Assembly (NCBI GenBank): GCA_024277055.1
Contig: JAJRVZ010000047.1
Coordinates: forward strand, 1 to 42,287
Length of the DNA stretch: 42,287 nt
Direction of reading: 5' to 3'
DNA from: Calditrichota bacterium
GTDB taxonomy: Bacteria; Calditrichota; Calditrichia; JAJRVZ01
Shown here: one piece after another, positions 1-42,287 of the stretch
How the letters are laid out: each line of letters opens with the position of its first letter
Numbering within the stretch: the stretch's first letter is position 1
The notes under the pieces: model-generated
The model's input: only the letters and a program-made list of their open reading frames with translations
What the model was told of the DNA's origin: nothing
Databases searched by the model: none
Made by a program: the position numbers and the translations under genes

Positions 1-1651
1 CCAGTTCCCGTATATTTCCCGGCCAAGAATATTTGCAGAGTTGCTGCATCACTTCATCTGAAATTGCGTTTATGGAGCGGTTGTGAATTTTGTTGAATTT
101 TTCAATAAAATGACGGCACAGGTATTCTATATCGCCGGCCCGCTCGCGCAACGCGGGTAAGTGAATATGTACGGTATTCAATCGATAGAACAGATCCGGT
201 CGAAATTTGCCTTCCTTGATCAGAGCATCCATTTTCCGGTTTGTGGCCGCCAGGATTCGAACATTCACGGAAATGGGATTTGGATTCCCCAGGCGCATTA
301 TTTCCCGTTCCTGCAATACCCGCAACAGTTTTACCTGAATGATGCCGGGTATATCGCCGACTTCGTCCAGAAACAGCGTCCCCCCGCTTGCCAGTTCGAT
401 TAAGCCCTTCTTTTTCACGGCCGCACCGGTGAACGCCCCCTTTTCGTAACCGAACAATTCTCCTTCGAGAAGCGTTTCCGGAATGGCGCTGCAATTTACG
501 GCAATAAAAGGCCCTTCGGCGCGGCGTGAATGCTCATGAATCGCCCGTGCTACCAGTTCTTTACCCGTACCCGTTTCCCCGGTAATCAGAACGCTGATAT
601 CGGTCGGGGCAACTCTGCGGGTCAATTCAAATATTTTTTGCATCACCCTGTCCCGGGCAATCATACCGCTGAACCTGAAACGCTCGGCGGAATACAGCCA
701 ATGGTAAAATCCGGCGACCAGTTGTTCAATATCTTTATATCTGCTTTGCAGGTACGAGCGTCTTCTTGACAAATTCAATTTGATGATACTGTTGATACTT
801 TCAACAGACTGGAAAAAGATATTGGGAAATTTGGCTGACGCGTATTGCGCTTTTACGTTTTCAGTCTGGAAAACAAGGTACAGGTTTTCTCTGTAATTTT
901 TCGCAACCTGCACAATATTCTGAATAATTCCATCATCATCATTTTGTGTGTTTATGATAAGCGCCGGCCTGGAAAGAATGTTTTCCAGTTGTGACAATTC
1001 GACAGGAATCAGACTATGTTTTACGGCAATATCATAGGCCTGTGAAAACTTGGAACTCAGCAATTGTGCCGGCTGATGTATTATTGATTTAAAATAACCG
1101 GCGAAACTTAAAACGGTATTTTTATCATGACCGATCAGAATCAGCTGGTGTCCGCTGATATCATCAACTATTTTGCAGGCAATATCCTTTATGGCATCGC
1201 CGGCATTTATGCCGTATTTTTTCATTTCATCACTCTGCAGAACCTGTTCCGTAAAATCGATCGCCAGGCGGTAGAGCTGGGTAAGAACCGGCCCGGAAAG
1301 TTCGAGATCGAGTGAGAGATTAAACGCTTCCTTGTACTGTGTAAGTTTTGCGGGGTCTGCCGCGACAGGATCATGAACTCCCATCATGATTTCAAAAAAG
1401 CGTTTTGCGGCTTCCTGCTGGTGTAATACTGTCGGGTTGGTTACCGAACGATTGAAAACTTCCGCACAGACTGACCGGAGAAAAGGAACCGTTTCGGTTC
1501 CGAAAATAAATATATCATATCTGCCGTTTGAGTTCAGTACAAGACATTCTTCGACACAATGTTCTTCCATTACCGGTTGGATTTTTTCCAGTATATCCGC
1601 TCCGACAGGATTTTTATTACTGTCCGCTATTTCAAAATGTGATAAATACAT
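1..1651 (-). CDS. Sigma-54-dependent transcriptional activator (AAA+) with N-terminal degenerate glutamyl-tRNA reductase (HemA)-like region; partial, C-terminus beyond left edge
   Basis: Manual reverse-strand translation from ATG at 1651 is open to position 1. AAA+ part: ..[80 protein letters not shown] (Walker A, GAFTGA, Walker B). N-terminal ~320 aa: [160 protein letters not shown], which follows the GluTR domain order. Confidence 0.9.
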   Translation of the reverse strand, partial: [550 protein letters not shown]

Positions 1652-1654
1652 GGT

Positions 1655-2470
1655 TTAATGAAATGAATGTAATTTCGAAAAATAATTGTTAATTACCAGC
1701 ATGGAAAAAATAATCCAGCTGTAGCCGATGATAGAAAAATAGGCCAAACGGTTTCCGGGCCAGTTCAGTTTCTTTTTCCCCAGAAGTGCAAGACCGAAAA
1801 TGAGCCAGGAAATCAGCACGGCGATTAATTTGGGGTCCCAGGACCAATAGGTGCCCCAGGCCGTTTTTCCTGTAATCGCTCCAAGCACAATTCCAAAACT
1901 GTTGAACACAAATCCAAGCGCCAGGCTCAGATGGATTTTTTTTTCAAGAAATGATAGAGAAGGAAGCCGCTCATAAAAATATCCCAGATGCGTGCTTTTT
2001 ATTTCATGAAAAAGAAGCACATACATTAACCCGGATAAAAATGAAAGTGAAAAGGCTGCATACGCCAGCAGATTGAAAATTACATGTACTTCAAAATACA
2101 GGTTTTTTAAAATTTCCGGTGTTGGTGCGGAAACTTCAATAAACAGCATTGCGATTGAATGCAGAATAAAAATAATGCCGGCATGAAAAACGCCCAGAGC
2201 ATAGGACCGTTCTTTAACTATCACTATCCTGTTTAAAACAGCAAAAAACCAGATAAATGTTGTAATTGCCTGAAATGGATCATTCAGCGGTAAATGGCCC
2301 TTTTCCACGCTGAGCATTACCAGAAAAACCGTATGCAAAATTAACCCGAAGACGAAACTTAATCTGGCCGGCCGTAATTCCTTTTCATTTTGAGACTTGA
2401 AATACTTAAAATAAAAATATGCTGAAATAGCATAGGAAACGGGACCGAGAACTCTTAAGAAAACTATCAT
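1655..2470 (-). CDS. Cytochrome c assembly protein, CcsA/HemX-like
   Basis: Multi-TM protein with the WGTYWSWDPK tryptophan-rich motif; stop lies 4 nt before the start of the downstream activator. Confidence 0.85.
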   Translation of the reverse strand: MIVFLRVLGPVSYAISAYFYFKYFKSQNEKELRPARLSFVFGLILHTVFLVMLSVEKGHLPLNDPFQAITTFIWFFAVLNRIVIVKERSYALGVFHAGIIFILHSIAMLFIEVSAPTPEILKNLYFEVHVIFNLLAYAAFSLSFLSGLMYVLLFHEIKSTHLGYFYERLPSLSFLEKKIHLSLALGFVFNSFGIVLGAITGKTAWGTYWSWDPKLIAVLISWLIFGLALLGKKKLNWPGNRLAYFSIIGYSWIIFSMLVINNYFSKLHSFH

Positions 2471-2518
2471 TTTAAATGTTTCAGTTTGGAATCATACATT
2501 TTGTTTCAAAATTAAACA

Positions 2519-2548
2519 AGTATAATACAAAAAAGCCATGTAATGCAA
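2519..2548 (-). promoter_or_regulatory. Candidate sigma-70-type promoter for ccsA-activator operon
   Basis: Minus strand TTGCAT - 18 nt - TATACT, about 50 nt upstream of the ccsA start. Confidence 0.35.
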
Positions 2549-2565
2549 GATAAAAAACTATCTAC

Positions 2566-2592
2566 AAAAACCCCCGGTATGTAAACCGGGGG
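2566..2592 (-). terminator. Intrinsic terminator-like hairpin (minus-strand read-out of gatB)
   Basis: Perfect 8-bp stem CCCCCGGT/ACCGGGGG (2571-2578/2585-2592), 6-nt loop, flanked by AAAAA on the plus strand (T-run on minus). Confidence 0.6.
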
Positions 2593-2835
2593 CTGATCAG
2601 CAAACAACAGGTATTGTTGTTTAGGGAGGAACTGTTGTGGGATAACATTAATAGGGATTTAATACTACAAAATGAATGCCAAAAATATATGTGCTTATGC
2701 GTATTGTACAAACTGTTAATTTTTAAGGGATTATCAATCAATACCACTTTTGAGGTTTCGCAGATTACCGGGTTCTTGATTTCAATCTGAAACACCGGGT
2801 TTATATTTGAAACAAGAATACGGAGAATGATTTGT

Positions 2836-4290
2836 TCAGGGGGATAATAATCTCAGCAAAATGGAATTAACAATTTTAGGATTGGCCTTTCCTGCGGATT
2901 TACGCATTACCTGTCCCACGAAAAAACCTATTAACCCGGTTTTTCCGTTTTTGTATGCGTTCACTTCATCGGGATACTCAGCCAGTACTTCTTTTACCAT
3001 GGATTCTATGGCGGAGTCGTCCGAAACCTGAATAAGCCCCATTTCCTTCACGATTACATCTGCCGACTTATCGGAAGTCAGCAAAACATCAAACACCTTT
3101 TTTGCGGCACTGCTGCTTATTTTTCCTTCACGGATCAGTTTCAACAATTCCGCAAATCGTATTTCGGAAATGGGAAATTCTTTAATTTCAATTTTCTTAT
3201 CGTTCAATACCCGCAGTACATCACCGAGAACCCAGTTGCTCACCAGTTTTGCGTCATTGATAATTTTTACGGTTTGTTCATAATAATCCGCCAGTTCTCT
3301 TGAGGAAGTGAGAATTTCCGCATCATATTCCGGTAAACCGTATTGATCCATAAACCGTTGACGACGGACTGCCGGCAATTCCGGTAGCATCTTTTTCAAT
3401 TGCCGTACATAATCCTCTGCAATCTCCAGACGAACGAGATCGGGATCGGGAAAATAGCGATAATCGTGAGCCTCTTCTTTCACCCGCATAATCTGTGCAG
3501 TACCGGATGACGGATCCCACAAAAGTGTGGCCTGTTCAACCGTCCGACCGGATTCCAGCAGTGAAACCTGACGCTGGATTTCGTAGGTCAGTGCATTTTC
3601 TACATTGCGCAGAGAATTCATATTTTTAAGCTCTGTTTTCGTCCCCAGTTCCGTTTCGCCCTTTCTTCGCACCGAAACATTTGCATCGCAGCGCAGGCTG
3701 CCCTGTTCCATGTTTCCATCACATATCCGGAGGTAACGAACCAGTTGGCGGATTAAAGACAAATAGGCGTGGGCCTGTTGCGGCGTTCGCAAATCCGGCT
3801 CCGTGACGATTTCAATTAACGGCGTACCGCAACGATTTAAGTCCACCAGCGAACTTCCCGCGTCTACAAAATCTTCATCGTGCACACTCTTTCCGGCATC
3901 TTCTTCAAGGTGGATGCGATTAATGCGGATAGTGTGCTTTTCACCATCTGTTTCAACCTCAACCCGGCCGTTTTTACAGATGGGATGTTCAAATTGAGAT
4001 ATTTGGTAGCCTTTGGGCAAATCCGGATAGAAATAATTTTTCCTGGCAAAAACATTATGTTCGGATATGGTGCAATTGGTGGCAAGACCCATTTTTATTG
4101 CGAATTCCACCGCCTTTTCATTTAAAACCGGGAGAACGCCGGGCATTCCCAGGCAAACGGGACAGGTCTGTGAATTCGGTTCCGCGCCGAATCGTGCGCT
4201 GCAGCCGCAAAATATCTTGGTAATGGTGCTGAGCTGGGCATGAACTTCGAGCCCGATCACCGCTTCATATTTATCTTCTGAAATAGTCAT
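2836..4290 (-). CDS. gatB: Aspartyl/glutamyl-tRNA(Asn/Gln) amidotransferase subunit B
   Basis: [41 protein letters not shown] motifs; adjacent gatA. Confidence 0.97.
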
Positions 4291-4293
4291 TGA

Positions 4294-5715
4294 TCACTTA
4301 AAATTTTTCTCTACAAAATCCGCTACCCGAAACAATTTTCCTTCCTCAAACGCATTCGCCATGAATTGCACACCGATGGGCAGACCGGAGGCATCCATAC
4401 CAACAGGAACATTTATTCCGCAGATGCCGGCGAGGTTGGCGGAAACCGTAAATATATCGGAAAGGTACATTTCGAGGGGATCACTGATTTTTTCCCCCAT
4501 GGCAAATGCCGTAGCCGGTGTAGTCGGGGTTAGAATCGTATCAACTTTTCCGAAAGCTTCATCGAATTCTTTTTTGATCAAATGCCTTACCTGCAGGGCT
4601 TTTTTATAATAGGCATCGTAATATCCCGAGGAGAGCACATAGGTTCCGAGCATGATACGGCGACGGACTTCTTCTCCGAAACCGTTTTGCCGGGTACTCC
4701 GGTACATTCCGGCCAGCGTTTCCTGCCGATCATCCCGGTAACCGTACCGTACGCCGTCAAATCGGGCCAGGTTGGAACTGGCCTCGGCCGTTGCGATGAT
4801 ATAGTAAGCGGCGATGCCGAATTCAAGTGTTTTTTCCAGTGAAATTTCAACGATTTCCGCCCCGCTTGCTTGCAGGTAATCGGTAAGTTTTTGCAGTCGG
4901 TCGCCGATCTCTGGCTGGATACCTTTTTCGAGCACCGCCCTGTTTACACCGATGCGTATTCCCCTGATATCACGATTGATGAACGAATGAAAATCCGGAA
5001 CAGGTTCACGACTCGATGTGGAATCCCTTTCATCATGGCCGGAAATTACCCCCAGGATTAACGCTGCATCATCCACGGTTCCGGTCAGTGGGCCGATCTG
5101 GTCCAGTGAAGAGGCAAAAGCGACCAGTCCGAAACGTGAAACCCGGCCGTACGTCGGCTTCAAACCGACGACACCGCTGAATGCAGCCGGTTGTCGAATC
5201 GAACCGCCCGTATCACTTCCCAGTGCGGCCTGTGCCATACCCGCCGCCACTGCAACAGCCGAACCGCCGCTCGACCCGCCCGGTACCCTGGATTCATCAA
5301 CAGAGTTTTTAACATTGCCGAAATATGAGTTTTCATTGGAAGAACCCATGGCAAATTCGTCCATATTGGTTTTACCGATAAAAACCGCTCCGGCATCCGT
5401 CAACTTTCTAATAACAGTGGCATCAAACGGTGAATTAAAGTTTTCGAGGATTCTTGAAGCGCACGATGTTCTGACACCGGCAATATTGATATTGTCCTTA
5501 ATGGCGAATATGGTGCCGGCGAGCGGCCCCGGGTCGGCTCCTCTGGAAATCTCTTCGTCAATCCAGCCTGCTCGTTGCATCGCCCGTTCATTCAGTAAAG
5601 TAATGAAAGCGTTGAGATGTGAATATTCATCACATTTTTTCTGAAAGGATTGAAGGGATTCCGCGGCCGAAAGCTTACCCCTTTTAATTTCCCGAACGTA
5701 TTCACGAAGAGTCAT
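4294..5715 (-). CDS. gatA: Aspartyl/glutamyl-tRNA(Asn/Gln) amidotransferase subunit A
   Basis: Amidase signature [32 protein letters not shown]. Confidence 0.97.
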
Positions 5716-5954
5716 TCAGGCTTTTTTTCCTTCATTTCTTCACCGGATTCGGCCGATTCGTTGTTTTGCACTTTCGGTTTTGATTGATCTGTGGTATTCA
5801 CGTTGAATTCATCCTGTATTTCACTGGTTGCCTTTTTGAATTCACGAATACCTTTTCCCAATCCCTGGGCCAGTTCAGGCAGTTTTTTGGCACCAAAGAT
5901 CAGCAGGATAATGAACATAATGATGATCAATTCGGTTGGGCCGATACCAAACAT
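5712..5954 (-). CDS. tatA: Twin-arginine translocase TatA/TatE family subunit
   Basis: [41 protein letters not shown]; 4-nt overlap with gatA. Confidence 0.93.
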
Positions 5955-5972
5955 AGTATACCACCTTTCAAT

Positions 5973-6236
5973 TTAATCTATCCACCGTAGAGCATATGCG
6001 GCAATCAGAATGCCGATTATGCCTGTAATATTCAGTTTTATCGAAAATCCCAACGTAAGCGTCAGGATGATAATATTCAATGTACCCGGTCCGATACTGG
6101 CGGTAGCGGATTTCAAAAAGAAATCCTTGACCACGCCCGCCGGAACCAGGAAAGCAATAACTTCACCAAGGGCGCTTCCTATCATGGCCCCGACAAATAT
6201 TATAAATATAATGAATCCGAGACTTTTTCTGCGCAT
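5973..6236 (-). CDS. DUF4321-like small membrane protein
   Basis: 87 aa with two predicted TM segments, SALGEVIAFLVP..; in operon context. Confidence 0.6.
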   Translation of the reverse strand: MRRKSLGFIIFIIFVGAMIGSALGEVIAFLVPAGVVKDFFLKSATASIGPGTLNIIILTLTLGFSIKLNITGIIGILIAAYALRWID

Positions 6237-6238
6237 AT

Positions 6239-6946
6239 TTAATTTCCTGATATACCGTTAACGAGCGATTTCAGGATTTTCAATCCATCGTCATGTTTCA
6301 GCAATGATTCCACGCGACGTTCCGGGTGGGGCATCATGCCGAGAACATTTCCCGACTTATTAATAACCCCGGCAATATTGGCAACAGACCCATTCGGATT
6401 AAACCGCCGGTCTGTTTCACCTTTTTCATTGCTGTACCGGAACAGAATCTGTGCATTTTCTTCCAGTTCCCGCAGGGTATCTTCATCACAATAATAATTG
6501 CCGTCGCCATGGGCAATCGGTATACTGAGCACTTCCCTTTCACGGCAAAGACCGGTGAAAACAGACCGATTGTTTTCAACCCGTAAATATACATCTCTGC
6601 ATACAAATTTGCGATGCACGTTTTTATGCAAGGCACCGGGCAACAGATGAGACTCCGTCAGAATCTGAAAACCGTTACAGATGCCGACGACATATCCGCC
6701 TTTTTCAGCATGTTTCACCACCTCTTTCATGACGGGTGAGAAACGGGCGATTGCTCCGCTGCGCAGGTAATCCCCGTACGAAAATCCGCCCGGAAGCACA
6801 ACAAGGTCATAACTGCTGAGATTGCTTTCTTTATGCCAGATAAAATCGGTTTGTGCACCCAAGACCTTTTTGAAAGCATAATAAATATCATGATCACAAT
6901 TGGACCCGGGAAATATTATCACTGCTGTTTTCATATTAATCCTCAA
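6239..6946 (-). CDS. purQ: Phosphoribosylformylglycinamidine synthase subunit PurQ
   Basis: [50 protein letters not shown]. Confidence 0.96.
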
Positions 6947-7202
6947 TCGTGTAATCGTACACTTCCATGATCGGATTGGCCAGCAGTTTATCGCAAATCT
7001 TTCGGGTTTCCTCTTCCGCCTGTTCCCGATTATTATGATTGAACACCATTTCTACAAAACGTCCGATCCGCACTTCCTCTACGTCACCGAATTGCATGTC
7101 ACTCAATGCATGGTGAACCGCCTTGCCCTGCGGATCCAGGATATTTTTCTTCAGACGAATAATGATATTAGCTTTCAATTTTCTTTTCCTGTAAAGTGTC
7201 AT
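6936..7202 (-). CDS. purS: Phosphoribosylformylglycinamidine synthase subunit PurS
   Basis: [24 protein letters not shown]..; ORF-track start (7250) is too long. MTLYRKRK.. (7202) or a TTG at 7178 is more likely. Overlaps purQ and pssA. Confidence 0.85.
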
Positions 7203-7905
7203 TTGTCTTGAACAGTTTGATAATCCACCCGAACAGCCCGGAAAGAACATAAATCGACATGAGAGGAAACAATATCTGTCTCGGGTAAATAACCAGCATA
7301 ATTGCTCCGACCAGCAGACAGAAAATCTTCAGTTTATCCAGCATTGATCCTTTCAGGGAAAGGTTCGGCATGGTTTCGTATCGCAATGTGCTGACCATTA
7401 AAACGGAAACAACAAAAATAAGTGCCAGCATTATTCGCGGCTCTGCATGGGGTGTACCGAAATAGTGAATCTGAAAAATCACAAAACTGGCAAGGGTAAG
7501 CGCCGCGGCCGGTATGGGCAATCCGCTGAAATAGCTTTTGTCAAATCCTTTCAGTTGTGCATTAAAACGCGCCAGGCGAATACTGCCGAACAGCAGCGGG
7601 AGAAAACTGACCATCACCCCGATCATTCCCATCGATTTAAAATACAATTCATACATCAGTGCGGAAGGTGCAAATCCGAACGAGACCACGTCTGCAAGCG
7701 AATCGTACTCCACCCCAAACTGGCTTGCGGATTTGGTGAATCTGGCCACTTTTCCGTCCATTGTATCGAGAAAAGCGGAAGCGAATATCAGCCACGCAGC
7801 TAAAGTATAGTTCGATTCGAATGCGTAAATAATGGAGAGAAATCCACAAAACATATTCCCGATGGTGAAGAAACTTGGAACAATGCTGCGGGAAACTTTT
7901 ACCAT
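7168..7905 (-). CDS. pssA: CDP-diacylglycerol--serine O-phosphatidyltransferase
   Basis: CDP-alcohol phosphatidyltransferase motif FLDTMDGKVARFTKSASQFGVEYDSLADVVSFG. Confidence 0.93.
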   Translation of the reverse strand: MVKVSRSIVPSFFTIGNMFCGFLSIIYAFESNYTLAAWLIFASAFLDTMDGKVARFTKSASQFGVEYDSLADVVSFGFAPSALMYELYFKSMGMIGVMVSFLPLLFGSIRLARFNAQLKGFDKSYFSGLPIPAAALTLASFVIFQIHYFGTPHAEPRIMLALIFVVSVLMVSTLRYETMPNLSLKGSMLDKLKIFCLLVGAIMLVIYPRQILFPLMSIYVLSGLFGWIIKLFKTNDTLQEKKIES

Positions 7906-7906
7906 A

Positions 7907-8551
7907 TTATTTGAACTCCCCGATAATGGTTTCTCCCCCGATCACCTTATCTTCCAACCCCACCTTCAGTTCCACATTTTCCGGAAAGAACATGTCCACC
8001 CTTGAACCATAACGAATAAGCCCGAATCGTTCTCCGGCCTCAACACTGTCCCCTTCCGCGGCGTGACACACGATTCGCCTCGCAATAATGCCTGCGATCT
8101 GCTTGAACAGCAGTTTCCCTTTCTCGTTGCGAACACCGATAACCGTCTGTTCGTTTTTTTCCGAAGCTTTTTCGGCAAATGCCACCAGAAATTCTCCGGG
8201 AATGTATTTAAAAAATTCCACTTTGCCGCTAACCGGCATGCGATTGACATGAACATTGAATACCGAAAGAAATATGCTCAGCCGCTTCACTTTTGATTTG
8301 AAATAATACGGCTCTTCCACCTCTTCAATGGCGATCACCGTACCGTCCGCAGGAGAAAGAATCAGATTCTCACCGACGGGAATATTGCGTTCAGGATCAC
8401 GAAAAAAGTAAAAATTGAACAGAAAAACAATTCCTATCAACACTGTAATAATTTTTAACCACAGTTGCGGATAATAAAACGTAATTACCAGGGAAATTAA
8501 AAACAGAATCGTCGTTATCCCGATAACCTTGTACCCGTCTGCTGCTATCAT
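7907..8551 (-). CDS. psd: Phosphatidylserine decarboxylase
   Basis: ILSPADGTV, FNVHVNRMPVSGKV, RYGSRVDMFFP; adjacent to pssA. Confidence 0.92.
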   Translation of the reverse strand: MIAADGYKVIGITTILFLISLVITFYYPQLWLKIITVLIGIVFLFNFYFFRDPERNIPVGENLILSPADGTVIAIEEVEEPYYFKSKVKRLSIFLSVFNVHVNRMPVSGKVEFFKYIPGEFLVAFAEKASEKNEQTVIGVRNEKGKLLFKQIAGIIARRIVCHAAEGDSVEAGERFGLIRYGSRVDMFFPENVELKVGLEDKVIGGETIIGEFK

Positions 8552-8646
8552 AATACTCCTGTTAAATGAAAATGTAGTTAATATATTCCGCTTTGCCGCA
8601 GGATAACACCCCTTCGTTCCGGACGATTTAATTTACTGAATTTTTA

Positions 8647-9942
8647 TTACAGCAAACCCGTTTTTTTAAAAATTGCATCGACTCGACTCAGGCGGTTTTT
8701 CAGGTTACAAATGGCTGAAATCTCATCCGGTGGCAATAGTGCCGTCAATTCTTCGTCACCGGTCAGCACCTCGGCGAAAGGCAGGTTCTTTTCCCAGACT
8801 TTCATGGCATTTCGCTGCACCATACGGTAGGCCTGTTCCCGGCTGACTCCTTTGCGGGTCAGCGCCAGCAATACGGCCTGTGAATAGTACAGTCCTTTGG
8901 TTTTTTCGAGGTTTGTCTGCATGTTTTCCGGATGCACGACTAAATTACCGATCAGATCGACTGCCTTTACGAGCATATAATACAATGCCATCGTACTGTC
9001 GGGAACGATGATCCGTTCAACCGACGAATGAGAAATATCCCTTTCGTGCCACAGGGCTATATTTTCCATCGCGGCATGGGCATTGGCACGCAGTATCCTG
9101 GCCATGCCGGTGATGCGTTCACAGACAATCGGGTTTTTTTTGTGCGGCATTGCCGAAGAGCCTTTTTGTCCACTGGAAAAATATTCCTCGGCCTCGAGCA
9201 CCTCCGTGCGCTGCAAATGTCTGATCTCCACCGCTATTTTTTCCAGGGTTGCCCCGATAAGCGCCAGCACCTGCATGTAGCAGGCGTGCCGGTCCCTTTG
9301 CAATATTTGTGTTGAAATATTTGCCGGTTTCAGGCCGAGGCGCCGGCAAACATGGGCCTCAACCGCCGGGTCGATATGATCATACGTTCCCACGGCACCC
9401 GAAACCTGCCCAACCGAAATGGTTTCAATTGCATCGTTCAAACGAACCAGTTGCCGGCGGCATTCGTCGTACCACAGGGCCATTTTCAATCCGAAAGTGG
9501 TAGGTTCGGCGTGCACACCGTGCGAACGCCCGATCATAACGAAATCTTTGGTTTCCAGGGCTCGTTTTTTCAAAACATCAATCAGGGCATTCAGTTTTTC
9601 CCTGATCAACTCTCCCGCCTGTTTCATTTGCACGGCCAGCGCAGTATCAAGTACATCGGAAGAGGTCATTCCATAGTGCACGTAGCGGCTGTTCTCGCCC
9701 ATATGCTCGGCAATATTTGTCAGAAAGGCGATAACATCGTGTTTAACTTCAGCTTCAATTTCGAGAATGCGCTTCACCTCAAACCGGCCTTTTTCCCGCA
9801 GATCAATTACAGCCTTTTCCGGCACGATACCCTGCTCAGCCAATGCCTCAAGGGCGTACAATTCAATTTCAAGCCAGATGGAAAACCGGTTCTCATCACT
9901 CCATATTCTCGAAATCTCCGGCAACGAATAACGGTCGATCAT
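8647..9942 (-). CDS. purB: Adenylosuccinate lyase
   Basis: MIDRYSLPEISRIWSDENRFSIWLEIE.., fumarase-superfamily signature GSSAMPHKKNP. Confidence 0.96.
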   Translation of the reverse strand: MIDRYSLPEISRIWSDENRFSIWLEIELYALEALAEQGIVPEKAVIDLREKGRFEVKRILEIEAEVKHDVIAFLTNIAEHMGENSRYVHYGMTSSDVLDTALAVQMKQAGELIREKLNALIDVLKKRALETKDFVMIGRSHGVHAEPTTFGLKMALWYDECRRQLVRLNDAIETISVGQVSGAVGTYDHIDPAVEAHVCRRLGLKPANISTQILQRDRHACYMQVLALIGATLEKIAVEIRHLQRTEVLEAEEYFSSGQKGSSAMPHKKNPIVCERITGMARILRANAHAAMENIALWHERDISHSSVERIIVPDSTMALYYMLVKAVDLIGNLVVHPENMQTNLEKTKGLYYSQAVLLALTRKGVSREQAYRMVQRNAMKVWEKNLPFAEVLTGDEELTALLPPDEISAICNLKNRLSRVDAIFKKTGLL

Positions 9943-9947
9943 AATAA

Positions 9948-11162
9948 TTAACCCTGCATGCTTTCAAGAAATAAAGTGGTTTTGACCGTTTCTCCATCCC
10001 GCCACAGTACCAAATCGAGATTATCACCAACCTTCAAGTCCGACCCATAAATAATTTCAAATACATCCCGGTCGGAATTTACCGGTGAATCCTGCATACG
10101 AATTATGATATCACCCAATTTCAAACCGGCTTTGTCCGCGGGACTCCCCCGGTCGATATGGGTTACCAGCACACCGTTGGTGGAAGAATATCCCAGTTTT
10201 CTGGCGATAACGGAGTTTAAATTCTGGACTTTGATGCCGATCCAGAAATCCCTGTCTACTTTATGGTATTTTTTAAGGTCATCGACGATGCGTAATATTC
10301 GCTTCATCGGAATGGCAAAACCGATACCAACCGAGCCTTCATCATTTTGACTGCCGGTATATATGAAAGTATTCATACCGATCACCTCTCCCAGTGCATT
10401 GCAAAGCGGTCCGCCGCTGTTGCCGTGGTTGATGGATGCATCGGTCTGTATCATGTCCTGATAAACCCGCTCATTGCCAAGCGGCCCGAAATCTCTGTCA
10501 ACCGCGCTGATAACACCAACGGTTACGGTAGGACGGTTGTTAATCTCAAAAAGCCCGAAAGGATTGCCGACGGCAATGGCCCATTCACCGATGATTACAT
10601 CATCCGAATTACCGGGAACCAGGTAAGGAAGCGGTTCATCCGCATCGATTTTCAATAAAGCAATATCAGACGTTTTATCCGTTCCGACAATACCGGCATC
10701 AAAATGCTTGCCCCCAAAAAGAGTAACTTTTATTTCCCTGGCATCTTCCACTACATGATCATTGGTTAAAATATAACCGTCCGAAGAAATAATAAATCCC
10801 GACCCCATGGATTTTACGTCATAGCGATAGGTTCTGTCCCTGAATAATTCCGGGAAAAACTGGCGCAGAATCGGGTCCCTGAACGGACTGCGACGGACAT
10901 ATTCCTTTACCTGCATGACATTGATACTCACAACCCCGGGGCTAATTTTCTCAACGGCCCTGGTTATAATATTTCGCCGGGACTGATTAATATCCTCATT
11001 GGCTTCATCCAGTTGTTGTGCGCCGGCGTAGGCTTTTTCAACAAATAAGGAATCGTTAATCGAACCGTTTTCTCCGGCCGGATGGCCGAAATACGCATAT
11101 AAAATAATCCCCGCAGTAACTCCCGCGAGGATCAGAACAATGTTTTTGATATTCGATCGCAA
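9948..11162 (-). CDS. HtrA/DegP-family trypsin-like serine protease with one PDZ domain
   Basis: N-terminal signal/TM; GSGFIISSDGYILTNDHVV, DIALLKID, INHGNSGGPL; C-terminal PDZ GSPADKAGLKLGDIII. Confidence 0.93.
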   Translation of the reverse strand: MRSNIKNIVLILAGVTAGIILYAYFGHPAGENGSINDSLFVEKAYAGAQQLDEANEDINQSRRNIITRAVEKISPGVVSINVMQVKEYVRRSPFRDPILRQFFPELFRDRTYRYDVKSMGSGFIISSDGYILTNDHVVEDAREIKVTLFGGKHFDAGIVGTDKTSDIALLKIDADEPLPYLVPGNSDDVIIGEWAIAVGNPFGLFEINNRPTVTVGVISAVDRDFGPLGNERVYQDMIQTDASINHGNSGGPLCNALGEVIGMNTFIYTGSQNDEGSVGIGFAIPMKRILRIVDDLKKYHKVDRDFWIGIKVQNLNSVIARKLGYSSTNGVLVTHIDRGSPADKAGLKLGDIIIRMQDSPVNSDRDVFEIIYGSDLKVGDNLDLVLWRDGETVKTTLFLESMQG

Positions 11163-11233
11163 TTGAATTTCCCTCTTAAAAGTTCCACATGCATTTGTCC
11201 GATATTACGTGCACGGGAAAAATTTGTTTTATA

Positions 11234-11884
11234 TCAGCGCTTGGATTTTACTTTTTCCCAATCGGCGAGAAATGCTTCTATTCCTCTTTCTGTGAGGGGA
11301 TGCTTTACGAGCTGTTCGATCACTTTGAACGGAATGGTTGCGATATCCGCTCCCATCATAGCCGATTCAAGAACATGGATCGGATTGCGGATACTGGCAA
11401 CGATAACCTCCGTTTCAATCGCATAATTCTGAAAAATCTGTACGATCTGCGCAATGGAATCCATTCCCGTAGAAGTAATGTCATCCAACCGGCCTACAAA
11501 AGGGCTTATAAATGAGGCGCCGGCACGAGCTGCCAGTAAAGCCTGAATCGGAGTAAAAATCAACGTCACGTTCGTGCTGATTCCTTCTGAGCTCAAGGCT
11601 TTCACTGCTTTCAGCCCGTCTTTTGTGATCGGTATCTTCACAACGATATTTTCATGAATTTTCGCCAGTTCTTTTCCCTCGCGAACCATGCCCTCCCAAT
11701 CCAGAGCCACAACCTCCGCACTAATCGGACCGTCAACGATTTCACAGATTTTACGCAGGATTTCATTGGGGTCCCCATCTTCACGGCTGATCAACGTAGG
11801 GTTTGTCGTCACACCGTCCAACACCCCGATGCTGGCGGCTTCACGAATCTGATCCAGATTGGCTGTATCTATAAAAAACTTCAT
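11234..11884 (-). CDS. tal: Transaldolase / fructose-6-phosphate aldolase family
   Basis: [45 protein letters not shown]. Confidence 0.95.
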
Positions 11885-11901
11885 TTCAACTTTCTCCTTA
11901 C

Positions 11902-12633
11902 TTAGTCAGAATAATAAACTTTAATCAACGTCAAACCCCGGGCCGGAGCAGCCATTCCCGCCAGCCGCCTGTCCCCCGATTTGAAAATATCTTCTATTTT
12001 TTCTTTGGTTAACTTGCCCCGACCGACATCCATCAGTGTGCCGATAATCGCCCTGACCATCCCGTGCAGAAAGCGGTTGGCTTTAATTCGGAATTGTAAT
12101 TCATCAGCGGTCTCATTCAATTCCAGAAACTCAACATCGCATGTGTGATTTTCGACCTCGGAGATGGTCCGGCAGAAGCTTTTAAAATTGCGCTCTCCGG
12201 TAAACAGACTTGCTGCCGTTTGCATGGCCTTTAAATTTATCGGCGCAGAGTATTGCCATACAATATGCCGGTACAGCGCCGTCGGCCGGCGGGCAATTCT
12301 GTAAATGTATTCCCGCGCAGTTGCTGAAAACCTGGCGTGAAAGTCACTACCGGTTTCAAATATTTCTTTAATCCTTATCGTCGGCAGCAGAATACCGTTC
12401 AAAGAACGCATCAGACGCGCAGCCTGCAAATCATCGTCACAATCAAAATGGGCAACCTGCCCCGTAGCATGTACACCGGCGTCCGTGCGACCTGCACCTG
12501 TTACGCGTATGCTTTTTTTGAAGATAATCTGCAGGGCTTTTTCTATTTCTCCCTGAATGGTGTGCGCATTTCGCTGAATCTGCCAGCCGGCGTATCCTGT
12601 GCCGTCATAGGCAATATCCATGCGATATCTCAT
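11902..12633 (-). CDS. truA: tRNA pseudouridine(38-40) synthase TruA
   Basis: [47 protein letters not shown]. Confidence 0.96.
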
Positions 12634-12849
12634 GCGCTTTTAAACCTCATTTTAAAACTTTAAAGTTACACAATCTTTATACTTATTGCAAATAAGCAAC
12701 AGGTGATAATCTTCACGCAAATAAATGAAAATACAGAAGTAACGACATACAAAAAGTTCCGGACCGCCGCAAATTTACATTTGTATTTATTGGCTTGTTT
12801 GCTTAATTTGCTCAGGTTTGTTCAGTTTGTTAATTAACCAGTCTCCGGA

Positions 12850-14109
12850 ATGAATTCCAGATATTTTAATACGTACAGGGTCTTTTTTTTCAGTCTGCCC
12901 GCGGTGGGCCTGTTATTGCTTTCATCGGTTTTTGTTGTTGCCGGAAGCGGGCATGCCGTCCTGCCCGGAATTACCGTTTTGATCGACAAACAGGTGAATA
13001 ATCTTGCCGGTAAGCGGGTCGCCCTTCTCACCAACCCCAGCGGTGTGGATGAAAACCTCGTATTGTCCGCCGACATCCTGTTTAATCATCCTCAGGTAAA
13101 TCTGGTTGCATTCTTCGCCCCGGAACACGGGATTCGCGGCATGGCGGACGCCGGAAAGCATGTTAAGACCTACACGGATCCGAAAACCGGTTTGCCGGTT
13201 TACAGCCTGTACGGTAAAACCAGAAAACCAACGGCTGAAATGCTCGAAAACATCGATGTTGTTTTGATAGATATTCAGGATGCGGGAGTTCGTTCATATA
13301 CCTTTATCTATTCGATGGCGATGGTAATGGAGGCGGCGGCTGAAAACAGCAAAAAAGTTATTATTCTCGACCGGCCGAACCCGATGGGAGGCATTCAGGT
13401 TGCCGGGAACATTTTAAAACCGGAGTTCGCTTCTTTCGTCGGAATGTACCCCATACCATATCTTCACGGAATGACCATCGGTGAACTTGCGCGATTATTC
13501 AACAACGAATTTGGTATAAACTGCGAACTGGAAATCATCCCCATGAGCGGCTGGAAGCGCAGCATGAACTGGGGCCGAACCGGCCTGGTGTGGGTGCCGA
13601 CTTCTCCACATGTACCGCACTGGCAAACCGCTTTTGCGATGGCCGCCACCGGAACATTCGGTGAGCTGCACACCCTTTCCGAGGGGGTCGGCTATACCGC
13701 ACCGTTCGAATTTATCGGAGCTCCCTGGATAGACGCCGAAGTATTCGCAGCGAAACTGAATTCGCTGGAATTGCCCGGAGTTTATTTCCGTCCGGTTCAT
13801 TTTATTCCGTATTACAAGAAATACAAGGGAAAACAATGCCACGGGGTGCAGATGCATATTCTTAATTATGATACCTTTCAACCCTATGAAACCGGACTAT
13901 ATATTCTGGAAACAGCTCAACAACTTTATCCCGAAATCGATCTTTTCGGAGATGAAGGACGCGTATCTTCATTTATCAGGGTAATCGGTGATGCACAAAT
14001 CGTCTCCGACCTGAGAACCGGTAAGCCCGTTAAGCAGATCATTACCGACTGGCAGGATGACCTGAACTCATTCAGGAAGGTGCGCGAAAAGTACTTGATA
14101 TATAAGTAA
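12850..14109 (+). CDS. DUF1343 / NamZ-type exo-beta-N-acetylmuramidase, exported
   Basis: N-terminal signal peptide; GKRVALLTNPSGVDENL, FAPEHGIRG, VWVPTSPHVPHWQTAFAMAATG. Confidence 0.9.
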   Translation: MNSRYFNTYRVFFFSLPAVGLLLLSSVFVVAGSGHAVLPGITVLIDKQVNNLAGKRVALLTNPSGVDENLVLSADILFNHPQVNLVAFFAPEHGIRGMADAGKHVKTYTDPKTGLPVYSLYGKTRKPTAEMLENIDVVLIDIQDAGVRSYTFIYSMAMVMEAAAENSKKVIILDRPNPMGGIQVAGNILKPEFASFVGMYPIPYLHGMTIGELARLFNNEFGINCELEIIPMSGWKRSMNWGRTGLVWVPTSPHVPHWQTAFAMAATGTFGELHTLSEGVGYTAPFEFIGAPWIDAEVFAAKLNSLELPGVYFRPVHFIPYYKKYKGKQCHGVQMHILNYDTFQPYETGLYILETAQQLYPEIDLFGDEGRVSSFIRVIGDAQIVSDLRTGKPVKQIITDWQDDLNSFRKVREKYLIYK

Positions 14110-14139
14110 TAGACAATTTTAGATTAAAAGGAGCACCAA

Positions 14140-15717
14140 ATGGCCGATGCCGCTACGAATGCACAGGTCAGTATCGTTTGCCACTACAACAACGATCTGC
14201 CCTACTCAAAAACTTCTTTTCTTAACATGATCCGCTCATTGCTACAGCAGTATGATATACGCCCTGAACTTATCATACTGAATCAGTCCGATGATACGGG
14301 AATCCACTCTGAAATATCGAAAATAAATACCGAAACCTGTCCGCTGCAATTCATCGAGGGTGATTATAAAACGAGTGGCGCCTGGCTGAATGCCGGTTTC
14401 AAAGCCGCCGCAGGACGGTATATTTTATATGTAAATAATCTTGCCGGAGAAATTCTTCTGCGTGAAAGTGCCTGTGCTGCCTGGCTGCTGGCCGCAGGAC
14501 GGAATCCCGCCGCAGGGTTATTCTACTCCGATTATGAACGCATGACCGACGGACAATTAACGGAAGTTCATTTGTTGAAACACCACACAGGTCGTGTTCG
14601 CGACAATCAGGATTTCGGCCCCGTATGGTTCATCAAAAAGGATTCACTTGAACAGTGCAATTATTGTGACGAATCGCTGCAATTCAACACTCTTTACGAT
14701 CTCAGGCTTAAGATGTCCGAAAAAGCGGAAGTAATTCATATTTCCAATCGGTATGCCGGCAGCCTCTACCGCCTCGTTTCCGAGGGTAAGGACCACAATG
14801 TATTCGATTACCTGCTGGCCTCGAAGGAAAGTCAGCTGGAAGCCGAACAGGTGTTGAGTGAACATTTAAAAAGAATAAATGCCTACCTGCAACCGGGAGA
14901 ACATTATAAAACGAGACCGGCTGACCGTTCCCCCCTCAAAGCTTCGGTTATCATTCCCGTAAATAACCGTGCGGCGTTCATCGGAACAGCCATCGAAAGT
15001 GTTCTCGGTCAATCCGTACAGGATATTGAAGTGATTGTGGTTGTCAACGGCGGTAATGACGATCCGACCATCGGCAAAGTAAAAGAGTACATGCCCGGTG
15101 GTTCGCGATTTGAAGCGTCCAAACCGGAAGTACGGCTTATCGTTCTGGATATCAACAATATCGGCTTATGCCTTAATCTCGGTGCCCTGGCCGCGCGCGG
15201 AACCTATTATGTTCAACTCGATTCCGATGACAGGCTCAAGCCCGATGCGGTGGAAAAGATTCTTGCGGTATTCGATTCCGACCCGAAAATCGGCATGGTT
15301 ATCGGAAGTTACGAAGTGTGGCAACTGGATGACGCCGGGGAAAAAATATCACGGGTAGAAGAAATACCGGTTGTAACACACGACGAATGGACGGAAGAAA
15401 ACGGACGCAACAATCTGTTACGCATAAACGGTGCCGGTGCACCCCGCTCCATTCCCATTCAGTTAATAAAGGACATCGGCTATTTCGGAATCAACGACGA
15501 ACCGTTCGCAAGAAACTACGGTGAAGATTACGAAATGGTGCTGAAGATCAGTGAACAATACCGAATCGGACGGGTGTGGGACCCGATTTATGATGTCGTC
15601 CGTCACAGCGGCGGTACCGATCACAGTATTGACCAGGCAACCATCGATCGTAACGATGAGGCCAAAGATTATATGCGCCTGCGGGCAATTGAACGAAGAA
15701 AACAACTGAACAAATAA
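14140..15717 (+). CDS. Tandem family-2 glycosyltransferase-like protein
   Basis: C-terminal GT2: ASVIIPVNNRAAFIGTAIESVLGQSVQDIEVIVV..YYVQLDSDDRLKPDAVEK; N-terminal second GT2-like fold VSIVCHYNNDLPYSKTSFLNMIRSLL..GAWLNAGFKAAAGRYILYVNN. Confidence 0.85.
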   Translation: MADAATNAQVSIVCHYNNDLPYSKTSFLNMIRSLLQQYDIRPELIILNQSDDTGIHSEISKINTETCPLQFIEGDYKTSGAWLNAGFKAAAGRYILYVNNLAGEILLRESACAAWLLAAGRNPAAGLFYSDYERMTDGQLTEVHLLKHHTGRVRDNQDFGPVWFIKKDSLEQCNYCDESLQFNTLYDLRLKMSEKAEVIHISNRYAGSLYRLVSEGKDHNVFDYLLASKESQLEAEQVLSEHLKRINAYLQPGEHYKTRPADRSPLKASVIIPVNNRAAFIGTAIESVLGQSVQDIEVIVVVNGGNDDPTIGKVKEYMPGGSRFEASKPEVRLIVLDINNIGLCLNLGALAARGTYYVQLDSDDRLKPDAVEKILAVFDSDPKIGMVIGSYEVWQLDDAGEKISRVEEIPVVTHDEWTEENGRNNLLRINGAGAPRSIPIQLIKDIGYFGINDEPFARNYGEDYEMVLKISEQYRIGRVWDPIYDVVRHSGGTDHSIDQATIDRNDEAKDYMRLRAIERRKQLNK

Positions 15718-15734
15718 TACGGAGACGAATTGCG

Positions 15735-16943
15735 ATGGCCCAAACCTTTACATTAATCGGAATTGACGGTGGTGCGACAAAAGCTAGTGGATTCGTCGCA
15801 AACATAAATGAATCAGGCGATTTTTCGTTAACGGACCTGTGTGCCGAAGCCAGCTATTCGGAAATGGAAGGCTTTAACCCCTCTTTTCAACCCGTACCGG
15901 TTACCGAGCAGCTGGAGCAACGCCGTAACAACAATATCCGCATTACTTCCGGGGAAGCACAGCAAGGGGCAACGTATACCGCAGCATGCGCTAAAATTAT
16001 AACCGAACTCGCCACTGCCGCCGGCAGGTCCATCCCTGTTCTTGTCGGGATTGGTATGCCGGGCCTGAAAACAGAATGCGGACGTGGAATATCCGCCATC
16101 GCCAACGGCCCCAGAATGTTGAACTACGCCGGGGATATCGAGCAGGCATTGCAAAAGAACGGAATTGAATTACTGGCTCCCATCGGCCACCTCGGTTCGG
16201 ATGCCGATTATTGCGGTATCGGAGAGGAGTATGCCGCTGAGGGCGGTTTTCGAAGTGTTTATGACGCCTATTATCTCGGTGGAGGTACCGGTACGGCGGA
16301 TGCACTTAAACTTGAGGGCAGGCTGGTACCTTTTGATCATGTCAAAGACTGGATCGCAAAGTCGTGGGAAATGAAAAACGACAAAGACCTTGCCCTCGAG
16401 CGATATGCATCCGCATCGGGACTGCAATTCCTTTATGCACAAAAATCGGGGCAAAGTGTGGAATCTCTCAATTCGCGCAACATTTATCCACCGCAAATTG
16501 CGGAAATGGCGCTGGGTGGAGATGAAGCCGCCGGCGAAACCTGGAAAGAAGCGGCATACTACCTTTCACTTCTTCTTTACGAGCGAATAACCACGCTGTT
16601 CTGCGGCTGGCAAAAACTGTTCGAATTTGTAAATCCCGCCCGCGAAAATCTTTCCGCTAAACATGCCTACCGGGATAAATGTTTCGATCGTCTTATCATC
16701 GGTCAGCGCTTGGGTGAATTGATGCAAATGCGTACCGGAGAGGCCGTCCTCACCCGTCCTTTATTGAAAAACCTGGCCGATCTCATCGCCGGTTCCGAAT
16801 GCCTCGACGAAACCGCCAAATCCTTTTACCTGCATGGCAGCCGGCTGCGCAGCGAACGATTCGTGCTTTCCAGACTAAGGGAAGCCCCCGCTCTCGGTGC
16901 GGCCGTTGACGCCTGGATGACCTGGAATTCTCAAAAGAAATAA
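15735..16943 (+). CDS. BadF/BadG/ROK-type ASKHA sugar kinase (candidate amino-sugar kinase)
   Basis: LIGIDGGATKASGF, VLVGIGMPGLK, YYLGGGTGTADAL. Confidence 0.75.
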   Translation: MAQTFTLIGIDGGATKASGFVANINESGDFSLTDLCAEASYSEMEGFNPSFQPVPVTEQLEQRRNNNIRITSGEAQQGATYTAACAKIITELATAAGRSIPVLVGIGMPGLKTECGRGISAIANGPRMLNYAGDIEQALQKNGIELLAPIGHLGSDADYCGIGEEYAAEGGFRSVYDAYYLGGGTGTADALKLEGRLVPFDHVKDWIAKSWEMKNDKDLALERYASASGLQFLYAQKSGQSVESLNSRNIYPPQIAEMALGGDEAAGETWKEAAYYLSLLLYERITTLFCGWQKLFEFVNPARENLSAKHAYRDKCFDRLIIGQRLGELMQMRTGEAVLTRPLLKNLADLIAGSECLDETAKSFYLHGSRLRSERFVLSRLREAPALGAAVDAWMTWNSQKK

Positions 16944-16958
16944 TCGGAGGTTGCCAAA

Positions 16959-18284
16959 ATGCTCAGGCCCGGTGAAATTCCGCAGACGGAACCGTTGCTG
17001 CGCGTCGGCATTGTATTGCCGCAAGATCAATTCGACCGTATCGATATTACCATTCCTGCATCGATCGGTGAATATGAAATGCTTGATGATTCCGGCGGTA
17101 AAATATCGCCACCTGAAAAAATTGGTTTTAAACTTAACGAAGACGGCTCGGTAATTTGTCTCGGCAATTCAAGCTACCGTTGGCGGCTGCAACCGGTGCA
17201 AAGGCAAGCGGCTGAACCGGGATACGGTGTGCGTGTACACGGCGTGGTTGCCGGTCGTGGCTTCCACTGGGAAAAACGCATCGATGTTCTGCTGCCGGGA
17301 ACCGTTGAAATTTTTTCACACATGGAGCGGTTGGTTCTGATAAATGAACTACCGCTGGAAGAATACCTCATGTGCGTGGCTACTTCCGAGATGGGGTCTG
17401 CCTGCCCTCCGGCTCTTATTGAGGCACAGACCATCACTGCCCGCAGCTGGATGCTGGCAAATGTGGAACAGAAACACGTTTCACTCGGCATGGATGTCTG
17501 CAACGACGATTGTTGTCAGCGTTACCAGGGCAGCGCTAATCTTACCGAACATTCCATCAAAGGCGCCAAGGATACTTTCGGGAAAGTTTTGATATTCGAC
17601 AACCGTATATGTGATGCACGCTATTCTAAAAGCTGCGGCGGAATGATGGAGAGATTCTCCGCTATCTGGGCGGGAGAAGACCCTCCCTACCTGCAGGCCA
17701 TTCCGGATGCTCCTGCCGGTTTCAAATCTCCACCGGAGCTCAGTGATGAAGTAAACCTGCGTAACTGGATCGGTTTCGTTCCGGAAACCTTTTGCAGCCC
17801 GCATACGGTTCCGGAAAACGAGCTGAAAAAATATCTCGGCAGTATAGACGAACAGAGCCGCTATTTTCGCTGGCAATTCTCGATAACTCAGGAAGAAATC
17901 CGCCGCTTACTGCTTGATAAACAACGGGTACGGGCGGAAACCGTGCGCTATTGCAAACCGCTGCAGCGCGGCGCATCCGGTCGAATTACTACTCTGGAGA
18001 TCGGATATATTGACGGTAACGGTAATCCGGAGAAACTGTTGGTGGAAAGCGAATACGAAGTCCGGCGTACAATGCACGCAGGTTTTTTATACAGCGGTTG
18101 TTTTTTTATAGAAACCATCGGTAATCCGGAAAAACCGGAACGGTTCATCCTGCACGGCGGAGGTTGGGGGCATGGGGTTGGTCTGTGCCAGATCGGTGCG
18201 CTCGGAATGGCGCTTGAAGGATATACCTCCGAACAAATTGTATATCATTATTTTCCCGGAAGCAAACTCAAAAAAATTTACTGA
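16959..18284 (+). CDS. SpoIID/LytB domain protein
   Basis: LPLEEYLMCVATSEMGSACPPALIEAQTITARSWML, ARYSKSCGGMME, HGGGWGHGVGLCQIGALGMALEGYTSEQIVYHYFPGSKL. Confidence 0.88.
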   Translation: MLRPGEIPQTEPLLRVGIVLPQDQFDRIDITIPASIGEYEMLDDSGGKISPPEKIGFKLNEDGSVICLGNSSYRWRLQPVQRQAAEPGYGVRVHGVVAGRGFHWEKRIDVLLPGTVEIFSHMERLVLINELPLEEYLMCVATSEMGSACPPALIEAQTITARSWMLANVEQKHVSLGMDVCNDDCCQRYQGSANLTEHSIKGAKDTFGKVLIFDNRICDARYSKSCGGMMERFSAIWAGEDPPYLQAIPDAPAGFKSPPELSDEVNLRNWIGFVPETFCSPHTVPENELKKYLGSIDEQSRYFRWQFSITQEEIRRLLLDKQRVRAETVRYCKPLQRGASGRITTLEIGYIDGNGNPEKLLVESEYEVRRTMHAGFLYSGCFFIETIGNPEKPERFILHGGGWGHGVGLCQIGALGMALEGYTSEQIVYHYFPGSKLKKIY

Positions 18285-18311
18285 TCTGATAGTGAAAATC
18301 TTTTTTACAGA

Positions 18312-20186
18312 TTGTGTGAGGTTTTAATGAAAAAAGAACGATCTGCCTGGTGGTGGGTACCCAGCCTGTACTACGCAGAAGGTATTCCTTATATCGTCGT
18401 GATGATGGTATCCGTAATTATGTACAAACGCATGGGTGTTTCGAATTCGGATATAGCCCTTTATACATCCTGGTTGTACCTGCCGTGGGTTATAAAGCCC
18501 CTGTGGAGCCCGGTGGTTGATATTTTTCGCACCAAGCGATGGTGGATTGTTATTACACAGCTGATCGTCGGCGCCGGCCTCGGTGGCGTCGCGTTGACTA
18601 TTCCTCTGCCTGATTTCTTTAAATTTACTTTGGCCTTTTTCTGGTTGCTGGCCTTCAGTTCCGCAACGCACGATATCGCCGCCGACGGATTCTATATGCT
18701 CGGGTTGAATACCCACGCCCAGGCATGGTTTGTAGGCGTTCGCAGTACTTTTTACCGCCTGGCCATGATCACCGGACAGGGTCTGCTTATTATTCTTGCC
18801 GGTTATATTGAAAGCAACAGCGGCCTGCCGACGGTTGAATTTGAAGTGCATGCCGTAAAAGAACCGCTTCAGGTTTCCGCACCGGAGGTAACTTTACTGG
18901 AGCAACAGGAGTTTGAAGGAGATATGTGCGTTGTTCTTGACCCCGGCAATATGCAAATCAGTATTTCACCCCGGAACCAAACCGAAGTGGATTCTGTTCT
19001 TGCGCTGATTCGTGCCAGAAACAGCGAACTGGGTCACCTGCAAATGAAAATGAATTCAGGTCAGAAGAACAGTGGTTTTGAAGAGCAACCGTCCTGGTGG
19101 CAGGAAAAAGTGGTATTACCCCTCGAAAGCTTTCTTAAAGACCATTTCGGTGAGCATCGTGATATGCCGGCGGCCAATCGTGCCGGTAATTTCGGAGTGT
19201 TTGCAGTTCGATTATCTCACCCTCCGGCGACCGGCGATGAAGTGGTCGTGAACCTGGGTCGTGAATACGGAGATAAAAGCATATCTCTTGTTGAAGGGGC
19301 GCGCTTTGTGTTTAATGAAAACAACTGGAACCGGCCTGCATTGGGAATGATCCAGCTGGATCACCGAATGAAATATGCAGCCGATGCGCATTTCCGGGCG
19401 ACCGCCGGTAATATTCCTCTGGCATGGTCAATAACTTTCAGTTCGATTGCGATCCTGTTTGTTCTTTTCTTCGTTTATCACAAATTTATGCTGCCCAGAC
19501 CTGATTCAGACCGGGGAGGCGTAATTGAAAGCGCGGCAGGTTTTTTCAGTGAATATTTCAAAACGTTCGCATCCTTTTTCAGAAAGGAACAGATCGGTAT
19601 CGCCATTGCTTTTCTTTTGCTTTATCGTTTGGGTGAGGCCCAGCTGGTTAAACTTGCATCACCGTTCCTGCTGGATGCGCAGGAGGTCGGCGGTCTTGCA
19701 CTTACAACCGGACAGGTCGGGTTTGTTTACGGTACGGTCGGCATTGTAATGCTCAGCATCGGCGGTTTGCTGGGCGGATTTCTGGCGGCAAGAAACGGAT
19801 TGAAATACTGGCTGTGGTGGATGTGTATCGGTATACAATTGCCGGATGCTGTTTATGTCTATCTTTCCTATGCCCAGCCGGATAATTTTTTCATCATTAA
19901 TCTGATGGTTGGCATCGAACAGTTCGGCTACGGCTTCGGATTTACTGCTTATATGTTGTACATGATCTATATTTCCGAGGGCGAGCATAAAACCGCCCAT
20001 TTTGCCATCACAACCGGCTTTATGGCTTTGGGAATGATGATTCCGGGAATGTTCAGCGGGTGGCTACAGGAGGTAATCGGTTATAAAAGTTTTTTCATCT
20101 GGGTGTTGATCGCAACCCTTCCGGCGTTCATTACGTTAAAGTTCCTGCCCGTTGATGAAAACTTCGGGAAGAAAGTCCGGTCATGA
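18312..20186 (+). CDS. MFS permease, AmpG-like, with a large soluble insertion
   Basis: Multi-TM; WWWVPSLYYAEGIPYIVVMMVSVIMYKRMGVSN..LPWVIKPLWSPVVD resembles AmpG/PAT-family N-termini. The ORF-track start is MCEV at 18312; MKKERSAW at 18327 has a better context (GAGGTTTTAATG). Confidence 0.82.
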   Translation: MCEVLMKKERSAWWWVPSLYYAEGIPYIVVMMVSVIMYKRMGVSNSDIALYTSWLYLPWVIKPLWSPVVDIFRTKRWWIVITQLIVGAGLGGVALTIPLPDFFKFTLAFFWLLAFSSATHDIAADGFYMLGLNTHAQAWFVGVRSTFYRLAMITGQGLLIILAGYIESNSGLPTVEFEVHAVKEPLQVSAPEVTLLEQQEFEGDMCVVLDPGNMQISISPRNQTEVDSVLALIRARNSELGHLQMKMNSGQKNSGFEEQPSWWQEKVVLPLESFLKDHFGEHRDMPAANRAGNFGVFAVRLSHPPATGDEVVVNLGREYGDKSISLVEGARFVFNENNWNRPALGMIQLDHRMKYAADAHFRATAGNIPLAWSITFSSIAILFVLFFVYHKFMLPRPDSDRGGVIESAAGFFSEYFKTFASFFRKEQIGIAIAFLLLYRLGEAQLVKLASPFLLDAQEVGGLALTTGQVGFVYGTVGIVMLSIGGLLGGFLAARNGLKYWLWWMCIGIQLPDAVYVYLSYAQPDNFFIINLMVGIEQFGYGFGFTAYMLYMIYISEGEHKTAHFAITTGFMALGMMIPGMFSGWLQEVIGYKSFFIWVLIATLPAFITLKFLPVDENFGKKVRS

Positions 20187-20287
20187 ATCCAGTACAGGAA
20201 ATCCGGGTGTCCGTGCAGTCCCGACCCTGTGATTCGTCATAATAAAATTTAATTGAATTTTGAAATCTGCGCGGGAAAACGAAAGCA

Positions 20288-20677
20288 TTATTCGTCCGGG
20301 CTGTATTTTATACCAAGCCAGGCCATTGCTTCATTCATATCCCTGAAAATACCCACCGGCACGTTCAATTCGGTCCTGACCCCATACATTCGCGCCAGAC
20401 CGAATCCAAGATCATCGGGTACGACTATAGCCAACCGGTAACCTTCCAGTTTGGGATGTTTTTGCCGGTCCGCGCTGACCAGGTCGTCAATCGCCGCTGT
20501 GGAAAGATTGAAATGCGTAACGGCACGAACGTCGGAAAGCTCCACCATTCCTTTTTCAAATTCCGGATCGGCCATCAGTATATTTTTGTGTTCCAGTAAT
20601 TCTTCATCTGATAACGAATCCCTTGCAACCGTAAGCACAATTTTCCGTTTTTTATCTATACGGTATTCAATCGGCAT
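20288..20677 (-). CDS. STAS/SpoIIAA-like single-domain protein
   Basis: 129 aa alpha/beta pattern: IEYRIDKKRKIVLTVARDSLSDEELLEH..FRDMNEAMAWLG. Confidence 0.5.
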   Translation of the reverse strand: MPIEYRIDKKRKIVLTVARDSLSDEELLEHKNILMADPEFEKGMVELSDVRAVTHFNLSTAAIDDLVSADRQKHPKLEGYRLAIVVPDDLGFGLARMYGVRTELNVPVGIFRDMNEAMAWLGIKYSPDE

Positions 20678-20710
20678 TTCACACTATTCTCCGGTCTGAT
20701 CTCCAGAGTA

Positions 20711-22063
20711 TTATTTTTCGATATCGGTTCTGGTTTCTTTAAAGATAATTCCATGTTTTTCGAGTTCCGGAAGAACCCGGGTATAAATCGCCTGATGCGT
20801 AGGGATATGGCAACCGCAAATCGGCAGCTCACCCGTCAGTAAAAGTTTGGTGGCAATGGCAGCGGGAAGCCCGACCGTTTTGGCAATAGCCGTGAATCCT
20901 CCGGGCTTACCATATTCAATCATAGTCGATCTTATTTTTGTTCGCTGTCTTCCGTTGCCGGGATATTTAACCGTAAGTTCATGAACGATGGCCACCATAT
21001 CTTTTTGATTTTCCGTTAGCTGCAATTTCCGGCTGAGAAGATCCGCCAGCACTTCGGCGCTGGTATTGCCGGCCGTTCGAATTTTTTCATCGGAAAACAG
21101 CCCGAGCCACTGCAGTTTTTCCATTATGTTGCCTGTGGGGCTGATATTCAAGAAATTTGCCACGCGCTGCTCCAGGCTGGGGCCGGGATCGTGTAACGGC
21201 AGAAACATCTCCACCAGTTCTCTATAGGTTTTTCTTCTGAGGCCGGAAATTCTGATCGATTCATTCGGCAACCCCAGTCGTACCACCTGCAGCCAGGTTT
21301 CGCTCCAGCCGGGATATCTTAATGTACCGCGAATCATGGTGTGTACCTTTTCAAGCCCGAATAATTTCATGTACAGCATGGAATCCCGGTTGGGATACGC
21401 TTCAAGTGTTCCGATACCCTCCAGCTCTATCCGCCATGTACGCTGAAAAACTTCATGCCACGGAAGAATTTTGATTTTTCCTTTGTACAAATACTGTGCT
21501 CCCGTTTCACCGGCCATTACTACGTTTCTCGGATTCCAGGTGATGGCATATTTCAGGGGATTGTCGATAGAGTCCGGTGCCGGCAGGCCACTGCCATAGG
21601 AGCGAAATGCTTCAATTTCAGCACCTTCTTTTTTGACCTGTTGAATAACAGACATAGCCGACATATGATCGATCCCTGGGTCCAGTCCCATTTCATTTAA
21701 AACGAGGACGCCGTGTCGCTGGGCATCGGCATTGATATCCGCCATACGAATATCCTGATAGGAAGCCGTTATCATGTGCTTGCGCTGTTTTATACAATCA
21801 AGGGCAAGGATATACTGGAAAGTCGGCGGCAAAAAGTTGACCACCACATCCGCTTTGGCGATTTGTGCTTCGCGCATTTCGGTATCATTTACGTCAAACA
21901 TGATTGAACTGCTTCGGGGATGTCGTCCCACCGCCTTTCGGGTAAGTTCTTTGTTCACATCACCAACGGTAATGAACCAATCATATTTTTCGGCTCTTTC
22001 CAGCAAATAATTGATCAAATAGGGTGTGCTTTTCCCTGCACCTAAAACCAGTATGTGTTTCAT
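20711..22063 (-). CDS. Saccharopine dehydrogenase family protein
   Basis: N-terminal Rossmann MKHILVLGAGKSTPYLINYLLERA; NEMGLDPGIDHMSAM. Confidence 0.88.
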   Translation of the reverse strand: MKHILVLGAGKSTPYLINYLLERAEKYDWFITVGDVNKELTRKAVGRHPRSSSIMFDVNDTEMREAQIAKADVVVNFLPPTFQYILALDCIKQRKHMITASYQDIRMADINADAQRHGVLVLNEMGLDPGIDHMSAMSVIQQVKKEGAEIEAFRSYGSGLPAPDSIDNPLKYAITWNPRNVVMAGETGAQYLYKGKIKILPWHEVFQRTWRIELEGIGTLEAYPNRDSMLYMKLFGLEKVHTMIRGTLRYPGWSETWLQVVRLGLPNESIRISGLRRKTYRELVEMFLPLHDPGPSLEQRVANFLNISPTGNIMEKLQWLGLFSDEKIRTAGNTSAEVLADLLSRKLQLTENQKDMVAIVHELTVKYPGNGRQRTKIRSTMIEYGKPGGFTAIAKTVGLPAAIATKLLLTGELPICGCHIPTHQAIYTRVLPELEKHGIIFKETRTDIEK

Positions 22064-22183
22064 GAAATCCTCAGATGGTTAGATAGATCGATAAGTCCTT
22101 TTGTTGTTGATTTGAAGAGCTTAAAATTAGCAATGATTTTACAAAAAGAAAAGCGGAAAAAAACGGATTCTCATAAAAAAAAT

Positions 22184-22218
22184 AAAAAGCCCTTTCGTTC
22201 TCTTCGCGAAAGGGCTTT
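22184..22218 (-). terminator. Intrinsic terminator after M16 peptidase pair
   Basis: 12-bp stem AAAGCCCTTTCG/CGAAAGGGCTTT (22186-22197/22207-22218) followed on minus by a T-rich tract. Confidence 0.8.
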
Positions 22219-22234
22219 CCGGAATTATAAACCG

Positions 22235-23518
22235 TTACATTAAAAATGCAGCGGTATTTAATTTCGGCGGATTACCGATCAGTACAAATTGCAAATTATG
22301 AATATATTTTTTGCAAACCTTCTGTACCTCTTTAGCGGAAACTTTTCGCAGATTTCCGATGAATTTTTCTGCGGTTTCATAACCGGCTCCGCTTAATTCG
22401 TAACGCGCCAGCAGAGAGGCCTGGGATTGGTTTGTTTCATTACCGAGATAATAGCGGGTAATGAATACCGATATTTTATCCTTGAGTTCTTTTTCGCTGA
22501 TCATTTCATCCTGCAGCCGTTTCAGTTCGGCCTGCATTACCTTAATCGTCGTATCCGGCTCCACTGCCGTTACATAAATATAGCCGTAATTCGAAAATGA
22601 ACCACCGTAACCGCCACTCGGTGCATAGGATAGATTCCGCTTTGTGCGAACTTCTTCAAACAACCGATCCCGTAAAATGGAACCTGCAATGCTCATGGCA
22701 TAGCTTTCCTCACTCCCAAATGCGGGAGCCGGGAAATATCCCTGGATATAGTTCGTCGGCAGTTCCCGTTTCACGATCTTCAGACTCGGTACATCGTGCT
22801 GCACTGCAGGCGGTAATACCGGCCTGTAATTTCCTTTCGGCAATTCACCAAAACTTTTCTCCACCAGTTCCCGTAATTCGGCTACTGTCGTGTTTCCGAC
22901 AACCACCAGCAGCATATCCGAAGCGGTAACCCTTCCCTTCAAATAGGATTTTAATTCCCCGCCCGAAAAACCGGAAACCGATTCCATAGTGCCGGTTACA
23001 TCAATTTCATAGGGATGGTCCAGGTAGAAGGCCTTGCGGATAAGATTTCTGAGATAGGCGTCGGGATTATCTTTGCTCTGCTTGATATTGGCCAGAATCT
23101 GTTCTCTCACCAATTCCACATCATCGCTTTCGAAGGAGGGATTTAACAGTATATCGGAAAAAATATCCCATGATCTTTCGAAATTGTCTTTCACACACAA
23201 CATGGACAAATTAGAATAGTCCATGGTACTGGAAGAACTGATGCGTGTATTCATGCTCTCCAGCGCGGCGTTCATTTTTTCTTTCGGAAAATTGGTTGTA
23301 GCTTTGCGCGCTACCTGCAGCGCAAATCCTTCAATACCGGCCAGCCGGTTATTCAGAACAGTTGTGCCGCCTCTGAAATACATTTGAGCAGCAATAATAT
23401 CCGTTGCGGAATTTTGCTTGAAAATTATTTTCAGCCCGTTCACGTCAAATGACTGCGCCTCACCGGCTGTGGCAGCAACAGAAAAAACGGCAAGTAAAAC
23501 AATTATTATCTTTTTCAT
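22235..23518 (-). CDS. M16-family peptidase-like protein lacking the HxxEH motif
   Basis: Signal peptide; M16 pattern GLKIIFKQNSATDIIAAQMYFRGGTTVLNNRLAGIEGFALQVARKATTNFPKEK with no HxxEH. Confidence 0.85.
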   Translation of the reverse strand: MKKIIIVLLAVFSVAATAGEAQSFDVNGLKIIFKQNSATDIIAAQMYFRGGTTVLNNRLAGIEGFALQVARKATTNFPKEKMNAALESMNTRISSSSTMDYSNLSMLCVKDNFERSWDIFSDILLNPSFESDDVELVREQILANIKQSKDNPDAYLRNLIRKAFYLDHPYEIDVTGTMESVSGFSGGELKSYLKGRVTASDMLLVVVGNTTVAELRELVEKSFGELPKGNYRPVLPPAVQHDVPSLKIVKRELPTNYIQGYFPAPAFGSEESYAMSIAGSILRDRLFEEVRTKRNLSYAPSGGYGGSFSNYGYIYVTAVEPDTTIKVMQAELKRLQDEMISEKELKDKISVFITRYYLGNETNQSQASLLARYELSGAGYETAEKFIGNLRKVSAKEVQKVCKKYIHNLQFVLIGNPPKLNTAAFLM

Positions 23519-23529
23519 GATGTGCCCTC

Positions 23530-24870
23530 CTATAGTCCCAGCGTCTGGCGGTCTTTTGGAGACACCAGCACACCGATGACGTGTTTTTTATCTTTTACGT
23601 ATGTGTCAATATACCTTTTGATATCTTTGCGGGTAACTTTATTGAGATTGTCGACATAGTTCAGATAGTAATCCAGACCGGCGACCGCCCACCAGAAACC
23701 AACGGAGTGAACAAACTGCGAAGGACGTTCGCGGCCGTATTTTTCATCAATGGACAAAATGGTTTTGGCATTTTGCAATTGTTCGTCGGTAAAATAATCT
23801 TCGGAGCTCATGGCATCCAGCTCGGCGAAAACGGCTTTTTTACAGCCCTCGAATTTATCGGCGGAAGTTTGAACGGTCAGTGTTATCGGACCGGTATGAT
23901 TCAGCGTGTAATAGCCGAAATTGACAAAATATGCCAGTCCGCTTTCCACCAGGTTTTTGTGAAATTTCGAAGTTTTTTGCCCTAGAATGAAGGAAAGTAC
24001 ATCAGCGGCATAGGTTGCCTGCGGATCTTTACTAACGCTCGGCCCTTGCCACGCTACCTGCATTACTACAGCATTTACGGGTTTTTCAACAATAACAGTT
24101 TCCGTTTTTTGAATCGGAGGATGCTCCGGTATTTTGTATTTTTTAAACGGATCATCACCCCGCTTCCAGGAACTGAATACCTTTTCCGCCAACTGAAAAC
24201 CCTGCTCCGGAGTTATATCACCGGCCAGCAATAATGCGGAATTATTCGGGATATAGTAACGGTCCTGAATGGTCTGCATTTTTTCCGTAGTTGTATTCAG
24301 GATAACTTCACGGTCTCCGATTACATTTTTGCGGCTGAAGTATTTCCACCAAACCTTTTTATCTACCGCCCTGCTGAGATGAAAGAACGGGTTTGATTCA
24401 TTACGGTCATATTCTCCGGTTACAACAGGACGTTCACGCACCAGTTCCTCCTGTTGGAATAATGGACCTGTTATTGCGTCGTACATGAACACCATAGCCG
24501 CTTCCGTGTTTTCCTTGGGAACGGTGAAAAAGTAGTTAACCCGCTCATGACTTGTTGTACCGTTCCAGGAAGCTCCCAACTCACGCAGCCGTTCCATATA
24601 CCGTTCCTGGTTCGGAATCTTTTTGTTTGCCTTGAAAAACATGTGCTCATAAAGATGGGACAGACCATCGAATTCCGGTGACTCGGTATAGGCGCCGTTT
24701 TTTACATCGATTTCCACCGTGACCAGCGGTACCTGGTGGTTTTCGATAACTATTACGTCGAGTCCGTTGTCAAGCGTTTTTCTGAAAATGTTGTATTTTT
24801 GCGCTGAGGCTGAAATGCTGAATAGCGCGATCAACGCAATCAGTACAACTAACCGTGGTTTACCTGTCAT
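23530..24870 (-). CDS. M16-family zinc peptidase (catalytic)
   Basis: Signal peptide; LSHLYEHMFFKANKKIPNQERYMERLRELGASWNGTTSHERVNYFF with intact HLYEH. Confidence 0.92.
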   Translation of the reverse strand: MTGKPRLVVLIALIALFSISASAQKYNIFRKTLDNGLDVIVIENHQVPLVTVEIDVKNGAYTESPEFDGLSHLYEHMFFKANKKIPNQERYMERLRELGASWNGTTSHERVNYFFTVPKENTEAAMVFMYDAITGPLFQQEELVRERPVVTGEYDRNESNPFFHLSRAVDKKVWWKYFSRKNVIGDREVILNTTTEKMQTIQDRYYIPNNSALLLAGDITPEQGFQLAEKVFSSWKRGDDPFKKYKIPEHPPIQKTETVIVEKPVNAVVMQVAWQGPSVSKDPQATYAADVLSFILGQKTSKFHKNLVESGLAYFVNFGYYTLNHTGPITLTVQTSADKFEGCKKAVFAELDAMSSEDYFTDEQLQNAKTILSIDEKYGRERPSQFVHSVGFWWAVAGLDYYLNYVDNLNKVTRKDIKRYIDTYVKDKKHVIGVLVSPKDRQTLGL

Positions 24871-26744
24871 GACTCCTCCCTTTGTTTAATGTGCGTGTTA
24901 CGTTTCTCATGAATTTTCCTTTTTCCGGAAGTTCTTTTCATTTTACCATAAAGTCGTTCGATTAAATCCTCCCGTCCCATTTGACGCAATTTTTGCTCCA
25001 GCTGTTTACGATTCTCAGATTTATACCAGAAAAAAAATTGTCTTTGGCTTAATTTTTCCGACCGTGTTCGAGCCACCGGTACTTTTTTTAATGAATAAGG
25101 GTGATAGCCGGAATAATAGACCACGGTTGCCACGGTCATCGGCGTCGGAGTAAAATCCTGAATCTGCTCAAGTTTATAGCCCAGCTCTTTGGTTTTTACA
25201 GCCAGGTCGGCCATTTCCCGGTTTCCGCAACCCGGATGACTGGAAATGAAGTACGGAATTATTTGCTGATTCAGTCCATTCTTTTTGCAGAGGGAATCGA
25301 ATTGATCTTTAAACCGGTAGAATGTATCGAATTTCGGCTTGCGCATTTGTTTGAGCACACCCGGATCGGTATGTTCGGGCGCCACTTTCAACCGACCTGA
25401 AACATGGTGTGTAACCAGCTGCTCAATATATTCCGGCTGGTTAAGGGAAATATCGTAGCGGATACCGCTGGATACAATTGCCTTTTTTATCTTCGGATGA
25501 TCATTAACTTTACGGTAAATTTCCAGCATTGCTTCATGCGAAGTATCCAGATTCTGGCAAACGGTCGGGTGGATGCAGGAAGGTGCTACACAGCGTTCAC
25601 AAACGGACAGGTCTTTACCCTGCATTTTATACATATTTCCCGAGGGACCTCCCAGGTCGGAAAGGTAGCCTTTGAAATCGGGCATTCGGGTTATTTTATC
25701 CACTTCTTTCAGAATCGAATCCTGCGAACGGCTGGCGATAAATTTTCCCTGGTGTGCCGAAATAGTGCAAAAACTGCAACCGCCGAAGCAGCCGCGGTGC
25801 ATATTCACTGAAAATTTTATCATTTCAAAGGCGGGAATCGGTCCGCGTTTCTGATAACGGGGATGCGGCAAGCGCGTGTAGGGTAGGTCGAAAGCGGCGT
25901 CTATCTGTTTTTCGGTCATTGGAGGGTACGGCGGGTTGATAACCAGTCGCTGATTGCCAACGGCCTGCACCAGGCGCCTGGCATGGATTTTATTGGACTC
26001 CTGTTCAATATACTTGAAATTGCGCGCAAATTGTTTTTTATCTTTCAAACAGGTTTCATGTGCCGTCAGCTCAAAAGTTTCCCATCGGCGGTTTTTTGGT
26101 AACCCGGATTGTAAATCCTGCAAAAAGGCCGTTTGCGGTATCGTACTGAGTGATCGGAACGGTACACCCTTTTTCATCAGGTGAACGATTTCAAGCAGGG
26201 GCAATTCGCCCATACCATAAACCAGCAAATCGGCGTTGCTGTCGGCAAGAATGGGAGGTTTCAGGCAATCCGACCAGTAATCGTAATGCGTTACCCGGCG
26301 AAGGCTTGCTTCAATCCCGCCAAGTACTATCGGGACATCAGGGTAAAGAGCTTTCAGAATTTGACAATAGACGATTGAAGCATAATCCGGGCGAAATCCG
26401 GCTTTGCCGCCGGGCGTATAGGCATCGTTGGAGCGCAGGCGGCGGTTGGCGGTATAGTGATTAACCATCGAGTCCATGTTTCCGGCGGTTACCCCAAAAA
26501 ACAGTTCCGGTTTTCCCAGTTTTTTAAAGTCACGCAAATCATCGCGCCAGTTCGGCTGGGCAAGGATTGCCACGCGTAAACCTTCTTTTTCCAGCAATCG
26601 TCCAATAACCGCAGAACCAAACGCAGGGTGGTCAACATAAGCATCCCCGCTGACGATGATTACATCAACGCTCTCCCACCCGCGTTTATCCATATCGGAC
26701 CGTGTTACCGGCAACCAGTTTTCTATGGGTATATTGTTTTGCAA
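24867..26744 (-). CDS. YgiQ family radical SAM protein
   Basis: IENWLPVTRSDMDKRGWESVDVIIVSGDAYVDHPAFG; CxxxCxxC in HRGCFGGCSFC; KVAPEHTDPGVLKQMRKP. Confidence 0.95.
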   Translation of the reverse strand: MQNNIPIENWLPVTRSDMDKRGWESVDVIIVSGDAYVDHPAFGSAVIGRLLEKEGLRVAILAQPNWRDDLRDFKKLGKPELFFGVTAGNMDSMVNHYTANRRLRSNDAYTPGGKAGFRPDYASIVYCQILKALYPDVPIVLGGIEASLRRVTHYDYWSDCLKPPILADSNADLLVYGMGELPLLEIVHLMKKGVPFRSLSTIPQTAFLQDLQSGLPKNRRWETFELTAHETCLKDKKQFARNFKYIEQESNKIHARRLVQAVGNQRLVINPPYPPMTEKQIDAAFDLPYTRLPHPRYQKRGPIPAFEMIKFSVNMHRGCFGGCSFCTISAHQGKFIASRSQDSILKEVDKITRMPDFKGYLSDLGGPSGNMYKMQGKDLSVCERCVAPSCIHPTVCQNLDTSHEAMLEIYRKVNDHPKIKKAIVSSGIRYDISLNQPEYIEQLVTHHVSGRLKVAPEHTDPGVLKQMRKPKFDTFYRFKDQFDSLCKKNGLNQQIIPYFISSHPGCGNREMADLAVKTKELGYKLEQIQDFTPTPMTVATVVYYSGYHPYSLKKVPVARTRSEKLSQRQFFFWYKSENRKQLEQKLRQMGREDLIERLYGKMKRTSGKRKIHEKRNTHIKQREES

Positions 26745-27019
26745 CGGTGCTTTCGTTTTTGTGGCATCTGAAACCGCAATTACAACTGCGCCCGTGTTAA
26801 CTTAATTTCAGGCGATCTATAATAATTTGCGGATTTTTTTTTAAAGGAACAATCGTAATACGAACCAATCACCGTCAGGTTTCAGTAAACAAGCGTAAAG
26901 TTCAGAATTTTTTAAGTTTCAAAAGTGCTTTTCTGAAAACATAACTTTTTCAGACCAAGTTTAGGATTTGAAGATTTTAATTTGTATACTTAACGCTTTA
27001 TTAATTAACGGAGAAAGAA

Positions 27020-28033
27020 ATGAAGTATTTAATTTCTGCGATGGCTTTCCTGCTGTTGTTGGCAGCTTGTGACAGCGGCAAGCAGACTGCGCAACTGGAA
27101 AAGGAATCTTCCGCATATAAGCTGGCTCAGGATTTGTCTGCAAAACTGGCGGATATCGATCCGGATAAAGGTAAAACCATCGTTACAACCAATGACTTCG
27201 TCGTTTCAACCAATGATGTGGTTCTCGAAATTGACACCAAATACAAACGCCAAATTCCGAGATTCATTTCACTGGACGAAGCCAGGTTGCGGCGGGTATT
27301 CGGTCAGATAGCCGAAAATATTGCCATTAACCGCTTGCTGCTCGGTGAGGCCGCCGCCAAAGGGGTTACCCTTTCCGAGGCAAAAATAGACAGTTTTTTG
27401 ACGCAAGAATATGAGCGTGCCGGCGGTGAAGAAAAATACAAAGAAATGCTGGCCGCCAGCAACGTATCCATGGATATTGTCAGAAAAGATGTCCATGACG
27501 GAATGTTGATAAAAAAGTTTGTCGATTCACAGATTGTAGAGAAGGCAACGGTCAGCGAAGAAGATATTAAAAAGGCTTACAATGAGGACAAAACTGCATC
27601 TGTACGACATATTCTCATGATGACCACCGGTAAAAGCGATGAAGAGAAAGCCCTGATCCGTGAAAAAATGCAGGGTGTACTTGATCGCGCCCGCAAAGGT
27701 GAGGATTTTGCCAAATTAGCCAAAGAATTCAGTGAAGACCCCGGTTCCAAAAACAAAGGCGGACTTTATGAAAATTTTCCCCGTGGCCAGATGGTAAAAC
27801 CCTTTGAAGATGCCGCGTTCAATATTCCCGTCGGCGAACTCAGCGATATTGTCGAAACACAGTACGGTTATCATATTCTGAAAATTGAGGGACGGCAGAA
27901 GGAAACCCGCCCCTTTGCAGAGGTTCATGATGAAATCGAAAAAAAGTTGCTGAGTACCCGTTACAATGAAGCCTACAAAGATTTTATCAGCAAACTGAAA
28001 GATGCAAACGGTTTTAAAAATGATTTTCTATAA
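27020..28033 (+). CDS. Peptidylprolyl isomerase, PpiC/parvulin type, lipoprotein
   Basis: Lipobox LLLLAACDSG; rotamase domain SVRHILMMTTGKSDEEKALIREKMQGVLDRARKGEDFAKLAKEFSEDPGSKNKGGLYENFPRGQMVKPFEDAAF. Confidence 0.92.
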   Translation: MKYLISAMAFLLLLAACDSGKQTAQLEKESSAYKLAQDLSAKLADIDPDKGKTIVTTNDFVVSTNDVVLEIDTKYKRQIPRFISLDEARLRRVFGQIAENIAINRLLLGEAAAKGVTLSEAKIDSFLTQEYERAGGEEKYKEMLAASNVSMDIVRKDVHDGMLIKKFVDSQIVEKATVSEEDIKKAYNEDKTASVRHILMMTTGKSDEEKALIREKMQGVLDRARKGEDFAKLAKEFSEDPGSKNKGGLYENFPRGQMVKPFEDAAFNIPVGELSDIVETQYGYHILKIEGRQKETRPFAEVHDEIEKKLLSTRYNEAYKDFISKLKDANGFKNDFL

Positions 28034-28063
28034 TAAAACGGTTTGATTAACGGTGACTTTTCT

Positions 28064-28097
28064 AAAGCCATGGCGGGTTCTTCCTGTCATGGCTTTT
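28064..28097 (+). terminator. Intrinsic terminator after PpiC lipoprotein
   Basis: 9-bp stem AAAGCCATG/CATGGCTTT (28064-28072/28088-28096) followed by a T-run. Confidence 0.8.
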
Positions 28098-28152
28098 TTT
28101 GAAGGCCGGATGAATTGACTAAACAACCGCCGATTTAACGGTTGTCTCCGGG

Positions 28153-29904
28153 TTAGCCGGTTACTTTCCTCAACAGTGCCCTGCCGACGAATCGGAACTT
28201 GTCTCCGACCGGGAATCGTTTCAGAACGGTTTCCACTACTCCTTTCGTAAACCGTGTGCGCTTAGAATAATCGACAGCCACATCAACGATGACCGGTTGC
28301 CCGTTTTCACTGATTTTAAGAGACTCGCTGATTATCGGTGCAATTTCATCCTGCCTGTTCATGGTCAGAAATGCCGCACCGGTCGCTTTTGCCACACCGC
28401 CGATATCGATCGTGCCGAGAATGCTGCAGGTTTTTCGGTTGTAGGGAATTTCCTGCCCCTGCGAAATCTGGGACAATTCCCCGTCATGGAATACAAAATA
28501 AATAACGCCGAGATTATTGATTGCCGCCGTAAGGATTTCCATGCAGGTCATCAGGAAGGCCCCGTCACCCACAATACCGACCACCTGTTTCCCGGGGTTG
28601 GCAAGTTTAACACCGATTGCCGCCGGGATGCAGTACCCCATGCAATTGAAATCAGTCGGTGAAATGAAATGGCCGGAACGGAAAACCGGAAAAAGTTCAG
28701 CGGCCAGAAACGTATGGTTTCCGTCATCTACAACCATATAAGCGTCATCTTCCAACTGTGTCCTCAGCTCCCCGAAGAATAAAGCGGGATTAACGCGATC
28801 GGTTTTCAATCCCATCCACTCATCTCTGTAAGCTGCCTTGTCATTCGCTATTTTGTCAGCCAGACCCGGATTTTTTGGTGGAAATTGTCTGGTTTGTAAA
28901 AGGCGGTTCATTTTTTCTAAAATCAAACCCGCATCCCCGGCCAGTGCAATTCTTGCCGGATAATTTTTATCGAACACCTTCGGGTTAATATCAATATGAA
29001 TCAAATCGTCCGGTACCCGCACTCCGAAACTACCGGTCGGTATTTCAGCAAAACGAACACCGACAGCCAGCAGCACATCACAATCCCTGAATGCATTTTC
29101 AGCGGCGGGTACCGCACTGGCTCCGAACCCCATCCCCGTGTGCAAAGGATGATCAGCGGGGAAAACGCTTAAACCCTGTAACGTGGTAGCCACCGGCGCG
29201 TTGAGTGTCTCTGCAAGTTCAACCAGTTCTTTCGTACAATTGCGACAACCCCAGCCCACGAACAACCCGGGTTTTTCTCCCTGAAGTAAAAGTTCAACCG
29301 CCTGTTCTATCAATTTTATCTTCGGCAAATCGGCTGTGCCCGCCGGAACATAATTCGGCAATTCTCCGACTTCACCTTTAAACAGCTGAATATTAACCGG
29401 TATTTCGATGAAGACGGGACCCGGTTCGCCTTCAACAGCAATCCGAAAGGCTTCAAAAACGGTTGGAACAATCTCTCTGTGCTTTTTGATTAAAAAGGTT
29501 GCTTTGGTTGTTTCAGCCAAAACCGAATGCTGATCCCACTGGTGCAGCTGATAGTGCATGCCTGAATCGCGACGTATGCCGCCGGAAATAATCAGCATGG
29601 GCACACCGTCAAGAAAGGCTTCGGCAATTCCGCTCATGGCGTGGGTTACCCCTGCTGCCGGAACAATTAAAAGCGTACCGACCCCTTCGCTTGTGCGGCT
29701 TACGCCGTCGGCCATAAATGATGCTCCACCTTCATGCGTAACCAGCACCGGAGTGATTTTTTCGGATTTATTCAATTCATCGTATATTTCGGTATTTTGC
29801 AAGCCGGGTATGCCGAAGGTAAATTTGACCGGCAGATGTTCGAGTGCATATCTCAGCAGCCATGCCCCGGTCGCAGCTTTTGGAATCGAAACAGACATTG
29901 TCAT
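28153..29904 (-). CDS. Thiamine diphosphate-binding enzyme (acetolactate synthase / 2-oxoacid decarboxylase-like)
   Basis: TPP-enzyme N domain FGIPGLQNTEIYDEL..VTHEGGASFMADG; C domain MVVDDGNHTFLAAELFP..GIVGDGAFLMTCMEILTAAINN. Confidence 0.9.
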   Translation of the reverse strand: MTMSVSIPKAATGAWLLRYALEHLPVKFTFGIPGLQNTEIYDELNKSEKITPVLVTHEGGASFMADGVSRTSEGVGTLLIVPAAGVTHAMSGIAEAFLDGVPMLIISGGIRRDSGMHYQLHQWDQHSVLAETTKATFLIKKHREIVPTVFEAFRIAVEGEPGPVFIEIPVNIQLFKGEVGELPNYVPAGTADLPKIKLIEQAVELLLQGEKPGLFVGWGCRNCTKELVELAETLNAPVATTLQGLSVFPADHPLHTGMGFGASAVPAAENAFRDCDVLLAVGVRFAEIPTGSFGVRVPDDLIHIDINPKVFDKNYPARIALAGDAGLILEKMNRLLQTRQFPPKNPGLADKIANDKAAYRDEWMGLKTDRVNPALFFGELRTQLEDDAYMVVDDGNHTFLAAELFPVFRSGHFISPTDFNCMGYCIPAAIGVKLANPGKQVVGIVGDGAFLMTCMEILTAAINNLGVIYFVFHDGELSQISQGQEIPYNRKTCSILGTIDIGGVAKATGAAFLTMNRQDEIAPIISESLKISENGQPVIVDVAVDYSKRTRFTKGVVETVLKRFPVGDKFRFVGRALLRKVTG

Positions 29905-29980
29905 TTCCAGCAGAGCTGCATAAATTGATTTTTCATTTTAGTCCTCGATCTTTTCATCTTCAGTATCTTATTTTTGTTCA

Positions 29981-31585
29981 TCAGGCTTTAATACTCCTCG
30001 CGGCTACCTGCCCGGTAATGATACAGCTGCCGAGAAAAGTACCTTCAAGCGACCGCTTGCCGTGAATACCTCCACCGCCGAATCCGGCAGCCTCACCTAC
30101 GGCAAACAAACCGGATATCGCTTCACCTTTTGCATCTAAAACACGACACTCCAAATCGGTCTGAATGCCTCCGAGGCTTTTGCGTGTCAAAATGAACTGC
30201 CGAACGGCGATTAACGGCCGTGCCCCGGGATCATCGATAGCCTGAAACCGGCACAAACGCATACGGTCTCCCCGATACTGCCGGAAAAGGGACAGTTTTT
30301 TCAACTGGTCATCGCTGAAATCCGGTGAATCCTTTTTTGTTTCTTCATCATAGGCTGCAATATCCCTTTTGAATCGATCGGCATCAAAACTGTACCCCAG
30401 ATTGGACATATTTATTTTAGCCGCCAGTTCATCCGGAGAATCAGCAATGATAAAATCATCCGACTCGTTAATCAGTCGCCTGACCAGTTGTTTGTTTCCG
30501 AACAACACTCCTTTTATCAATCCAAACTTGCTTTTATTTCGAAAAGCAGTCATATAGTCACTACCGGAGACAGCCAGTTCACGGGCGGCAATTTTCATAT
30601 TCATGATATGCCAGGAGAACTGCCCCGGTAATTCACAGATTGTCCGCACCAGAAAACGTGTGTCCGTATAACCAATCAGGGGAGGCGGTCCAATGCGTGA
30701 ACCACTGGCGCTGAACCACAAAGCCGACCTTGGCGGCACCAGACTCAGTCCATGATTTGCCCTGTCGGGACGGGGATGCTTTATCCCTGCTGCATAATGC
30801 CATTGCAGATCGAGATGGGTAAGATTACCCCCAATTTTACGCACAGCTTCATGAAGCATTCCATCGGCAAACCGGTGAGAACCGTTTAGCAAATGCTCCG
30901 GTACCGTTGAAAAATCTTTGTGCCAGTGTTCTTTAACCTTGCTTAAATCACCGCCGCAAATCCCGCCGACGGCAATAACGATTACATCTGCTTTCGCTTC
31001 AAAGGGCCGACCGTTTCCTTCAAGCACACCCCGGCAACCGTACGCCCGCTTGTTTGAAAACAGAATTTCTTCAACCCGGTGTTCAAAGCGTATTTCCAGA
31101 TTGTTACGATTTGGATGCCGCCTCAGGAAATTCAGAACCGATTCAACCAGTCCGTATCCCGTCCCCCAGACAATGTGCCAACGCGGAAGACTGTTTCCGG
31201 GAATATCCATCCCTCTTTCCGGCCAGTTGACGACGGGAAGAAAGCTAACCTTCTTCGGCGAAAGCCAGTCCCAGATTAATTCTTTTGAATTATGCACATA
31301 GAATTCCGCCCATTTCCGCGGCCATTCATCGCCATTTTCAAATTCAGCATAACTCAGCCAGTCCTTCAGGGCCGTCTCCGGGGAATCCATAATTTTCGAC
31401 TTGCGCTGATGTGGAGTATCGACCATCATGATACCCCCAAATGATTCCCGCGCCAACCCGCCGATACGTTCCGGGGAATCACGGTCAAGCAGCAGAACCC
31501 TTTTATCGGATTCCAGTAATTCGATTGCGGTTACCAGCCCGGCAAGACCCGCACCGATTATGATTACATCAAAATCATATTTCAT
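29981..31585 (-). CDS. FAD-dependent dehydrogenase (FAD-binding 2 / ketosteroid-dehydrogenase-like)
   Basis: DVIIIGAGLAGLVTAIELLESDKRVLLLDRD; C-terminal SGLFAVGEAAGFGGGGIHGKRSLEGTFLGSCIITGQ. Confidence 0.88.
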   Translation of the reverse strand: MKYDFDVIIIGAGLAGLVTAIELLESDKRVLLLDRDSPERIGGLARESFGGIMMVDTPHQRKSKIMDSPETALKDWLSYAEFENGDEWPRKWAEFYVHNSKELIWDWLSPKKVSFLPVVNWPERGMDIPGNSLPRWHIVWGTGYGLVESVLNFLRRHPNRNNLEIRFEHRVEEILFSNKRAYGCRGVLEGNGRPFEAKADVIVIAVGGICGGDLSKVKEHWHKDFSTVPEHLLNGSHRFADGMLHEAVRKIGGNLTHLDLQWHYAAGIKHPRPDRANHGLSLVPPRSALWFSASGSRIGPPPLIGYTDTRFLVRTICELPGQFSWHIMNMKIAARELAVSGSDYMTAFRNKSKFGLIKGVLFGNKQLVRRLINESDDFIIADSPDELAAKINMSNLGYSFDADRFKRDIAAYDEETKKDSPDFSDDQLKKLSLFRQYRGDRMRLCRFQAIDDPGARPLIAVRQFILTRKSLGGIQTDLECRVLDAKGEAISGLFAVGEAAGFGGGGIHGKRSLEGTFLGSCIITGQVAARSIKA

Positions 31586-31700
31586 ATTAATTTCCCGGAG
31601 AATATTCGGAAAAATATGAAATTATAAATTTAAATCAAACTTCGGAAAAGACTAAAATCTGGACCATCAACAATCATAAAAATCAAAGAGGAGTATTTTT

Positions 31701-32180
31701 TCAATAGGTTTCCTGCTCATCGAGCATGACTACCAGCTCAACACCGGCCTGCTCAAAAAGCTGACGGGTATCCTGTGCGGCATGATAACGCTTTTTCGCC
31801 ACGACTTTTCTTATTCCGACACTGATTATCAGCATTGCACATACCCTGCAGGGTTCCATGGTACAATACAGCGTTGTTTCTTCAAGGGAAATACCCCATC
31901 TTGCCGCCTGGCAGATTGCATTCTGTTCTGCATGAATGGTGCGCATGCAATGTTGTCGCTCGGTACCGTCATCATCAATAACTTTTTTGAAAAGATGGCC
32001 GGCCTCGTCACAATGAGGAAATCCCGGAGGGGAGCCGACATAACCGGTGCAGAGAATCCGCTTGTCTTTAACGATTACACAACCGCTGCGGCCCCGATCA
32101 CAGGTGGCACGCAGAGAAACTTCGTCCACAAGTTTGATAAAATATTCGTCCCAGGTCGGACGACGGGGTGTTTCGGACAT
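31701..32180 (-). CDS. Deoxycytidylate (dCMP) deaminase family protein
   Basis: HAEQNAICQAARWG and TMEPCRVCAMLII zinc motifs. Confidence 0.93.
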   Translation of the reverse strand: MSETPRRPTWDEYFIKLVDEVSLRATCDRGRSGCVIVKDKRILCTGYVGSPPGFPHCDEAGHLFKKVIDDDGTERQHCMRTIHAEQNAICQAARWGISLEETTLYCTMEPCRVCAMLIISVGIRKVVAKKRYHAAQDTRQLFEQAGVELVVMLDEQETY

Positions 32181-32189
32181 AATACCTTC

Positions 32190-33659
32190 CTAATTTGAAC
32201 GTAACCGGTTTAGTTTCGCCAGGGCGTTCTTCTTAAGTTGTTCTTTAAATTCCCGGTTCAAATTAGTGTCATTCGGAATTTTTTGCAAGGAAAGATTATA
32301 ATACATAATGGCCAGATCGCTATATCCGGCAACCATGTAGGCCTCTCCCAGGCTATCGTAGGTATTGGCGGAATTCGGAAAGGCCAGAACGTTTATCTTA
32401 AAAATCTCAATTGCTTCATCAAATTTATTCATGTTCAGCAACAGATAGCCGACCCGGTTAAAATCCGCCTCGGCAAATGTATATTCCGCAGAGTCGGCCA
32501 CTTTTAATTGTTCATATTTTTTAAGGCCGGCTTTCGTACTTTTGGTGATCATTTCTGCGGCAACTTCTTCTGCCGCGCTTCTACTGGGTATTTGGTAGGG
32601 CTGATCATACAAAATGGCCATGATCTTATCACCGATCTCTGTAATTCCTCTACCGGAACTATTGCGCAACAGAATTATTACCGTTTCATCCTTGGGAATA
32701 CGCACGATCCTGGATGTAAAACCCTTCAGACCGCCGTTGTGGGTAATCACCTTTAAGGTATCGGAATAGGCGCCGACTACCGCCTTAACGACGGACCATC
32801 CGTAGCCGTATCCGAAATTATTCATGCTGAACATTTTATCACGGGATTCCGATGAAAGCAGTTTATCGGTCTGCAATGCCCTGTCCCACTTGAACAAATC
32901 TTCAACGGTAGAATACAAGCCGGCCGCCGCATACATGCTCGATAGATCCATATAATCCGCTTCCTGAAAACCCAACAGGGTCCGGTTATAGCCGATCGCC
33001 TGATTCGGACGGCGGTTACCCGGTAAATCATAACCCGTATTGCTCATTTGCAGGGGCTCAAGAATTTTTTCCTTTAATACCTGACCGTAACTTTTTCCGG
33101 TAATCTTTTCGATGATCATTCCAAGCAGGATGAAATTTGAATTGTTGTAATTGAAGGTTTTACCCGGTTCAGCCAGAACAGGCAGATCAATGATCAAATC
33201 AACCAGCTGTTGCGGGGTATAGCTTTCGGCCGTGCGGTTCTTGTAAAATCCGGGTATATTGGTGTAGTCCTGCAAACCCGAGGTATTGTTCATTAAATGA
33301 TGAAGCGTGATGTGTTCCCCTTTTTCTGCGGGAAATTCAGGAAGATACTCGCACAGGGAAGCATGGATATCAAGCCTGCCCTCCTCGGCCAGTTTTAAAA
33401 TCAAAGCAGAAGTAAAGGCCTTGGTCATGGAAGCTATTCTGAAACGTGTCGATGTTTCGTTTCTTATACCTTGCTTTCTGTCCGCCAAACCTATCCCCCG
33501 TGCATAGATTATCTTGCCATGCTCGGCAACCAGCACGGAGCCTTCGAATCTTCCCAGTTTATGATATTTGTTCAGTAAAAAATCAATGTGGTCTGCATGA
33601 AGATTGGCCAAAACGGGAAAAGCCCCTATGACCAGCAACAAAAGGATTTTTTTTAGCAT
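32190..33659 (-). CDS. Serine hydrolase (beta-lactamase class C-like) with C-terminal TPR-like repeats
   Basis: SMTKAFTSALILKLAEEGRLDI (SxxK), YNNSN; C-terminal FPNSANTYDSLGEAYMVAGYSDLAIMYYNLSLQ. Confidence 0.9.
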   Translation of the reverse strand: MLKKILLLLVIGAFPVLANLHADHIDFLLNKYHKLGRFEGSVLVAEHGKIIYARGIGLADRKQGIRNETSTRFRIASMTKAFTSALILKLAEEGRLDIHASLCEYLPEFPAEKGEHITLHHLMNNTSGLQDYTNIPGFYKNRTAESYTPQQLVDLIIDLPVLAEPGKTFNYNNSNFILLGMIIEKITGKSYGQVLKEKILEPLQMSNTGYDLPGNRRPNQAIGYNRTLLGFQEADYMDLSSMYAAAGLYSTVEDLFKWDRALQTDKLLSSESRDKMFSMNNFGYGYGWSVVKAVVGAYSDTLKVITHNGGLKGFTSRIVRIPKDETVIILLRNSSGRGITEIGDKIMAILYDQPYQIPSRSAAEEVAAEMITKSTKAGLKKYEQLKVADSAEYTFAEADFNRVGYLLLNMNKFDEAIEIFKINVLAFPNSANTYDSLGEAYMVAGYSDLAIMYYNLSLQKIPNDTNLNREFKEQLKKNALAKLNRLRSN

Positions 33660-33729
33660 GTTATCTCCGAAAAATTCCTGCGGATATTTTCCCTACGTTT
33701 AAAAAAATAAAAGGTTACCGCATTTTGAT

Positions 33730-34173
33730 TTATTCCGATGCAGTTTTAAGTGCGTGATAAGCCTGCAGATATCGATCCAGACGTTGCAAAGAGTCATCGC
33801 TAATTTTGTCGATACGACTCAGCTCCATATTATCCAGCAAATCCGCCAGCTTCACCCGCACCGCGAGGGGATTACGCTTGACTCTTTCAATATAGGAATT
33901 CCAGTGCTCCCCTTCTCTCCTGCTGAGGGCAACCACTGCATCGATTACCCTTTCGGAGAATCCGGCCTTGCGGATATCCTGTTCGGTCATTGAAGAATCT
34001 TCGATCACATCATGTAATACCGCCACAAGTCTCTCTTCATCAGTATTAACCCGGCTCATGACCCGCAGGACATGCAAAATATACGGTTTGCCGTAACGGT
34101 CCTTTTGACCGAAATGAACTTTAACGGCTATTTTGAGTGCCGTATCCAAATCAAACATAGTCTTCGATTTCAA
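33730..34173 (-). CDS. Small HD-domain phosphohydrolase (SpoT/MESH1-like)
   Basis: Single HD domain: AVKVHFGQKDRYGKPYILHVLRVM..AVLHDVIEDSSMT..VKLADLLDNMELSRI; no synthetase or TGS/ACT domains. Confidence 0.75.
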   Translation of the reverse strand: MKSKTMFDLDTALKIAVKVHFGQKDRYGKPYILHVLRVMSRVNTDEERLVAVLHDVIEDSSMTEQDIRKAGFSERVIDAVVALSRREGEHWNSYIERVKRNPLAVRVKLADLLDNMELSRIDKISDDSLQRLDRYLQAYHALKTASE

Positions 34174-34262
34174 TTTCCAAAATAAAACTCATAAATGCCT
34201 GATACGATTTATTCCGAAACAGTAAGTTGCGCCAATTCTCAATTATTATAAAAAACAGTTGG

Positions 34263-35099
34263 TTATTGCATGCTGAAACGGTTTCCGACCTGGAGTAATT
34301 GAACCCGTTCTCTGAATATATCAAACATTCGCCGAATCATTTTGAATCCCGTACAGTGCAGCGGAACCAGGTATTCGGGATTCAATTCTTCCAGCGCATG
34401 CGCTACACGATCGATTTTTTGTTGATCTGCCTGGTAGAGATGCATGCCGCCGATGACTGCAAATATCGTCTTATTGCCGGTTATGCGCATCGCATGTTTC
34501 AGGGTGTTGATCGTTCCGGCGTGTCCGCACCCCATTAAGACGATCAATCCCTTTTTCGTATTTAAAATAAGGGCCATATCATCGTGTAATTCGTCGGTGA
34601 TATAACTTTCACGTACCCTTTGCTGGTAAGATTCATCAATCTGCTCAAACTCGGCTTTTCTCGGGATTTCTCCGCTGATCCATACATCGGGCAGCAATTC
34701 CTGTTTATGGGCCGTAAAATTGAATTCCGCACCCATATTCTCGATATTTGGTGGTTCCCATGGCACGCCGATGTCCAGCCTGCCCTCCGGGTAAACACGG
34801 TACTTCTTATTGATCAGAACCGGATGGCAATAAACGGAAATTTTTCCGTGGCGATGCAACAAGGCGGGTAACCCTCCGCAATGATCGTAATGACCATGAC
34901 TCAGGAACAGGCAGCGGGTGTTTTGCAACTCAACCCCGCATTCGGATGCATTGCCCACAAGGGCATCCGTTTGACCGCAATCGAACAGGATATTACCGTT
35001 TTCGGTTTCAACAAACAACGACAGCCCCTGTTCCGCTACCAGCCGGGGATTATTTACGCGATTTTCACAGAGAATTGTAATGCGAACCGAGGTTAACAT
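34263..35099 (-). CDS. MBL-fold metallo-hydrolase
   Basis: GNILFDCGQTDALVGNA, FLSHGHYDHCGGLPALL, VLMGCGHAGTINTL. Confidence 0.88.
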   Translation of the reverse strand: MLTSVRITILCENRVNNPRLVAEQGLSLFVETENGNILFDCGQTDALVGNASECGVELQNTRCLFLSHGHYDHCGGLPALLHRHGKISVYCHPVLINKKYRVYPEGRLDIGVPWEPPNIENMGAEFNFTAHKQELLPDVWISGEIPRKAEFEQIDESYQQRVRESYITDELHDDMALILNTKKGLIVLMGCGHAGTINTLKHAMRITGNKTIFAVIGGMHLYQADQQKIDRVAHALEELNPEYLVPLHCTGFKMIRRMFDIFRERVQLLQVGNRFSMQ

Positions 35100-35203
35100 G
35101 GCATACTCCTTATATTTGTACGACCATGTTCCTTCCGATGGAATTAGATCCTTTTCTCGATTTAACCTGTATTCGAAGAAATAGTTGCTTTAAAATGATA
35201 AAA

Positions 35204-36298
35204 TCAGTCGAGTTCCGTATTCAGACGAAACAGTAATATTCTGTTATTTCCGCTGTCACAGATATACACGGTGGGGTCGACACCGCCGAGGGTTACGGCA
35301 ATACCGGAAGGATTATTCAGCGGTTTTAAATCAGAATCATTTCCGAACAGTTCCTCACCGCCGAAGGATTGCAGCAGTTTCCCGGCCGGATTGTATCGAT
35401 AGACATTGTAGGGATGCCCGGTATCGCTTCTTTGATCCAGTACGAAGATGAAACCGCTGTTATCAACTTCGATATCTATCGGATGCAAAAAACCACCGAC
35501 GGTATACAGATCATTATTAATATAAGCGGTATTCGGTCCGAGGGTCAATTCCTGCCCCGACCCGAAAGCTGCGACTCCCTGTACTTTAAAATTATTTTCC
35601 CCCACGTGACCAAAAAGAAAATCCAGCCGGCCGTAGCGTTGGCTTTGTACCGTAGTCGGTTGCTTCACGACAAAAAGTCCCTGACCTTCCCGAAAAAGAG
35701 GAAGCGGCCCGCGTCTTATCAGCTGGTTTTCCACGGCATTTTTTTCAAAAAACTCGAAATCTATGATATCGCCGTAAGTCGAATCGTCCGCATCCACTGC
35801 GGCGGCATAGGCTCGGTGCCTGCCTTCGTAAAAGTAGGCGGTAATTCCCCTGTAAACCAGGCTGCTGTTCTGGCTGTATTCGTGCACAACCTCCACCGGC
35901 GCCTGCCCGATCCGGTGATTATGACTGACGAGATCAATCTTATAAACCTTGTTGGTGCCGTTGACGATCAGCAGGTTCAGCAGGTTGTCCTGTGTGATGG
36001 CCAGCGGGTTTTCAACGGGTTGTGAAACACCCTGTACGGCCCCAAGAATATCGAGCATGATGATGCGGTTATTTCCGGTATCACACACATAAATCAGGTT
36101 ATCCAGACCAAGTATGATATCCGACGGCTGATTCATAACAACACCGAATTCCGCATCCCACACCGGAAGCAATTGCACATAAACTTCTTTCCCGACATTG
36201 CCAAGCCCGGTATTCGGTACCGTCGGAAGGCCGATTTTTACATTTTTACAACCGGTGATGATCAGTACGATCAAAACGATCTTCATCCAATAGCGCAT
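35204..36298 (-). CDS. NHL-repeat lipoprotein
   Basis: Lipobox IVLIVLIITGCKN; repeats QPSDIILGLDNLIYVCDTGNNRIIML, NPSGIAVTLGGVDPTVYICDSGNNRILLF. Confidence 0.8.
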   Translation of the reverse strand: MRYWMKIVLIVLIITGCKNVKIGLPTVPNTGLGNVGKEVYVQLLPVWDAEFGVVMNQPSDIILGLDNLIYVCDTGNNRIIMLDILGAVQGVSQPVENPLAITQDNLLNLLIVNGTNKVYKIDLVSHNHRIGQAPVEVVHEYSQNSSLVYRGITAYFYEGRHRAYAAAVDADDSTYGDIIDFEFFEKNAVENQLIRRGPLPLFREGQGLFVVKQPTTVQSQRYGRLDFLFGHVGENNFKVQGVAAFGSGQELTLGPNTAYINNDLYTVGGFLHPIDIEVDNSGFIFVLDQRSDTGHPYNVYRYNPAGKLLQSFGGEELFGNDSDLKPLNNPSGIAVTLGGVDPTVYICDSGNNRILLFRLNTELD

Positions 36299-36299
36299 T

Positions 36300-37289
36300 T
36301 CAGAATTCCAGTAAAAAATTGAATCGGTTCACCGTTCCCAGGCGACCAAAATTGGTGAATGCATAATCCACCCGAACCGTTGCAATGTTCAGTGATTGTC
36401 TTAATCCGAATCCGGCTGAAAAATCCTCTTCGACCTGTGCCGTTTTAAAACCGGCGCGCAATGCCAGAAAACCGTTCCACATATACTCTACACCGAAATT
36501 AATGTTTTCCGAATTGTCATTGGGATGATTGAGTTGTATCGCCGCGGTCAGGCGGTTGTTTTCATCGAATTCAAAATCGTTGGCAATACCGAATCGAAAC
36601 ATCGTGGGCGGTGCGAACGATTGAAAACTGTTTACCGTGTGCGTCCGGTTGTTCAAATCCTTCTGCCGGAAAGAGCCGGTCGGTGTAATGTCCGTTCCGA
36701 AATTGGACAGACTGACAGCAAAGCGGGTATTGGCGAACCCGGTACGGTAGTAAGTACCCAGATCGAACAGCAAAGAGGACATTGAAACTTCGGCAATATC
36801 CTCCCGAGAAGACTTCAGAGTCACTCCGAAGCTGAACTGATCCGTCATTCGTCGTGCATAGGAAACACCGAATAACGCATCGGAAAAGGTGAAATACTGG
36901 CCGGTTCCTAACGGCTGAAAAACAGTGGTTTCTTCCATATCGGCCATGTGCAGATAAGTAAGAGAAAAGCCAATGGTGTTCAGGGCGTCCAGGTGATACA
37001 CAATTCCCGCATTTTCGATTTTTACATCCACCACCCATTGGGTATGGTCGAAATAGACCTGGTTTTCGGTGAATTGCGCCAGTCCGGCAGGATTCCAGTA
37101 CAAGGCGCTGGCATCGTTTGCAACGGCGATGAAGGCCTGCCCGAAAGCTTCGGCCCGGGCACCGACGCCGATTTTCAGAAACTGTGCACTTGAAGTGCCG
37201 ACACGCTGCGCGCCCAAAGTGGGCAACAGCTGCGCCTGCAGCAAAAAAGGCAACAGAAAAAAAGCCAGTATGTAGGATGTGCGTTTCAT
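36300..37289 (-). CDS. PorV/PorQ-family outer membrane protein
   Basis: MKRTSYILAFFLLPFLLQAQ signal; SSAQFLKIGVGARAEAFGQAFIAVANDASALYWNPAGLAQF. Start moved from the ORF-track 37379 to 37289, which removes the overlap with the TonB receptor. Confidence 0.88.
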   Translation of the reverse strand: MKRTSYILAFFLLPFLLQAQLLPTLGAQRVGTSSAQFLKIGVGARAEAFGQAFIAVANDASALYWNPAGLAQFTENQVYFDHTQWVVDVKIENAGIVYHLDALNTIGFSLTYLHMADMEETTVFQPLGTGQYFTFSDALFGVSYARRMTDQFSFGVTLKSSREDIAEVSMSSLLFDLGTYYRTGFANTRFAVSLSNFGTDITPTGSFRQKDLNNRTHTVNSFQSFAPPTMFRFGIANDFEFDENNRLTAAIQLNHPNDNSENINFGVEYMWNGFLALRAGFKTAQVEEDFSAGFGLRQSLNIATVRVDYAFTNFGRLGTVNRFNFLLEF

Positions 37290-37291
37290 CA

Positions 37292-40102
37292 TCAAAACTC
37301 TACCGATAAGCCGGCTCTGATATTCCGGGGATTCTTGTAACGTGCCGGGTTGTAGGGAAACGGACTGCTGATCGGCCATGAAACATCCGGAAAAAGCGGG
37401 TCATTCCAGCTGGAAGGTACGGGATCGCCGTATTCATAGGCGCGTCCGGTTACCGGATTTACAATATTTGTGTTTTTAAAATTAAACAGGTTCAGTATTT
37501 CAAAATACAGTGTTAATCTTGTATTCAAAAAAACATTATAATATTTTTCAAATTTCAGGTCGGCCCAGCTCCAGATTCCGGCAATTTTGCTGAACTGATC
37601 CCCTTCGTCACGGGAAGTTGAATATAACGGTTGTCCGGTCAGCGGATCATTCTGATCGAAAACCGCCGGGGTGTAACGCTTGCCGGCCATGGCCAGCCAG
37701 TAAAAATTTATATTCCAGCCGGTGGGCATATCAATGCCGAAAAGCTGCCATTTGTCATTTTCCGGATTAAAATAATTCAGGCTCAGATTAGCCTGCCAGG
37801 GACGATCCCACACCGCGAAGGTTTCGCGGATCGGTTCTTCTTCAATCACCCCGAGATAGATCAGGTCCTGAACATTCGGAGACGAATTTTTGGTTGTGAT
37901 AATTGAATAGGAGCCGCCGACGCCGGCACTGAAATTTCGCCCGATTCGAGTGCGGTAATCCACCTCTATTCCCCGTGAGCGCGCATAATCCAGATTCAGA
38001 TAAAATACGGCCGAACCGATACGCGGAATGCCGCGGATCGTCGTGGTTTGGATATAGTCGAATATATCTTTGTAATACGCGGTTATACTGAGCACATCAT
38101 TTTCGGTAAATTTATTTCGGATACCCAGTTCGTAAGCCACCGTTGTTTCCGGATTCAAATTGGGATTGCCGAATTTCTGAAACGAGCCGCTGGCGCTGGT
38201 CGGGCCAAGTTTTGCGTAAACGAACTGCGGCTTCGGCCATTTCGAAAAGTGGCCGTAGTTGAAGAACAACATCATATTGTTGGAGACAGGATGGCTGACT
38301 CCGATCCGCGGACTGATTCGCATTTTATAATGGCGGTCAAACAGGGTAAAAGTCTCGTTGCGGTATTGCCGGCGCATGGCAGGCGTGAGAATGAACAGCG
38401 AAGTATCTTTTATCGCATCGTCCACATATTTCCCGGGAAACCAGTAGTCGAGCCGAACGCCTGCATTCAGAATCATGCCGCTGAAGGTAATATCGTCCTG
38501 CACGTAGGCGCCTCCGATCGCCGGAAAAACACGGTAGATATCCTGGCTGCTGCCCCAGCCGTTATTAAGATAGGGGGCAACGATATCGATCAGTTGCATT
38601 TCCTGCACACGCGATTCGAAACCTATTTTAATCTGGTGGTCTTCCAGTGCATGACTGGTAAAGGTACCTTTCAAGGTCCATTCGTCAACAAAATGATCAT
38701 GCCAGAAACTTGCTTTCCCGCCGTCATAGAATCCGTCCCCGGGTACGACACGAACCCGATTGCTGTCCGGATACCAGTACTGTACCGGCAGGCGGGTGAC
38801 ATCCTGGGCCCGCGAGTAGCTCGTCCAGTGCCCATTGTCGCTGCGCAGGTTGGTAAAATAGCGGCTTAACTTCAGATCGAAAAAATTTGCCTTGTCCAGG
38901 GTATGCGTCCAGCTGAAGGACAGCTGATCGTTGTTGTGGGTAATGGTGTTAAAATTATCCAGAATCTGCGAATACTGATACGGAAAGCCGGGATTCGGGG
39001 GTTCGTAACTCTGCCGCGTTTGCAGTGATTGTGTATTTTGATTTATTGAAACCGACTTGTTATAGGTAAGAACGAATTTATTTATAGGGTTCAGTTTCCA
39101 GGTGAGTTTGAACAAACCGGACCAATTATTGTTCTGCCGCGGCGCAAAACGGGTTCCGTAAAAAATGGAAGAATTCAGTTGTTTCGCTGCGGTACGGGTA
39201 TAATCATCCGATATAAACATGTACAAATTGGTAAAAATGTAAAACTCACCCGGAAGGTCAAGCCCAAGAAAAGGAAACAGTTTGGCGCTTATCGGTTCCG
39301 GACCGCCGAATGTCATTTCAACAATATCCGAATTGAAACTGAAGGATTGATCACGAAACATACCCAGGTGATCCGATTTATAGGAAAAGGAACCGGAATA
39401 GGTGTCACCACCCGATTTGGTTCGTACATTGATCACACCGGAAGTCGCCTGTCCGTATTCTGCGCGGTAACCGCCGGTCATTACTTCGACTTCTTCGATG
39501 GCATTTTTACTGAGATTCAATCCAAAACCGGTACCGGCCAGGGGGTCCTGTACGGAAATATCATCCAGCAGGTAGGCCGTCTCGTGTGTGCGGCTGCCGC
39601 GAATATGAATCTCGTTATCCGTTTCAACCACACCGGTTTGCTGGGCGATCAGTCCCTGAACGTTTTCAATGGCCTTCCCTGCTATCTCCGCCCCGCTGAT
39701 TGTCTTTGAGCTGGCTGTTTCCTTTATATCAAAAAGCGGTTTTTCACCAATAACCACAATTTCCTGTCCCAGGGCCAGAATGGTCGGTTGCAAAGAAATA
39801 TTCACTACCGAGTTCTTTCCGGCTTCAACCTTTACGCCGGTGCGTTTGGTCACTTTATACCCGACAAACTGGATTTCCAGCGAATATTCCCCCGATTTTA
39901 CATTTTCAATAAGATAAAACCCCTCCAGATCGGTAGAAGCGCCGAGATAGGTACCCTCTACTGAAATATTGACCCCGATCAGCGGTTCACCGGTTTCGGC
40001 GTCGCTGATTACGCCGGATATTTTACCGGGTTGGTTTTGTGCGAAAAGATAAACGGACAGAATCATGAACAGGTATAATCGTGAAAATTTCATAGGCATC
40101 AC
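37292..40102 (-). CDS. TonB-dependent receptor with N-terminal CarboxypepD_reg-like domain
   Basis: GKISGVISDAETGEPLIGVNISVEGTYLGASTDLEGFYLI; plug VQGLIAQQTGVVETDNEIHIRGSRTHETAYLLDDISVQDPL; long beta-barrel. Confidence 0.94.
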   Translation of the reverse strand: MMPMKFSRLYLFMILSVYLFAQNQPGKISGVISDAETGEPLIGVNISVEGTYLGASTDLEGFYLIENVKSGEYSLEIQFVGYKVTKRTGVKVEAGKNSVVNISLQPTILALGQEIVVIGEKPLFDIKETASSKTISGAEIAGKAIENVQGLIAQQTGVVETDNEIHIRGSRTHETAYLLDDISVQDPLAGTGFGLNLSKNAIEEVEVMTGGYRAEYGQATSGVINVRTKSGGDTYSGSFSYKSDHLGMFRDQSFSFNSDIVEMTFGGPEPISAKLFPFLGLDLPGEFYIFTNLYMFISDDYTRTAAKQLNSSIFYGTRFAPRQNNNWSGLFKLTWKLNPINKFVLTYNKSVSINQNTQSLQTRQSYEPPNPGFPYQYSQILDNFNTITHNNDQLSFSWTHTLDKANFFDLKLSRYFTNLRSDNGHWTSYSRAQDVTRLPVQYWYPDSNRVRVVPGDGFYDGGKASFWHDHFVDEWTLKGTFTSHALEDHQIKIGFESRVQEMQLIDIVAPYLNNGWGSSQDIYRVFPAIGGAYVQDDITFSGMILNAGVRLDYWFPGKYVDDAIKDTSLFILTPAMRRQYRNETFTLFDRHYKMRISPRIGVSHPVSNNMMLFFNYGHFSKWPKPQFVYAKLGPTSASGSFQKFGNPNLNPETTVAYELGIRNKFTENDVLSITAYYKDIFDYIQTTTIRGIPRIGSAVFYLNLDYARSRGIEVDYRTRIGRNFSAGVGGSYSIITTKNSSPNVQDLIYLGVIEEEPIRETFAVWDRPWQANLSLNYFNPENDKWQLFGIDMPTGWNINFYWLAMAGKRYTPAVFDQNDPLTGQPLYSTSRDEGDQFSKIAGIWSWADLKFEKYYNVFLNTRLTLYFEILNLFNFKNTNIVNPVTGRAYEYGDPVPSSWNDPLFPDVSWPISSPFPYNPARYKNPRNIRAGLSVEF

Positions 40103-41490
40103 CGCTGTAATCCAAAAACGTTTCTGAAAATCCGGCTCATAAACAGGGGCGCATTACCATTGCTGTTCAGACTCTGCACCGGAAACCCGATAAAAACAAA
40201 ATCATTTTCACCGGTATTGTCATTTTCTCCCAGCACAGCCATCACCGGATCGTTTTCACCCTGCCCTGTATCATATCGATATAATACATGGGCATTGTCT
40301 TTCGGCACCAGTGAGAACACGCCGAATTCGGTCTTGCTTACGTTCAGTTGCGGAAGCCTCAGTGAAGCGGTAAAACCATCACTGCTGTCGGGATAAAACA
40401 CTTTATTCAGACTGATGCGGTTAAAAAAAGTGCCCAGATCGGCGATGGGAGAAAATTCCAGTGGATTGCCCTGCCCGGCTTCAAAGCCGGTATTGAATTG
40501 CATGGTAAAAAATATTTTGCGGGCAATGTACGACGGATCGTTTGAAAATTTCCGCAGTTCGGGTATAGCCGCTTGGGCTTCAGCCAGGTGCGGCGTCAGG
40601 TCGGCATACCAGATGATATATTTGAACAGTTTCAGGGTTTCGGTAAACGGAATATTGGACGGCGGCAGGTTCTCCCTGATGTTCCAGTAGGAATAGTCGC
40701 CGAACATCGTATCCATTACCGCCCGGTAAAATACATCGGCTTCACTGCGCAGAAAATCATCAATCAGGATCGCCTCCCCGACCGGTTGTTTGATGAAGAA
40801 GAAATTATTTTCATTCTCAGGCATGCGGATGGTTTTGCTGCGCGCACCGGCCTGATCCACAGCACGGATAAAAAAAGCATGTTCACCCGGCGTAAGTCCG
40901 TCCGCTTCCCGCAAAGTCAGAAACGGCGGATTATCACCCGGATAGCTGTTCCAGCCGGAAGATGTATCATCGAGTGCCCACTCATAGGTGGATATGGTTG
41001 AATCGCCGTCGATATCGGAAATGGTCCAGAAAAAAGTTACCACCGTGAAAGAGGTATCGGGAACGGCAAGATTGCCGATCCATTCAATTACCGGTACGGA
41101 ATTTTTTACCGGAAACATCTGTCTGGCCGGCGTCGGGTCTTCAGCGCCGTCATCATCGATCGCTTTTACCTGAAAGGTGTAAATCGTATCCAGCCCGGTT
41201 ATTTTCAACGGAAACGTTTCCTGCCTTTCTTCCGTAAAAATCCAGTCACTGTCGGAAGGATTTACCGCCCACGTATAATAGTAGCCGGTAACGAAGCCAT
41301 CGGCATCATCCCCGAACCAGCTTATGGTACGCACGCTGCTGGTATAATTCAGTGTATCCTGATGCTGGATAAAAATATGCGTTTCCGGTGGACTGTTAAT
41401 TTCGGAAGCACCGGGATTATTATCATCGCAGGACCAAAACCAGACCAGGATAATTAACAGGATGATATTTAAATTCCGTACGTTTCTCAT
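40099..41490 (-). CDS. Lipoprotein with fibronectin-III/Ig-like repeats
   Basis: Start refined to 41490: MRNVRNLNIILLIILVWFWSCDDNNPG lipobox; repeats with TFQVKAIDDDGAEDPTPARQMF and AFFIRAVDQAGARS. Confidence 0.8.
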   Translation of the reverse strand: MRNVRNLNIILLIILVWFWSCDDNNPGASEINSPPETHIFIQHQDTLNYTSSVRTISWFGDDADGFVTGYYYTWAVNPSDSDWIFTEERQETFPLKITGLDTIYTFQVKAIDDDGAEDPTPARQMFPVKNSVPVIEWIGNLAVPDTSFTVVTFFWTISDIDGDSTISTYEWALDDTSSGWNSYPGDNPPFLTLREADGLTPGEHAFFIRAVDQAGARSKTIRMPENENNFFFIKQPVGEAILIDDFLRSEADVFYRAVMDTMFGDYSYWNIRENLPPSNIPFTETLKLFKYIIWYADLTPHLAEAQAAIPELRKFSNDPSYIARKIFFTMQFNTGFEAGQGNPLEFSPIADLGTFFNRISLNKVFYPDSSDGFTASLRLPQLNVSKTEFGVFSLVPKDNAHVLYRYDTGQGENDPVMAVLGENDNTGENDFVFIGFPVQSLNSNGNAPLFMSRIFRNVFGLQR

Positions 41491-41596
41491 AGTGATTTCA
41501 TAATAACCATTAAAGCACCACAGCTGGTTTCCGTTCAATTGAAATGCAACCAATCGGACTCGGGTAGATTACCGATAATCTTTCATGCTGTTAACA

Positions 41597-41618
41597 GCCC
41601 CGGCCGTGGGGCCGGGGC
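41597..41618. other. GC-rich hairpin, possible terminator
   Basis: 9-bp stem GCCCCGGCC/GGCCGGGGC (41597-41605/41610-41618), 4-nt loop; no strong T-run on the minus side. Confidence 0.45.
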
Positions 41619-41657
41619 CTGATTGCAACAAAATTTTAAAGTATTTCAACCCTGCCG

Positions 41658-42287
41658 CTATCTGATTAAAACCATTTTTTTCAAGGATTGATTTTTCCCC
41701 GCCTGAATTCGATACAGGTACACACCACTCGAAACCTGTACCCCGCCTGCATTCAAACCGTTCCATTTCACTTCGTAATTGCCGGCCGGGATATCCGCAT
41801 CCATTATCCGGGCTATCTCCTGTCCGAGGACGTTGTACACCGACAACACCACATGCTCTGCGGACGGTATACTGAATCGGATCGAGGTTGACGGGTTGAA
41901 CGGATTCGGATAATTCTGTTCCAGAACGAAATTTTCAGGAACGGTTTCATCGATCGTACGAATGGTTGTGCTCAACCCGAAGACATCATAATCTCCGCGC
42001 GGAATCACTTTCGGGAAATTGAAACTGAAATAGCCGAAACCGTACAGCGAGTCGATGGTCGCGTTCAATGCGTATATCGAATCGCGCTGGCCGTTGAAAT
42101 TAAAGAACCAGTCATCAACACGTATATCGCCGGTGCCGTCATTCACTACAAATTCGCCATGATTGCTGGGCCAGTCCGGCCAGGGATCCGACACCGTCAG
42201 ATCGCTTAATTTCAGGAAAACGCTTTCCATGGCCTCTTCCAGCGGTGCCCCGCTGTTTATCTCGTTCACCGCCGTCGGCCTCGGCGC
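41658..42287 (-). CDS. Secreted protein with type IX-style C-terminal sorting domain; partial, N-terminus beyond right edge
   Basis: PENFVLEQNYPNPFNPSTSIRFSIPSAEHVVLSVYNVLGQEIARIMDADIPAGNYEVKWNGLNAGGVQVSSGVYLYRIQAGKNQSLKKMVLIR; frame stays open to 42287. Confidence 0.9.
   Translation of the reverse strand, partial: APRPTAVNEINSGAPLEEAMESVFLKLSDLTVSDPWPDWPSNHGEFVVNDGTGDIRVDDWFFNFNGQRDSIYALNATIDSLYGFGYFSFNFPKVIPRGDYDVFGLSTTIRTIDETVPENFVLEQNYPNPFNPSTSIRFSIPSAEHVVLSVYNVLGQEIARIMDADIPAGNYEVKWNGLNAGGVQVSSGVYLYRIQAGKNQSLKKMVLIR

Follow-up and report, generated by a model that had tools for sequence, protein, structure and literature searches.

The window (the whole stretch of DNA analysed, 42,287 nucleotides in length) opens with a minus-strand gene (2-1651) in which a sequence resembling hemA, the gene for glutamyl-tRNA reductase (GluTR), is fused to a sigma-54 activator. 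One stop-free frame of 550 aa extends from an ATG at 1651 to the edge of the window and contig at 2. The contig edge cuts this copy at its 3' end, and only the C-terminal helix-turn-helix (HTH) is missing. Encoded in order are GluTR-like catalytic-type and Rossmann-type domains that have lost the catalytic Cys and His and the nucleotide motif (residues 1-285; 797-1651), a long GluTR linker ("spinal") helix that leads into the AAA+ domain and retains DLxxIVxxN...W (residues 283-319; 695-805), a sigma-54 interaction AAA+ domain with GETGTGKE and GAFTGA (residues 331-497; 161-661), and the beginning of an AAA+ lid domain (residues 502-550; 2-148; PF25601), all on the minus strand. The sigma-54 activator domain PF00158 matches residues 331-497 with E=4.7e-70 and, with the Walker A and GAFTGA motifs, identifies the product as an enhancer-binding protein. 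The initial annotation had described an uninterrupted frame in which a sensor region precedes a sigma-54 domain, and the frame, the Pfam match and both motifs bear this out. Complete homologues of 614-655 aa were identified in independent assemblies of several lineages. An assembly join thus does not account for the frame, and the frameshift or join against which the initial annotation had cautioned is ruled out.

The complete copies carry a C-terminal HTH of Fis type (HTH_8), before which the window copy is cut. The DNA-reading helix, RTTLWRK, is invariant in all 15 complete copies and differs from that of six other activators encoded in the window genome. The alignments of those NCBIfam equivalogs that were matched are confined to the AAA+ part or to the linker before it.

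Directly upstream (1655-2470, minus strand) is a gene for a HemX/CcsA-type membrane protein, identified by a PF01578 domain, conserved His columns and a DPK motif. Genes of this type directly precede the fusion in families f1 (that of the window copy) and f5, at both loci of candidate division KSB1, and in G143 and G229. No HemX-like gene adjoins the fusion in five f4 carriers, though G008, G018 and G026 have hemX beside hemA. The true hemX adjoins the true hemA.

Distribution and origin of the fusion

The search covered the window's class (40 genomes) and 385 genomes, and a scan of contigs added two KSB1 metagenome-assembled genomes (MAGs). The family comprises 17 loci, found in Calditrichota and candidate division KSB1, in one MAG that carries the label Gemmatimonadetes and in a further genome. 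Carriers within the class are G000, G002, G006, G007, G008, G009, G011, G013, G014, G018, G026, G029 and G035, four of which were assigned to Calditrichia/Calditrichota by the contig scan. Those outside are G143 (the MAG labelled Gemmatimonadetes), G229 and the two KSB1 MAGs. All carriers with a taxon name are MAGs.

A supported branch sets all fusions apart in a tree of the N-terminal domain (100/99), and they also group in the AAA+ tree (94/90). Both trees are consistent with one origin of the fusion but, given the long branches, fall short of proof; family f1 is divergent. In G029 a break within the AAA+ domain splits the fusion between two frames (498 and 147 aa; L076:9608-11550), through either sequencing error or decay. 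HemA also lies in longer frames in L027/L045, L041 and L042; these were rejected as fusions, as no GAFTGA was found in them. The start of one of these (L027:1192-3075, from the unrelated genome G074) resembles a sirohaem-synthase-type domain.

Four carriers (G002, G007, G009 and G014) lack hemB, hemC and any hemA above the cut-off, and G143 is also without a canonical hemA. Completeness of the MAGs is 90-98%, which could explain the absence of single genes but hardly that of three genes in four genomes. Thus, the regulator does not need GluTR. These genomes exclude a simple GluTR-partner role, and neither a GluTR partner nor the ALA branch is likely to be the necessary signal.

A GluTR fold without the catalytic residues

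The hemA model TIGR01035 matches residues 22-323 in order (E=1.6e-14). Its score of 53.7 bits is far under the curated cut-off of 209.55 bits, so the region does not qualify as a GluTR enzyme. GlutR_N matches residues 26-137 at 26.9 bits, against a gathering score of 27.0. A family profile built from 15 relatives retrieved the GluTR structures 1gpj (E=1.4e-19) and 4n7r (E=3.8e-17) from the PDB. The next row had an E-value of 0.23, and GluTR alone gave credible E-values in this search. Residues 1-329 were modelled with AlphaFold (pLDDT 85.6), and Foldseek matched the model to 1gpj with E 8.7e-14. Superposition on 1gpj gave Z 21.8 over 316 of 329 residues (rmsd 4.2). The rows that follow the GluTR entries in the fold comparison are Rossmann-only matches with Z about 13.

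Both the profile and the model comparison with 1gpj therefore recover the catalytic-type, Rossmann-type and linker regions of GluTR. Profile, fold and family all agree, which rules out a chance alignment. The proposal that the N-terminal ~330 residues resemble GluTR in order thus holds by three routes (TIGR01035, the PDB profile search and the AlphaFold superposition), and the profile and structure searches suggested with it returned GluTR rather than a receiver, GAF or PAS domain. On the GluTR dimerisation linker, one point goes further than the initial annotation. The long linker helix is retained, but the C-terminal dimerisation domain of GluTR is absent, and the helix leads into the AAA+ domain, which stands in its place.

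When residues of the 17 fusions were compared with those of 29 true HemAs, the catalytic Cys of STCNR was present in every true HemA and in none of the fusions, in line with what the initial annotation had read from the window copy. The active-site His, also found in 29 of 29 true HemAs, is kept in one fusion (G009). Its reported replacement by Arg is correct for the window copy and does not extend to the family, where the residue varies. The degeneration noted in GEPQILGQ and in the Rossmann glycines is likewise family-wide: GEPQI and the GxGE nucleotide motif are lost across the fusions, the latter also excluding them from the GluTR enzymes. One Lys common to all 29 true HemAs is Glu in 16 of the 17 fusions. 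Since the catalytic residues are gone from the whole family, the reading as a pseudoenzyme sensor-regulator holds. A functional GluTR is ruled out by the same losses, and a true HemA is encoded elsewhere in the window genome (G000:C16).

Invariant among the fusions are the linker Trp (W318 in the window copy) and K160. No Cys or His of the sensor is invariant among the 17 fusions, and those that are partly conserved are absent from the window copy. Thus, one conserved haem ligand within the sensor seems unlikely.

Predicted operator and target genes

The likely targets, TonB-receptor/lipoprotein operons and the true hemX-hemA operon, are preceded by a paired palindrome, TTTCAnnnTGAAA twice at ~21 bp spacing, followed by a sigma-54-type promoter. 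The motif was first seen by reading the regions upstream of operons that adjoin the fusion, with -24/-12 sites downstream of the pairs. In the window the predicted enhancer (UAS) is the pair TTTCAAATATAAACCCGGTGTTTCAGATTGAAA at 2780-2812, whose centre precedes a sigma-54-type -24/-12 site, TTGGCATTCATTTTGTA at 2666-2682, by 128 bp. A second, weaker pair (2479-2516) is present beside the start of the HemX-like gene. All three are on the minus strand.

Across 322 kb of loci we counted 24 pairs, compared with 2.1 expected from shuffles. The motif, fixed at this stage, was then tested on the true hem operon. A pair with at most two mismatches precedes hemX or hemA in eight of ten carriers that have hemA and in none of 11 non-carriers (p=2e-4), a comparison that includes the hem locus of the window genome (G000), which was already among the loci of the motif count and had thus been seen beforehand. 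The hemX of G029 is not preceded by a pair, and the hem operon of G026 has only a weak one. Exact pairs occur at 11 sites in seven of the 13 carriers among the 40 genomes and at none in the 27 non-carriers; the reversed motif, used as a control, gave no exact pair in the 40 genomes. One exact site in G018 is unlinked to the fusion and precedes the same lipoprotein-TonB operon that adjoins the fusion in other carriers. With a relaxed pattern the window genome shows two occurrences only, before hemX-hemA and at 2780-2812 of the window. The relaxed pattern also produces scattered one-strand matches in non-carriers, which we take as chance.

Each of the 20 target regions has a sigma-54-type site at a distance of 105-261 bp from the centre of the pair. 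The summed score of these sites is 182, against a null mean of 77 and a null maximum of 115 in 2000 shuffles, though at several loci the promoter is weak when taken singly (p 0.12-0.13). At the level of sequence, the 20 regions thus show predicted enhancer sites upstream of predicted sigma-54 promoters. These data support a model in which the fusion would bind the TTTCAnnnTGAAA pair and activate sigma-54 promoters 105-261 bp downstream. The predicted targets that they support are hemX-hemA and/or outer-membrane TonB-receptor/lipoprotein operons, the latter probably for uptake of haem or iron-porphyrin, and, in some genomes, a putative short RNA.

The candidate RNA in the window (2566-2656, minus strand) would start from the sigma-54 site and end in an intrinsic terminator (about 2594-2566). 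It would be ~90 nt long, with an unpaired UCCUCCC stretch, and its folding z of -3.6 is mostly owed to the terminator. It has no confident match in Rfam; anti-hemB was considered as its identity, and at E 0.05, far below the gathering score, was treated as chance. We regard 2560-2682 as a candidate locus for a haem-responsive small RNA. A similar promoter-terminator arrangement follows the fusion in G011, G013 and G035 (L081, L082 and L083).

TonB receptor genes, with genes for a small lipoprotein or HmuY, repeatedly lie downstream of or divergent from the fusion, and are often followed by a gene for a conserved ~240 aa membrane protein. TIGR01785 (haem/haemoglobin receptor) is the top NCBIfam model for four of the five TonB receptors scanned and the second, after B12, for the fifth; all five score below its cut-off. 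HmuY adjoins the fusion in two carriers, both without hemABC. Within the class HmuY was found in six genomes only, all lacking hemA, hemB and hemC (Fisher p=0.002), a restriction to hemABC-less Calditrichia that pairs haem auxotrophy with haem scavenging.

The small lipoproteins paired with TonB receptors form a family (L076:11778-12215, L080:10894-11367, L084:16117-16644, L172:4174-4659 and L137:7962-8441) of which no scanned copy matched Pfam or NCBIfam, and their AlphaFold model is poor (pLDDT 54). They may be functional analogues of HmuY. The ~240 aa membrane protein that accompanies the TonB/lipoprotein operon is highly conserved and has no convincing Pfam family (L076:14563-15273, L080:13654-14376, L084:13018-13728, L044:2727-3449 and L138:13718-14440); within the class it is confined to four carriers of the fusion plus G039.

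Proposed control of haem supply and competing readings

The reading that we favour, with a probability of roughly 0.7, is that a pseudo-GluTR enhancer-binding protein, often encoded beside a HemX/CcsA paralogue, activates haem supply in haem shortage. The pseudo-GluTR domain would report haem sufficiency, by binding haem directly or through the HemX/CcsA-like membrane protein encoded upstream. In haem-replete cells the AAA+ motor would be held inactive through the linker helix; in shortage the sensor would release it, and from the paired enhancer sites the motor would activate genes for haem synthesis or uptake, uptake being the likely target in bacteria unable to make haem. The fold, the lost catalysis, the operator and the target genes were shown by computation; we infer the signal, the way it arrives (as haem itself or through a HemX-like partner) and the direction of the response, and both the sensor ligand and its haem-responsiveness are read from the target genes only.

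How the signal arrives could be otherwise. It is possible, though we lean against it, that the HemX/CcsA-like protein is the true haem sensor and the pseudo-GluTR a ligand-free docking partner, derived from an ancestral HemX-HemA contact. The upstream HemX-like genes with their retained His columns, the adjacency of true hemX and hemA, and the lack of an invariant haem-ligand residue in the pseudo-GluTR sensor would fit this, as would the reported lowering of GluTR protein level by HemX in B. subtilis and S. aureus (PMC10991733). The five f4 carriers without an adjoining HemX-like gene speak against it. An unlikely reading is that the domain senses redox or iron status, by residual nucleotide binding of the Rossmann domain or by iron, with the haem genes only one element of an iron/respiration regulon. 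In its favour, the sensor keeps the Rossmann-type fold, FeoB is divergent from the fusion operon at the KSB1 loci, and some genomes have c-type cytochrome-like genes and PAS kinases near the fusion; however, GxGE is lost, and the motif pair in the window genome is confined to hemX-hemA and the regulator's own locus.

Two further readings are improbable. Descent of the N-domain from the part of GluTR that binds tRNA and glutamate could mean that the regulator senses charged tRNA-Glu, the GluTR substrate, or the state of the ALA branch instead of haem, but the residues of the catalytic pocket are lost, the Lys common to true HemAs is Glu in nearly every fusion, and the fusion persists without hemA, hemB and hemC. 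It is equally doubtful that the motif belongs to another regulator of coincidentally matching distribution, the fusion controlling something else. Binding of the motif by the fusion is a prediction, and G029 and G026 are imperfect; yet pairs occur in operons adjoining the fusion in several lineages, exact pairs are found in carriers only, the promoters are of sigma-54 type and the recognition helix is invariant.

The preferred reading, control of haem supply by the pseudo-GluTR activator, can be set beside known systems. Like sigma-54 activators of the NtrC/NifA family, the fusion has a PF00158 AAA+ domain with Walker A and GAFTGA, a lid, a Fis-type HTH_8 and enhancers upstream of -24/-12 sites, but its sensor is a degenerate GluTR. 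With GluTR (HemA/GtrR; 1gpj, 4n7r) it shares the fold and, in the same order, the catalytic-type and Rossmann-type domains and the linker helix, whereas it lacks the catalytic Cys, in most copies the active-site His, and the nucleotide motif, and has AAA+ in place of the dimerisation domain. Within this known regulator class the GluTR-derived sensor is a new type, and its regulon is testable. No description of this architecture was found in the literature searched, mostly papers available without subscription. We know of no sigma-54 route for haem homeostasis in these phyla, and the fusion would provide one.

In B. subtilis and S. aureus membrane-bound HemX works with GluTR, whose level is reported to depend on haem (PMC10991733). 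That control is post-transcriptional and acts on GluTR itself, whereas the HemA-like partner here is a transcription activator. HrrSA and ChrSA of Corynebacterium also tie transcription of hemA to haem (PMC10991733), but by two-component repression with unrelated proteins, unlike the sigma-54 activation predicted here. Haem binding is reported for the true GluTRs of S. aureus and M. tuberculosis, and the mechanism by which HemX controls GluTR level was called undiscovered in a 2024 review (PMC10991733). The fusion may offer a tractable system for how HemX acts on GluTR.

More tentatively, at somewhat less than even odds, the fusion and its neighbour may be a duplicated and rewired HemX-HemA pair, a haem-status complex that directly gates a sigma-54 motor controlling both the synthesis and the uptake of haem as well as a small RNA. 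If so, the fusion would be the first enhancer-binding protein whose sensor derives from GluTR, and it would feed back on the operon of the true enzyme. The fusion shows a haem-synthesis enzyme, that of the first committed step, turned into a transcription factor, probably one controlling that very enzyme, and the predicted operator is defined well enough for direct testing.

Other genes were identified near the fusion. In f5 genomes two large genes of PAS/receiver histidine kinase type lie downstream (L083:7637-13558 and L081:2239-8177), preceded by an enhancer pair and a sigma-54-type site. The FeoB-like ferrous iron transporter genes of the two KSB1 genomes (L137:647-2923 and L138:4229-6460) are apparently split into two frames of about 280 and 467 aa.
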